Shown: positions 1-52,134 of the stretch, piece after piece
Position numbering within the stretch: position 1 is the first letter of the stretch
Layout: each line of letters opens with the position of its first letter
Assembly: GCA_031288715.1 (NCBI GenBank)
Contig: JAITQW010000005.1
Location: 1-52,134 of the forward strand
Length of the DNA: 52,134 bases
Source of the DNA: Lactobacillales bacterium
Lineage (GTDB): Bacteria > Bacillota > Bacilli > Lactobacillales > Streptococcaceae
Direction of reading: 5' to 3'
Position numbers and translations under genes: made by a program
Notes under the pieces: generated by a model
Databases searched by the model: none
What the model was told of the DNA's origin: nothing
What the model saw: only the letters and a program-made list of their open reading frames with translations

Positions 1-144
1 ATTCCTTGTAGTCTCGAATTTTTCATCGCTGAATTAAAATCGCGCTCCCCTTTTTCCTTCATTCTCAAAAGTTCTTGTGTCTTCTTATCCGATGTGATTA
101 CATCAAACATTTTCACCGCCTCCTTGATAACTGGTTCAAATTCT
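1..144 (-). pseudogene. Rpn/YhgA-like nuclease fragment, cut by IS30-type element and by window edge
   Basis: An open minus-strand frame runs from the IS junction at 144 to the window edge with no stop. The product contains FEPVIKEAVKMFDVITSD followed by a charged stretch with KEKGERDFNSA and SRLQG. This resembles the C-terminal part of Rpn-family recombination-promoting nucleases/putative transposases (PD-(D/E)XK), where a helical segment precedes a charged tail; the catalytic part is not in the window. An ATG at 108-110 with a good ribosome binding site could serve as an internal start, but the frame stays open upstream into the IS end, which suggests interruption. The other half of the gene is not found beyond the right end of the element, so sequence was probably lost at insertion. 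Family assignment is from memory and moderate. Confidence 0.45.
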
Positions 145-608
145 GGCAAGTTGTAACATAAACCCGTCCACTGAAAAATAAAAAAAGACAGATCATCAAA
201 ATTCTAATAAAATGTTTAAAATATCAGCCCAAAACATTTAGAAGTAATAAAGATGAAATTCCTTCCCCAAAAGGGACTGATTTAAGTGATTTAAGCGAAG
301 AACAACTTCAATCTTATGAAGATTGGGTCAATAATTATCCACGAAGGCTCTTGAGCTATCTTTCGGCCAATGAAGCATATGTGGCTTAGAATTCCTTAAA
401 AGTAAATAGACAGCCAAGGGTTTTGTGAAAAAAAGTGCTTCACAAAACCCGCAAAAAAATTATTGTTTAAAAAATCCCGCATTGTAAGGTTAGGTAGTAT
501 TTTTTGAGGAAAAAGCACCTCAAAAAATCTCCACCTTTCCCTGGATAATGCTTAACGTGCTGATTAACTGAGTTTTGATGGGTGGACGGTTTTATGTTAC
601 AATTTGCC
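145..608. mobile_element. Shrunken IS30-family element with both terminal inverted repeats
   Basis: The left end (145-170) and right end (583-608) are near-perfect 26-bp inverted repeats sharing the core TTGTAACATAAA and CCGTCCA, with two differences. Inside lies only the C-terminal end of an IS30-type transposase (about 222-389), followed by about 200 noncoding bases with two perfect hairpins (arms of 12 bp at 421-453 and 11 bp near 498-528). A full IS30-family element is about 1 kb, so this 464-bp copy has lost most of the transposase and is non-autonomous. Its first 76 bases are identical to 52058-52133 at the other end of the window, after which the two copies diverge. Target duplication is not clear. 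Confidence 0.75.
222..389 (+). pseudogene. IS30-family transposase, C-terminal remnant
   Basis: The frame ending with TAG at 387-389 encodes SPKGTDLSDLSEEQLQSYED, then WVNNYPRRLLSYLSANEA. This matches the usual C-terminal end of IS30-family DDE transposases, where a PKGTDF-like motif is followed by a helix and N-x-x-PR-(K/R)-x-L-x-Y-x-(T/S)-x-x-E. The final acidic residue of the DDE catalytic centre and everything before it are missing. There is no start codon with a ribosome binding site, so no functional protein is expected. It sits between the two inverted repeats of the 145-608 element. Confidence 0.7.
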
Positions 609-713
609 AATTAAATAAATTAGCCAAGATATAGTACTATTTTTGAAATTTTTTTGTTACAATGAAAAAAATGCCGCTTGTGGATAACTTTTAGTTGAGA
701 GAGGTGCTATTAT

Positions 714-2219
714 TTGTATAGGTTATTAATAGCAGCAGAAAAACGTAAATTTTATATTATGAAACGTTTAATGGAGTCAAAAGATGGAATTTCATTTCGA
801 AAAATTTCAGAGGAAATTAGATGTAGTGTTCCAACTGTAAGGACGTATTTGATGAGTTTGAGCGTAGATTGGATTGGGAAAGTGTATTTTGATTTTTCCA
901 AACGCGGATCAGTAACGTTGAGCAACGATAGAGGGGTAAAGTTTATAAGTGTTTTCTCAAAAATTTTCGCGAATAGCCAAAATTTTAAAATTATTCAATA
1001 TTTATTTTTTCAATCGTTTAAAACATTAGAAGCATTAAAGTCGCCATTACATATGAATGAATCAGGTATATATCGAGCATTTGATAAAATAAATGCTTTG
1101 TCAGAAGATATCGGTTTTTCAATAAAAATAAAATCTATGACATTAGTGGGAGATTCAGAAAGTGTATTGCGGATGCAACTAGTTAGTGTTTTTGAGCAAG
1201 CTTATCTTGATGGTGGTTGGCCATTTGTAGAAATTGATAAACATAAGATTGTTGATTTGATTTTTGAAATAGGTGAGAATTTTTCAATTCCGATGAGTTA
1301 TCGTGTTATTAATCGAATGGCTATTATAACTGCAATTACTTTTTATCGAATAAAGCAAGGATTTAATTTAGAAAATCATTTCTTGAATACGGAAGATGAC
1401 AAGTATGAATTGTATCTTTTGAAAAGAAAAGGTGCATATCAAGATGCGGTTATGTTTCCGTTAGATAGTATGTGGTATAAAGAGCTTGCTCGATTTATTT
1501 TTGTGATTCATTATGGTTGGGAAAGTGATGATGAGAGACAGCAAACTGTGGATGAAATAATGAATTTTTTAAATTTGCTGAGTGCAAAACTTAATTTTTC
1601 TATACAACCTAAAGAAAAAGAAAGCATTTTGATGGAATTTATTTATCTTTATTTGGAATATCGGAACCAACCAAAATTTCGCTCTACTATTCAACGAGAT
1701 TATTGTAAAAATGTAGAGCGAGTAATGAAACGGTATCTATTTTTTGCAAAAGAAGTTACCTATCAACTTAAGCAATTAGAGAGAAAGATGAAATTTCCTT
1801 GGTATTCTGTTTTAAATTATGAATCGATTTGGGCTTTAATTGTAGGTTGGACAGATTTGATTTTACTTCTTTCTCGCAATCGTCCAAAAGTAAATATTTT
1901 TGTGATTAGTTCACAAGGTTCTTCTCACTCAAAAATGTTAAGTAAATTGTTTAGAGGCAGATTTTCTGAGGGAGTAAAGATCAAAAATTCTAGACATATT
2001 TATATGGAGCATGATTATAAAAAATTACTAAAAGATGCATCAGATAGTCATATTGTCGTTTCTACTAATGATTATTCGATAATTTCGTCTGATAGGATGA
2101 TTGTGATTGATGAAATTCCAAGTAAAGAACAGATTCAGCTATTAGAAGAAAAGATTGAGATACTTCGTAATGAATTGTGGTTTTATTGTATAGCGGAACA
2201 GCAGCAAAATGTTAGATAG
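714..2219 (+). CDS. Mga/AtxA-like transcriptional regulator
   Basis: A 501-residue protein, the usual length for stand-alone Mga-family regulators. The N-terminal 60 residues form a helix-turn-helix region (ISFRKISEEIRCSVPTVRTY), followed by a second HTH_Mga-like region, then all-helical segments resembling PRD domains (residues about 170-390) and a C-terminal alpha/beta part (VNIFVISSQGSSHSKM) resembling the EIIB-like fold of this family. Such proteins control surface, virulence or sugar genes and can be phosphorylated by the PTS. The start is TTG with GAGAGGT seven bases upstream. It directly follows an IS30-type scar and stands alone, so its targets are unknown. The nearest candidate regulons are the surface and bacteriocin genes further on, but that is inference. 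Confidence 0.7.
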   Translation: MYRLLIAAEKRKFYIMKRLMESKDGISFRKISEEIRCSVPTVRTYLMSLSVDWIGKVYFDFSKRGSVTLSNDRGVKFISVFSKIFANSQNFKIIQYLFFQSFKTLEALKSPLHMNESGIYRAFDKINALSEDIGFSIKIKSMTLVGDSESVLRMQLVSVFEQAYLDGGWPFVEIDKHKIVDLIFEIGENFSIPMSYRVINRMAIITAITFYRIKQGFNLENHFLNTEDDKYELYLLKRKGAYQDAVMFPLDSMWYKELARFIFVIHYGWESDDERQQTVDEIMNFLNLLSAKLNFSIQPKEKESILMEFIYLYLEYRNQPKFRSTIQRDYCKNVERVMKRYLFFAKEVTYQLKQLERKMKFPWYSVLNYESIWALIVGWTDLILLLSRNRPKVNIFVISSQGSSHSKMLSKLFRGRFSEGVKIKNSRHIYMEHDYKKLLKDASDSHIVVSTNDYSIISSDRMIVIDEIPSKEQIQLLEEKIEILRNELWFYCIAEQQQNVR

Positions 2220-2247
2220 TTTGAATATTATTTTACTGAATAGGTAT

Positions 2248-2304
2248 TCTCGGAAACTAGTGTATAAATGGAGTTCTTTTCCATTTATACACTAGTTTCC
2301 GAGA
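2248..2304. terminator. 24-bp perfect inverted repeat after the mga-like gene
   Basis: The arms at 2248-2271 and 2281-2304 are perfectly complementary over 24 bp around a 9-nt loop (arm begins TCTCGGAAACTAGTG). It lies 28 bases after the stop codon. It is much longer than an ordinary terminator and lacks a clear T-run after the right arm, so it may be a bidirectional stem, a transposon end pair or a small-RNA source. A similar TCTCGGAAAC string recurs at about 18130. Confidence 0.5.
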
Positions 2305-2336
2305 GGGTCTAATAGTTTATGATGATGGTTTTGAGA

Positions 2337-2384
2337 TTTTATGAGATTGAGATATACGGAAACTTCATGAAAGTTGGCACATAA
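2337..2384. repeat. Dispersed 48-bp repeat, copy 1
   Basis: This stretch matches 8968-9016 at roughly 80% by eye. The shared pattern contains TGAGAT, ATATACGG, TTCATGAA and CACATAA. Both copies are intergenic; the second lies just ahead of the first bacteriocin promoter. It could be a decayed insertion-sequence end or a regulatory element. Confidence 0.4.
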
Positions 2385-2483
2385 TAATTATGAAAGACAT
2401 GTTTTTAATTTAGATTATTTGAACAGCTTCATCTGGGTTCCCCAACTCAGAATGGAAGCGATATGATATATTTCTCCTAAATT

Positions 2484-2513
2484 ACCCTTGGTTGAATCCC
2501 CTTGACCAAGGGT
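2484..2513 (+). other. Hairpin in the leader region of the first DAHP synthase gene
   Basis: Nine-base perfect arms (ACCCTTGGT and ACCAAGGGT) enclose a 12-nt loop, and a second, weaker stem (CTGGGTT with AACTCAG) lies about 40 bases upstream. They sit 160-240 bases before the gene. An attenuator is possible, but no T-box sequence or T-run terminator is recognisable. The remaining bases of 2385-2671 hold nothing else I can name. Confidence 0.3.
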
Positions 2514-2671
2514 GCCTTGCGTTCTTGTGATTTCTAAGAATCTATTAACAATTTAGCAGATAATTTATTTTCATCCTTTTTTTGGAAAATTTTTTCATGG
2601 TACAATTATTTATAGTTTTGCAAAAGGTTTATTATATATTTGTATGTGGAGGAAGAAAGAAGGGTAAACTG

Positions 2672-3712
2672 ATGGTATACAAAGCTAAGAGCGATGTAAT
2701 TGATAGTAAGAAGTTGAAGGAAGTCGGAAGTTTATCTGTGGAAGCTTGCCTTGTTAAAGAGGCGCGTGATCGAGAGCTGCGGTATATTATGGAAGGGCGA
2801 GATAGCCGATTATTGTTGATCATTGGTCCGTGTTCTGCGCACGATGAAGAAGCTGTGATGGAGTATGCACATCGTTTGGCTAAGTTACAAGAGGAAGTAA
2901 AAGGAAAAATGTTTTTGGTTATGCGTGTTTATACTAATAAGCCGCGAACGAATGGGGATGGTTATAAAGGATTAATGCATCAACCTAATTTAGAAGAAGC
3001 AGTGGATCCATTGCTTGGAATTTCGGCTACTAGAAAGTTACATGCACGTGTAATAACAGAGACAAGACTTACGACGGCAGATGAGATGCTTTATCCAGAG
3101 AATTTAATTTTTGTTGATGATTTAGTCAGTTATCATGCGGTGGGCGCTCGTTCTGTGGAAGATCAACAACATCGTTTTGTGGCTAGTGGAATTGATGCAC
3201 CAACAGGCTTGAAAAACCCTACAAGCGGGAATCTTAATATTTTGTTTCATGCTTTGCATGCGGTGCAGAAGCCACAAGATTTTTTGTATAACTTTCAGGA
3301 GGTTGTAACACTTGGAAATCCTTGGGCGCATGTAATTTTGCGTGGAGCGTCAAATGAATATGGAGAAAATCAACCAAATTATTATTATGAAGATTTGTTG
3401 AAGGCAGTTGAATTTTACGAGAAAAAAAACTTTTTGAATCCGTGTATTCTTGTTGATACGAATCATGATAATTCTGGTAAGAAATACTTGGATCAGGTCC
3501 GAATTGTGCGCCAAACTTTGATTAATCGAAGGTGGAATGAGAAATTGTGGAAACATGTACGCGGTTTTATGATTGAGAGCTTTTTGGTTGATGGTCGGCA
3601 AGAGGTAGATGGTAAGGTATTCGGACAGTCGATTACCGATCCTTGTTTAGGCTGGGAGAAAACGGAAGCCTTGGTTCGTGAGATTTTTCAAGAACATGAA
3701 GTGTGCAATTGA
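2672..3712 (+). CDS. aroF: 3-deoxy-7-phosphoheptulonate (DAHP) synthase, AroG type, copy 1
   Basis: Catalyses condensation of phosphoenolpyruvate and erythrose 4-phosphate, the first step of the shikimate pathway to aromatic amino acids, in the cytoplasm. Family motifs are in order: LLIIGPCSAHDEEAV near residue 47, RVYTNKPRTNGDGYKG near 88, GARSVEDQQHR, VDTNHDNSGKK and SITDPCLGWEKTE near the C-terminus. The start at 2672 gives 346 residues and has AAGAAGGG eight bases upstream; the frame is open further upstream without a good site. A paralogue with clearly related sequence lies at 16527-17555. This copy has Arg where the other has Gly in the ITET(G/R)LTTADE motif, which may mean relaxed selection or different feedback behaviour. 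It stands alone; the downstream gene is on the other strand. Confidence 0.92.
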   Translation: MVYKAKSDVIDSKKLKEVGSLSVEACLVKEARDRELRYIMEGRDSRLLLIIGPCSAHDEEAVMEYAHRLAKLQEEVKGKMFLVMRVYTNKPRTNGDGYKGLMHQPNLEEAVDPLLGISATRKLHARVITETRLTTADEMLYPENLIFVDDLVSYHAVGARSVEDQQHRFVASGIDAPTGLKNPTSGNLNILFHALHAVQKPQDFLYNFQEVVTLGNPWAHVILRGASNEYGENQPNYYYEDLLKAVEFYEKKNFLNPCILVDTNHDNSGKKYLDQVRIVRQTLINRRWNEKLWKHVRGFMIESFLVDGRQEVDGKVFGQSITDPCLGWEKTEALVREIFQEHEVCN

Positions 3713-3840
3713 TTCACATAAGAAAAGAGAGTTAAAATTTAGTTGGAGAAAAAAAGAACTGCAGGAAATAAAAATTTTTTGCAGTTTTTGTTTATTTTCT
3801 GAAGAGTTTTTTCAATTACGCTGATTATCAAATTTTTAAA

Positions 3841-4311
3841 CTATTTGAAAAACTTTGCCATTAATAGACAAGGGTTATTTTTATCCCAAATCAACGGAAA
3901 TACTTCAAGAGGTCTAAATTTCATCAAAAGATAGAAGTTTCTTGTCTTTTCATAGTCAGGAATTTTCGCAGACTCATCTAATGTCTTAACCGTTAAATAT
4001 TCGATTTGATTATCTTTACAAAATAATTCGCAACATTTTATTAACTCTTTACCGATTCCTTGGCGTTGATATTTTTGTAAGATTCCCATTACATAAATTT
4101 CAGCTGTGTAAGCATTGTGTATTTTCATTGACACAAAGCCAACCGCTGCCTTATTATGAATGGCTGTAAAAAAGGGCATTGTTTTCGATTCATCTACATA
4201 CTTTTTAATAAAACTTTCGATGCCAAACCAATTTGGAAGATTACGAAGGATCGTTCTGCAAATGGTTGCTTTCTCATTTGGGAAATCTATTTTTAAAATT
4301 TTAATCACCAT
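3841..4311 (-). CDS. GNAT-family N-acetyltransferase
   Basis: A 156-residue protein with the GNAT core. It has FVSMKIHNAYTAEIYVMGIL (beta 3-4), then the acetyl-CoA pyrophosphate-binding motif QKYQRQGIGKELI (R/Q-x-x-G-x-G/A) near residue 80, then the C-terminal segment with TRNFYLLMKF typical of motif B. The acceptor substrate cannot be told from sequence; proteins of this type acetylate small amines, antibiotics, peptides or ribosomal proteins. It is transcribed against both neighbours and is probably a single-gene unit. Confidence 0.75.
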   Translation of the reverse strand: MVIKILKIDFPNEKATICRTILRNLPNWFGIESFIKKYVDESKTMPFFTAIHNKAAVGFVSMKIHNAYTAEIYVMGILQKYQRQGIGKELIKCCELFCKDNQIEYLTVKTLDESAKIPDYEKTRNFYLLMKFRPLEVFPLIWDKNNPCLLMAKFFK

Positions 4312-4721
4312 AAGACCTCTTTATTTAGCAATTTGTACTTGTATGTAACATAAAACAAATGAGTCTTTCATATTAAAAAATAGTGGGTATATATCCATTG
4401 TTATGAAGTTTTTAGTATATGTCAATCTTATAAACGTCTATATATACGTTTTCTTATTCATTTTTTTCAATACAACTTTATTCAATTTTACATTTACAAG
4501 TTGTACTTTTTTTGGTTTTAGGTAAAATTTAAAAGAAAATGATTGTTCATTTATGAAAGACTGAAAGTAAAAAATCAGTTGATTGTTGATTATAATGTTT
4601 TGAATTCAAATTTTCCTGCTTTACTTGTAAAGTGATAAGATTAGCATATTTGAACTGTTGATTCAAATTTCAAATGCGATAAAAATTGTGTAACTTGGAC
4701 GAAGAGTGGAGTAAATGAGAA
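4312..4721. other. Intergenic region without a recognisable gene
   Basis: This AT-rich divergent region between the acetyltransferase gene and cysS must hold promoters for both. I see a small palindrome (AAACGT and ACGTTT arms near 4431-4450) but no T-box leader for cysS, no convincing open frame and no repeat copy. Confidence 0.4.
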
Positions 4722-6128
4722 ATGAAAATTTATAATACATTGACAAGGCAGAAGGAAGAGTTTCGGCCGATTGAGGAAGGTAAGGTTCGGATGTATGTTT
4801 GTGGTCCGACAGTTTATAATTACATTCACATAGGAAATGCTCGCTCTATTATTGCTTTTGATGTCATTAGACGATATTTAGAGTATCGTGGATTTGAAGT
4901 GGAGTACGTGTCTAATTTTACGGATGTAGATGATAAAATTATTTGTGCAAGTGTTGAGTTGGGAATTTCTGCTGAAGAGGTGGCAAATCGTTTTATTGAA
5001 ACGTTTAATAAAGATATTGAAGCATTGAATGTGAGAAAAGCAGATCAAAGTCCTCGAGTATCAGATTACATTCCCAAAATTATTGATTTTATCAACGTGT
5101 TAGTGAAAAAAGATTGGGCGTATGAATCAAATGGAGATGTTTATTTTAGAGTGCAAAAATTCCCTTCATATGGAAAGTTGTCAAATCAGACGATTGAGGA
5201 ATTGGAAGCGGGTGCGGGCGGTCGAGTAGGACAAGAGCAAGAGCGCAAAGAAGATGTCATTGACTTTGCATTGTGGAAGAAAGCAAAAGAGAATGAGCCT
5301 TCATGGGAGTCTCCATGGGGCATTGGTAGACCAGGATGGCATATTGAGTGTTCGGTGATGGCAACGATGTTATTAGGGGAGACGATCGATATTCATGGAG
5401 GTGGACAGGATTTAGAATTTCCACATCATACGAATGAGATAGCTCAATCAGAGGCGAAGACGGGCAAGAAGTTTGTGAATTATTGGTTGCATAATGGGTT
5501 TGTAACCGTGGGTGAGCAAGATGAGAAAATGAGTAAGTCACTGGGAAATTTTGTAACGGTTCATGAATTGTTGAAGCAAGAAGACTCTAAAGTGATTCGT
5601 TTTTTAATGGGAAGTGCGCATTATCGTCGTCCGATTCGTTTTTCTAAAAGTAGTTTAGAAGAAGCTAAAATTAATGTTGAAAAATTGAAAAATGTGTACG
5701 ATAATTTCATTTTCCGTAAAGATGATGTAGTAGATTCTTCGGAAGAAGAGGAAGATTTGAAGAAATTAGCATCATTTGAAGCGTTGTTTGTTGCGGAAAT
5801 GGATGACGATTTTAATAGTGCAAATGGTATGAGTGTATTGTATGAGTTAGCAAAATGGATGAACATGTATTCTCAGCGAGCGATTCTTTCAAAGGCAGTT
5901 TACGAAAGAGCATTTGATTTATTTGTAACGTGGCTTTCGATTTTAGGAATTGAGTTTGAGGTGCAAGAAGAATTGCTTACGAACGAAATTGAGGAGCTGA
6001 TTTCGGAGCGGAATGAAGCACGTTTGGCGAAAAATTTTGATCGTGCGGACGAAATTCGAGACCTTTTGAAAACTCGTGGGATTTTATTAGAAGATACTGC
6101 AGCTGGGATTCGGTGGAAGAAAGCTTGA
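4722..6128 (+). CDS. cysS: Cysteine--tRNA ligase
   Basis: Charges tRNA-Cys with cysteine in the cytoplasm. The 468-residue length is normal. The class I signature appears as HIGNARS near residue 37 after the zinc ligand CGPTVYNYIHIGN. Further zinc ligands are in WHIECSVMA and GGGQDLEFPHHTNEIAQSEA, and the KMSKS loop is KMSKSLGN near residue 267. The C-terminal helical tRNA-binding region ends with GIRWKK, typical of the family. ATG start with GTGGAG upstream. A rho-independent hairpin follows at 6220. In Bacillus relatives cysS is near ispD-ispF-gltX-cysE; here cysS, ispF and gltX are still close but cysE and ispD are absent from the window. Confidence 0.95.
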   Translation: MKIYNTLTRQKEEFRPIEEGKVRMYVCGPTVYNYIHIGNARSIIAFDVIRRYLEYRGFEVEYVSNFTDVDDKIICASVELGISAEEVANRFIETFNKDIEALNVRKADQSPRVSDYIPKIIDFINVLVKKDWAYESNGDVYFRVQKFPSYGKLSNQTIEELEAGAGGRVGQEQERKEDVIDFALWKKAKENEPSWESPWGIGRPGWHIECSVMATMLLGETIDIHGGGQDLEFPHHTNEIAQSEAKTGKKFVNYWLHNGFVTVGEQDEKMSKSLGNFVTVHELLKQEDSKVIRFLMGSAHYRRPIRFSKSSLEEAKINVEKLKNVYDNFIFRKDDVVDSSEEEEDLKKLASFEALFVAEMDDDFNSANGMSVLYELAKWMNMYSQRAILSKAVYERAFDLFVTWLSILGIEFEVQEELLTNEIEELISERNEARLAKNFDRADEIRDLLKTRGILLEDTAAGIRWKKA

Positions 6129-6219
6129 GAAGCTGCTTAACGTTTCTTTGTGAGTCATAATTTAATGAAAAGAATTTGAAAATTAGCAGAACAATAAAAT
6201 AAGTAGTGTTAAATTAAAA

Positions 6220-6245
6220 AGAAGGCTGAAATTGATCAACCTTCT
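6220..6245 (+). terminator. Probable terminator after cysS
   Basis: The stem AGAAGG with CCTTCT, extended by TGA/TCA pairing inside, is followed by GTTTATTTCTT. It lies 90 bases after the cysS stop and probably ends that transcript. On the other strand it would lie just past the end of the LRR relic. Confidence 0.55.
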
Positions 6246-6254
6246 GTTTATTTC

Positions 6255-6432
6255 TTATTTGTTAATTTTTGTATGAGTAACTTTCTCGATTAACTTTGTA
6301 AAATTGCTTATCTCATTCTGATTGCAATCAGTATAATCAATCTCGATTGTAACGTTTTCTGGCCACTGAATTGTTTCTAGTTCTGTACAATTTGTAAAAG
6401 CATTTGCCTTTATTTTTAATTCTTCCTTAATT
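6255..6432 (-). pseudogene. BspA-like leucine-rich-repeat (LRR_5) relic
   Basis: The minus-strand frame ending with the stop complement at 6255-6257 encodes IKANAFTNCTELETIQWPEN, which has the LRR_5 (BspA/TpLRR) pattern A-F-x-x-C-x-x-L-x-x-I-x-x-P. Stops close the frame just upstream of about 6432 and there is no start or ribosome binding site. It is therefore a C-terminal leftover of a larger surface protein. Related repeats are found in the broken gene at 29948-31018. The remaining part up to ispF (6433-6633) shows only promoter-like AT-rich sequence. Confidence 0.5.
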
Positions 6433-6633
6433 TAATTTTAGAAACAATTTCAGGATAAAATTTCCATATGCGTGTCATTCTCAGCAAAAATATCCCCAAA
6501 ATAAAATTACTGATAAAATGTGTAGAAACTGTTTAAATGCATATATGCAAAATTAACTAAAACTCTTCCAATCATTTTTTTTTCTTATGTTACAATGATA
6601 TTTCGAGAGGAAAAATAAAAAGTAGGTGTTCTT

Positions 6634-7122
6634 TTGCAATTTCGAGTAGGGCAGGGATTTGACGTTCATCCATTAGTTGAAGGACGTAAATTGATTATTG
6701 GTGGAGTAGAGATCGATTTTTCGAAGGGACTTCTTGGGCACAGTGATGCTGATGTTTTATTGCATGCGATTACGGATGCTTTACTAGGAGCTTGTGGATT
6801 GGGAGATATTGGACATGCTTTTCCACCGGAGGATAGTATGTTTAAAGATATTTCTTCGCTAGAAATTTTACGCTCTTCTTTTTTGCGTGTGTGTAGCTTG
6901 GGGTATCACATTTCAAATATTGATGCGACTATTTTAGCAGAACAACCAAAGATGAAACCTTATCTTCAGGGTATGATCAGAAATATTGCGAGCATTTGTG
7001 AAATCGATGAAAGTCAAGTAAACTTGAAAGCGACAACGACTGAGAAATTAGGATTTATTGGGCGTGAGGAAGGAATGGCGGCTGAAGCCGTGACAATTGT
7101 TCATGTAAAAAAGGGAGATTAG
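6634..7122 (+). CDS. ispF: 2-C-methyl-D-erythritol 2,4-cyclodiphosphate synthase
   Basis: Converts CDP-ME 2-phosphate to the cyclic diphosphate with release of CMP, in the MEP route to isoprenoids. The 162-residue length is standard. Family motifs are clear: GQGFDVHPL (metal ligands Asp and His) at residues 6-14, GHSDADVLLHAITDALLG, GDIGHAFPPEDS, then KATTTEKLGFIGREEG near the C-terminus. The start is TTG with AGTAGGTG upstream. gltX follows after six bases, so the two are co-transcribed. Most lactic acid bacteria use the mevalonate route instead, so this gene helps place the organism; other MEP genes are not in the window. Confidence 0.93.
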   Translation: MQFRVGQGFDVHPLVEGRKLIIGGVEIDFSKGLLGHSDADVLLHAITDALLGACGLGDIGHAFPPEDSMFKDISSLEILRSSFLRVCSLGYHISNIDATILAEQPKMKPYLQGMIRNIASICEIDESQVNLKATTTEKLGFIGREEGMAAEAVTIVHVKKGD

Positions 7123-7128
7123 AATTAA

Positions 7129-8616
7129 ATGGATAGAAAAATGCGTGTGCGCTATGCACCTTCACCGACGGGATTGCTTCATATCGGGAATGCGAGAACA
7201 GCGTTGTTTAATTACTTGTATGCCAGGCATAATAAAGGTGATTTTATCATTAGAATTGAAGATACTGATAGGAAGCGTCACGTTGAAGATGGGGAGCGCT
7301 CTCAACTTGAAAACTTGATTTGGCTTGGAATTGACTGGGATGAAGCACCAGATGAAGGTGGAGAATTTGGTCCTTATCGGCAATCGGAACGTTTAGAAAT
7401 TTATCAATCCTATGTTCAGGAATTGCTTGCGAAAGGTTTAGCTTATAAATCATATAAAACAGAAGAAGAGTTGGCGATAGAGCACGAGAATCAGGAAGCT
7501 AATGGTGAGACTCCAAAGTATGTTTATGAGTATACAGGGATGAGTGAAGAGGAGATTTTAAAGTCTCAAGCAGAAGCTGAGAAAAAGGGTTTACAGCCAG
7601 TAGTTCGTTTGCGTGTGAAGAGCGCAGAAACCTATTGTTGGAATGATATTGTTAAAGGTGAAATTTCTTTTGAAAGTGATCATATTGGAGGAGACTGGGT
7701 TATTCAAAAGAGAGATGGATATCCGACATATAATTTCGCAGTAGCCATTGATGACTATTTAATGGAAATTACACATGTGTTGCGTGGAGATGATCATATT
7801 GCAAATACGCCAAAACAGTTGATGGTTTATGAGGCTTTTGGTTGGGAAGCTCCACGATTTGGACATATGACTTTAATTATTAATAGTAAGACAGGAAAAA
7901 AGTTGTCTAAAAGAGATACAAATACTTTGCAATTTATCGAGGATTATCGCAAAAGAGGATTTTTACCAGAAGCTATTTTCAATTTTATTTCACTTTTGGG
8001 TTGGAATCCTGGCGGTGAGAAAGAAATATTTTCGAAGCGTCAGTTCATTGAATTGTTTAATGAGAATCGTTTATCAAAGACTCCTGCTGCATTTGATCAG
8101 AAGAAGTTGGAATGGATGAATCATCAATATTTGAAAAAGATAGATGAGGGTTGTGTGTTTAAATTGGTGAAACCATTCTTATTAGAATCGGGATGCTTGT
8201 CTGAGGATTCAGATGAAAAGGAGATTCAACGAATAAAAAGAATTGTTTTATTGTATCAATCACAACTTTCTTACGGTGAAGAGATTGTGGAATTAACTAA
8301 TTTATTTTTTACGGATTATCCTAATATTAGTGATGATGGCAAAGAGGTTTTGAAGAAAGACACTGTACCGTTTGTGCTATCTAATTTTAGAAATAAAATA
8401 ATGGATTTGAGTGAGGAAGAATGGAAACGTGAGGTTATTTTTTCTAAGATTAAAGAAATACAGAAAGAAGTTGGTGTTAAGGGTAGGGCGCTGTTTATGT
8501 CTATTCGAGTGGCAGTTTCTGGAGAGATACATGGTCCAGAGTTACCGGATACTATTGAGCTTTTAGGAAAAGAAAAAGTTTTAGCGCATCTAGATTGGGT
8601 GATGTCAAATTTTTGA
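7129..8616 (+). CDS. gltX: Glutamate--tRNA ligase
   Basis: Charges tRNA-Glu, and in bacteria lacking GlnRS also tRNA-Gln (for later amidation). Length 495 residues. Class I motifs: [20 protein letters not shown] at the N-terminus (HIGH-like HIGN), [10 protein letters not shown], the binding region [32 protein letters not shown], and the KMSKS-type loop KLSKRDT. The C-terminal helical anticodon-binding domain ends near WVMSNF. Placed six bases after ispF, in the ispF-gltX order also known from Bacillus and Listeria. GGGAGA lies upstream of the ATG. Confidence 0.95.
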
Positions 8617-8967
8617 TGCTTAATTTTGAAAGGTGAGAATATAATTGTGCGAAACACATGAGTAAAATATTAGCTGTTTTATGATTATTTTAAGTTAATG
8701 CTCTGCATGAGCGATTTATGATGACACTATGAGAATTTCTCTAATAAAATATTGTTTTGTTACCTTGATCAAATCATTTGATCATTGAAATTTTAATTTT
8801 GTCTGAAAAAATATTATCGATATATTTTGTTGCATTGAAATCACCTTAAATCACTGTATATTACTATATAATGATAATTACACGTTTGGTATGGTAATGC
8901 TGCTAATTGTAAAATTTCATGAAGCTTTATTGAAAAAAGTAAAAAAGAAAACATATATATATATAAA

Positions 8968-9016
8968 CTTTTGTGAGATCGATATATACGGGAGTTTCAT
9001 GAATTTTGACACATAA
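8968..9016. repeat. Dispersed 48-bp repeat, copy 2
   Basis: The partner of 2337-2384, with about 80% identity by eye (ATATACGG, TTTCATGAA, CACATAA shared). It ends a few bases before the -35 box of the first bacteriocin leader. The rest of 8617-8967 is AT-rich, with a TA dinucleotide run near 8951-8964 and no gene that I can see. Confidence 0.4.
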
Positions 9017-9022
9017 AATTGT

Positions 9023-9051
9023 TTGAAATGTAATTTAAGTTTTAGTATAAT
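9023..9051 (+). promoter_or_regulatory. Promoter of bacteriocin cassette 1
   Basis: TTGAAA (9023-9028), a 17-base spacer, and TATAAT (9046-9051) preceded by TAG form a near-consensus sigma-A promoter. The same arrangement, TTGTCA-17-TATTAT, occurs at 49562-49590 ahead of cassette 2 within a conserved leader. A further TTGACAAAT string, conserved in both, follows about 20 bases downstream. Confidence 0.65.
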
Positions 9052-9098
9052 TTTCGTGAAAGAAGAAATTTGACAAATAGTTATTGGGAGGTATCATT

Positions 9099-9140
9099 TT
9101 GAGCAACGAGCAACGATTACATAAATATTGGGAAAAGTAA
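9099..9140 (+). CDS. Possible 13-residue leader peptide before bacteriocin 1
   Basis: A TTG codon seven bases after GGGAGG opens a short frame reading MSNEQRLHKYWEK and then TAA. The leader around it (about 9023-9240) is conserved ahead of the second bacteriocin (49562-49790), including the ribosome binding site and TTG. Downstream of the stop, the sequence would continue KNCFSSGKCTLK in the same frame, and the second copy preserves a related string, so this may be the relic of a longer small peptide rather than a regulatory leader. Confidence 0.35.
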   Translation: MSNEQRLHKYWEK

Positions 9141-9322
9141 AAAAATTGTTTTTCATCTGGCAAATGCACCTTGAAATGAGAGGATTTGGTGGGTTATTTG
9201 TATTTTCAAAGTTAAATTTTATGATGATATTTAGCAGTGAATTTAGAAATAAAGCATTTAGGTGAAATTGGAGAGTGAACTTTTGCTAGTGTATTTTATA
9301 AAGGAGTGTTTTTGATGAAAAA

Positions 9323-9595
9323 ATGAAAATATGTTTGATGGTATTTGGAGTTTTGTGTAGTATGGCATTTTCTACTGTTGTGTTGGCAGTAGTAGTTGGC
9401 GGAGGAGAATGGGATTACGGTGTAGGCGTTAAATGTGGATATTCTGATTATTATCATGGGTCAAAAAAACATAGTGCTACTGTTAAGCGCGGTGGTGAAA
9501 AAAATTACGCCGAAAGTGCTGGTGGAAGTTGGGCTCGAGCAAAAATTGTCCATTTTCCTCCTACTAGAATGGAGTTTTTTTGGAATGCTTGGTAG
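9323..9595 (+). CDS. Lactococcin-972-family bacteriocin precursor
   Basis: A 90-residue secreted peptide. Residues 1-23 form a Sec signal peptide (hydrophobic CLMVFGVLCSMAFSTVVLA), and the mature part begins near GGGEWDYGVGVKCGYSDYYH. It carries the family pattern W-x-Y-G-V, Y-S-x-Y-x-H-G-S-K-x-H-S-A-T-V, a W-A-x-A block and an aromatic C-terminus (FFWNAW). Lactococcin 972 blocks septum formation by binding lipid II; this function is inferred from family. The best-spaced start after AAGGAG (9301-9306) is the ATG at 9315, but that frame ends after MKK; adding one A to the A6 run would fuse it in frame with this gene. The ATG at 9323 is 16 bases from the site. Downstream, in order: a strong terminator, a 7-TM protein and an ABC ATPase. 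Confidence 0.85.
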   Translation: MKICLMVFGVLCSMAFSTVVLAVVVGGGEWDYGVGVKCGYSDYYHGSKKHSATVKRGGEKNYAESAGGSWARAKIVHFPPTRMEFFWNAW

Positions 9596-9643
9596 TAAGA
9601 AGATTTATTATAGTAAATCAAAAATTTTTTAGTGCTATGTTGT

Positions 9644-9688
9644 CAATCAACCTCTTTTTTGAAGTGGGAGGAGGTTGATTGTTTTTTT
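9644..9688 (+). terminator. Strong terminator between bacteriocin and export/immunity genes
   Basis: CAATCAACCTC (9644-9654) pairs perfectly with GAGGTTGATTG (9671-9681) and is followed by seven T. It lies after the bacteriocin gene and before the 7-TM gene, so most transcripts should stop here and the peptide should be made in excess over its partner proteins. Confidence 0.85.
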
Positions 9689-9713
9689 GGAATGAAGTAG
9701 AGGATGGAAGAAT

Positions 9714-11849
9714 ATGAAAAAAGTTGTATCCGCGTGTTTGTTATTTTTTGTTTTTTGTTCCACTTTCTTGCTTATCAATGTTTATCAAACTAAAGATAGA
9801 ATAAGAATCGAATCAATTGAAATGAACCCAGGTGGTTCGTTTTATTTCTATGTTAAGCATTCGAATCGCACAATTCCTGAAGAGTTGACTTTTTTATCAA
9901 GGTTGTCAAAAGAAGAAAAAATCTCGATTTTTAAGACAGACTATACAAAGAACGATACTGTGATTAAATCAGTGGTTTTTAATAAAGAAAGCTTTCCTTT
10001 TCAACAATTTAATCTTCCAGACAAGGATTTATTTAAAAATAGCAGGAATATCTATGCTAGTTTTGATACTAAAAGTAAGCATCAGGTAGGGAGGATCCCT
10101 ACTTTTGTTAAAAGAGATAAAGTTTTTTTACAATTATTGGAAAATTACTACTTAGATTCAAGCAAATCTTTAAATGGAACTTACTCGGTAGTCTCGACGC
10201 AAACGATCAATAAAGAGAAGATTGTAAAAAAACTTAGCATTTTTTTTTCGGTAAGTGAAAAAGAGTTATTAACTACTTCTGGGGATCATGCAGTTGCTTT
10301 GATAAACAGGTATGTAATGATTTTTGCTCTAATTATAATTCTTGTCTTTTTGGTACTAATGATTGTTACGATTTACGCTCCGTTGATGTCTATTAAAAGT
10401 ATTGGTGTTAAGAAATTAAATGGCATAAGTAATTTTGCTATTTTGGGGGAATTTATCAAAAAAAATGTGATTTTGCTAATTGGTAGTTGTTTTTTAGTTG
10501 ATGTTGGAATTCTTGCCTATTTTCCTTATCGACCGAAAAATTTTATGCTGATATTAATTTTAGTGCAATTATTAATCTTTATGATCTTTTTTATATCTAA
10601 TTGTTTTGTTTATCTAGTTATAAGAAAAGTGACTATTGGTAAGTTATTAAAACAGTTTTTGAATTTTAAATGTGGTAATGCTGCTTGCTTTGTTGTTAAA
10701 TTTTTACTAACGTTGTCCTCCACTTTATTATTATTTCAGATTTCAGGCGAAATCGATGAGTTAGTTAAACAATATCGACTAAGTGAAGCTTGGAATAGTA
10801 ATGGTGAATTGTTAACTGTTGAAGTTGCTTATGTATCTGAAGAGGAGGGAGGTTTACAAAATTTTCACCTCAATGAGCTGAAGGCTGCTGAGAAATGTGC
10901 ACGACTTTTTCTCGATTTGGATAAGCAAACAAAGGCAATGTATGTTTGCAGTAGTGTGATAGATCCAACTAGAAATTTAGGAATGGGAGGAAAAAACCAA
11001 GAGAAAAATATTTTCAAACCCGGAGAAAAATATGAGGTGATGTCCATTAATCATCATTTTTTAAAGACTTTACCTATTAAACACAAGTTGGCCAAGGATA
11101 ATATTCGCGAATTTTTAGTTCCAAACTCTTTGCGTCAGAATGAAGCAAAGATGAGATATTTTTGTCAGCGTCTTCTTTTTAATGATCTAGGTTCAAAAGA
11201 TCAAGAAACAACGATAATTGAACACTTACCGGTGCGCTTGTTTTACTACGATGATCAACATTTTTCTGTTTTTCCGTATAGTTCTGAGATTAAGGGGAAT
11301 TTTACGAAACCTATTTTAAAGTTGTTCAACGAAGAAAATATGCTTTTTTGTGAGCGAACTTATTGTAGTGTAACAGGTGAAAATTGTCCCATGAAGGTTA
11401 TGAACTCTAAGCAAAATCGCGAAAAAATCCAAAAATTGATGAAAAAAAATGATGTACATGTTAAATTTTCAACAGTGAATGCAATTCTTGGAGATCAAAT
11501 TAGGGGTTGTAAAGAAGCAATAGGGATTGTGATCATGATTTTATTTTTTATTGTTATATTAAATATTTTTGCTTTGATTTTTTTACTAATTTGTATTATT
11601 CGGAGTAAGAAGAAAAAGCTTTCTGTTGATCGATTACTGGGAGTGAAAATGTTTGATCGTTACCGAGTGGAGTTTTGTCTGATTTTTGGTTCTTATTTCA
11701 TCCAGATTTTGATGATTTGTTTATTAGGGAAGTCGCTGCTGGTGATGCCGATAGCTCTGATTGTTATTTTGATCGAATCGATTACAATTTTTTTAACCAT
11801 TATTCGAGAAGAAAAAAAGAACTTAGTATCTTTACTTAAAGGAGAATGA
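9714..11849 (+). CDS. Bacteriocin-associated 7-TM integral membrane protein (lactococcin 972 type)
   Basis: A 711-residue membrane protein. There is an N-terminal TM helix (residues 5-22), an extracellular region up to about 195, then hydrophobic helices near 198-220, 245-265, 275-300 and 318-343. A second large extracellular part (about 350-600) follows, and the last helices lie near 604-628 and 650-695. Size and layout match the bact_immun_7tm/DUF1430 proteins always found beside lactococcin-972-type peptides, thought to act in export and/or self-protection with the ABC ATPase. The next gene begins at the stop codon, so the two are translationally coupled. A homologous but broken gene is at 50422. 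Confidence 0.8.
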   Translation: MKKVVSACLLFFVFCSTFLLINVYQTKDRIRIESIEMNPGGSFYFYVKHSNRTIPEELTFLSRLSKEEKISIFKTDYTKNDTVIKSVVFNKESFPFQQFNLPDKDLFKNSRNIYASFDTKSKHQVGRIPTFVKRDKVFLQLLENYYLDSSKSLNGTYSVVSTQTINKEKIVKKLSIFFSVSEKELLTTSGDHAVALINRYVMIFALIIILVFLVLMIVTIYAPLMSIKSIGVKKLNGISNFAILGEFIKKNVILLIGSCFLVDVGILAYFPYRPKNFMLILILVQLLIFMIFFISNCFVYLVIRKVTIGKLLKQFLNFKCGNAACFVVKFLLTLSSTLLLFQISGEIDELVKQYRLSEAWNSNGELLTVEVAYVSEEEGGLQNFHLNELKAAEKCARLFLDLDKQTKAMYVCSSVIDPTRNLGMGGKNQEKNIFKPGEKYEVMSINHHFLKTLPIKHKLAKDNIREFLVPNSLRQNEAKMRYFCQRLLFNDLGSKDQETTIIEHLPVRLFYYDDQHFSVFPYSSEIKGNFTKPILKLFNEENMLFCERTYCSVTGENCPMKVMNSKQNREKIQKLMKKNDVHVKFSTVNAILGDQIRGCKEAIGIVIMILFFIVILNIFALIFLLICIIRSKKKKLSVDRLLGVKMFDRYRVEFCLIFGSYFIQILMICLLGKSLLVMPIALIVILIESITIFLTIIREEKKNLVSLLKGE

Positions 11850-11851
11850 GA

Positions 11852-12487
11852 ATGATAAAATTAACAGATTTGGTGAAAAAATTTGGCAATAAGCAAGTGT
11901 TGGATCAGTTTAATTTGAGTATTAAAGTTGGCGAAATGATTGCCTTGGTTGGGGAGAGTGGTTCAGGGAAATCTACTTTGTTAAATATTTTGGGTTTAAT
12001 TGAAGATTTTGATTCAGGGGAGTATTTATTTTTTGGGGAGAAAAACATCAAAGCAAATACAAAAAAAGCTTCAAAAAATATTCGCGAAAAAATAAGCTAC
12101 TTGTTTCAAAATTTTGCTTTGATTGAGACGGACACAGTGGAAGAAAATTTACAAGTTGCATTAAAATATAAAAAGGTTAATAAAAAGGAGAAACAAAGGC
12201 TAATTTCATCTGCTTTGGAGAAAGTTGGCTTAAAAGGATACGAAAAAAGAAGGGTACATGAGCTCTCTGGTGGAGAGCAACAAAGAGTAGCCATTGCCAG
12301 GGTGCTGATTAAGCCAAGTGAAATTATTTTAGCAGACGAGCCTACCGGTTCTCTTGATTCCAAAAATCGGGATGAGGTTTTAAATTTGTTAAAAAAAATG
12401 AACCGAGAAGGAAAAACTATTGTCATCGTGACACATGATCCAGAGGTTTCTAAAGTTTGTTCTAGAGTTGTAGAATTAAATGCTTGA
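11852..12487 (+). CDS. ABC transporter ATPase, lactococcin-972 export group
   Basis: A 211-residue nucleotide-binding subunit with Walker A GESGSGKST near residue 36, Q-loop LFQNFAL, signature LSGGEQQRVAIARVL, Walker B ILADEPTGSLDS and H-loop VTHD. It belongs to the LolD/MacB-like exporter class and should energise the 7-TM protein encoded immediately upstream. An ATG at 11846 overlaps the preceding stop, but it lies only one base after AAAGGAG. The ATG at 11852 has a seven-base gap and is preferred. Confidence 0.88.
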   Translation: MIKLTDLVKKFGNKQVLDQFNLSIKVGEMIALVGESGSGKSTLLNILGLIEDFDSGEYLFFGEKNIKANTKKASKNIREKISYLFQNFALIETDTVEENLQVALKYKKVNKKEKQRLISSALEKVGLKGYEKRRVHELSGGEQQRVAIARVLIKPSEIILADEPTGSLDSKNRDEVLNLLKKMNREGKTIVIVTHDPEVSKVCSRVVELNA

Positions 12488-12690
12488 ATTAGCTATCGGA
12501 AAAAGAAAAATTCAAAAAGTATTTAATATCTGCTGAATAATTTTTAACTTTCTCTTTTTGAAATAAATTCTCTTGCTTAGAGTAAATTTCACTCGTCTTC
12601 TTTCAGCGAAAATTGAAGTTTCAAAAGCTTATATGCACAATTTTTTGGTACTAAGAGTTATATTATGCCTAGCCTCTGACAAGTGATGTC

Positions 12691-13022
12691 TGTTTCGCGA
12701 TTAAAAATCGCTCACAGGAAAACCATTTGCCAATCATTAAGGTAGTTCACACCAAGAGGTACATCCTATCTAAACTCTGCCACGTCTCTCGTGTTTCGCG
12801 ATTAAAAATTGCTCACAGGAAAACCATTTGCCAATCATTAAGGTAGTTCGCACCAAGAAGTACATCCTACCTAAACTCTGCCACGTCTCTCGTGTTTCGC
12901 GATTAAAAATTGCTCACAGGAAAACCATTTGCCAATCGTTAAGGTAGTTCGCACCAAGAGGTACATCCTACCTAAACTCTGCCACTTTTCATGTGTCAAT
13001 CGTTAAGGTAGTTCGCAATTTT
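12691..13022. repeat. Three tandem 101-bp repeats plus a partial fourth
   Basis: Units begin at 12691, 12792 and 12893 with TGTTTCGCGATTAAAAAT and differ at only a few positions. Each contains CACAGGAAAACC, CAATCRTTAAGGTAGTTC, GGTACATCCTA and ACTCTGCCAC. A partial unit (CAATCGTTAAGGTAGTTCGCA) ends the array near 13022. Single, diverged copies of the same modules are at 22428-22610, 28118-28245 and 36765-36950. No coding potential is evident. The array fills the gap between two convergent gene groups. The rest of 12488-13107 holds no gene that I can see. Confidence 0.85.
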
Positions 13023-13107
13023 GAGCAAAAGACGTGCATTTATAAATAGATATAATGTAAAAATAGCTTATATTTATAGCTATTATGAATTATTCAGTAG
13101 TCATTGA

Positions 13108-13965
13108 TTATTTTTTTAAATTACCACCTTCAACAATGATGTCCTCAGGTTTTACATTGTTCCCATACACTGGCTTTAATGTTTTATTGAAGTCTTTAAG
13201 GAAGAAGTTTTCTTTTCCTAATTTTTTGATATCGTTATTGATAAATTTAAGTAAGGTTTTATTTCCTTTGGTAACAGCTGGTGCAATCGTATCTGTGTTT
13301 CCTAAATTCTTGATTCCAACGGTGAATCCTTTATTTTGCAATGCCCATGCTAATACTTCAGTGTTGTCTGTGCTCATAGCGTCACCGCGCTTATCTTTTA
13401 ATGCGTTATAAGTGTCCATATATTGATCGAATTTTAAAAGCTTAACTTCGGGATGATTTTCCGTGAAATACGTATCAGCGGTTGTTCCTTTGGCAACAAT
13501 TAATGTTTCTCCTTTTAGATCTTTCACATTTTTGATCACTGCATTATTAGGTGAAACTACCCCTAAAGAAATTTTCATGTAAGGAAGCGCAAAATCAACC
13601 ACTTCAGCTCTTTCTTTCGTTATCGTAAAATTTGCCATCATGATATCAACTTTCCCAGTTTTTAAATATTCAGCACGATTTGCTGGATCAGTTGAAACAT
13701 ACTCAATCTTTGTACCCAAGTCTTTTGCTAAGCGTTCAGCAAAATAAATGTCGTATCCTTGATATTTTCCTTCTTCATCTACGTAGCCAAAAGGATGCTT
13801 ATCGCTGAAGACACCAATTTTTACTGTTTTACTTTTTTTAATTTCATCAAGCGTTCGGAAAATTTCCCCATTACTTGATCCTAAGTTTCCTTTCTTAGAG
13901 CATCCTGTTAGAAACAGGGTGAACAGAGCAAGAACGCTTATCACATAAATTATTTTTTTCATCAT
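13108..13965 (-). CDS. PEB1-like aspartate/glutamate-binding lipoprotein of ABC importer
   Basis: A 285-residue solute-binding protein. Residues 1-21 are a lipoprotein signal with lipobox LTGC, so it is anchored outside the membrane. The mature part has the polar-amino-acid binding fold: IGVFSDKHPFGYVDEEGKYQ, then ANFTITKERAEVVDFALPYM, KGTTADTYFTENHP and IAPAVTKGNK. These closely follow Campylobacter PEB1, which binds aspartate and glutamate; that specificity is inferred. It is the last gene of a four-gene operon after two permeases and an ATPase. AAAGGAG lies ten bases before the start. Confidence 0.88.
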   Translation of the reverse strand: MMKKIIYVISVLALFTLFLTGCSKKGNLGSSNGEIFRTLDEIKKSKTVKIGVFSDKHPFGYVDEEGKYQGYDIYFAERLAKDLGTKIEYVSTDPANRAEYLKTGKVDIMMANFTITKERAEVVDFALPYMKISLGVVSPNNAVIKNVKDLKGETLIVAKGTTADTYFTENHPEVKLLKFDQYMDTYNALKDKRGDAMSTDNTEVLAWALQNKGFTVGIKNLGNTDTIAPAVTKGNKTLLKFINNDIKKLGKENFFLKDFNKTLKPVYGNNVKPEDIIVEGGNLKK

Positions 13966-14004
13966 AATAAAAAAGCTCCTTTTTCATTTACAATTATTTT
14001 TAAT

Positions 14005-14751
14005 TCATTTCGCGAAAGAAAATATATTCAAAAATTTTTGCGCACGTTTGGTTTTTGGGTGCTCAAAGAAATTTTTTGCGCAGCTTTCTTCTGCAATTTT
14101 CCCATGATCGATAAATATAATTCGATCTGCCACTGCTTTTGCAAACTCCATTTCATGAGTCACAATGATCATTGTATTTCCTGATTTTGCTAATTCTAGC
14201 ATGATATCTAACACTTCTCTGACCATTTCAGGATCAAGAGATGCTGTTACTTCATCAAATAATAAAATATCAGGGTTCATAATTAGTGCACGTGCAATTG
14301 CAATTCGCTGTTTTTGTCCACCTGAAAGTTCACGAGGGTAGGCTAATCTTTTTTCGACAAGCCCTATCCGTTGCAATAGAACATCAGCTTCCTTAATTGC
14401 TTTAGATTTTTCTTTTTTCAAGACTTTTGTAGGTCCTAAAATTAAATTATTTAAGACATTTCGATGAGGAAATAGCTCATAGCTCTGAAAAACCATCCCG
14501 ATTCGTTTGCGAATTTCTGTGCAATTTTTTCCATTAGAGATCAATTCACCATCTAAAAAAATATGACCATCTGAAATTTTCTCAAAGCCGTTGATCGTTC
14601 TTAAAAGTGTGGATTTTCCTGAACCAGATGGGCCAATAATTACAACTACTTCACCTTTTCTTACATCAAATGAGATTCCTTTCAATACTTCGAGACCATC
14701 ATATTTCTTTTTAATATTTTGAAGAGAAAGTACGATTGATTTTTCTTTCAT
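14005..14751 (-). CDS. Polar amino acid ABC importer, ATP-binding subunit
   Basis: A 248-residue GlnQ/HisP-type ATPase with Walker A GPSGSGKST near residue 39, Q-loop FQSYELFPHRNVLNNL, signature LSGGQKQRIAIARAL, Walker B DILLFDEVTASLDPE and H-loop VTHEM. It energises uptake through the two permeases encoded upstream with the binding protein downstream. The gaps of about 40 bases on each side fit one operon. Confidence 0.92.
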   Translation of the reverse strand: MKEKSIVLSLQNIKKKYDGLEVLKGISFDVRKGEVVVIIGPSGSGKSTLLRTINGFEKISDGHIFLDGELISNGKNCTEIRKRIGMVFQSYELFPHRNVLNNLILGPTKVLKKEKSKAIKEADVLLQRIGLVEKRLAYPRELSGGQKQRIAIARALIMNPDILLFDEVTASLDPEMVREVLDIMLELAKSGNTMIIVTHEMEFAKAVADRIIFIDHGKIAEESCAKNFFEHPKTKRAQKFLNIFSFAK

Positions 14752-14790
14752 ATTTCGTATCCTTTTTTATACTTGTGAAATAAATGTTAT

Positions 14791-15468
14791 TTATTTTGTG
14801 TAAATAGATTCTAAACGTTTAGCTAATAATGAGATTGGCCAGCAAATTAGAAAGTAGAGCAAAAATACAAGACCGTACATCCAAAATGAAGCATCTGGAG
14901 CATTGTGACGATTGGTTTCAATAATTTGTTTGGAGGTTTTTAATATTTCTACAACTCCGATTAGCACTACTAAAGAGGTGGTTTTAATCATTCGTGTAGT
15001 TAAATTGACGACTCCTGGTAAAAGCGGTTTTAAAACTTGAGGGAAAATAATATATCCAAATGTCTGTGATCTGGTTAGTCCTATCGCTTCCGCACTTTCA
15101 TACTGGATTCTCGGCACATTTGTTAGAAGTCCACGAACTAGTTCCCCGATTTCAGCGGTACCCCACATCGCAAAGACAATGATGGCTGAAGCTTCTCCAG
15201 AAAGATTCAATACACCTGTGCGTGCTAAACCGAAGTAGACTAAAAATAAAGTCACTAATTGAGGCATCACTCGGTTAAATTCTACATAAATTCGGCATAA
15301 ACATCGTATAATTCGATTTTTGATGGTCATTATTAGACCTAGCAACATCCCTAAGGTAATCGAAAAAAACATGGAGATTAAAGCAATTTTTACAGTTACC
15401 CATAAACCTTCAAGAATATGCAAAAAGTTATTTGCATTTAGTATGACATCAATTTCCGAATTTTGCAT
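14791..15468 (-). CDS. Polar amino acid ABC importer, permease 2
   Basis: A 225-residue inner-membrane subunit of the HisMQ/GlnP type with about five TM helices. The coupling (EAA) region is ESAEAIGLTRSQTFGYIIFP near residue 125, which docks on the ATPase. The gene start overlaps the end of the first permease gene by 20 bases, so the two are translationally coupled and form a heterodimeric channel. Family is certain; substrate is inferred from the binding protein. Confidence 0.9.
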   Translation of the reverse strand: MQNSEIDVILNANNFLHILEGLWVTVKIALISMFFSITLGMLLGLIMTIKNRIIRCLCRIYVEFNRVMPQLVTLFLVYFGLARTGVLNLSGEASAIIVFAMWGTAEIGELVRGLLTNVPRIQYESAEAIGLTRSQTFGYIIFPQVLKPLLPGVVNLTTRMIKTTSLVVLIGVVEILKTSKQIIETNRHNAPDASFWMYGLVFLLYFLICWPISLLAKRLESIYTK

Positions 15469-16108
15469 AACGTAGCCTTCTTTCTAACACTGTTGCTAAA
15501 ATCAAAATTGGTAATAGAATCACTAAGTAGCAAATGACTAACATGAGCAGTGCCTCTTCTGTTTTATAATAAATTCCAATTAAATCATTGGCCACAAAAA
15601 TTAAATCTGCTAAAGCAACTACACTAAATACAGAAGTTTCTTTTAGCAAAAAAATAATGTTTGAGCATAGGGGCGGGATGGAATTAGCTAGACAATCAGG
15701 TAGGATGATGTAGCGCAATACTTGCGGCTTTTTGAATCCAAGTGCAAAAGCGCTTTCGATTTGTGATTTGCTTACGGATTCCAAACCAGCACGAAAAGTT
15801 TCCGCCATATACCCAGAACCTAGAAAGGAAAGACCGATAATTGCTGAAGTTTGCGAGGTCATTTGGATTCCGATTTTTGTTAAACCAAAGTATAGAAAAA
15901 ATAGAATGACAATTAGTGGTGTGTTCCTAGAAAGTTCAATTGCTGCTGCTGTCAATCTTCTAAAGAAAGGGATCTTATAGTAGATAACTAGACTTAATAT
16001 GAAACCAGTTAAGATGGAAAAAATGATTCCTAAACCTCCAACCTTTACAACGAGTATAGAAGCTTCAATGTATTTTGGAAAAAATTTTTCTATAAAATGA
16101 ATATCCAT
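15449..16108 (-). CDS. Polar amino acid ABC importer, permease 1
   Basis: A 219-residue permease with N-terminal TM helix (VVKVGGLGIIFSILTGFILS), the family segment ELSRNTPLIVILFFLYFGL and the EAA loop ESAFALGFKKPQVLRYIILP near residue 118. It is the first gene of the operon; the promoter must lie in 16109-16526. Partner of the second permease at 14791-15468. Confidence 0.9.
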   Translation of the reverse strand: MDIHFIEKFFPKYIEASILVVKVGGLGIIFSILTGFILSLVIYYKIPFFRRLTAAAIELSRNTPLIVILFFLYFGLTKIGIQMTSQTSAIIGLSFLGSGYMAETFRAGLESVSKSQIESAFALGFKKPQVLRYIILPDCLANSIPPLCSNIIFLLKETSVFSVVALADLIFVANDLIGIYYKTEEALLMLVICYLVILLPILILATVLERRLRYAKFGN

Positions 16109-16526
16109 AATAAGTTCCTCAAAAACAGTATTTTTTTATCACTTTTTTTATTCTTTTAAATATATCTCAATCGCTTTGTAAAAGAAAGGTGAGACAAAAA
16201 TTTTTATTTAAATATTAAATTCGGAAAGTAGCTTTATCCCAAAAATCTAATACCATAAAAAGCAGCAAAACACTAAATATTCTAATTAAGTTGAATCAGT
16301 ATAGTTTAATAACCCTGAATGGAAGTGGGGAAGATTTCTTTATTTTCCGAATTGAAATTTTAAATAAAGTTGTTTGACCTGGAATTACTTGCTTGTTATC
16401 ATAAAAAATAAACTTTTTCATAAAAATATGATACAGAAAGAACACGCATTGACTTACAGAGTGGCGCTTTAATTGATTGATGTGTAAATTTTTAAGATTT
16501 AAAGCTAGATGGAGTGGGGAAGAGAA
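16109..16526. other. Divergent intergenic region, no gene seen
   Basis: About 420 AT-rich bases separate the amino acid importer operon and the second DAHP synthase gene. Promoters for both must be here, but none is distinctive enough to place. There is no T-box, no repeat copy and no open frame that I would support. Confidence 0.4.
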
Positions 16527-17555
16527 ATGGTATTCAAACAGTTAAGTGAAACAATTGATTTAGTGGAAATAAAGAAGATAGGAGCATTGTCCACAGAGGC
16601 TAAATCAAATAAGAAAAAGCGCGATTTGGAATTAGAAAAAATTATTTCTGGTATTGATGAGAGAATCCTTTTGTTGATTGGACCTTGTTCGGCACATGAT
16701 GAAGAGGCAGTGTTGGAATATACTAAGCGTCTTGCAAAACTTCAAGATGAAGTAGCAGATAAAGTTTTTATGGTGCCACGAGTATATACGAATAAGCCTA
16801 GGACTAATGGAGATGGTTATAAAGGTATGTTGCATCAACCTGATTTGACTTCAGGGTCCAATCTTTTAAATGGAATATCGGCTATTCGCAAACTTCATAG
16901 CCGAGTAATTACTGAAACTGGACTAACAACGGCAGATGAGATGTTATATCCAGAAAATTTAGATTTGGTTGATGATTTAGTTTCTTATATTGCGATAGGA
17001 GCTCGCTCTGTAGAGGATCAACAACATCGCTTTGTAGCTTCTGGTATTGATGTGCCGACGGGATTGAAGAATCCAACAAGCGGAAATCTTACTATTATGT
17101 TTAATGCATTGTATGCTGCTCAACAGAAACAAGAATTTTTGTTTAATTCACAACATGTAGAATCTTCTTCTAATCCGTTGGCACACGTAATTTTGCGTGG
17201 TTCGCTTAATGAATATGGAGATAATCGACCTAATTATTATTACGAAGATTTGTTAAAAACAATTTCCATGTATGAAGGAAATGATTTTAAAAATCCGTTT
17301 ATTGTAGTAGACACAAACCATGATAATTCTGGCAAGAAATATTTGGAACAAATGCGTATTGTTAAGCAAACATTGACTAATCGTCATTGGAGTGAGAAGG
17401 TGGCTCGTTTTGTTCGTGGATTTATGATTGAAAGTTTTTTGGTGGATGGTAGACAAAACTCAGATGGAAAGGTGTTCGGTCAGTCTATTACTGATCCGTG
17501 TCTTGGTTGGGAGAAGACAGAAGAGCTGGTAAATTATATTTATGAGAATGTATAA
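16527..17555 (+). CDS. aroF: DAHP synthase, AroG type, copy 2
   Basis: Second enzyme for the entry step of aromatic amino acid synthesis, 342 residues. Motifs: LLIGPCSAHDEEAV, RVYTNKPRTNGDGYKG, ITETGLTTADEMLYPENL, GARSVEDQQHRFVASG, VDTNHDNSGKKYLEQ, SITDPCLGWEKTEEL. It is collinear with the product of 2672-3712 along the whole length and differs mostly in the N-terminal 40 residues and the middle loop (170-210), parts that usually carry allosteric control. The first copy may therefore answer to a different aromatic amino acid. The ATG at 16527 follows GGGGAAGA; a longer in-frame reading from 16509 has no better site. Confidence 0.93.
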   Translation: MVFKQLSETIDLVEIKKIGALSTEAKSNKKKRDLELEKIISGIDERILLLIGPCSAHDEEAVLEYTKRLAKLQDEVADKVFMVPRVYTNKPRTNGDGYKGMLHQPDLTSGSNLLNGISAIRKLHSRVITETGLTTADEMLYPENLDLVDDLVSYIAIGARSVEDQQHRFVASGIDVPTGLKNPTSGNLTIMFNALYAAQQKQEFLFNSQHVESSSNPLAHVILRGSLNEYGDNRPNYYYEDLLKTISMYEGNDFKNPFIVVDTNHDNSGKKYLEQMRIVKQTLTNRHWSEKVARFVRGFMIESFLVDGRQNSDGKVFGQSITDPCLGWEKTEELVNYIYENV

Positions 17556-17672
17556 ATATAAAACAAAAAATAATTATGATAAATAAATTATTATTTTAAG
17601 CTTGTTTTAAGGTCTATCATTTATTCTTAACATAAAGTTATAAAATATAAAATTTGGAAAGGATAAGATGAT

Positions 17673-18050
17673 ATGACAATGGAAAAGCAAACCAATCAAT
17701 TAGAAATGACTGAGGAGAGAAAGGGAAACAAAATTCATTTATTTTTGAAAAAGATGGATTATAGAATAGGTGTATTTAGTTTACTATTCTTGGTGCTTGG
17801 ATTTATCGGAGGCTCGCACACGGGCAAAGGCCATCATAAAGTCTTTGGTGGACATAAGTTTAATAGAGAGCATTGTATGGAAGCTGGTCGGTCACATTCG
17901 TTTCATGGGGATAAAGGTGGCAAAGAGCATGAACATCCTCATTATAAGAGTAGGAGACATGATTTAAAAAAAGATGGAAGGCCTGATGATGAAAAGTTAG
18001 GTGAAGAAAAAAATTCTGATGAGCCAGTGAAAGAAAAGAAAGTGCAATAA
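17673..18050 (+). CDS. Small His-rich single-pass membrane protein, unknown function
   Basis: I do not recognise this 125-residue protein. It has a charged N-terminal cytoplasmic part (residues 1-30), one TM helix (about 32-48, IGVFSLLFLVLGFIGG), then a hydrophilic tail rich in His, Gly and Lys (HHKVFGGHKF, KEHEHPHYKSRRHD) and a highly charged end. Such tails can bind metal ions, but nothing else here points to metal transport. AAAGGA lies nine bases before the ATG, and a terminator follows at 18076, so it is expressed on its own. Confidence is high that it is a real gene, low for any role. Confidence 0.6.
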   Translation: MTMEKQTNQLEMTEERKGNKIHLFLKKMDYRIGVFSLLFLVLGFIGGSHTGKGHHKVFGGHKFNREHCMEAGRSHSFHGDKGGKEHEHPHYKSRRHDLKKDGRPDDEKLGEEKNSDEPVKEKKVQ

Positions 18051-18075
18051 GATGGTGTTCAGTAAGATATTTTGT

Positions 18076-18114
18076 AATCTCTTTTCCTGTTTGTAACGGG
18101 GAAGGAGATTTTTT
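18076..18114 (+). terminator. Terminator after the His-rich protein gene
   Basis: The stem ATCTCTTTTCC with GGGAAGGAGAT (one or two imperfect pairs) is followed by six T. It lies about 25 bases after the stop codon. The remaining bases up to lexA contain one copy of the motif AACAGGCTCTAA that marks ends of the dispersed repeat family. Confidence 0.75.
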
Positions 18115-18336
18115 ATATAGTGAAACTGTCTCGGAAACGATGATTATGCTGAATTAATCTCTTTTTTTCTTGATATGTTTCAAAGTTTAACAGGCTCTAA
18201 GAGGGTTTATGTAAATTTTTACAATCACGAAAGGTGATGCTTGATACTAGGTCCTTGATTGTATTCTGAATGATAATTCTTAAAACATATTTTAGTGAAA
18301 AGATTTACGATAATATGAATAAAAGAATGTTTGAAT

Positions 18337-18350
18337 CGAACAAATTTTTG
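18337..18350 (+). promoter_or_regulatory. Candidate LexA (SOS) operator
   Basis: CGAACAAATTTTTG fits the Gram-positive SOS box CGAACRNRYGTTYG with one mismatch (T for G at position 10). It lies 46 bases before the lexA start, where an autoregulatory operator is expected. Confidence 0.5.
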
Positions 18351-18395
18351 TGTTAACCTGTATTAGACGATAAATTATTATTAGGAGGAAAAAGA

Positions 18396-19016
18396 ATGAC
18401 TGAAAAGGCAACCCGTCGGATTGATGTTCTTCGTTTTATTTATGAAACTTTGGAAAATAAAAAGTATCCCCCTACTGTTCGTGAGATTGGTGAAGGGGTA
18501 GGATTAGCGTCTACTTCAACTGTTCATGGTCATTTAGAGAGATTAGAGAAGAAAGGATTGCTTCGCAGAGATTCTGATAAGCCACGTGTGTTAGAAGTTA
18601 CCTCTCTGGGTTTGCAAAAATTAGGAGTACAACCGAGCGAAATTCCATTGTTAGGGAAGGTTGCTGCTGGAGAACCGATTTTAGCAGTTGAAGAGGCAAC
18701 AGATTTTTTCCCAATTCCACCAAGATTAAAACGCGAAGAAATTCCTCTTTTCATGTTAACCATTGAGGGAGAATCTATGGTTAATATTGGAATACTCGAT
18801 GGAGATATGATTGTTGTTCGGAAGCAGTCATCAGCTAGTAATGGAGATATCGTTGTAGCAATGACGGAGAAAGATGAGACAACATGTAAGCGTTTTTTTA
18901 GAGAAAATGGACGAATTCGCTTGCAACCAGAAAATGATTTTATGGAACCAATAATCGCTGATCAAGTGTCGATTCTTGGAAAAGTGGTTGGTTTGTATAG
19001 AGATAGTGTCGGATAG
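18396..19016 (+). CDS. lexA: SOS regulator LexA
   Basis: Represses DNA-damage genes and self-cleaves when RecA filaments form. Length 206 residues. The N-terminal winged helix-turn-helix has [20 protein letters not shown]. The linker and cleavage site is in [12 protein letters not shown] (Ala-Gly bond near residue 91), the catalytic Ser in [13 protein letters not shown] and the catalytic Lys in [17 protein letters not shown] precedes the ATG. Downstream are ynzC and tkt, the order also known in Bacillus; the cell-division inhibitor gene yneA, usually adjacent, is not found. Confidence 0.95.
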
Positions 19017-19198
19017 ATGAATTTTATTATAAAAGGCATTTAGATATAGAAGATATTCAGAATACCGAAAGTGTGAAAAAGAAAACGTATGTATTAATGT
19101 TTATGAAATTAACATATAAGTGAAATTATATAAAAGTGGCCGCATATCATATTACAAGATGTTTTGTACTTTCGAAGTTTTTTAAGGGTGGGATGACG

Positions 19199-19441
19199 AT
19201 GATTACAGATGAAAAGATTGCACGAATTAATGAGCTGGCATATAAACAAAAAAAAGAGAATTTGACTGATGAAGAGTACGTGGAACAGCATAATCTTCGC
19301 AAAGAGTATCTAGAATCTTTAAAGAGACATTTGCGTCATCACATTGAAGGTGTAAAATTAGTGGATAAAAAAGGAAATGATATAACTCCTGGAAAATTGA
19401 AAGAAATTCAACGAAAAAAGGGACTTCATAACAGAAATTAA
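19199..19441 (+). CDS. ynzC: DUF896 / UPF0291 protein, YnzC-like
   Basis: A small cytoplasmic helical protein of 80 residues. The product starts [19 protein letters not shown], followed by [20 protein letters not shown] and ending with [20 protein letters not shown]. These match the YnzC family, which has a two-helix hairpin and a conserved GNDVTP-like C-terminal motif. Its biochemical function is not established; the Bacillus gene lies in the SOS-controlled lexA neighbourhood. An upstream ATG at 19193 has no space for a ribosome binding site, while AAGGGTGGG is six bases before 19199. tkt follows 19 bases later. Confidence 0.85.
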
Positions 19442-19460
19442 AAATAGGAGGATGAAACAT

Positions 19461-21455
19461 TTGTTTGATACAGTTGATCAATTGGCGGTAAACACAATTA
19501 GAACTTTATCTATGGATATGATTCAGAAGGCAAATTCTGGGCACCCAGGGTTACCTTTAGGTGCATCGCCTATGGCGTATGTTTTGTGGTCTCGTCATTT
19601 AAAAATAAATCCAGCAACCTCAAGAAATTGGACCAATCGAGATCGTTTTGTTCTTTCTGCGGGTCACGGTTCTGCAATGCTATATAGTTTATTACATTTA
19701 TCTGGATTTAAAGTTTCTATGAATGATTTGAAACAGTTTAGACAGTGGAATTCAAAGACGCCTGGGCATCCCGAAGTGAATCATACGGACGGTGTAGAGG
19801 CGACAACAGGACCTTTAGGACAAGGATTTGCGATGGCTGTAGGAATGGCAATGGCAGAAGCGCACTTATCAGCAATTTATAATAAGCCTAATTTTGATAT
19901 TATAAATCACCATACTTATACCTTGGTTGGTGATGGGGATTTAATGGAAGGAGTGTCCGGGGAGGCTGCTTCATTAGCAGGGCATTTGAAGTTGGGGAAA
20001 TTAATCGTTCTTTATGATTCAAATGATATCTCATTGGATGGACCTACTTCAATGTCGTTTACAGAAAACGTAGAGAAACGCTTTTTGGCTTATGGTTGGC
20101 AGTATCTTCTTGTGGAAGATGGGAATGATTTAGAAGCAATTCATCAAGCGATTAATTCTGCAAAAGAAACACAAGATAAACCTACATTAATTGAAGTAAA
20201 AACAGTAATTGGTTTTGGTGCACCAAAACAAGGTACATCAGGTGTTCATGGTGTTCCTCTTGGAGAAGGAGGAATTGCAGCCGCAAAAAAAACTTATGAT
20301 TGGCAATATTCTGAGTTTACAGTTCCTGATGGAGTTATTGATCGATTCAAAGAGAAAATTTTCGATAAAGGAGCAGAAAAAGAAAATTTTTGGAATACTT
20401 TATTTGATGAATATAAAAAGGAATATCCTGAGTTATCCAAGCAATATGAAGAGTCTTGGAATGGTGAATTATCAAAAAATTGGCAAGATTCCCTTCCGAA
20501 ATACGATGTAGGTACAAGTGCTGCTAGTCGTGTGACTTCTAAGGAAACGATTCAAGTGCTTTCTAAGAACTTGCCGAATTTTTTTGGTGGATCTGCTGAC
20601 CTTTCTGCATCGAACAACACAATGGTTGCAGCAGAAAGTGATTTTCAATCTAATAACTATATTGGTCGCAATATTTGGTTTGGTGTGCGTGAATTTGCGA
20701 TGGCTGCAGCGATGAATGGAATTGCGTTGCATGACGGAATATCTGTTTACGGTGGGACATTTTTTGTGTTTTCAAACTATTTATTACCTGCAATTCGTAT
20801 GTCTGCGATTCAGAAGTTACCTGTAACTTATGTGTTGACTCATGATTCGGTTGCTGTAGGAGAAGATGGACCAACGCATGAGCCGATTGAACAGTTGGCA
20901 AGTATACGTTCAATGCCGAATGTACATGTCATTCGCCCAGCGGATGGAAATGAAGTAGTTGCGGCTTGGAAATTAGCGATTACTTCGAAGAGCACGCCGA
21001 CTATTCTTGTTTTAAGTCGTCAAAATTTACCTGTGCTTGAAGGAACGAAAGAGAATGCAAGAGATACAGTTGCTAAGGGAGCTTATGTAATTTCTCCTGC
21101 TAGCAAGGCAGTTCCTGACGGAGTTTTGATTGCAACAGGTTCTGAGGTTTACTTGGCTGTTAAAGCGCAAAAAGTTTTGAGAGAGCAAGGAAAAGACGTG
21201 TTTGTTGTGTCTATGCCGAGCATGGATCTATTTGAAGCGCAATCAGATAATTATAAAGAATCAATTTTTCCTAATGCTGTTCGTAAGCGGATAGCGATTG
21301 AAGCTGCATCAAGCTTTGGCTGGGAGAAATATGTTGGTTTGGATGGGGCAACTGTCACATTGGATCATTTCGGAGCAAGTGCACCAGGAGATGTGATTTT
21401 GGAAAAATTTGGTTTTACAGTTGAAAATATTGTGAAAAAATTTGAGCAATTGTGA
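19461..21455 (+). CDS. tkt: Transketolase
   Basis: A thiamine-diphosphate enzyme of the pentose phosphate pathway that moves two-carbon units between sugar phosphates and supplies erythrose 4-phosphate, a substrate of the DAHP synthases in this window. Length 664 residues. Motifs: [20 protein letters not shown] at the N-terminus, [17 protein letters not shown], ThDP/metal motif GDGDLMEG...YDSND near 150-190, the [17 protein letters not shown] region, and [20 protein letters not shown]. The annotated ATG at 19452 overlaps the AGGAGG site; the TTG at 19461, nine bases after it, gives the [14 protein letters not shown] start typical of the family. Confidence 0.95.
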
Positions 21456-21476
21456 TAAAAATTAGAGGTTTTAGCA

Positions 21477-22112
21477 TTGATAAAAGAATTTTGTGCAGAA
21501 AATTTTACGAATATTCCTAAAGCGATTGCTGCAGGAGTTAATCGAATAGAGTTATGTGATAATTTGTCAGTTGGTGGAACAACGCCTAGTATCGGAGTAC
21601 TGGAGGAAACGATAGCATATGTGCATGAACAAAATGTTTCTGTGATGTGTATGATTCGTCCGCGTGGTGGAAATTTTATTTATAACGATACTGAATTAAA
21701 AATGATGGAAGTGGATATATTAGAAGCTGGTAAGCGTGGTGTAGATGGTATTGTTTTTGGTGCTTTAAATGAAGAAAATTTTCTGGATGAAGAAGGAATA
21801 GAACAGTTGTTAATGGCTGCAGGTGGGTTGCCAGTAACTTTTCATATGGCGTTTGATCAAATTCTTGAAGAAAAACAGTTTGCAGCTATTGATTGGTTGA
21901 TTCAGCATAATGTTACTCGAATTTTAATGCATGGAGGAGATCTTAAGAATCCTATTTTTAATTATTTTGTAAAAATAGAGCGTTTAGTGAATTATGCACA
22001 AGAGAAAATTGCTATTTTGGCTGGTGGTGGTGTTACTTATCAAAATTTTTCTGAAGTAATGAAAATGACAGGTGTCAAAGAAGTACATGGTACGAAGATT
22101 GTGAAATTTTAA
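21477..22112 (+). CDS. cutC: CutC-family protein
   Basis: A 211-residue TIM-barrel protein with family features: EFCAENFTNIPKAIAAGVNR, IELCDNLSVGGTTPS, MIRPRGGNFIYND, GVDGIVFGALN, PVTFHMAFD and ILAGGGVTYQN. CutC was linked to copper homeostasis in E. coli and Enterococcus, but the molecular activity remains unsure. It is slightly short at the C-terminus (stop after VHGTKIVKF) compared with about 240 in other members. TTG start with TTAGAGG upstream, 21 bases after tkt, so probably co-transcribed. A terminator follows. Confidence 0.85.
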   Translation: MIKEFCAENFTNIPKAIAAGVNRIELCDNLSVGGTTPSIGVLEETIAYVHEQNVSVMCMIRPRGGNFIYNDTELKMMEVDILEAGKRGVDGIVFGALNEENFLDEEGIEQLLMAAGGLPVTFHMAFDQILEEKQFAAIDWLIQHNVTRILMHGGDLKNPIFNYFVKIERLVNYAQEKIAILAGGGVTYQNFSEVMKMTGVKEVHGTKIVKF

Positions 22113-22142
22113 AATTTGCTTACTGTTTCTCTTAAAATCTCG

Positions 22143-22164
22143 TTGGCGATTTTGCCAATTTTTT
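22143..22164 (+). terminator. Terminator after tkt-cutC
   Basis: TTGGC (22143-22147) pairs with GCCAA (22154-22158) and is followed by six T. It is a short but canonical stem 30 bases after the cutC stop. Confidence 0.65.
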
Positions 22165-22427
22165 AAGCATGAGGTAAGTAATGGTTGAGATTTTCCCACT
22201 AATAAGTTTTTTAATTCAATATTGAACCTATTCTGTAACTAAGACATATTTTGAATTGCTGCTATTTTTTTCTGATACAAGGAAATAAACGCAGGAATAA
22301 CTGGTTATTGTGAGCATTTTTGACAAAGTATTCAGAAAAAAGATGGGGCGATTCATTGTGAATTTAGTTATAGAACAGATCTATTATAGAAGCTGGAAAA
22401 TGTTTGGAATATATCTTTTTCTAAGAA

Positions 22428-22610
22428 ACCTGTTTCATGATTAAAAATCGTTCACAAAAAACATTGTTAATGCTCTCCCTATAGGTATACTTCTTGGTGC
22501 TGAAAACTGAGAGGTACGTTTTACCTAATTTCTGCACACATTTTACGTGCAATCGTTGAGATAGCTCACAGTTTCGCTATTAGGCAAATCTTTAACGGGC
22601 TCTAACTACT
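22428..22610. repeat. Dispersed intergenic repeat, copy near mpg
   Basis: Contains the modules of the 101-bp array: TGTTTCATGATTAAAAATCG with TTCACAAAAAACATTGTTAA, then GAGAGGTACGTTTTACC, TTCTGCAC, CAATCGTTGAGATAGCTCAC and TTTCGCTATTAGGC, ending with CTTTAACGGGCTCTAAC. Order and orientation match the array at 12691 with extra spacers. It lies against the 3' end of mpg. The rest of 22165-22427 shows no gene. Confidence 0.65.
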
Positions 22611-22612
22611 AG

Positions 22613-23134
22613 CTATTGGATTATAGAGTTTTTAGCAATAAACCTCCATAATTTATTTTGATCTTCTACGCTTGCATAATGAATACCAATCCTGGGAGTT
22701 GCAATATAATCAAATGTTAGGCCATCGTCCTCCAACCAAAGACCATTTTCTTTAATCAGAGACCTATCGTTAAAAGATCGATCAATTTCAAGTGCTTTTG
22801 TTAACTTACCAGGTCCATTATATTTATCTGCTCCTCGAATCAAAACAGCTTGGGGATGATCTTTTGTACCAGTGACGATGTTGAGCAGGTTGTGTATTCC
22901 GTAGCAGAGATAAATATAAGCAATTCCACCTGATTTATACATTACTTGGGTGCGTGGTGTGCAACCTTTGTGGGCGTGACAAGCAGTATCACTTTCACCA
23001 AAATATACTTCTGTCTCTGTAATTCGAAATTTGATGATCTTACCATTGATTTTTCTGCATAATAATTTGCCAATGAGTATAGGAGCAATTTCAATTGCAG
23101 AAGCAGAATAAAATTTTGATGTTAGTATATTCAT
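22613..23134 (-). CDS. mpg: 3-methyladenine DNA glycosylase (AAG/MPG family)
   Basis: Removes alkylated purines from DNA to start base-excision repair. The start MNILTSKFYSASAIEIAPIL gives 173 residues and has AAGGAAGG about six bases upstream; the frame is open 14 codons further without such a site. Family motifs: LIGKLLCRKINGK, ITETEVYFGESDTACHA with the catalytic Glu, MYKSGGIAYIYLCYGIHNLL, and GPGKLTKALEID for DNA binding. The C-terminus is slightly short. It is the only minus-strand gene between lexA and the tRNA-Thr gene. Confidence 0.9.
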   Translation of the reverse strand: MNILTSKFYSASAIEIAPILIGKLLCRKINGKIIKFRITETEVYFGESDTACHAHKGCTPRTQVMYKSGGIAYIYLCYGIHNLLNIVTGTKDHPQAVLIRGADKYNGPGKLTKALEIDRSFNDRSLIKENGLWLEDDGLTFDYIATPRIGIHYASVEDQNKLWRFIAKNSIIQ

Positions 23135-23414
23135 ATATTTTCCTTCCTTTGAAATCCTTTCTGTCAAAAATATCATAAATTTTCTCTCAAAAAAAGAAGC
23201 TTTTTATAAATTGAGAGCAAGTAATGGAAGAATTTTGTGTGAATGAGAATTTTTTCCCAGAAACAAAATGCAGTAATGATTACACATTTAAAAAGAGATA
23301 TTTTGAAGAAAAATCTGTTATAAATAACACTTTCAGTATTTTCATTTAAGTGGAATTACTTAAAAAAAAATGATAAACTTTCACTTGAATGAAAGTAATT
23401 GAGGTGATGGAAAA

Positions 23415-24650
23415 ATGCAATTTGTCACACGAGAGAAGTATTTGGATTTTTTACATTCTTGGAAAGATCATGAAATAATTAAAGTGATTAGTGGAGTGAG
23501 AAGATCGGGGAAATCAACGCTTTTGAGATTATTCAAGAATGAATTGCTGGAAAACGGTGTAGGTGAGGATCAAATTCATTCAATTAATTTTGAGAACAGA
23601 AAATTTCGAGAAATTGAAACATATAAACAATTAGAAGATTATCTTTTTGAACGATTTGTTGAAAACAAAATGAATTATGTTTTTTTAGATGAAATTCAGA
23701 ATATCAAATCTTTTGAAAAAGCTGTGAATGCGCTTTTTGTGGAAAATAATGTAGATGTTTATATTACAGGTTCAAATGCTTATTTTATGAGTGGAGAACT
23801 TGCGACCTTACTTTCTGGAAGATATGTCGAATTGCCAATTTTACCGCTATCATTTAAGGAATTTGTGGCATGGCATAAGCAGTATAATGATGTTAGCGCT
23901 GGATGGAGTTTGCCGATGTTTTACAATGAATATATAAAAAGCTCTTTTCCATACACAATTATTTTGCAAAGCAAAGATGAACGAGATACGTACCTTGATG
24001 GTTTAGTTTCTACTGTATTAATTAAAGATGTTGTTGAACGAAATAAAATCACAGATGTTGGAGCGTTAGAGCGTATTACTGACTTCTTATTTAATGTGAT
24101 TGGCTCGTCTATATCAATTAACAAAGTAAGAAACACCCTTAAAAGTAATGGCTTGCCTTTGTCTGCCGTTACAGTAGACAAATATATCAACTCACTTGAA
24201 AAAGCTCTTTTATTTTACTCGGCACGTCGATTTAACATTCGAGGAAAACGATTGTTGGAACGAGAAGAAAAATTTTATACAGTGGATGTCGGATTAAGAA
24301 ATTTGAGATTGCCTGACTCGCCAGAAGACGCTGGACATGTTCTTGAGAATATTGTGTATTTAGAGCTATTAAGACGTTTTAAGAATGTGTATGTAGGAAA
24401 AATAGATGAATTTGAAGTTGATTTTGTCGCAGTAAATACTAAGCAGGAAATTCAATACTTTCAAGTTGCATTGACGACACTAGATAAGAATATATTAGCA
24501 AGAGAATTACGTTCTCTAAGGAAAATACCTGATGCTTATCCGCGATCTTTATTGACACTTGATGAAATTAATCGTACTGCCAATTATAACGGTATTCAAA
24601 AAATAAATGTACTAGATTGGTTGTTGCAAGACAGCACTAAAGATTACTGA
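23415..24650 (+). CDS. AAA-family ATPase with DUF4143 domain
   Basis: A 411-residue protein. The N-terminal AAA_14 domain has Walker A SGVRRSGKST near residue 26, Walker B YVFLDEIQN near 94 and sensor YITGSNAYFMS. The C-terminal DUF4143 part has the restriction-endonuclease-like core LENIVYLELLRRF...VDFVAVN. This is a widespread family of unknown role, common in accessory regions of bacteria, archaea and phages. Many copies sit alone, as here. GAGGTG precedes the ATG. The stretch before it (23177-23414) shows only promoter-like AT-rich sequence. Confidence 0.85.
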   Translation: MQFVTREKYLDFLHSWKDHEIIKVISGVRRSGKSTLLRLFKNELLENGVGEDQIHSINFENRKFREIETYKQLEDYLFERFVENKMNYVFLDEIQNIKSFEKAVNALFVENNVDVYITGSNAYFMSGELATLLSGRYVELPILPLSFKEFVAWHKQYNDVSAGWSLPMFYNEYIKSSFPYTIILQSKDERDTYLDGLVSTVLIKDVVERNKITDVGALERITDFLFNVIGSSISINKVRNTLKSNGLPLSAVTVDKYINSLEKALLFYSARRFNIRGKRLLEREEKFYTVDVGLRNLRLPDSPEDAGHVLENIVYLELLRRFKNVYVGKIDEFEVDFVAVNTKQEIQYFQVALTTLDKNILARELRSLRKIPDAYPRSLLTLDEINRTANYNGIQKINVLDWLLQDSTKDY

Positions 24651-24729
24651 TATTTTTATATAATAAAAGATGATTGCTGATGGTCTTGCTTAAAGTCAGT
24701 AGAAATTGCAAAATAGGAGAGGACAAATT

Positions 24730-25251
24730 TTGCCAAATCAACCTTTAAATAACATTGTACTATTTGAACCACGAATTCCTGCGAATACAGGAAATATTGT
24801 GCGAACTTGTGCAGCTACAAATACGAAATTGCATTTGATTGAGCCATTAGGTTTTTCAACGGATGATAAGCATTTGAAGCGAGCGGGACTTGATTATTGG
24901 GAGGCGGTAGAAATTGTTTATCATGCGAGTTTAAAAGATTTTTTGCAGACGATTGGAAGTGGAAAATTACATTTAATTACAAAGTTTGCGAATAAAAATT
25001 ATAGCGAAGAAGTTTTTCAGAATGAGTTTGATCATTATTTTTTATTTGGGAAAGAAACGACTGGGTTGCCTGAAGAATTTATGAGAGAAAATGAGAATAG
25101 GTGTTTACATGTACCAATGAATGATGCACATGTCCGTTCGTTGAATTTATCAAATACTGCTGCGATTGTCATTTATGAGGCTTTGCGTCAGCAAAAATTT
25201 CCTAAACTTGAGCTCATTTATCAATATGAACGAGATAAATTGAAGGATTGA
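24730..25251 (+). CDS. trmL: tRNA (cytidine(34)-2'-O)-methyltransferase
   Basis: A SPOUT-class enzyme that methylates the wobble base of tRNA-Leu isoacceptors with S-adenosylmethionine. The product of 173 residues has the knot motifs: [20 protein letters not shown] at the N-terminus, [13 protein letters not shown] near residue 105, and [18 protein letters not shown] near the end. The TTG at 24730 has AGGAGAGG about four to eight bases upstream, and starting here gives the family's usual N-terminus. The following genes (phosphatase relic, recD2) probably belong to the same transcript. Confidence 0.92.
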
Positions 25252-25345
25252 TAGAGAAGTAGTGATTGGGCATTGCTAAAGTTTTAAATGAGTTGGGAGG
25301 CTGAAGGTCTTTGTAGCGATGAATAGGAAAGTGAGAAGTTTTTGA

Positions 25346-25528
25346 ATGAAACTCTATTTTATGATACATGGAAAAATTCAGTGGAATTTAGAAAATCAGT
25401 TATAAGACTTTTTTGAAAACTCTTCATTGTTGGCGTCTAGTTTTTCCGAGATTGAAAAATAACACGATCAGTATTTTGAAGACACAGTAAAAAATGCCAA
25501 TGTATTAATTGATGGCGTTGGACAATAA
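25346..25528 (+). pseudogene. Histidine phosphatase (phosphoglycerate mutase-like) relic
   Basis: The frame from the ATG at 25346 reads MKLYFMIHGKIQWNLENQL, stop, DFFENSSLLASSFSEIEK, stop, then HDQYFEDTVKNANVLIDGVG, stop, all in one frame. The first part matches the N-terminus MKLYFVRHGxTxWNLExR of histidine phosphatases, but the catalytic R-H-G has become I-H-G. The S-x-L-L motif follows at the expected distance. With two internal stops, the catalytic Arg lost and only about 60 codons left, the gene is dead. It fills the trmL-recD2 gap. Confidence 0.5.
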
Positions 25529-25588
25529 TTATTTTTTTAAAGTAAAGCATACGATAATTTTATGAAAAGATGGTAGGAGGTTTAGATT

Positions 25589-28129
25589 TTGAAAGAGATG
25601 GGTTTATATCAGGAAGAGAAGAATTTTGTACTAGGTCGTGTAAATCGTATTTTTTATCAAAATCCAGCGAATTTTTATCAAGTGGTATTGATCAGTGTGC
25701 AAGAAACAAATCTTCAATTTTTTGGAGACGAAATTGTGATTACTGGTAGCATGGGACACTTGCAGGAAGAAGGAGAGTATCGTTTTTATGGAAAGTTAAT
25801 AGAGCATCCAAAGTATGGAGAACAACTGCAAGTAGAAAGCTATGTTCAAGAGGTACCTAATTCAAAAAAGGGCTTAATTACATATTTTTCCAGCAAAAAT
25901 TTTCCTGGAATTGGGAAAAAAACGGCAACACAGATCGTTGACACCTTAGGATCTTACGCTTTGGAAGAGATTTTAGACAATCCTGATTGTTTGCGAAAGG
26001 TTTCTGGTTTAAATAAGGCAAAGCGGGAGATGATTCTGGAAGTTTTGCGTCAAAATTGCGGAATGGATAAAATTATTGTTGGTTTGAATCAATTTGATTT
26101 TGGGAGTCAGTTAGCAGTTACGATCTATAATATTTATAAGAGTGAGACGCTAGAAATTATTCAGAAAAATCCGTATCGCTTGGTAGAAGATGTTGAAGGG
26201 ATTGGGTTTAAAAAAGCGGATGCTATTGCGGATCAGGTCGGAATTGCGTATGATTCATCCGAGCGAATTCGCGCAGCGATTCTTCATGAGTTGTTCCAGT
26301 ATTCCATGACGACTGGAGATACGTATATTGAAGCGGATCGTTTGCTCCCAATGGTTCAAAAAACTTTAGAAAGTTCTAGAAAAGGAGTAATTGAGCCCGA
26401 AATAATTGCGAAGCAGATTATTTTTTTGGGTGAGGAGGGTAAAATTCATCATGATGAAACGAAGTTATTTGAGAAGTCGTTGTTTTATGCTGAACACGGA
26501 ATTGCAAAGTCTATAGCTAGTTTGTTAGCTGATAATAAGAAAATTCAACACAGTCAAAAGAAAATTAAAAAAGGAATTAGCAACATTGAGAAGAAGTTTC
26601 ATATTTCTTATGGAGATTCTCAAAGAGAGGCTATTGAAAAGGCTATTAATTCTCCATTTTTCATATTGACAGGGGGACCAGGGACTGGAAAAACGACAGT
26701 GATTAATGGGATCGTTCATTTATTTTCCAAGTTGAACGATTGTTCTTTAGATATTCATGATTACAATGGAGATTTTCCGATTCTTTTAGCTGCACCCACT
26801 GGGCGTGCTGCAAAAAGAATGAATGAAACGACTCATTTGCCAGCAGTGACGATTCATCGTTTATTAGGACTTTCTGGGCATGAGAGTGTACATTCTGAAG
26901 AAGTGATAGAATTGAAAGGTAGCTTGTTGATTGTTGATGAATTTTCTATGGTTGACACATGGTTAGCCAATCTACTTTTGAAAGCAGTTCCTCTAAATAT
27001 GCAAGTGATTTTTGTAGGTGACAAGGATCAATTACCTTCGGTGAGCCCTGGTCAGGTATTGCATGATTTATTAACGATTTCAGGAATTCCTCAAATGGAA
27101 TTGACGGATATTTATCGACAAGAGAAAGACTCTTCCATTATTTCACTGGCTCATGAAATTAAACAGGGTAGTTTGCCTATTGATTTTACAAAAAATCAAA
27201 AAGATCGCTCTTTTTTTGCAGGGAGCGCGTATGATATTGAGATTTTGATTCGACAAATTGTGACAAAGGCAAAAGAGAAGGGTTATACTGCTCAAGAGAT
27301 TCAAATTTTGGCACCGATGTATCGTGGAATTGCAGGAATTGATGCGTTAAACAAGATGATACAAAATGTTTTTAATCCCAATCTTGATGGTACAAAGAAG
27401 GAAGTGAAGACGCCGTATAATGTCTATCGAATTGGAGATAAAATCTTGCATTTGGTAAATGATCCAGAGAGAAATGTTTTCAATGGAGATTTCGGGATGA
27501 TTACGGGGATCATTGAAGCGAAAAATTCTGCGGATCGTTTAGATGAGTTGGTTATTGATTTTGATGGTACGCAGGTGAGCTATACTCGAAATGAGTGGTC
27601 AAAGATCACCTTGAGTTATGCTTGTTCGATTCACAAATCTCAAGGTTCAGAGTTTAGACTGGTGATTTTACCAATGCTTAGGCAATATAATCGGATGTTA
27701 AAACGTAATCTTCTATATACAGCGATTACTAGAAGTAAAGAAAGTCTAATTTTACTTGGTGAAGAGTCGGCATTTTATGATTGTGTTCACTCAGAAGAAG
27801 TTTATCGGCGAACCATGTTGAAAAGCCGTTTGGAAGAAAAAAAATTTAATTTTAGTGTAGATGAAGCAAACGAAGAAGGATCATCTTCGAAAGACAATGT
27901 TAAATTATCTGAACAAAATTATATTGAAGGATTTATTCTTAAAAAAGATTCTAACTCTTATGTTGCAAAAGAAATTTTCATTGAAGGAGATAACCCAAAA
28001 GAGGAACGAATTTTGGTTGAAGAAGAAAATTCAGATTCTCTTACGATGAGAAAAATCGCAAGTGGATCTATTGATCCAATGATTGGTATGGATGGTATCA
28101 CACCGTATCATTTTGTTAGAACCTGTTAA
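25589..28129 (+). CDS. recD2: RecD2 ATP-dependent 5'-3' DNA helicase
   Basis: An SF1B helicase not bound to RecBC, acting in DNA repair and fork stability in Gram-positives. Length 846 residues. It has an N-terminal OB-like domain, a helix-hairpin-helix region (NFPGIGKKTATQIVDTLG near 105 and VEGIGFKKADAIADQVG near 205), Walker A LTGGPGTGKTTVING near 363, motif II VDEFSMVDTWL, motif III GDKDQLPSVSPGQVL, and motif VI LLYTAITRSKESL. A long acidic C-terminal tail beyond about residue 750 is variable in the family. TTG start with TAGGAGGT upstream. A dispersed repeat begins at its 3' end. Confidence 0.94.
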   Translation: MKEMGLYQEEKNFVLGRVNRIFYQNPANFYQVVLISVQETNLQFFGDEIVITGSMGHLQEEGEYRFYGKLIEHPKYGEQLQVESYVQEVPNSKKGLITYFSSKNFPGIGKKTATQIVDTLGSYALEEILDNPDCLRKVSGLNKAKREMILEVLRQNCGMDKIIVGLNQFDFGSQLAVTIYNIYKSETLEIIQKNPYRLVEDVEGIGFKKADAIADQVGIAYDSSERIRAAILHELFQYSMTTGDTYIEADRLLPMVQKTLESSRKGVIEPEIIAKQIIFLGEEGKIHHDETKLFEKSLFYAEHGIAKSIASLLADNKKIQHSQKKIKKGISNIEKKFHISYGDSQREAIEKAINSPFFILTGGPGTGKTTVINGIVHLFSKLNDCSLDIHDYNGDFPILLAAPTGRAAKRMNETTHLPAVTIHRLLGLSGHESVHSEEVIELKGSLLIVDEFSMVDTWLANLLLKAVPLNMQVIFVGDKDQLPSVSPGQVLHDLLTISGIPQMELTDIYRQEKDSSIISLAHEIKQGSLPIDFTKNQKDRSFFAGSAYDIEILIRQIVTKAKEKGYTAQEIQILAPMYRGIAGIDALNKMIQNVFNPNLDGTKKEVKTPYNVYRIGDKILHLVNDPERNVFNGDFGMITGIIEAKNSADRLDELVIDFDGTQVSYTRNEWSKITLSYACSIHKSQGSEFRLVILPMLRQYNRMLKRNLLYTAITRSKESLILLGEESAFYDCVHSEEVYRRTMLKSRLEEKKFNFSVDEANEEGSSSKDNVKLSEQNYIEGFILKKDSNSYVAKEIFIEGDNPKEERILVEEENSDSLTMRKIASGSIDPMIGMDGITPYHFVRTC

Positions 28130-28245
28130 TGCCCTCTTTTTTCGGTGTTGAAAACAGAAAGGTACATCCTGTCTAAGTTCTGCTGCACTGCATGCCGCAA
28201 TCACTAAGGCAGTTCGCAATTTCGCTATTATGCGAGTGTTGAATA
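28118..28245. repeat. Dispersed intergenic repeat, copy at recD2 3' end
   Basis: Begins with AGAACCTGTTAATGCCCTC, overlapping the last codons of recD2, and contains GAAAGGTACATCCTGTC, TTCTGCTGCAC, CAATCACTAAGGCAGTTCGC and TTTCGCTATTATGCGA. These are the same modules in the same order as the 12691 array. The overlap suggests that the repeat supplied the present stop codon of recD2. Confidence 0.6.
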
Positions 28246-28281
28246 AAAGAAGTTATCAATGAAAATTAAAGGAGAATTTTT

Positions 28282-29496
28282 GTGTATCATTTTGAAATTG
28301 GAATCAAACCTTCGGAACATGATGCATTTATTGCATCACATCCTTTAGCTAATCTTTTGCAATCGAGTGGTTGGGCAAAGGTGAAGGGTAATTGGGGAAG
28401 TGAAATTGTAGGTGTCTATCATGACGATTCTTTGGTGGCTAGTGCACAATTATTGATTCGTAAACTTCCTTTGGGAATGACAATGATTTACATTTCTAGA
28501 GGTCCGTTAATGGATTATAGCAATGAACCTTTAGTGAAAATCATGCTTAAGGGGTTGCGTTTCTTTGGCGCCAGTCAACGAGCGTTGTTTGTAAAAATGG
28601 ATCCTACAATCAAATATCGTGCATTTCAACCAGGAGAAGAGGCAACTATTTTAGGAGATGCGCCAAAGACGATTCACAGGTTGCAACGTGCAGGATTGAA
28701 ATGGCAAGGATTAACGGGAAAAATGGTTGATACAGTACAACCGCGTTTTCAAGCGAATGTGTATAGAGAAAATTTTGGTGAGGATAAATTATCAAAGAAA
28801 ACTCGGCAAATGCTGCGTACTGCTCGTAAAAAAGAAATTGAAATCCAAAAAGGTGGGATGGAGTTTATTCCTCAATTTGCTGAAATTATGAAGAAGACGG
28901 AGAAGCGTCAGGGGATTGCCTTACGAAATGCAGATTATTATAAAAAGTTATTGCAAACTTATCCAGATAGTTCGTTTATTATGTTGGCGAAACTCAACTT
29001 GCGTAAATTGCATGGTGATACTACACAACGGTATAAAGAAGAGGAAAGAGAATTTCAAAAATTGAAAGAAAACCAAGTGAAGAAAAAACATCAATTGAAG
29101 GAAGTAAGAGATTCTTTAATTCGTGAACTAAGCGAATTAAATGAAAAAATTAAAAAATCAGGTGAAGAAGTTATCATTGCAGGGACATTGACGATTGTTT
29201 TTGCAAGGACGAGCGAAATTTTATATGCAGGAATGGATGAAGATTACAAAAGATATATGCCAGCTTATTTGACTTGGTTTGATAGTATTCAAGAAGCATT
29301 TGCTATGGGTGTACAAACATGTAATTTAGGTGGATTAGAGTCTAATTTAAACAATGGGTTGTTGCAGTTTAAGCGGCATTTTAATCCAACAATCGAAGAA
29401 TTTATTGGGGAATTTGATCTACCTGTTAATCGATTTTTATTTACGCTTAGTCAATGTGTATATAAGTTGAAAAAGTATCGGAAGAAGAAAGTGTGA
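28282..29496 (+). CDS. FemX/MurM-type aminoacyl transferase of peptidoglycan bridge synthesis
   Basis: Members use aminoacyl-tRNA to add bridge residues to the lysine of lipid II at the membrane's inner face. The 404-residue product has two GNAT-like halves: LQSSGWAKVKGNWGSE near residue 28 and IYISRGPLMDYSN, then EIMKKTEKRQGIALRNADYY. An antiparallel coiled coil (about residues 245-295, rich in Lys and Glu) is a Fem hallmark. The C-terminal half has IAGTLTIVFARTSEILYAGM and GGLESNLNNGLLQFKRHFNP. GTG start with AAGGAGA upstream. Which amino acid is added cannot be told. The gene is downstream of recD2 but separated by a repeat. Confidence 0.88.
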   Translation: MYHFEIGIKPSEHDAFIASHPLANLLQSSGWAKVKGNWGSEIVGVYHDDSLVASAQLLIRKLPLGMTMIYISRGPLMDYSNEPLVKIMLKGLRFFGASQRALFVKMDPTIKYRAFQPGEEATILGDAPKTIHRLQRAGLKWQGLTGKMVDTVQPRFQANVYRENFGEDKLSKKTRQMLRTARKKEIEIQKGGMEFIPQFAEIMKKTEKRQGIALRNADYYKKLLQTYPDSSFIMLAKLNLRKLHGDTTQRYKEEEREFQKLKENQVKKKHQLKEVRDSLIRELSELNEKIKKSGEEVIIAGTLTIVFARTSEILYAGMDEDYKRYMPAYLTWFDSIQEAFAMGVQTCNLGGLESNLNNGLLQFKRHFNPTIEEFIGEFDLPVNRFLFTLSQCVYKLKKYRKKKV

Positions 29497-29530
29497 AAGA
29501 TGGTGAATAAGAAAATTGTTTTTTTATTTC

Positions 29531-29605
29531 TTATGCGGTTTTGAGTAAATTTTTAAAATAATCAATGCGTTCGGTTTGTTTATCCGATAAGCCTAATGGA
29601 TATGC
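29531..29605 (-). pseudogene. Short C-terminal coding fragment, unidentified
   Basis: A minus-strand frame of 24 codons (AYPLGLSDKQTERIDYFK and five more residues) ends with a proper stop at 29531-29533 and is closed by a stop at its upstream end. The amphipathic helix looks like the end of a real protein, but I cannot name the family. No start is present. It may be chance. Confidence 0.2.
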
Positions 29606-29682
29606 TTAAGCGGAAGTTAAATTTAAATAAGTCAAATGAAATGATTGGCAAGAAATTTTTTATTTATTTTTTCAATCAATAA

Positions 29683-29755
29683 AGCCACCAATCGGATTTG
29701 AACCGATGACCTCTTCCTTACCATGGAAGTGCTCTACCTACTAAGCTATGGCGGC
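29683..29755 (-). tRNA. tRNA-Thr (anticodon GGT)
   Basis: On the minus strand the acceptor GCCGCCA pairs with TGGTGGC (one G-T). The D-arm is GCTTAGTAGGTAGAGC, the anticodon stem CTTCC/GGAAG encloses the loop ATGGTAA (anticodon GGT), and the T-arm is ATCGG-TTCAAAT-CCGAT. The discriminator is T and CCA is not encoded. It stands alone between the fem-type gene and the LRR relic. Confidence 0.95.
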
Positions 29756-29947
29756 AAATAGTAAAAATTGAACCACATGTTTCAACAAAGAAATTCTACT
29801 AGACAGCAAAGATGCTGTCAATATAGGTTTTCGGAAGTTATTGATGATATTTTTAAAAATAGGGAGAAATAATAGATTTTAAAAATAAAACATGTAATAA
29901 TTTGCGTATTATTGAAAAAGTAAAAAAGGTAAATTGGATCGATAAAT

Positions 29948-31018
29948 ATGAAATTTAAAAAAATATCATATATTATTGTTGTGGTTATCTGTGTTTTTTT
30001 GTTTTACGACTTTAAAAACGATCTTGTATTAGCAGAGATCAAAATTATTGAAAATGGAATTGTTTATAAACAAAAAGCAGATAAGACATTTTCGGTAATA
30101 GGATTTGAAAATGAACAAAATCCACAAAACATGATTGAGATTCCTGATAAAATCGTAATATCAATTCCTGGTAATGTTAATGTTCATTTTCTGGTAACTG
30201 AAATTTCAGATGGTGCTTTTTCTAATAATAAAAACATTACAAAAATCATACTACCTCCTAGTATAAATAAAATAGGAAGTCTTGCTTTTTCAATGTGCTA
30301 CAATTTAGAAGAACTTATTTTTATAGATAGTGCTAACTGTCAGTTAGAGGAAATAGGGGTTGCTGCTTTTGGAAAAACTAATTTAAAAGCGTTAAAGATT
30401 CCGTCTTCTATTAAATACATTCGTTGAAAAGCATTTACAGAATGTAAACAACTCAAATGGATTATTTTTGAGCCAGAATCTGAATTACTAGAGGTTGCTG
30501 ATTTATTTTTGGATCAATTAAACGATATAAGAGAAATATATTTTCAAAAAGGATTTTTTTCTTATAGATTTTTTGTTTCTCATCAAACAGCGGAGATTCT
30601 AGGTTTTATAAAATGTTTTTCAAACAATCCCATCTGCTGTATTCCTGCAATGGTTTGTTTGGGAGATCAAAATTTAAAGATAACCTCTATTGCTAAAGGC
30701 GCTTTTGCTCGATCACCGTACTTAAAAAAAATAAATTATGAAGAGAATTCTAATCTAGAAATCATTAAGAATTCTGCTTTTATAGAATGCTCTAATCTTG
30801 AAGAGTTAGATCTTCCAAAATCAGTAAAAGCAATAGAAGAACAAGTTTTTTGTTCTTGTGATTTATTAACCAAGATAACGATTGAAGAAGGATCTTGTAT
30901 TGTACCACAACTTTTATCGAAAGATTGGTCCTTTCAAGTAATGGATAAACCCATACTATATAAAATGATATTCTCTAAAATAAACTCATCAAAATATACT
31001 TTAGTGCCTGACTTTTGA
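29948..31018 (+). pseudogene. BspA-like leucine-rich-repeat surface protein, split by an in-frame TGA
   Basis: Two frames, 29948-30427 and 30428-31018, are in the same phase and together would make a 356-residue protein. Residues 1-30 form a signal peptide (IIVVVICVFLFYDF, ending LVLAE). Several LRR_5 repeats follow: ITEISDGAFSNNKNITKIIL, IGSLAFSMCYNLEELIF, IGVAAFGKTNLKALKIP, and, after the stop, KAFTECKQLKWIIF, IAKGAFARSPYLKKINY, IIKNSAFIECSNLEELDLP. The TGA at 30425-30427 stands where the repeat expects a Gly or similar, so one substitution explains it. BspA-type proteins bind host or cell-surface partners. No LPxTG motif or other anchor is seen. Confidence 0.7.
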
Positions 31019-31280
31019 AAACATAAGGTTTTAGCTCAAAGATCTCAGAGTCTGGCCCATACTTCTAAGTGAAATGAATTTTTAGGTTTCAAAACTGTTA
31101 ACAGTCTCTCAACATTAAGCAGTGTTCTTGGTTTCATAAACATAGTCAATTATAGAAAATTTTGTGATTATTTAGTTTCAATGTCATTTATTCTTGCCTG
31201 CTTGTCTGCTTTTTCCATTAAGAGTAGAATGTATTTGTTTTAAGCTAGGTTAATGAAGACGGAATTTTCGAGGAGATCTA

Positions 31281-31961
31281 ATGACATATCCAAATAAATA
31301 TAACTTATCACCAAAAGAAGAGCTTTTTATAATTAAGAAAAATATGATTGAATTGATATATAATGCAGGGCAATTTGAATCATTGAGCACAACAAGATTA
31401 CAAACAGAAGAAGTTATTAAATATAATAAAGCAAACAATGTGTCTGTAAATGAGCTATTGACAATTATAAATTTAAAAAAAGGATTTGAGCTTATAGAAA
31501 AATTTGTTAAAAACGATATGTTTGAATTTGCAAAATCTGTTAATAGATTAGTTGCTGCAGAAGATGCGCTTGCCCCTGGGGAAATACGTACAGGAAATGT
31601 GCAAGTTCCAACGGAAACACAATTATATATTCCATCAATTCCTGCACAAAAAAAAGTGGAAAATTATTTTTTAAATTTATCGTTAAAAACATCCTCCTCC
31701 TCGGCAACCAATATTGCTTTAGAGACATTTTTGTATATAACAAAGAATCAACTATTTTGGGATGGGAACAAGCGAACAGCTCTTATTGTTGCAAATAAAA
31801 TTTTATTTGAAGCAAATGCGGGCATTTTTTCGATTCCAGAAGCGATATTTGTAGAATTTAACAAATTATTAAGCAATTATTACGATGGTAATGAAGCTGA
31901 AAAAGAAACACTGAAGCAATTTTTGTATAAAAATACAATTTTTGGAATTGATTATGAATAG
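31281..31961 (+). CDS. Fic-family protein with altered catalytic motif
   Basis: Fic enzymes transfer AMP or related groups to target proteins through a histidine in H-x-F-x-(D/E)-G-N-(G/K)-R. In this 226-residue protein the motif near residue 156 reads NQLFWDGNKRTALI, so Gln stands at the histidine position while the anion-binding D-G-N-K-R part is kept. The flap precedes it (QLYIPSIPAQK near 112), and helical segments surround the motif. The N-terminal region FESLSTTRLQTEEV lies where class II Fic proteins carry their S-x-x-x-E-G-N inhibitory helix, but the E-G-N is not evident. It is probably non-AMPylating or uses other chemistry. GAGGAGAT lies before the ATG. The 31019-31280 gap holds no gene. 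Confidence 0.7.
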   Translation: MTYPNKYNLSPKEELFIIKKNMIELIYNAGQFESLSTTRLQTEEVIKYNKANNVSVNELLTIINLKKGFELIEKFVKNDMFEFAKSVNRLVAAEDALAPGEIRTGNVQVPTETQLYIPSIPAQKKVENYFLNLSLKTSSSSATNIALETFLYITKNQLFWDGNKRTALIVANKILFEANAGIFSIPEAIFVEFNKLLSNYYDGNEAEKETLKQFLYKNTIFGIDYE

Positions 31962-32028
31962 TAATTCTATGTATTTCAGATGAAAATACTATGTAAGTAG
32001 GTGGTTTTAAAATAAGGAGTGAAGCGAA

Positions 32029-34821
32029 ATGAAAATGAAGGAGACATTAAATTTAGGAAAAACTGCTTTTCCGATGCGAGGTAATTTACCAAATCGTGAA
32101 GCAGGTTGGCAAAGAGAATGGGAAGAAAGCAAGGTTTATGAAACTCGTCAGAAGATTAATAAAGGTAAGCCATCGTTTGTTTTGCATGATGGGCCTCCGT
32201 ATGCCAATGGGAATATCCACTTGGGACATTCATTGAACAAGATTTCAAAAGATATTATTGTTCGGGCGAAGTCAATGAGTGGTTTTCGTGCACCATTTGT
32301 GCCAGGTTGGGATACGCATGGCTTGCCGATTGAGCAGGTATTAACGAATCAAGGTGTGAAACGCAAGGAAATGTTGCTTCCTGATTATTTGGAAAAGTGT
32401 CGAGAATATGCCTTATCTCAAGTAGATAAGCAACGAGAAGATTTCAAACGTTTGGGAGTAAGTGGAGATTGGGAAAATCCTTATATCACACTAGACCCTG
32501 CTTATGAAGCTTCGCAAATTCGCGTGTTTGGAAAGATGGCAGAAAAAGGATACATCTACAAAGGGTTGAAACCAATTTATTGGTCACCTTCCTCTGAGTC
32601 TTCATTGGCAGAAGCGGAAATTGAGTACAAAGATGTGAAGTCTCCTTCCATTTATGTTGCATTCCAAGTTGCGGATGGGAAGGGTGTATTAGAAACAGAT
32701 GTTGAATTCGTAATATGGACGACTACGCCATGGACCTTGCCCGCTAATCTTGGCATTTCAGTAAATCCTGATTTTGATTATGCTGTGGTAAAGGTGGAGA
32801 ATCGTAAATTCGTAGTTGCCAAAGAAATGCTTGAGAGTGTGGCAGAAAAAATTGGTTGGGATAGTTATGAGGTGACTCAAGCCATTAAGGGTAGTGAGCT
32901 AGATCATGTAACGGCACAACATCCATTTTACGACCGTACTTCTTTGGTAATGCTTGGAAATCACGTTACAGATGAAGCTGGAACTGGACTAGTTCATACA
33001 GCTCCAGGTTTTGGTGAGGAAGATTACATTATCGGTAAAAAATATGGCTTAGAGATCCTTTCTCCTGTTGATGGCAAAGGATTGTATACAAACGAAGCTC
33101 CAGGTTTTGAAGGTATTTTTTATGATAAGGCAAATCCTATGATCACGGATTTGTTGAAAGAAAAAGGTGCGTTATTGAAATTAGATTTCTTTATTCATAG
33201 TTATCCGCATGATTGGCGTACGAAAAAACCGGTAATTTACCGTGCTACGACACAATGGTTTGCTTCAATTAATAAATTTCGTCAGGATATTTTAAATGAG
33301 ATAGAAAAAGTTGATTGGATTGTTTCCTGGGGAAAGACTCGTTTGTACAACATGGTTCGTGATCGCGGAGATTGGGTAATTTCGCGTCAAAGAGCATGGG
33401 GAGTGCCACTGCCAATCTTTTATGCAGAAAATGGAGAATCAATTATTACACCTGAAACGGTTGAACATGTAGCAAAGTTGATTGCTAAATTTGGTTCCAG
33501 GGTTTGGTATGAGAGAGAAGCAAAGGAATTATTGCCAGATGGCTTTACTCATCCAGACTCACCTAACGGGAAATTTACGAAAGAAAAAGATATCATGGAT
33601 GTGTGGTTTGACTCTGGTTCTTCGCATACAGGAGTGTTGCGTGAACGTGAAAATTTAAGCTTTCCAGCGGATCTATATTTGGAAGGATCGGATCAATATC
33701 GTGGTTGGTTTAATTCATCGATTACGACTTCTGTTGGAGTGTACGAAATTGCACCCTATAAAGCGGTTCTTTCACAAGGTTTTGTTTTAGATGGTGATGG
33801 TCGCAAAATGAGCAAGTCACTTGGAAATATTATCGCTCCTACTCAAGTGATTAAGCAATATGGAGCAGATGTTTTGCGTTTATGGGTAGCATCTGTGGAT
33901 ACGGAAGCAGATGTGCGTGTTTCGATGGATATCTTGGGGCAGGTTTCTGAGATTTATCGGAAAATTAGAAATACGATGCGTTTTTTGCTTGCCAATACGA
34001 ATGATTTTAATTCGTTGAAGGATACGATTGCTTATGAAGAGTTACGTTCAGTTGATAAGTATATGATTGTTCGCTTGAATCATGTGGTAAAAGCAATCCG
34101 TGAAGAAGGTTATGATAAATACAATTTCGGATACGTGCACAAGCTCATGATTCAATTTTTAACGAACGATTTATCGGCATTTTATTTAGATTTTGCAAAA
34201 GATATTGTGTATATCGAAGGTGCTGATCACAAGGATCGTCGTTCGATGCAGACGGTTTTCTATCAAATTTTAGTAGCATTGACTAAATTATTAACGCCAA
34301 TTCTCCCACATACCGCAGAAGAAATTTGGACGCAGTTAGAGTACGAGGAAGAAGCATTTGTTCAATTAGCAGAATTTCCTGAAGCAGAAACATTTGCGAA
34401 TGAAGAAGAATTGATTGAAAAATGGTCGGCATTTTTAGGTTTTCGTGACAAAGTGTTAAAAGTTTTAGAAGAAGCGCGGATTGAAAAGGAAATTGGAAAG
34501 TCGATGGAAGCAAAGGTGACGGTTTATCCGAAAGAAGGATTGCGGACACTGTTTTCTTCCTTGAACAGCAATATTGCTCAGTTGCTGATTGTTTCTGAAT
34601 TTGAAATTGCAAAAACGGATGCACCTAAGGAGGCAATTTTATTTGATGATGTTGCTATTTTGGTGGAGCGTGCGTCAGGGGAGGTTTGCATTCGTTGTAG
34701 ACGTACAGATGAAACAGTAGGAAAGAGCAATAATGCTCATTTAAAGGATGTTTGTGATCATTGCGCAAAGATTTTAGAAAGTTATTTTCCTGAAGCAGTA
34801 GCTGAAGGATTTGAAAAATGA
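32029..34821 (+). CDS. ileS: Isoleucine--tRNA ligase
   Basis: Charges tRNA-Ile and edits mischarged valine. Length 930 residues, normal for the bacterial type. Class I motifs: [18 protein letters not shown] near residue 58, the editing domain ([20 protein letters not shown] and [15 protein letters not shown]), and [12 protein letters not shown] near 595. The C-terminal zinc finger has [11 protein letters not shown] and [18 protein letters not shown] precedes ATGAAAATGAAG. No T-box leader is seen in the 67 bases after the fic-like gene. Confidence 0.96.
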
Positions 34822-35037
34822 GAAAGTTTGAAGAGACTTAAAAAAGAATGTATATTGGGAGTAGATAGTATTATAAAAGATACATTGAATGATTTTATGA
34901 TTCCGAGCTTTTTGATATTTTTTGTGCTGAGTTGTTAGCAGGTCCTTAATGAATTAGCTACCTAGATAATATATAGTTTTTGGTGCATCAGAATTAGGTT
35001 AATAAACAGATTCTTAGAATTTAGGAGGAGTAAAAAG

Positions 35038-36387
35038 ATGGCACATATAAAATTTGATTATTCAAAAACGTCTTCTTTTGTAGGGGAACATGAGCTTAGA
35101 TTTATGCAATCACAGGTAAGTGTAGCTGATGAATTGTTGCGTAAGGGAAAAGGTGCAGGCGCTGATTTTTTAGGTTGGCTGGATCTCCCTGTTAACTATG
35201 ATAAGGGAGAATTTTCAAGGATTAAAAGATCGGCAACAAAAATTCAAAAGGATTCGGAAGTTTTGATTGTGATTGGAATCGGTGGTTCTTATTTAGGAGC
35301 TCGAGCAGCCATTGATTTTTTAAACAATCATTTTTATAATTTGCAAACTCAGAATGAACGTAAAGCACCACAAATTTTGTATGCAGGTAATTCGATTTCT
35401 TCGACTTATTTGTATGAGTTGGTTGAATACGTGAAAAATAAAGATTTTTCAGTAAATGTAATTTCTAAATCAGGAACAACTACAGAGCCTGCCATTGCAT
35501 TTCGTGTTTTAAAGGATTTATTGATTCAAAAATATGGAAAGGAAGAAGCAAACAAGCGGATTTATGCCACAACTGATAAAGTTAAAGGTGCAGTTAAGGT
35601 TCAAGCGGATGCTCAAGACTGGGAAACATTTGTGATCCCTGATGATGTTGGTGGACGTTTTTCTGTTTTGACAGCGGTGGGGTTACTACCGATTGCTGTA
35701 AGTAGTGTAGATATTGATGCACTGATGAAAGGGGCAGCTGATGCTCGAAGTGAGTTTTCTTCGGACAAAATAGAAGAGAACTTAGCATATCAGTATGCAG
35801 CTATACGCAATATTTTGTATCGCAAAGGAAAAACTACAGAGTTATTAATCAATTATGAGCCTTCATTACAGTATTTTTCTGAGTGGTGGAAACAATTAGC
35901 TGGAGAGAGTGAAGGTAAAGATCAGAAGGGTATTTATCCGTCTTCTGCCAATTTCTCAACTGATTTACATTCATTAGGTCAATATATTCAAGAAGGTTCA
36001 CGAATCATGTTTGAAACTGTGATTAAGGTTGAAAATCCTAGACATAACGTTACAATTCCAAAAGAGGTAGAAGACTTGGATGGACTTGGGTATTTGGAAG
36101 GAAGAGATGTTGATTTTGTAAATACCAAAGCGTATGAAGGAGTATTGCTTGCCCATACTGATGGAAATGTTCCAAATATGGTCGTGACAATTCCACGTCA
36201 AGATGAGTATACACTTGGATATTTGATTTATTTCTTCGAATTAGCGATTAGTTTATCTGGATATTTGAATGGAATTAATCCGTTTGATCAACCTGGAGTG
36301 GAAGCGTATAAGAAAAATATGTTTGCTTTGTTAGGCAAACATGGCTTTGAAGATTTGGGGAAGGAATTAAACACACGACTATCATAA
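35038..36387 (+). CDS. pgi: Glucose-6-phosphate isomerase
   Basis: Interconverts glucose 6-phosphate and fructose 6-phosphate in glycolysis. At 449 residues it has the length of the short Gram-positive type. Motifs: [18 protein letters not shown] near residue 79, [18 protein letters not shown] near 142, [19 protein letters not shown] near 202, and the catalytic His in [14 protein letters not shown] near 307. AGGAGG lies before the ATG. The 215 bases before it contain an AGCAGGTCCTTAATG string like the ends of the dispersed repeat but no gene. A perfect terminator follows. Confidence 0.96.
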
Positions 36388-36395
36388 ATTTTGAA

Positions 36396-36430
36396 AGAGA
36401 TGCCTTGTTTTGACGAGGCATCTCTCTTTA
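36396..36430 (+). terminator. Terminator after pgi
   Basis: AGAGATGCCT (36396-36405) pairs perfectly with AGGCATCTCT (36416-36425), followed by CTTTA. It insulates pgi from the bacteriocin promoter 11 bases downstream. Confidence 0.75.
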
Positions 36431-36440
36431 CAACTTGCCC

Positions 36441-36469
36441 TTGACAATCAATATATGTATATATATTAT
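36441..36469 (+). promoter_or_regulatory. Consensus promoter of the circular bacteriocin locus
   Basis: TTGACA (36441-36446), exactly 17 bases, TATTAT (36464-36469). It lies 57 bases ahead of the precursor gene, directly after the pgi terminator. No regulator-binding repeat is evident nearby, so expression may be constitutive. Confidence 0.8.
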
Positions 36470-36525
36470 GCATTTGTCAGTGTTTTTTGCATAATAATTT
36501 ATTTTACATAGTAAGGAAGATGCTT

Positions 36526-36735
36526 ATGTTTGACGTTATTGGTTTACTTGGAGTTAATGAAGGAATTGCAACTACGGTTGTTAACATAGTAATGGGTGCA
36601 AGTACAACGATAGCTGTTGTAGCAGGAATTTTAGCAGTACTTACCGGTGGATTGACAGCTATTCTTGATATAGGGGTCACTGTTTTTATTCAAACAGTAA
36701 AAAAACTGGGACGTAAAAAGGCGATTCCTTATTAA
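36526..36735 (+). CDS. Circular bacteriocin precursor, circularin A/uberolysin family
   Basis: A 69-residue precursor. It aligns without gaps over the first 22 residues with my recollection of pre-circularin A (M-F-x-V-x-G-x-L-G-V, then A-T-T-(I/V)-V-N-(V/I)) and ends like it (A-I-x-Y). By analogy the leader is only MFD and the core is 66 residues from Val4 to Tyr69, joined head to tail. The core is hydrophobic with helical segments (TTVVNIVMGASTTIAVVAGI) and a basic patch VKKLGRKK before the C-terminal AIPY. Such peptides form pores in Gram-positive membranes. AAGGAAG is six bases before this ATG; the ATG at 36520 is too close to it. The following genes encode the membrane and ATPase parts. 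Confidence 0.87.
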   Translation: MFDVIGLLGVNEGIATTVVNIVMGASTTIAVVAGILAVLTGGLTAILDIGVTVFIQTVKKLGRKKAIPY

Positions 36736-36764
36736 TTGAAGTTTCCCATTAAGCCTCGCGCTTA

Positions 36765-36950
36765 GAGCCTGTTCTTCTAGGTTATCAAATGAAAGAAATT
36801 TTGAAAACAAAATTTTTTACAAAGTGCGAAAAATTGCCGAAAATTTCGCTATTAGGCAGTTCGTTAACAATGTTTTTTGTGAATGATTTTTAATCATGAA
36901 CAATGTTTTTTGTGAGCAATTTTTAATCGTGAAGCAGGTTCTTAACGCGT
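36765..36950. repeat. Dispersed intergenic repeat inside the circular bacteriocin operon
   Basis: Starts with AGAGCCTGTTCTTCTAGG and ends with GCAGGTTCTTAACGCG, and contains TTTCGCTATTAGGCAGTTCG. Two direct repeats of about 33 bp (from 36867 and 36899) are the reverse complement of the TGTTTC-GATTAAAAAT-CACA module of 12691 and 22428. It separates the precursor gene from the next gene and could form a processing or termination structure. Confidence 0.6.
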
Positions 36951-37022
36951 TGGAATAAAAAAATTAGTTAAATTATAAAGTTTATTTTTCATTTTATAAT
37001 TTTATTAAGGAAGAGCATTCAC

Positions 37023-39140
37023 ATGAATCATCTGTTGTATCTATACATAATAGAAAGAGAAAGAAAGAAATTGAATGTTACTTTTTCTTTTCTTCGTTTG
37101 AAAGAGCGGACAATTTTTCTCTTTATTTTAAAAATTATTCCTATTATTTATCTTATTTTCTTCTATCGAATACTATTAGTGCTAGTTCCAGCTCAAAAAT
37201 TGTTCACTTCAATATTTGCTCTCGTTCTTTGTGCAAATCTTTTTCAATTAACTAATGACATCAAGCGAATTGAGTTGGAAAAGGGTAATTATCGATTTTT
37301 GCCTATCAAGGAAAAAGATCTTTATCGTAAGTTAGGTGTTATAAATTATCTTTCTCAGATTTTTTTTTCGTTTCCTTATTTTTTAGTGGGATTTCTATTG
37401 CAATATTTTGCTGGACAATCTGTGCTACTTCTTCTACAAGCAGTAGGTTGGATTTTCCTTTCTATCACTTGTTATTACTTTTTTAGATTGGCTTTTAAAC
37501 GATCATTGCTTGGAAGTTTTATCAGTAATTTTTTATGGAAAACGGCATTTTTATTTCTTGGTTTTGAGGGAACAAGCTTTTTATTGAAATTAATCATGAT
37601 TTCTCGAACCACTTATTTTGCACAAAAAAATTTTAATTTACATTTTATCTTATCTCTACAAGAAAATATTGGTAAATATTTTAATAAGATAAGTATTGGC
37701 GAAAAAGTTGAAAAAAATATTCATATCTTACTAAGCTACCAATTATTTATTTTGGTGTTTTTGCTGTGCTTGACATTTATGTGTTTTTTAATTTTTATAT
37801 CCGGCAATAAGTTGAAGGAAAGTCAGTTTAAAGGGTATTTTCCCAAACAACTTCTTTCTAATACAAAGGTGAATTTTCAATTTCTTAATCAAAAAAATTT
37901 CGAAGAAGAAAATGAGCAGTTGGAGATGAATGGATTAAATCTGCTGTTTTCGCCAGAATTATTTTTGGCTATCGGCGTTATTTTTGCTGTTCGCAACAGT
38001 ATTTATAATTCATTAATTTGGCTAACTGTGTTGTTTTTTTGGCTTTTTGTGATCCATAAAGGAGTTATTTCAACAGTTAAAGGGGCTTTTAAAAATACTT
38101 TTCAATATGAATATGATTTACCCAAGAGAGCATTTTTTATCCTTTATGATGTTGATGTAGTTGAATTTTGCTTTTCAAAAATTAATTTATTTGCAAAAGT
38201 GACCTTATTTTATGCACTAGTTAATGATTTAATTTTCATAACAATCTCTTTCTTCATTCATGGAAGTGCCAGTTTATGGATAATTCCACTTTTTGTTATT
38301 TTTCTGGGATTTCACAAACATCTATGTGCTTTGGCATTGTACAATGAAACTGAGACATTTAAAATCTTAATTCGTAAGCGAGTGTTCGCAGGTTTAGAAA
38401 GAATTCGAGAAATTCCTGGTATTGAAATTTTTCAAGCTACCAATAACATTTTCAGTAAATTGTTCGTTCAGTTGGGAATCTATATTCTTTTATTCTTTTC
38501 ATTTATTCCTTTGCTGACTCAAAAAATGTGGAGTGTTGTTTTGTTTGCGGAAATATTTTTATTATTAGCATCTATAAAAATTGTTAAAATTAAAAATAGA
38601 GGAGATCGCAAAGCACGAGTGAGTGATGGAATCATTTGGAAAAGAGTGAGAGATTCCGCTCTTATTAGTCTTTTAATTTTCGTTTTTGCATTAATTCTGG
38701 GAGTATTTTTAGGGAATTATATTCCATTTAAGCTAAAAATCAACCATTTTCAAATTGCTTCGCTTTTCCTTCATAATTTTGTCCAAGGAATTCGAATGAT
38801 TCTTCTAGGAAATTTAACTTTTGGGGTAACGAACTCTTTGCTGTTAGGAATGACCGGTACCGCTATTGGGGCAAGCACACGCTCTATTTATTTGAACTAC
38901 GGATTTCAACCAATTTTAACTGCTGTTTTTCCGCACGCGTTTTTTGAGATTGTAGGAATGATATGCATGAATATATTGGGATATTTTTCTATTTTTTATC
39001 TATACTTTCTTAAGAAATCCGATCATAAGGAAAAATTTAATGCAAAAGGAATGTTAATAATTGGTAGTATTTTGTTTATTGCAGGAACTACGTTGTTGCT
39101 TATTGCAGCAATTATCGAAGTTAAGTTAAGTCACACATGA
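37023..39140 (+). CDS. Circular bacteriocin maturation/export membrane protein, CirB-like fused to SpoIIM/DUF95 domain
   Basis: A 705-residue, very hydrophobic protein. The first 530 residues contain about ten TM helices in the pattern of ABC-2-like permease or CirB-type proteins, with soluble loops near 75-105, 195-240, 265-315 and 440-470. From about 535 the sequence becomes a SpoIIM/DUF95 domain: ALISLLIFVFALILGVFLGN, SLFLHNFVQGIRMILLGNLT, GMTGTAIGASTRS, FPHAFFEIVGM. It ends with two more helices (residues about 670-700). In circularin, carnocyclin and AS-48 type loci the large membrane protein and the DUF95 protein are separate genes needed for maturation or secretion. Their joining here is inferred. 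The gene lies after the precursor and before the ATPase. Confidence 0.72.
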   Translation: MNHLLYLYIIERERKKLNVTFSFLRLKERTIFLFILKIIPIIYLIFFYRILLVLVPAQKLFTSIFALVLCANLFQLTNDIKRIELEKGNYRFLPIKEKDLYRKLGVINYLSQIFFSFPYFLVGFLLQYFAGQSVLLLLQAVGWIFLSITCYYFFRLAFKRSLLGSFISNFLWKTAFLFLGFEGTSFLLKLIMISRTTYFAQKNFNLHFILSLQENIGKYFNKISIGEKVEKNIHILLSYQLFILVFLLCLTFMCFLIFISGNKLKESQFKGYFPKQLLSNTKVNFQFLNQKNFEEENEQLEMNGLNLLFSPELFLAIGVIFAVRNSIYNSLIWLTVLFFWLFVIHKGVISTVKGAFKNTFQYEYDLPKRAFFILYDVDVVEFCFSKINLFAKVTLFYALVNDLIFITISFFIHGSASLWIIPLFVIFLGFHKHLCALALYNETETFKILIRKRVFAGLERIREIPGIEIFQATNNIFSKLFVQLGIYILLFFSFIPLLTQKMWSVVLFAEIFLLLASIKIVKIKNRGDRKARVSDGIIWKRVRDSALISLLIFVFALILGVFLGNYIPFKLKINHFQIASLFLHNFVQGIRMILLGNLTFGVTNSLLLGMTGTAIGASTRSIYLNYGFQPILTAVFPHAFFEIVGMICMNILGYFSIFYLYFLKKSDHKEKFNAKGMLIIGSILFIAGTTLLLIAAIIEVKLSHT

Positions 39141-39236
39141 AAGTTTTTTGTAGTAATTTTTTGCACAAATCATAGATAAGTTTTAATAAGGGGCGACTTG
39201 TTTGTTGTAGATATTATATAGTGATAAAGAAATCTA

Positions 39237-39258
39237 AATAACTAATTTATTAGTTATT
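39237..39258 (+). other. Palindrome before the bacteriocin ATPase gene
   Basis: AATAACTAA and TTAGTTATT form a perfect 9-bp stem with a 4-base loop, followed by TTAAAATTT. It is AT-only, 27 bases before the ATPase start. It may modulate expression or mRNA stability within the operon; the 144-base gap has no open frame long enough for an immunity peptide. Confidence 0.35.
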
Positions 39259-39284
39259 TTAAAATTTAGATAGAAGGGCAAAAT

Positions 39285-39953
39285 ATGAAATTGCTAAAAA
39301 TAAATAAATTAGATTTTTCTTACGTTGCAGAGGAAACTTTGCTCTATATTCAGGATTTGTCTTTCCCTTCAAAAGCAATTGTAAAATTAGAGGGAAAGAA
39401 TGGAACTGGAAAAACGACCTTTTTGAATTTATTGAGTGATTGTTTAGAGATTTTTCCGAAAGAATGTAATTTTTTATTTGATAACAATGAATATAAAAAG
39501 TTTTCTACGTTACGTAAGCAAAGAGTGTTTGCAAACGACAAGCCATATTTTTTCGAAAATTTGACACTAAAAGAACAAATCTCATTTTTTATTTATATAC
39601 TAAATCTAAAAACTTGTTTTATTCAGCGTGCTAAAGAATATTGCGAACGCTTAGAATTGCTGAAATATTCAAATAGAAAAATCAAAGATTTATCGCTGGG
39701 GACGAAGCAAAAACTTTCTTTGGCATGTTTGTTAGCCATGGAAGTGCCATTTTACTTTTTAGATGAACCACTAAATTCTTTGGATTATCAGAGTAAAAAA
39801 ATCATAAAAGATATTATTGTTCAAAAATTTCATCATCAACCTGCTTGCTTGTTTATCATTGTTTCTCATGAAGAAGATGAACGCGCATTGTACACTCATA
39901 GTTTGAGCACAAGTGACTGGAAGTTAAAGATGCTTTCTAATAGCTTTCTTTAA
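39285..39953 (+). CDS. ABC ATPase of the circular bacteriocin locus (CirD-like)
   Basis: A 222-residue nucleotide-binding subunit. Walker A is LEGKNGTGKTT near residue 36, the signature is the degenerate LSLGTKQKLSLA near 137, Walker B is FYFLDEPLNSLD near 158 and the H-loop VSHEE near 194. It follows the 705-residue membrane protein and should form the transporter that exports the circular peptide or protects the producer. AGAAGGGC lies before the ATG. The divergent signature motif separates it from the two MacB/LolD-type ATPases in the window. Confidence 0.8.
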   Translation: MKLLKINKLDFSYVAEETLLYIQDLSFPSKAIVKLEGKNGTGKTTFLNLLSDCLEIFPKECNFLFDNNEYKKFSTLRKQRVFANDKPYFFENLTLKEQISFFIYILNLKTCFIQRAKEYCERLELLKYSNRKIKDLSLGTKQKLSLACLLAMEVPFYFLDEPLNSLDYQSKKIIKDIIVQKFHHQPACLFIIVSHEEDERALYTHSLSTSDWKLKMLSNSFL

Positions 39954-40062
39954 AAGCATAATTTTCCAAATTGATAAAATTGCAGCTTAACGAACAAAAA
40001 TGTATATTTTTTCGGATAAATATTGGAATCATTACTAATCTTTTAGATTTTAATTTAACCTT

Positions 40063-40090
40063 TGCAAGTTGTAATGTAAATCCGTTCACT
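40063..40090. mobile_element. Decayed IS30-type terminal repeat
   Basis: GCAAGTTGTAATGTAAATCC followed by GTTCACT matches the left terminal repeat at 145-170 and 52058-52083 with about five differences, in the same orientation. No transposase follows: the tRNA gene begins 108 bases later. It is a scar of an old insertion just after the bacteriocin ATPase gene. Confidence 0.5.
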
Positions 40091-40197
40091 TTGGGAATCG
40101 ATTGACAAAGTGGAGCACTAAATTTTGGAATGAAGCAACCAATTGATTGAAATCGGTATGATCATTCGCTATACTAATGGCTGTGACATATGATTTT

Positions 40198-40500
40198 GGT
40201 TCGGTAGCTCAGCTGGATAGAGCAATCGCCTTTAGGCAAAATAGGAGCCTTTATAGGTAAAAGGAATCTATAAAGTGGATAGCACTGTATCGGTGAAACC
40301 TGTAAAATGGCAATACCGAGGAAACCATTTGTAGCTTGGCGAAGAAGTTATTTGGTAGTTGAGCGAGGGATCCGTAGAGACTATACGTGCTACGTCTGAG
40401 ATGACGAAGATATAGTCCAGACCACAAAACGATAATCGGCAGTGAAAACTGTAGTGGTAAGCTAAGCGATCGGTCGGGGGTTCAAATCCCTCCCGAATCA
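40198..40500 (+). tRNA. tRNA-Arg (TCT), interrupted by a group I intron
   Basis: The 5' exon (40198-40232) and 3' exon (40462-40500) join to a 74-nt tRNA. The acceptor GGTTCGG pairs with CCGAATC, and the D-arm is GCTC-GAGC. The anticodon stem ATCGC/GCGAT has loop CTTCTAA (anticodon TCT), and the T-arm is GGGGG-TTCAAAT-CCCTC. The discriminator is A and CCA is not encoded. The boundary T40232/T40233 and G40461/C40462 is the one that gives a seven-base loop, a U at the 5' splice site and a terminal G in the intron. The intron lies between the first and second anticodon bases. A terminator follows at 40545. Confidence 0.9.
40233..40461 (+). ncRNA. Group I intron (229 nt) in tRNA-Arg(UCU)
   Basis: The self-splicing core can be read. 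P2 is TTTATAG/CTATAAA. P3 is TAGCAC/GTGCTA (6 bp, perfect). P4 is CGGT/ACCG, enclosing a short P5 and followed by P6 (CCA/TGG). P7 is ACTATA/TATAGT within GTAGAGACTATACG and AAGATATAGTCC. P8 is CGTC/GACG, and P9 is CAGT-GAAA-ACTG with a GNRA tetraloop. The intron ends in G. The P4-P7 sequence resembles the small tRNA introns of the IC3 subgroup (Azoarcus tRNA-Ile, cyanobacterial tRNA-Leu). I could not settle P1: GCC/GGC pairings exist around the 5' splice site, but a clean G-U pair is not obvious. No homing endonuclease is encoded. Confidence 0.88.
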
Positions 40501-40544
40501 TAATATATAGCTGATTTTGAATAAATCGACTATAAAAATTGAGA

Positions 40545-40574
40545 ACGTCTTAAGGTCTTCTGAGGCGTTTTTTG
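40545..40574 (+). terminator. Terminator after the split tRNA gene
   Basis: CGTCTTA pairs with TGAGGCG, including two G-T pairs, and is followed by six T. It lies 45 bases after the tRNA 3' end. The remaining bases to 40748 hold the leader of the next gene and no other feature. Confidence 0.65.
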
Positions 40575-40748
40575 TTTTATTTAGAATTTTTTGATTTTAA
40601 GTAAAAACAAAAAACTCTTTAAGTTTATTAAACTTATTGTTACTTTACTGAATGAATTAGATTATACTGGAATTTGTAAATAAATTATAAACTTTACTTT
40701 AGAGTGTTAGCATTAACAAACTCTTAAAATAATAGGAAGGAAGTCTTT

Positions 40749-43019
40749 ATGTTACAGTTAGTTAAAATTCATAAGAATTATGTCATGGGGGGTTATAAAC
40801 AAGTTGCTCTTGAAGATGTAAGTATTAATTTTCGGAAAAATGAATTTGTTGCCGTAACAGGTGTTTCTGGTTCTGGAAAAACGACATTGCTAAATATCAT
40901 TGGTGGACTGGATTCCTATGATGCCGGCGATTTGTTAATTAATGGAAAATCAACGAAGAGTTTTCTAGATCGGGATTGGGATCGTTATCGTAATCATTCG
41001 GTTGGATTTATTTTTCAAAATTATCAACTAATTCCTAATTTAACAGTCTTAGAGAATGTAGAATTGGGGATGGCGCTTTCTGGTGCAAACTCAGGAGAAA
41101 AGAAAAAGAGAGCTTTACAAGTTCTTGAAAAAGTTGGATTGAAAGAACATGTTAAAAAGAAACCAACTCAGCTTTCTGGCGGACAAATGCAAAGAGTTGC
41201 GATTGCTAGAGCGTTAGCGAATGATCCGGAAATTATTTTGGCCGATGAACCAACGGGTGCACTAGATACAAAAACTAGTGTCCAGATTATGGATCTGATT
41301 CGTAAAATTGCTAAAGAGAAACTAGTTATTATGGTTACTCACAATCAGAAATTAGCTGAAGAATATGCGAATCGAGTGATTCATTTTCAGGATGGAAAAT
41401 TAATTAGTGATTCGAATCCTTTTCTGGAGGAAGATAACTATAAAGAATCTGGATATTCTTTGAAAAAAACGACAATGAATTTTTTGACTGCGCTTAAACT
41501 TTCTGCTCGAAACATGGCAACCAAGAAATTTAGACTAACATTGACTGTTCTTGCTTCTAGTATTGGAATTATTGGTGTGGCCATAGTTTTGAGTCTTTCT
41601 AATGGATTTAATGAATTTTCGCAGAAAGAACAAAAAAAGTACATGGAAAATTATCCTGTTAAGATTCATTATAAAACGGTTGACAAAGATGCTACTGAAA
41701 AACTAAATAATAAAAAAATACCTTCTTATTTTTCAATGGAAAAGGAAGTAATTCCCAAAAAAAACCAAGAAAGAGAAGATGGTTCTATTACTTTTGATTC
41801 AAATTATGTTAATAAAATGGATAAAAATCTATATTTATTTATAGGTTCTTCGTACCAAACGGGGATGAATTTGATAAGAAAAACTGCGCAAGGTGTGGGA
41901 GTAGTGTTTGATACATCAGGTTTGGGAAACCAGTCTTTTCAAAAATATTTTTTAAACAAGGAAGGTAAATCGCTTTTGGAGAAAGATTATTCTCTTTTGG
42001 CTGGTAAGTACCCGAGTTCAGCGGATGATTTGATTTTAATCGTTAGTCAGGCGAATGAGTTAGACACTTCGATTTTAGAAAGTTTAGGTTTTGGGACAGA
42101 TAAAAACATTTCTTTTCATGATTTGCTGTCAACGAATATAAAGTTGGTACCTAATGATCTTTATTATCAAGCAACAGGAAGTGGCAAATTTGCGTTGAAA
42201 AAGGTAGATGAGGCGATGTTCAGTAAACCAGGACTTAGAAAGCTTAGAATTTCTTGTATTTTACGTCTGAAAAGAGGACGTACTTCTAAATTTGAAGATG
42301 GTTTGGTGGCAAATAATGAATTGACTAAAGTAGTGCATGAAATGAATAAAAATTCAGCGATTGTAAAAGCTCAAAAATCTTCTAAAGAAGATGTTATTAA
42401 TGGTCAAGCTGTTCAAAGTGAAAAAGTAAATTCTTTGGTTGGTATTGAAGGTTTTGAAGAGATTTGTATTATTCCTAAAAATGGTAATTCTCGCAATAAA
42501 ATTATTTCTTATTTGGAGGCATGGAATAAAGGTAAAAAATCAAAAGATCAAGTAAAAATTGACGATAATGCTGATGAATACAAGGAAGATATGATAAAGG
42601 TGTTGAATGGAGTTACCATGATTTTGGTAGCAATTGCTTCAATTTCATTGGTTGTATCAACGATTATGATTGGAATTATTACGTATGTTTCTGTTTTGGA
42701 GAGAATTCGCGAGATCGGAATTTTGCGAGCGCTTGGAGCACGTAAAAAAGATATTACTAGAGTGTTCAATGCGGAAACATTTATAATTGGTGCTTCGGCA
42801 GGGATATTTGGAGTTTTGATTGCGTATCTGTTTTCATTTCCGATTAATGCTATTGCAATACGCCTTTCTGAAATAGATGATCTTAGAATTGCGCATTTGA
42901 AGCCATTGCATGCAATTTTTCTAATTGCACTTTCGATTAGCTTGACATTTCTTGGTGGATTCATTCCTGCTAAATTAGCAGCAAGGAAGAATCCAGTAGA
43001 AGCATTGCGAAGTGAGTAG
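40749..43019 (+). CDS. MacB-like ABC exporter, ATPase fused to FtsX-type permease
   Basis: A 756-residue protein. The N-terminal ATPase (residues 1-225) has Walker A TGVSGSGKTTLLN near 38, signature LSGGQMQRVAIARAL, Walker B ILADEPTGALDT and H-loop MVTHNQ. A TM helix follows at about 262-285 (VLASSIGIIGVAIVLSLSNG), then a large extracellular domain (about 290-615). The FtsX/MacB core comprises helices at about 620-650, 675-705 and 720-745, with ERIREIGILRALGARKKDIT as the conserved coupling segment. Such exporters handle antimicrobial peptides, lipoproteins or signals; here a role in bacteriocin resistance is plausible but unproven. GGAAG lies before the ATG. hemW follows after 31 bases. Confidence 0.88.
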   Translation: MLQLVKIHKNYVMGGYKQVALEDVSINFRKNEFVAVTGVSGSGKTTLLNIIGGLDSYDAGDLLINGKSTKSFLDRDWDRYRNHSVGFIFQNYQLIPNLTVLENVELGMALSGANSGEKKKRALQVLEKVGLKEHVKKKPTQLSGGQMQRVAIARALANDPEIILADEPTGALDTKTSVQIMDLIRKIAKEKLVIMVTHNQKLAEEYANRVIHFQDGKLISDSNPFLEEDNYKESGYSLKKTTMNFLTALKLSARNMATKKFRLTLTVLASSIGIIGVAIVLSLSNGFNEFSQKEQKKYMENYPVKIHYKTVDKDATEKLNNKKIPSYFSMEKEVIPKKNQEREDGSITFDSNYVNKMDKNLYLFIGSSYQTGMNLIRKTAQGVGVVFDTSGLGNQSFQKYFLNKEGKSLLEKDYSLLAGKYPSSADDLILIVSQANELDTSILESLGFGTDKNISFHDLLSTNIKLVPNDLYYQATGSGKFALKKVDEAMFSKPGLRKLRISCILRLKRGRTSKFEDGLVANNELTKVVHEMNKNSAIVKAQKSSKEDVINGQAVQSEKVNSLVGIEGFEEICIIPKNGNSRNKIISYLEAWNKGKKSKDQVKIDDNADEYKEDMIKVLNGVTMILVAIASISLVVSTIMIGIITYVSVLERIREIGILRALGARKKDITRVFNAETFIIGASAGIFGVLIAYLFSFPINAIAIRLSEIDDLRIAHLKPLHAIFLIALSISLTFLGGFIPAKLAARKNPVEALRSE

Positions 43020-43050
43020 AGCAATGTAATTATTTGAGGAATTAGGAAGT

Positions 43051-44211
43051 ATGGAAAAACAGGGTAAGATTAATAACACCAAGCAATCTGTATATATTCA
43101 TATTCCTTTTTGTGAGCATATTTGTGAATACTGTGATTTCAATAAGGTGTTTTTGGAAGGTCAACCTGTTGATGAATATATTGATCTTCTTTTGAGGGAG
43201 ATCGATTTGACAGTGAAAAAAATTCCGAATACTGGAATAAAGACGATTTATATTGGGGGAGGAACGCCGACTTCTTTGAATGTTAAGCAGATGGAGCATT
43301 TATTGAAAGGTGTTAATTCTCTTTTATCTCTTGCTGAAAGGTCAGAATTTACAATAGAAGTCAATCCTGGGGATTTGACTCAGGAAAAACTTTTGTTGAT
43401 GCAAGAATTTGGTGTAAATCGTTTGTCACTTGGAGTTCAAACGTTGAAAGATGATTTATTACGGAAAATTGGGAGGCACCATACTGTTCAAGATATTTTT
43501 CAAACGTTAGACATGCTGAAAAGAGAAGATTTTAAAAATGTTTCGATTGATTTGATTTACGCTTTACCTGATCAGACAAGGCAGGATTGGGAAAAAACTC
43601 TTGATCTAGCATTATCTTTTGATTTACCACACTATTCGTTGTATTCATTGATTTTGGAGAATCATACAATGTTTATGAATCGAGTACGATGTGGACAACT
43701 TATTTTACCGAGTGAGGATAGACAGGCAGATTTGTTTGAAGTTGCTTTGGAAAGAATGGAGCAGTATGATTTAGAACATTATGAAATTTCTAATTTTGCA
43801 AAGGATGGATTTCAGAGTCAGCACAATTTAGTGTATTGGAATAATGAGAATTATTTTGGATTTGGAGCGGGAGCTTCAGGATATGTTGGAGATGTTCGTT
43901 ATAAGAATCATGGTCCGATTCAGCATTATTTGAATAGTCTTAGAAATTTTGAATTGCCAGTTGTGACACGAAAAAGTTTGAGTATTAAAAATCAAATTGA
44001 AGAAGAGATGTTTTTAGGATTGAGGAAACTTCAAGGAGTCTCTAAGCGTATCTTTTTTGAAAAATTTGGTGTAAATTTTTCAGAAATTTATGGAGAAATT
44101 GCTGCAAATTTAGTGGAAAAAGAATTGCTTTTTGAGGATGATAAGAAAGTTTCATTAAGTGAAAAAGGGTTATTGCTTGGAAATTTTGTATTTGAAAAAT
44201 TTTTATTGTGA
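43051..44211 (+). CDS. hemW: Radical SAM protein HemW (heme chaperone)
   Basis: A 386-residue protein formerly annotated as oxygen-independent coproporphyrinogen oxidase. The radical SAM cluster motif is CEHICEYC near residue 22, inside YIHIPFCEHICEYCDFN. It is followed by TIYIGGGTPTSL, EVNPGDLTQEKL, RLSLGVQT and DLIYALPDQT. The enzyme class binds heme and delivers it to targets. The gene sits just before the hrcA operon, the order hemW-hrcA-grpE-dnaK-dnaJ known in Bacillus and Listeria. GGAAGT lies before the ATG. Confidence 0.93.
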   Translation: MEKQGKINNTKQSVYIHIPFCEHICEYCDFNKVFLEGQPVDEYIDLLLREIDLTVKKIPNTGIKTIYIGGGTPTSLNVKQMEHLLKGVNSLLSLAERSEFTIEVNPGDLTQEKLLLMQEFGVNRLSLGVQTLKDDLLRKIGRHHTVQDIFQTLDMLKREDFKNVSIDLIYALPDQTRQDWEKTLDLALSFDLPHYSLYSLILENHTMFMNRVRCGQLILPSEDRQADLFEVALERMEQYDLEHYEISNFAKDGFQSQHNLVYWNNENYFGFGAGASGYVGDVRYKNHGPIQHYLNSLRNFELPVVTRKSLSIKNQIEEEMFLGLRKLQGVSKRIFFEKFGVNFSEIYGEIAANLVEKELLFEDDKKVSLSEKGLLLGNFVFEKFLL

Positions 44212-44248
44212 GATTCTGATTAGAAAGTTATTTTAATAAGAGCTGTAA

Positions 44249-44275
44249 TTAGCACTCTATATAGCAGAGTGCTAA
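44249..44275 (+). promoter_or_regulatory. CIRCE operator 1 (perfect)
   Basis: TTAGCACTC, nine bases, GAGTGCTAA: an exact match to the HrcA-binding CIRCE consensus. It lies 19 bases upstream of the -35 box of the heat-shock operon promoter. Confidence 0.95.
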
Positions 44276-44293
44276 TTTGTTTTGATTTCCTAT

Positions 44294-44322
44294 TTGACAT
44301 TCTATTTTTAGCGGTGTATTAT
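44294..44322 (+). promoter_or_regulatory. Promoter of the hrcA operon
   Basis: TTGACA (44294-44299), 17-base spacer, TATTAT (44317-44322). It is placed between two CIRCE elements, so HrcA binding at either or both should block transcription in unstressed cells. Confidence 0.85.
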
Positions 44323-44330
44323 ACTTTATA

Positions 44331-44357
44331 TTAGCAGTCGTAATGTTAGAGTGCTAG
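44331..44357 (+). promoter_or_regulatory. CIRCE operator 2 (two mismatches)
   Basis: TTAGCAGTC, nine bases, GAGTGCTAG. One base differs in each arm from the consensus. It covers the expected transcription start region, the usual position of the operator, and may bind HrcA more weakly than the upstream copy. Confidence 0.85.
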
Positions 44358-44450
44358 AAATAATTTAGTTGGCTTTTTTACTCTACTTCTATTAATGACA
44401 AGTTAACAGACTCTTATAAGTCCAGCTTCAAACAGAATGGAGTGAGTTGC

Positions 44451-45500
44451 ATGTTGTCGGAGCGTCAATTGCAAATTTTTGCGCTTATTGTTCAGCACTA
44501 TGCTGCAAATCATGTTCCTATTGGCTCGAAGCGATTAATGGAAGAAGAGGGAGTGAAAGCCTCTTCAGCAACGATTCGTAACGAATTGAATTTTCTTGAA
44601 GACTACGGACTTTTGCTAAAAAATCATGTTTCCTCTGGACGTATTCCAAGTTTGCAGGGTTTTCGTTATTATGTAGATCATTTGTTAAAGATAGAAACAT
44701 TGAATTCGGCATTGTTGCAGCAGATTCGAGATTCTTTACAGGAGCAATTTGTAGACATTGGAGAAATGGTTCGCAAATCAGCAGTTGCATTATCGAATTT
44801 AACGCATTATACAGCTTTTTCTTTTGGTTTGGGTCCAGAGTCACAAGTGTTAACTGATTTTCGAATTATGATGTTAAATCCTCATCAGGCTTTAGCAGTT
44901 ATGATTACAGATAGTGGTCATTTTGAGAACAACGTAGTGTCTTTGCCATATGGAGTTTCTAGAGAAGATTTGGAGCGATTAATGGATGTGATTCGAGATC
45001 GTTTGCTTGGAGAGACCATGTTAAGCGTCCAGAGTAAATTACGAACAGAGTTTCCAATGATTTTGCAGCGATATTTTGTAGACCCACAGAGTATGATTGA
45101 GTTGTTGGAAGACTTGTGGAGAGATGCATTTATCGAGGAAGTTTATGTGAGTGGTCGGGTAAACTTATTTGACTCTAATTTGATTAGCACACCTTTAGCA
45201 TTGAAACAGTTATATTCATTTTTTAATGATAGTAATCAAGTTTTACGCTTAATTCAGGAAACGAAGGTGGATTCTGATGGATTTGGGATTCGTATAGGAG
45301 AGGAACTTGGTAACGAGTTGTTTTTAAATATGACTTTGTTGACGGCTACGTATGAAATTGCCGAACATGGTAATGGAATTCTAGCCATTCTTGGACCTGC
45401 AAGCATGCAGTATAATTATATTTTGAGCGTGATGAGTGAGTTTTGTAAAGAATTGTCGAAGAAATCTGAGGAGTATTATCGGTATTTAGGTAAGTTATAA
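44451..45500 (+). CDS. hrcA: Heat-inducible repressor HrcA
   Basis: Binds CIRCE and represses class I heat-shock genes; its folding depends on GroEL. Length 349 residues. It has an N-terminal winged helix (MLSERQLQIFALIVQHYAAN, then VKASSATIRNELNFLEDYGL) and the SSGRIPSLQGFRYYVDHLL segment, followed by the GAF-like dimerisation core. The C-terminal part has GNGILAILGPASMQYNYILS. The ATG at 44451 has GGAG eight bases upstream and gives the family N-terminus; the upstream GTG at 44442 does not. First gene of the hrcA-grpE-dnaK-dnaJ operon. Confidence 0.95.
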   Translation: MLSERQLQIFALIVQHYAANHVPIGSKRLMEEEGVKASSATIRNELNFLEDYGLLLKNHVSSGRIPSLQGFRYYVDHLLKIETLNSALLQQIRDSLQEQFVDIGEMVRKSAVALSNLTHYTAFSFGLGPESQVLTDFRIMMLNPHQALAVMITDSGHFENNVVSLPYGVSREDLERLMDVIRDRLLGETMLSVQSKLRTEFPMILQRYFVDPQSMIELLEDLWRDAFIEEVYVSGRVNLFDSNLISTPLALKQLYSFFNDSNQVLRLIQETKVDSDGFGIRIGEELGNELFLNMTLLTATYEIAEHGNGILAILGPASMQYNYILSVMSEFCKELSKKSEEYYRYLGKL

Positions 45501-45569
45501 TTTAAAAAGTTGGCTGTGTAGATAAAATTTTTATAGCTTTTCTGAATTAATAAAAAGGAGTTGAAAAGA

Positions 45570-46118
45570 TTGTTAGAAGAAATTCAAGAGAAAGAGAAGT
45601 CTACCGAAGTGGAAGATGCAACGGCAGAACCTTCAGTTGAAGAGGAATTAGAAGAAGTAATAGAGGAGCTAGATGAGTTGGCAGAAGCACAAAATTTAGC
45701 TAGTGAGTGGGAAGATAAATTTATTCGTGCCCATGCAGAGATGCAAAATATTCAACGTAGATCTCGTGAAGAGCGAGAATCTTTATTGCGTTATCGTTCG
45801 CAGGATTTAGCAAAAAATATTTTACCTGCACTAGATAATTTAGAACGAGCACTCTTGATTGATGTAAAAGATGAGGCTGATGAAAGTATTAGAAAAGGGA
45901 TCTCTATGGTTCAAGAAAATTTACTTCAGGCATTGAAAGAAGAGGGAGTAGAAGAGATTCAAGTAGATGGTACATTTGATCCAACTCTTCATATGGCGGT
46001 GCAAACGTTGGAAGCAACAGATGAGCATCCTACGGATTCGATTGTGCAAGTGCTTCAAAAAGGTTATAAATTGTATGAACGCGTATTGCGTCCTGCTATG
46101 GTGCTTGTAGCAAAATAA
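45570..46118 (+). CDS. grpE: Nucleotide exchange factor GrpE
   Basis: Releases ADP from DnaK to drive the chaperone cycle. Length 182 residues. The N-terminal 40 residues are strongly acidic, then a long helix carries [20 protein letters not shown] and [16 protein letters not shown]-like sequence (here [16 protein letters not shown]). The C-terminal beta domain holds [20 protein letters not shown] and [19 protein letters not shown] at 45561 directly abuts AAGGAG, whereas the TTG at 45570 has a nine-base gap and is preferred. Confidence 0.94.
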
Positions 46119-46145
46119 TTAAAAAGATAAAGGGAGAGATTTTAA

Positions 46146-47978
<1,833 letters not shown>

Positions 47979-48040
47979 TTTGAATACTATTTGCTAAAAG
48001 GGAAAACTCCCTATTTGTCGAATCAACGCAAAGTAAGTAA

Positions 48041-48096
48041 GAGGCTGGGAGAAAACTTATGGAGATTTTCTGAAAGTTTTATCACAGCCTCTCGTT
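48041..48096 (+). terminator. Stem-loop between dnaK and dnaJ
   Basis: GAGGCTG (48041-48047) pairs with CAGCCTC (48085-48091), and AAAACTT (48052-48058) pairs with AAGTTTT (48074-48080). After the stem comes TCGTTATTAG rather than a long T-run, so it may partly terminate or protect the mRNA end, leaving dnaJ at a lower level. Confidence 0.6.
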
Positions 48097-48137
48097 ATTA
48101 GATAGCTACAAGAATTTAAGTTAATGGAGGAATTTCT

Positions 48138-49283
48138 GTGGCAGAAAAAAAAGATTATTATGAGCTTTTAGGACTTTCAAAAGGTGCTAGTGAGCAAGAG
48201 ATTAAGCGGGCTTATCGTAAATTATCTAAACAATATCACCCGGATATTAACCAAGAGTCTGGAGCTGAGAAAAAGTTCAAAGAGATCTCTGAGGCATATG
48301 AGATTTTAAGTGATCCACAAAAACGTGCGGCATATGACCAATATGGTTTTGCGGGTACTGATCCAAATTATGGAGGAGGAAGTGGTGGCTTCTCAGGATT
48401 TGGAGACTTTTCTGGTGGTGGTTTCGGTGGCTTCGAAGATATTTTTGAAAATTTCTTTGGCGGTGGTGGAAGCAGTAGATCCAATCCCAATGCTCCTCGT
48501 CAAGGTGCGGACCTTCAATATTCGATTACTCTTGAATTTGAGGAAGCAATTTTTGGTATAGAAAAGGAAATTAAGTATAATCGTGAAAGCGATTGTCATA
48601 CTTGCCACGGAACAGGAGCAAAATCAGGAACGAGTCCTGTGACTTGTAGGAAATGTCATGGAACAGGGCAGATTAGCATAGAACGTCAAACACCACTAGG
48701 GCGAATGGTTTCTCAACAAGTTTGTGATGTTTGTCATGGAACAGGAAAAGAAATTAAAGAAAAATGTCCAGCTTGTCATGGAACAGGACATGAATCTAAT
48801 CAACATAAAGTTAAAGTGAATGTTCCTGCTGGAGTTGAGGACGGTCAGCAAATGCGTCTTCAAGATCAAGGTGAAGCTGGTAGTAATGGCGGACCTTACG
48901 GGGATCTGTATGTGATTTTTCGTGTGAAGAAGAGTAAGCTTTTTGAGCGAGAAGGATCAGAAATTTTCTATGAAATGCCACTGAATTTTGTTCAAGTGGC
49001 GTTGGGAGATGAAGTTGAAGTGCCAACAGTTCATGGAGATGTGAAGTTAAAAATTCCTGCTGGAACTCAAACGGGAACCAATTTCCGTTTGCGCGGTAAA
49101 GGAGCGCCTAAATTACGTGGAAGTGGCAATGGGGATGAGCATGTAGTGGTGAAAGTGGTTACACCTAATAATTTAGATGAAATGCAAAAAGAAGCATTAC
49201 GAAAATTCTCAGAAGTTTCTGGTTTAGAAACTCCTAATGAAAACAAAGGAGAAGGTTTTTTTGATAAGTTTAAAAGGAGATAA
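48138..49283 (+). CDS. dnaJ: Co-chaperone DnaJ (Hsp40)
   Basis: Delivers substrates to DnaK and stimulates its ATPase. Length 381 residues. The J domain ([20 protein letters not shown]) has the essential HPD in YHPDIN near residue 33. A Gly/Phe region (residues 75-125) follows, then four zinc-binding repeats ([41 protein letters not shown]). C-terminal substrate-binding domains end with [15 protein letters not shown] start with GGAGG upstream. Last gene of the hrcA operon; a terminator follows at 49418. Confidence 0.97.
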
Positions 49284-49417
49284 GAAGTAAATTGTAAATA
49301 ATACTAAATTAGTCTTTTTATAGAATATTGTTATCATACCATTTAGAAACAACAATTTAGTGGAAAAAAGATACTAATAATTGTTGCTTTTATAAATAAG
49401 ATAGAATACAAAGAATG

Positions 49418-49456
49418 ACAGTTTAGCGGAAGCGTTCCGCTACTGTTGTTTTTTTA
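49418..49456 (+). terminator. Terminator after the hrcA operon
   Basis: AGCGGAA pairs with TTCCGCT around a three-base loop, extended by ACAGT/ACTGT outside, and is followed by seven T. It lies about 135 bases after the dnaJ stop. The remaining stretch to 49561 shows no gene. Confidence 0.8.
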
Positions 49457-49561
49457 TCTATACATAAAAAAAGTTTTTAATGACATTGAAATACTGGCAA
49501 TTGATCATGAAAAAGGTAGTGTTCATGATTTTTGATTGTTCTTTTGTAGATCAAAAAATAT

Positions 49562-49590
49562 TTGTCATGCTGTTTAAGTTGTAGTATTAT
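49562..49590 (+). promoter_or_regulatory. Promoter of bacteriocin cassette 2
   Basis: TTGTCA (49562-49567), 17 bases, TATTAT (49585-49590) preceded by TAG. It is the counterpart of 9023-9051, inside a leader conserved between the two lactococcin-972-like cassettes. Confidence 0.55.
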
Positions 49591-49636
49591 TTTCTTGGAA
49601 TAAAAACTTGACAAATGGCTATAGGGAGGTATCATT

Positions 49637-49735
49637 TTGAGCAACAAGCAACAAGCAACAAGCAACAAGCAACAAGTTTACATAAATATTGGAAAAAGGA
49701 AAAAAATTATTTTTCACCTGGCAAATGCACCGTGA
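49637..49735 (+). CDS. Leader ORF before bacteriocin 2, with 7-bp repeat expansion
   Basis: A TTG six bases after GGGAGGT opens a 32-residue frame beginning MSNKQQATSNKQQ, then a basic segment (YINIGKRKKIIFHL). The homologous frame at 9099 is 13 residues. The 7-bp unit AGCAACA occurs four times here (49640-49667) but about twice in the other copy; the 14-base difference shifts the reading frame. Read in the other frame, the sequence keeps LHKYWKKEKNYFSPGKC, which resembles the first leader. Whether it is translated is unknown. Confidence 0.3.
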   Translation: MSNKQQATSNKQQVYINIGKRKKIIFHLANAP

Positions 49736-49901
49736 AAGGAGGAGTTTGGTAGGTCATTTGTGTTGTTGAAATTAATTTTTAGATGATGCAGGGAGGAGAT
49801 AAACTACATAATTATTTGATTTGTAAAAATAAAAACAAAATATTTCATTGTCTGACAAACTTAGACAAGTGCAAGAAAATATATAAGCTTTGTGAAAGAG
49901 A

Positions 49902-50249
49902 GTGATTAAAATTAAAAATTTAATAAAAATTTTTTTAACCTTAATATTATTTGGAAATATTATTATTTCTACCGAAATTGTAAATGCAGGTCGTCATACG
50001 GCTCATCCACATCCAGAGTATTACGATATTTGGAATTATGGGATAAGGGATGAAGATAATTGGGCCTATTCCGATTATTGGTTGCAAGCTTCTGGCTGGA
50101 CTCGATTGGGAAGTCAATCAAGTGTAACTGATATTTTTGGTAACGTAAAAGATTCAGGAAGATCAGATTGGAAATGGGCAAACGCTGGAGCTTATAAGCA
50201 GCCTTGGTGGATTCGAGCGGATTCTCACTACGGTTGGTATAAATTTTAG
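49902..50249 (+). CDS. Second lactococcin-972-like bacteriocin precursor
   Basis: A 115-residue secreted peptide. Residues 1-29 form a signal peptide (LIKIFLTLILFGNIIISTEI, cleavage near VNA-GR). The mature part keeps the family framework in diverged form: W-N-Y-G-I near residue 46, AYSDYWLQ, SSVTDIFGNVKDSGRSDWKW with A-N-A-G-A, and an aromatic end HYGWYKF. Lactococcin 972 has Y-S-x-Y, H-S-A-T-V, W-A-x-A and F-Y-Y-N-F-W at matching places. It begins with GTG behind a weak site (GAAAGAGA). The context supports the call: conserved leader upstream and a DUF1430-type membrane gene downstream. That gene is broken, so export or self-protection may be lost. Confidence 0.7.
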   Translation: MIKIKNLIKIFLTLILFGNIIISTEIVNAGRHTAHPHPEYYDIWNYGIRDEDNWAYSDYWLQASGWTRLGSQSSVTDIFGNVKDSGRSDWKWANAGAYKQPWWIRADSHYGWYKF

Positions 50250-50421
50250 TTAAAAATTTATATGTTCAGAAACTTCGTTCGTTTCATAAATTTTTAAAAT
50301 TGCATTACACATTTTTTAGGAAGAGTTCTTTATTTTAATATCTCAAAAAGGGATTACATTTCTATATTAACTTTTAAGCAAAAATTTATGAGACGAACGT
50401 AATTTTATTGGAGGATTATAT

Positions 50422-52057
50422 ATGAAATGGCGCGTTAGCGTATTAAGTTTTATCGTTATTATATTTTCGATACTAGGTATGGGAGTAATAGGAGAGCTCG
50501 GTGATTATATTACATATCCTGCACAATCTGGGATAAATTTAACAAAATATGAAGGAAATCTTAAGAAAGAGCAAATTTATGATAAATTAGAAAAAATTTC
50601 AAAAGAGAATAATCTAATTTTGTTTAAACCAATTCTGCAGCCTGATGGTTCGGAAAAAGCTTTTATTTTTGGTGATGCTCAAAAATATTTGAAAGATAGT
50701 ATGTATTCTGATGATAAAAAAATATTGGCTGATACTGAGATAACCGGAATGTATTATATTAATAGAGGTCTTAGTAAAGATCTAAAAAAAGAATTAAAAA
50801 TGATGGGATTTCAGTATAAAGGAGGAGATATTGGTTGGTATATGTCCCCGATGGCATTTTTCTTTGGTAAAAATGTGCGATCGATCGCGGTTTGGACGTT
50901 AATGTTTGTATTTGCCTCTCTTTTATTTGCTGTTAAAATGATGTACTTAAAAACAGCTATGGTGCGAAGAAGCTTAGGGATCTTTCGTGGCGCTATTTTG
51001 AAAGAGACCATGATTGATGTTGGAATTCTGATTTTAGATTCTATTTTTATGATTGGCGTGTTTTCATTATGGCAAGGTAGTATGCATAGCGTTTTTGTGA
51101 AGTCATTTAGCTTGTTGGTTAGTGTTACACTGTTATGCTTAGTGATTATTTCCTTAATTACAAACGGATTATTTGCACTAAATATTCGCTTGATGTCAGC
51201 AACTACAGTTCTTAAGAATAAAAAGTCACAAGGACTTATTTCGTACATCTGGCTATTTGGTATTTTAATTTCTGTATTTATTTTTGAAATAACAGCTAGT
51301 GAAATTATTCATATCTCTAAGGAATTAGCTAAAGATGCTGGTACATTACAGAATTGGAATGTTGCAAAAGATTTGGCCACTATTGAATGGTTTGATGTAG
51401 AACGAGAACATACAGAAGGTCATCAGATTGATGGTCAGTTTATGATTGAAAATGGTGCTAAAAATAAGAATTTTATACAGTCTTTTGGGAAAGAAGATTG
51501 GCTTTATTCAAAAGCATCAGCTCTTTGGGATGCTCACGGGCGCATGGAGAGACAGTTAGCAGATCCTTATTACGTGCAAAGGTTAAATGAATTCGGTATT
51601 GATGCAAAAGATGTAAAATTAGCAGAATACATTCAATATGTGAATCCTGGGATGATAGAAAAAAATAAAAAAATATACCCAAACAATAACTATGGTAAAT
51701 TATCGGCAACAGAAAAGTCTTAACCGGTTGTTTTGTATGTTCCTAAAAAATACAAGCAGTATGCAAATAAAATAAAAAATTTAATAAATTTTGAATGGAC
51801 TTATGAGTCATCAATTGATATTTCTCAAGTGCCTACAGTAATCGTACCAAATAATCAAAAAAGCTTTTTATTTAATTATAAAGAGGGCGAGGGCGAGTTG
51901 TTAACCAAGCAGACCGAACAGGATAAAATTTTAGTTCAGCTTAATTTTTCAGAATTTCCTGATGATAGTGTGTTAACAAGGCATTTTAATGACATTTCTT
52001 TTTCTGCTTTATTTAATCAAAAGCTTGTCAAACAAAACTTAAAAAGTGCAAATCTTG
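50422..52057 (+). pseudogene. Bacteriocin-associated 7-TM protein gene, broken by a stop and an IS insertion
   Basis: The frame starts at 50422 with GGAGG upstream and runs to a TAA at 51721-51723. The same phase stays open to the IS30-type end at 52058, so one nonsense codon and one insertion damage it. Residues 1-433 hold an N-terminal TM helix, an extracellular part, four or five TM helices (about 150-170, 195-225, 235-258, 270-292) and the start of the second extracellular domain (ATIEWFDVEREHTEGHQIDG). The segment after the stop has YVPKKYKQYANKIK and PTVIVPNNQKSFLFNYKEG. Layout matches the intact 711-residue protein at 9714, whose last 110 residues (final helices) are missing here. A partner ATPase would lie beyond the window. 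Confidence 0.8.
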
Positions 52058-52134
52058 GGCAAGTTGTAACATAAACCCGTCCACTGAAAAATAAAAAAAG
52101 ACAGATCATCAAAATTCTAATAAAATGTTTAAAG
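52058..52134 (+). mobile_element. Left end of an IS30-family element, running off the window
   Basis: The 76 bases 52058-52133 are identical to 145-220, including the terminal repeat with TTGTAACATAAACCCGTCCA. The last base differs from the first copy, which suggests that this copy continues into a fuller element. It interrupts the membrane-protein pseudogene. Confidence 0.75.

What the first reader, a model, noticed from the sequence alone, without database searches (positions are those of the whole stretch)
36441..39953. Compact circular bacteriocin locus of the circularin A type
A consensus promoter, a 69-residue precursor aligned position by position with pre-circularin A at both ends, a multi-spanning membrane protein and an ABC ATPase lie together. 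The core peptide would have 66 residues against 69 in circularin A, with new sequence in the middle. It is very likely an undescribed member of the circular bacteriocins.
Basis: partly seen in the sequence, partly recalled or inferred. Interest (0 to 1): 0.86.

Follow-up and report, generated by a model that had tools for sequence, protein, structure and literature searches.

The report
Circular bacteriocin, one of many
The stretch encodes a new ring-shaped antibacterial peptide of the circularin family with its export machinery, and the same very small bacterial genome carries about ten further loci of this type, an unusual concentration of such weapons.

Summary
Window 36526-36735 encodes a 69-aa precursor that passes both family models, followed by a 705-aa membrane protein and an ABC ATPase. 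No dedicated immunity gene was found.

The larger finding is outside the coordinates. The same 1.27-Mb draft genome has 11 SpoIIM loci; 142 family members outside its genus have 0-2 over the cut-off. Five have model-recognised precursors (one frameshifted), five have unrecognised candidates, one is cut by a contig end; at least three are damaged. All five sampled genomes of the genus (uncultured Streptococcaceae) carry such loci, and some clusters are far more similar between species than housekeeping genes, so they appear to move. The papers read report at most two circular clusters per genome.

Family membership is well supported; cyclisation, activity and self-protection are inferred. The locus is a new member of a known kind; the concentration is the surprise.

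The parts
36396..36425 (.). GC-rich inverted repeat behind pgi, probably its terminator, just upstream of the locus
   Evidence: 13-nt arms, 92% complementary, 4 nt between them
36441..36469 (+). sigma-70-type promoter TTGACA-17-TATTAT
   Evidence: 11 of 12; 18 of 2000 shuffles of the gap reach this; function inferred
36513..36519 (+). ribosome binding site AAGGAAG, 6 nt before ATG 36526
   Evidence: sequence; function inferred
36526..36735 (+). circular bacteriocin precursor, 69 aa
   Evidence: TIGR03651 52.1 bits (cut-off 30.7); PF09221 37.3 bits (cut-off 23.6)
36535..36732 (+). predicted core peptide, 66 aa (V...Y); leader MFD
   Evidence: inferred by alignment with Anoxybacillus, contig C32 and recalled circularin A; pI 9.82, net charge +3, GRAVY 1.21, cyclic monoisotopic mass 6611.884
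36861..36926 (+). two 33-nt direct repeats in the 287-nt gap between precursor and membrane gene; role unknown
   Evidence: second copy 85% identical
37023..39140 (+). 705-aa B-type membrane protein fused to DUF95/SpoIIM
   Evidence: hhalign of residues 297-504 to the Anoxybacillus B protein, probability 84.8, E 6.6e-6
38667..39125 (+). DUF95/SpoIIM domain of the fusion protein
   Evidence: PF01944 40.7 bits, 35.9 (cut-off 26.9)
39285..39953 (+). ABC transporter ATPase, 222 aa; Walker A GKNGTGKT, LSLGT, FYFLDE and H-loop intact
   Evidence: PF00005 64.7 bits; motifs

Best explanation
Window 36441-39953 is a compact circular-bacteriocin gene cluster of group i, circularin A branch. A promoter behind pgi transcribes a 69-aa precursor, then a fused B-SpoIIM membrane protein and an ABC ATPase. 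Most likely a three-residue leader (MFD) is removed and Val1 of the 66-residue core is joined to Tyr66. The fused protein, with the ABC ATPase as motor, takes part in maturation and carries the peptide out. The cationic, hydrophobic ring then inserts into membranes of competing Gram-positive bacteria. With no dedicated immunity gene found, self-protection would come from the B-SpoIIM/ABC machinery or from another cluster in the genome. Shown here: gene content, family membership, fusion, intact ATPase motifs. Inferred from the known family: cleavage point, ring closure, export, killing, immunity. The locus is one of eleven SpoIIM-type loci in this genome.
For: Both precursor models over cut-off. 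SpoIIM domain and ABC ATPase directly downstream on the same strand. Homologous precursor and the same order precursor-B-SpoIIM-ABC in Anoxybacillus; the first 545 residues match that B protein at profile level and none of 3 control proteins from the window. Core pI 9.82, +3, GRAVY 1.21, within the group i description (pI > 9) in PMC6131525 (passages). All three ORFs and the ATPase motifs are intact. In related clusters of the genus the genes evolve under purifying selection, dN/dS 0.12-0.57 over 19 cluster-gene comparisons.
Against: No ORF of 25 aa or more in the three gaps looks like a small cationic membrane immunity protein; reviewed minimal clusters have five to seven genes (PMC6131525 section 5), this one three. 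No full-length orthologue of the 705-aa protein was found in the four other genomes of the genus, only SpoIIM-domain matches at 22-25% and a short fragment in G003, so selection on this locus could not be measured. The proline before the C-terminal tyrosine (AIPY) differs from both relatives aligned. AlphaFold on the single sequence gave one long helix, pTM 0.39, not the expected multi-helix globule; without an alignment this is uninformative.
Confidence: 0.85

Rival explanations
1. A relic or silent cluster: the locus descends from a circular bacteriocin operon but no longer makes an active peptide, having lost its immunity gene and fused two genes.
For: No immunity ORF; other loci of the same genome are damaged: C16b precursor frameshifted, C42 B gene frameshifted and C6 ATPase with an in-frame stop.
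Against: Here all three ORFs, ATPase motifs, ribosome site and promoter are intact; a locus of several kilobases without selection would be expected to gather stops.
Confidence: 0.12
2. A linear (leaderless-type) hydrophobic bacteriocin exported without ring closure.
For: Very short leader; no cyclising enzyme is identified for circular bacteriocins (PMC8659200 section 9), so the gene set cannot prove ring closure.
Against: Best models are the circular families, and SpoIIM is called class-defining for circular bacteriocins (PMC13289728 passages).
Confidence: 0.05
3. Not a bacteriocin: a small hydrophobic protein beside an unrelated ABC transporter.
For: SpoIIM and ABC proteins are widespread: 276 of 398 Bacilli genomes have a SpoIIM match.
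Against: The precursor match is specific: PF09221 found nothing in 14 control genomes, and the same gene set recurs in an annotated cluster.
Confidence: 0.02

Closest known systems
Circularin A (Clostridium beijerinckii), the family's name-giver
   Same: 3-residue leader, C-terminal Tyr, cationic hydrophobic core; 28 of 69 aligned positions identical to the sequence as I recall it; leader 3 and core 69 from PMC6131525
   Different: 66-residue core; AIPY instead of AIAY; B and SpoIIM fused; no immunity gene found, against the five genes cirABCDE
Uncharacterised circular bacteriocin WP_044730624.1 on an Anoxybacillus amylolyticus plasmid (NZ_CP015440.1)
   Same: Precursor 47% identical over 96%; order precursor-B-SpoIIM-ABC without an annotated immunity gene; B proteins match at profile level
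   Different: Four genes, B and SpoIIM separate with a 4-nt overlap; core ends in Trp; on a plasmid
Circularin-like locus on contig C32 of the same genome (L009:9355-9585)
   Same: 32 of 69 positions identical to the window precursor; 47 identical to recalled circularin A
   Different: B gene split into at least two ORFs, SpoIIM separate
Enterocin AS-48 (PDB 1e68)
   Same: Best, though weak, match among solved structures by sequence (E 0.097); SpoIIM domains in long membrane proteins are reported for AS-48-type clusters (PMC7132975 section 8)
   Different: Much lower sequence similarity, 35-residue leader, more genes

Membership tests
Circular bacteriocins, circularin A/uberolysin family (group i) | precursor over the curated cut-off of the family model | tested here: met
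   TIGR03651 52.1/30.7 bits, PF09221 37.3/23.6 bits
Circular bacteriocins, circularin A/uberolysin family (group i) | DUF95/SpoIIM protein in the cluster | tested here: met
   PF01944 residues 549-701 of the 705-aa protein; fused, not separate
Circular bacteriocins, circularin A/uberolysin family (group i) | ABC transporter ATPase in the cluster | tested here: met
   PF00005 64.7 bits, motifs intact
Circular bacteriocins, circularin A/uberolysin family (group i) | cationic, hydrophobic core with pI above 9 | tested here: met
   pI 9.82, +3, GRAVY 1.21 for the assumed core; criterion from PMC6131525
Circular bacteriocins, circularin A/uberolysin family (group i) | dedicated small cationic immunity protein (usual, not required: not identified in 3 of 10 AS-48-type clusters, PMC7132975) | tested here: not met
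   no such ORF of 25 aa or more in 36736-37022, 39141-39284 or 39954-40197; the next genes are pgi and a tRNA
Circular bacteriocins, circularin A/uberolysin family (group i) | head-to-tail peptide bond in the product | not testable with these tools
   needs mass spectrometry
Circular bacteriocins, circularin A/uberolysin family (group i) | antibacterial activity | not testable with these tools
   needs expression and an inhibition assay

The most novel reading that the evidence does not exclude
An uncultured, small-genome Streptococcaceae genus carries an exchangeable arsenal of circular bacteriocins. The genome of this window has eleven SpoIIM-type loci in 1.27 Mb, about half with precursors that current models miss, and clusters move between species faster than the chromosome diverges. 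The window locus is the most compact of them, with maturation and export membrane parts fused into one protein and self-protection presumably built into that machinery or shared among clusters.
Probability: 0.55. Interest if true: 0.75.

Novelty: new member of a known kind. Interest (0 to 1): 0.58.

Why it matters
The peptide itself is one more candidate circular bacteriocin. Two things go further. First, a three-gene cluster with B and SpoIIM in one chain and no immunity gene would be a minimal system in which to ask what performs ring closure and what protects the producer; the mining paper and the review read say the cyclising step is not established. Second, a 1.27-Mb genome with eleven such loci, in a genus where five of five sampled genomes carry them, suggests that ring-shaped peptides are a main weapon of these bacteria, and it supplies precursor types that current models miss.

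Tried and rejected
Structure: AlphaFold on the window precursor alone gave one helix; I ran no fold search on it and did not use the second structure job. Genome contigs with the 705-aa protein found no relative; with the C21a-type B proteins it found two named genus members. Viral contigs with three circularin-type precursors: none. Plasmids for the C16b-type (G002 copy) and C21a-type precursors: none. Rfam in 36380-37100: one chance-level match.

Shared neighbourhoods: pgi (window; G003), pgm (C29; G001), fol genes (C16a; G003) and glyQS (G002; G001) each lie near different clusters. The side and distance differ, and rough arithmetic (not a call) expects about one such coincidence for G000 within 5 kb, so I do not claim insertion hot spots.

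Considered and rejected: that B-SpoIIM fusion is unprecedented. PMC7132975 section 8 says SpoIIM domains are common in the membrane proteins of such clusters, and sometimes are separate genes. Contamination as the source of the many loci: reported contamination is 0.02%; mnmG on C21 and ftsH on C48 occur once at full length in G000, 77-81% identical to the copies in the other genomes that have them; rpoB on C16, pgm on C29, pgi on C35 and lacI on C6 diverge from other members as hemN does. C42 and C46 were not tested this way.

Dropped rows: three of 15 hemN pairs (G001-G002, G001-G004, G002-G004) because the alignment ran past the gene. G003 has two hemN copies, so that bin may be mixed.
Full report
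WHAT IS THERE. Between pgi (35038-36387) and a tRNA-Arg gene (40198-40499) lie three genes on the + strand. A near-consensus promoter at 36441-36469 (11 of 12) precedes AAGGAAG and ATG 36526. Of 2000 dinucleotide shuffles of the 138-nt gap, 18 hold a promoter this good; the window as a whole has nine sites of this quality. The ORF 36526-36735 (69 aa) matches TIGR03651 at 52.1 bits (cut-off 30.7) and PF09221 at 37.3 bits (cut-off 23.6). The 705-aa ORF 37023-39140 holds a PF01944 SpoIIM/DUF95 domain only at residues 549-701. The 222-aa ORF 39285-39953 is an ABC ATPase with intact motifs.

THE FUSION. The closest annotated relative, on an Anoxybacillus amylolyticus plasmid, has precursor, a 539-aa membrane protein, SpoIIM and ABC as four genes, the second and third overlapping by 4 nt. 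Residues 297-504 of the window protein align with that membrane protein (hhalign probability 84.8, E 6.6e-6); thirteen other B-type sequences from this genus (two are the halves of the C32 gene) and three control proteins of the window reached a probability of 1.1 or less. So the window protein joins two parts that are separate there. In the other ten SpoIIM loci of the genome the open frame is 152-195 aa, against 722 here. SpoIIM domains inside the membrane proteins of such clusters are already reported in print (PMC7132975 section 8), so this is a variant, not a new principle.

THE PEPTIDE. With the leader MFD the core has 66 residues, pI 9.82, net charge +3, GRAVY 1.21, two aromatic residues, cyclic monoisotopic mass 6611.884. 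Identities: 34 of 69 with Anoxybacillus, 32 of 69 with the C32 precursor of the same genome, 28 of 69 with circularin A as I recall it. The cleavage point is inferred, not shown. No immunity-like ORF lies in the three gaps.

THE GENOME. PF09221 finds five loci in the genome (six rows): contigs C48, C16 (two), C32 and the window. The second C16 copy is split over two frames; an intact homologue is in G002. PF01944 finds eleven loci, all over the cut-off; one of them (C48) reaches it only with its neighbours in the frame. Of the other six, two on C21 and those on C42, C29 and C46 have a candidate precursor upstream of the SpoIIM gene on the same strand, none over a family cut-off. C6 is cut by a contig end. 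An ABC ATPase adjoins SpoIIM in each; apart from the window's this was read from the sequences, not tested with a model. A filter on hydrophobicity, C-terminal charge, Gly/Ala content and last residue passed 7 of 225 ORFs of 55-125 aa in the ten loci, and all seven are SpoIIM-adjacent precursors: four model-recognised ones plus C21a, C29 and C42. C21b and C46 failed. I set the thresholds after seeing the candidates. C46 is the weakest candidate. The C21a precursor is conserved in two other genomes (64% G000-G003, 75% G003-G001) with dN/dS 0.34 and 0.25.

CONTROLS. PF09221: 5 of 5 genomes of the genus, 0 of 53 others in family and order; 22 of 398 in a class-wide draw that includes G000 and one other genome of the same family, the most in any other genome being 3 rows. 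PF01944: of 147 genomes of the family, G000 has 11, the four other genus members 2-5, the remaining 142 have 0-2 over the cut-off. Class-wide at E 1e-6, G000 has 8 (only 8 of its 11 candidates were scored), the most in any other genome is 5. Sporulating Bacilli carry ordinary SpoIIM, so the class count alone does not count bacteriocins.

DIVERSITY AND MOVEMENT. SpoIIM domains of the eleven loci are 15-31% identical to each other, except C21b-C42 at 43%, so they are not recent duplicates. The uberolysin-type cluster of C16 differs from the G002 copy by dS 0.26-0.35, while hemN, rpoB and lacI of the same two genomes give 1.77, 2.63 and 1.91. The C42-type cluster of G003 and G004 gives 0.13-0.24 against 0.96-1.17 for hemN. 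This points to transfer inside the genus. The C21a type in G003 and G001 (0.15-0.55) is about as diverged as their hemN (0.27), so it gives no such sign. Damage is also common: C16b precursor, C42 B gene and C6 ATPase are broken, C32 B is split. For the window locus itself no full-length orthologue was found in G001-G004; a 25-residue stretch 72% identical to residues 287-311 of the B part lies at L039:1507-1581 in G003, beyond a gene that reads as ribosome recycling factor, and could be a remnant.

WHO. Two genus members carry names: Streptococcaceae bacterium Nc350_bin42 and Cc175_bin59, whose contigs have the lengths of G003:C30 and G001:C70. The name style resembles termite sample codes (Nc150 is Nasutitermes corniger in PMC7024585, which also reports four Streptococcaceae MAGs; passages). 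The termite gut as habitat is an inference; term look-ups in PMC9137090, PMC11481507 and PMC9978240 did not confirm it.

IN PRINT. PMC7132975 reports at most two independent circular clusters per strain and up to three structural genes in one cluster (sections 4 part 1 and 8). PMC8534725 section 5 reports one to three precursor genes per cluster. PMC8659200 names precursor, SpoIIM and transporter as the shared minimum (section 4 part 1). Searches for multi-cluster genomes or termite circular bacteriocins found nothing on point in their listings. Only open-licence PMC papers were searched.

MECHANISM. Most likely: precursor made, leader removed, ends joined, ring exported by the fused B-SpoIIM protein with the ABC ATPase, target membranes permeabilised. 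PMC7132975 cites leucocyclicin Q, where removal of the DUF95 protein left circularised peptide inside the cell (section 9 part 1), which argues for SpoIIM in export rather than ring closure; PMC6131525 section 5 presumes a role in circularisation without direct evidence. The fused protein makes that question testable in one gene.

Noticed in passing
window 40198-40499: A tRNA-Arg(UCU) gene is interrupted in the anticodon loop by a 229-nt group I intron (Rfam RF00028 31.6 bits, E 2.1e-6, below the gathering score of 50; ARAGORN with and without the intron). The same split gene is in G002 (L089:1392-1696) in a different gene neighbourhood.
   Followed up: partly
G000:C21, L070:11737-14871: A lactococcin 972-type bacteriocin precursor (TIGR01653 39.7 bits, cut-off 32.1) with a 733-aa membrane protein and an ABC ATPase lies about 0.55 kb beyond the C21b cluster.
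   Followed up: no
window 9714-12487: Bacteriocin-associated integral membrane protein (TIGR01654 165.9 bits, cut-off 189.35) with an ABC ATPase; no precursor was looked for.
   Followed up: no
window 50422-51723: A shorter ORF weakly related to TIGR01654 (27 bits, far below the cut-off), near the window end.
   Followed up: no
window 36861-36926: Two 33-nt direct repeats containing AACAATGTTTTTTGTGA in the gap between precursor and membrane gene; role unknown.
   Followed up: no
L039:1507-1581 (G003:C26): A 25-residue stretch 72% identical to residues 287-311 of the window's 705-aa protein, outside any ORF of 90 codons or more, perhaps the remnant of a lost window-type locus.
   Followed up: partly
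window 2582-3712 and 16509-17555: Two similar ORFs that look like 3-deoxy-7-phosphoheptulonate synthases (judged by eye, not tested).
   Followed up: no
G003:C11 and G003:C16: Two hemN genes in one draft genome, one close to G001 (88%) and one not, suggest a mixed bin.
   Followed up: partly

Follow-up and report, generated by a model that had tools for sequence, protein, structure and literature searches.

The window analysed here, 52,134 nucleotides from the draft genome of a bacterium of the order Lactobacillales, contains a tRNA-Arg(UCU) gene that is split by a group I intron. The locus is confirmed as a real, conserved element, and it very probably represents a functional, single-copy gene into which an IC3-like group I intron, of the kind found in bacterial tRNAs and lacking an endonuclease, is inserted between U34 and C35. 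The gene structure, the fold of the intron, its homology, the empty sites in relatives, the covariation and the complementarity between guide and exons are all shown by the analysis.

A tRNA-Arg(UCU) gene is interrupted within its anticodon

When introns were allowed, ARAGORN reported a tRNA-Arg(tct) with a 229-nt intron lying between gcctt and ctaag. Default ARAGORN and Rfam at its gathering threshold missed this split gene, each run giving only a tRNA-Thr in the window. ARAGORN (option -i) and our own parser placed the 5' exon (positions 1-34, ending in C32-U33-U34) at 40198-40232 and the 3' exon (C35 to the discriminator A73, with no encoded CCA) at 40462-40500; this and all features described below lie on the plus strand unless stated. 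The intron between them (40233-40461) is inserted after U34, that is, between U34 and C35 and inside the anticodon, and ends in the omega-G, G40461. Submitted to ARAGORN as a spliced sequence, the two exons formed a 74-nt tRNA-Arg(UCU) with a standard cloverleaf, the anticodon UCU and no encoded CCA. The sequence-only reading had proposed just such an arrangement, with a group I intron after U34 that ends in G and exons that rebuild a standard 74-nt tRNA. ARAGORN with introns allowed, a full-length, though sub-gathering, alignment to the Rfam model RF00028 and the homologous split genes described below all bear it out.

A promoter-like site (TTGAAA-17-TATACT, 40147-40175; 10 of 12 matches in a consensus scan) ends 22 nt ahead of the tRNA, and a scan also found a terminator-like hairpin with a T run at 40541-40572. 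Consensus matches are weak evidence, and a match to a promoter consensus alone is no proof of function; the two signals would be consistent with a single-gene transcription unit. A reading of the loop as that of tRNA-Lys(UUU) (CTTT|TAA) was rejected. It would put a C at the end of the intron; moreover, the gene is called as Arg by ARAGORN, and every intron-free relative with abutting exons has UCU.

The intron has a covarying group I core

The fold was examined in 48 introns of the same core type as that of the window, aligned with the variable P6 extension cut out. In this set the P2 hairpin (40249-40275, pairing 40249-40256 with 40268-40275) was paired in 98.7% of cells and covaried on both sides at six of its eight pairs. 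The 5' strand of P3, UAGCAC (40280-40285), pairs with GUGCUA at 40387-40392 and is the pseudoknot partner of P7; it was paired in 100% of cells, with both-side changes at 5 of 6 pairs. Its two strands lie about 100 nt apart and interleave with P7, an arrangement that no chance hairpin would give. P7 itself (40379-40385 with 40411-40417, the whole region spanning 40379-40417) was invariant at its outer five pairs, and P8, enclosed within it (40393-40396 with 40403-40406), was paired throughout (100%), with covariation at two of four pairs.

The P4-P6 domain gave a similar picture. P4 (40290-40319, pairing 40290-40294 with 40315-40319) was 98.8% paired and covaried at 2 of 5 pairs, while P6 (40321-40372, pairing 40321-40322 with 40371-40372 at the base of its variable extension) was 99% paired and nearly invariant. 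The register of the short P5 within P4 (40299-40300 with 40309-40310) was placed by eye and is weakly tested; its pairing count of 36% was one base off and so is no test. Finally, P9 (40421-40458, pairing 40421-40425 with 40454-40458) contains inner hairpins, including the GAAA-capped P9b at 40440-40451, which was 99% paired and covaried at all four of its pairs. When the strands were slid as a control, pairing of the covarying helices dropped to 9-50%. The pairing counts over the 48 sequences thus contain both hallmarks of a group I core, the P3-P7 pseudoknot and the P4-P6 domain, and covariation or invariance substantiates each of the helices previously read from the single sequence (P2, P3, P4, P7, P8 and the GAAA-capped P9), with P6 in addition.

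The internal guide sequence matches both sides of the insertion

The hexamer UAGGAG at 40242-40247 forms six of six possible pairs with the anticodon loop. It is complementary to CUU^CUA, three bases on each side of the insertion, with a single U.G wobble. Its GAG forms P1 with C32-U33-U34, which puts the wobble pair U34.G at the 5' splice site, and its UAG forms P10 with C35-U36-A37 of the 3' exon, next to the terminal G of the intron. All 73 introns compared contain GGAG, and 47 of them have the full hexamer; the U34.G pair was found in 48 of 48 sequences, as were C32-G and U33-A. Since the guide is complementary to both sides of the insertion, the intron is tied to the anticodon loop of tRNA-Arg(UCU) in particular. 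P1 had been regarded as the weak point of the model, which proved not to be so, the guide fitting the loop base for base. Alternative versions of P1, built from the first intron bases (a GCC/GGC hairpin) or with a U34.U pair, were dropped in favour of GGAG, which is conserved in all 73 sequences.

From these features, and taking the chemistry from established group I biochemistry, we infer that the gene is transcribed, that splicing is initiated by guanosine, that CCA is added and that the tRNA decodes AGA. The pre-tRNA would be transcribed from its own promoter, and the intron would fold through its P3-P7 pseudoknot and P4-P6 domain, with the guide holding the anticodon loop. A guanosine bound in P7 would attack after U34, at the U.G pair, and the freed 3'-OH of U34 would in turn attack after the terminal G (40461), so that U34 would be joined to C35 and the 229-nt intron released. 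CCA would then be added, and the resulting tRNA would read AGA.

Comparison with known tRNA introns

Group I introns in bacterial tRNA genes are established, according to a review (PMC3984707), and a passage of PMC4853749, citing MacGregor (2013), describes the tRNA-Arg-TCT of Beggiatoa and Thiomargarita as broken by a putative group I intron. The introns of Beggiatoa (BOGUAY) and Candidatus Thiomargarita nelsonii share host tRNA, anticodon and kind of element with ours, in a different phylum, although they are likened here by description only. A literature search, with most subscription papers outside its reach, found no description of a tRNA-Arg(UCU) intron family in the Bacillota. An intron in this host tRNA is known in kind and unusual for the order to which the present bacterium belongs.

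The IC3 intron of cyanobacterial and plastid tRNA-Leu(UAA) resides in another isoacceptor. Like the window intron, it is inserted directly after U34, follows a 5' exon ending in CUU and has an IC3-like core, a P2 and a short P1 whose guide is GAG. In contrast, P10 of the window intron is matched to the CUA of Arg(UCU), and its P6 is GGA/UCC-like rather than GCC/GGU-like. The proteobacterial introns of tRNA-Ile(CAU) (Azoarcus) and tRNA-Arg(CCU) are likewise small IC3 introns that lack an ORF and interrupt an anticodon loop, though of other host tRNAs and at other insertion positions. Their GAGCCAAG-type P6 motif occurs in only 12 of 72 tRNA-Arg(UCU) introns, whereas the core motif of the window intron, GAGGAAAC ... 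UCCGUAGAGACUA, is present in 52 of the 72.

Empty sites, copy number and alternative explanations

Among 98 related genomes, the same split gene was found in one of the same genus (G002, 88% identity) and one of the same family (G013, 76%). In most of the others the matches to the two exons meet with no gap, precisely at query 35|265, so that both splice points are fixed, and ARAGORN identified the abutting neighbours as uninterrupted tRNA-Arg(tct). When the uninterrupted junction was searched for directly, 49 of 59 genomes of the family contained it; G013 did not, nor did any of the five genomes of the window's genus. Neither a split nor an uninterrupted tRNA-Arg(UCU) gene was found in the assemblies of three congeners (G001, G003 and G004). 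A degenerate piece of intron core, running from P4' to P3', was seen in G003 near the end of a contig (L052, contig C32, match 19560-19585), beside YqgX-like hydrolase sequence; this fragment is a relic or an assembly fault. Different genes flank the locus in the window, in G002, in G013 and in the intron-free relatives that were inspected, so there is no synteny here.

An intact tRNA-Arg(UCU) elsewhere, with the present copy degenerate, had been named as one finding that would speak against the proposal. No second such gene was found in the host assembly, a draft that is 88.6% complete, and the other tRNA-Arg genes seen there have CCU and CCG anticodons only. AGA occurs 114 times in 23 ORFs of the window, and at this frequency (10 per 1000 codons) the split gene is probably needed. 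It is nevertheless conceivable that a dead intron sits in a tRNA pseudogene and that AGA is read by an uninterrupted second copy in the missing part of the draft, an idea to which the congeners lacking a detectable copy lend some weight. We regard this as very unlikely: both exons keep a perfect cloverleaf, all diagnostic core elements and both splice signals are intact, and promoter- and terminator-like signals flank the gene. Moreover, the exons of the window and G002 differ by compensated changes in the acceptor stem, a pattern that would be expected under selection.

Removal of the insert by a protein splicing endonuclease, as with archaeal-type bulge-helix-bulge introns, is scarcely credible. 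The anticodon loop is the usual place for such introns, but the site here is 34/35, not 37/38, and the insert of 229 nt contains a guide sequence and a group I core that is conserved and covaries; no bulge-helix-bulge splicing system is known from bacteria. That the draft, in 53 contigs, joined intron and tRNA in a chimera through a sequencing or binning artefact is just as improbable and already contradicted, the same junctions being present in the independent assemblies G002 and G013 and in 69 other database loci.

The introns are widespread and probably largely overlooked

The distribution of the split gene was examined with a scan pattern joining the P7 3' strand to the 3' exon, for which the expected number of matches in shuffled window sequence is 0. 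The pattern is exact, so that the counts are lower bounds. In a collection with one genome per species it matched 102 contigs, and 70 of the 80 loci that were fetched rebuild a full tRNA-Arg(UCU) with an intron after U34. The same site in the same tRNA is occupied in about nine phyla (Bacillota, Bacteroidota, Pseudomonadota, Thermodesulfobacteriota, Myxococcota, Acidobacteriota, Chloroflexota, Cyanobacteriota and Elusimicrobiota). Among the hosts are Exiguobacterium, Lysinibacillus, Domibacillus, Sporosarcina, Priestia, Melghirimyces, Aeromonas, Vibrio, Shewanella, Marinomonas, Desulfobulbus, Niastella, Acidobacteriota, Chloroflexota, Halothece and Elusimicrobia. Closer to the window, the pattern matched 1 of 395 genomes sampled of the order and 25 of 398 sampled of the class; the intron is rare in the host order, where G002 and G013 also carry one, and sporadic in the class. 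The suggestion that a UCU isoacceptor would be an unusual host therefore stands for the Lactobacillales and fails for bacteria at large, among which this host is not unusual.

In a tree of the introns, grouping by host phylum was far above that for shuffled labels (for the Bacillota, 1 change versus 15.6). The three Lactobacillales introns formed one supported group, near other Bacilli introns in the first tree. Long-term persistence in lineages with occasional transfer would fit this pattern better than frequent transfer, a question that 200 alignment columns cannot settle.

We consider it likely that these introns make up a largely unrecognised, widespread family specific to tRNA-Arg(UCU), present in about nine phyla and in predicted phage contigs, and that HNH or PD-(D/E)XK endonucleases make part of it mobile. 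Rfam and tRNA finders at default settings would mostly fail to detect its members, and an essential tRNA would then seem to be absent from many genomes. The host genome and its intron-bearing relatives seem to be without an AGA-reading tRNA because default ARAGORN and thresholded Rfam miss the gene. Group I introns also conceal tRNAs from tRNAscan-SE 2.0, according to its authors (PMC8450103). Anticodon-splitting group I introns are now extended to a Lactobacillales-type lineage, and the tRNA-Arg(UCU) site emerges as a place where they recur in diverse bacteria, their guide sequence fitting the anticodon loop in question.

At relaxed thresholds RF00028 (Intron_gpI) aligned to 40223-40433 over the whole model, with E = 2.5e-6. 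The Infernal search that had been proposed as a check thus gave a full-length match, albeit at 31.6 bits, under the gathering score of 50. The accompanying view that the lack of a significant Intron_gpI score would refute the intron does not hold, since the model is insensitive to this type and a sub-gathering score is no refutation. In a scan of six genomes, this insensitive model reported nothing at E ≤ 1 for the introns of G002 and G013, and only one of seven loci with window-type introns scored at E < 0.01 (40.6 bits), whereas a locus of the other type reached 75.5 bits. These results suggest that a second Rfam model or a divided family is needed for window-type introns. The model was tried against L060, L063, L078, L080, L109, L125, G002 and G013, and most window-type introns were missed.

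Endonucleases and predicted viral contigs

The window intron contains no homing endonuclease; the sole overlapping ORF of 60 aa or more has 77 codons and reads the tRNA region on the minus strand. In contrast, homologous introns with the same site and core type in Exiguobacterium, Lysinibacillus, Bacteroidota and others (L067, L083, L099, L110 and more) are about 600-670 nt long and encode a PD-(D/E)XK endonuclease (PF11645/PDDEXK_5, E 1.6e-36), and others have HNH_3 ORFs. With endonuclease-bearing and endonuclease-free introns at the same position, the gain, decay and transfer of introns can be studied in a tractable system. A different, minus-strand ORF, HNH-type endonuclease-like in its CxxC pairs, was seen in the tRNA-Arg(UCU) introns of L066 and L117 (Fibrisoma); that of L117 had no Pfam match at 0.001.

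According to a 2014 review (PMC3984707), the introns known from phages all lay in protein genes. A strict search of viral contigs for the window intron and a plasmid BLAST found nothing, and in a BLAST against phages the matches, in large and crAss-like phages, covered no more than part of the core. The 3' half of a similar group I intron was seen in a 484-kb uncultured phage (LR756508.1:12215-12304), and another in the dnaB region of a crAss-like phage, with a GIY endonuclease (OQ198718.1:76480-76541). The split tRNA-Arg(UCU) pattern itself occurred in 27 predicted viral contigs (L181-L207), about 20 of which rebuild the whole tRNA. The viral label of these contigs is a prediction; L188 carries pckA- and tilS-like ORFs, and L195 matches a Bacillota chromosome locus. 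The part of the tree with the long viral introns is uninformative, grouping there following the ORF sequence. In the two long viral-contig introns tested (L182 and L201), an HNH_3 ORF begins just after the guide sequence, and other viral-contig introns of 593-654 nt have similar ORFs.
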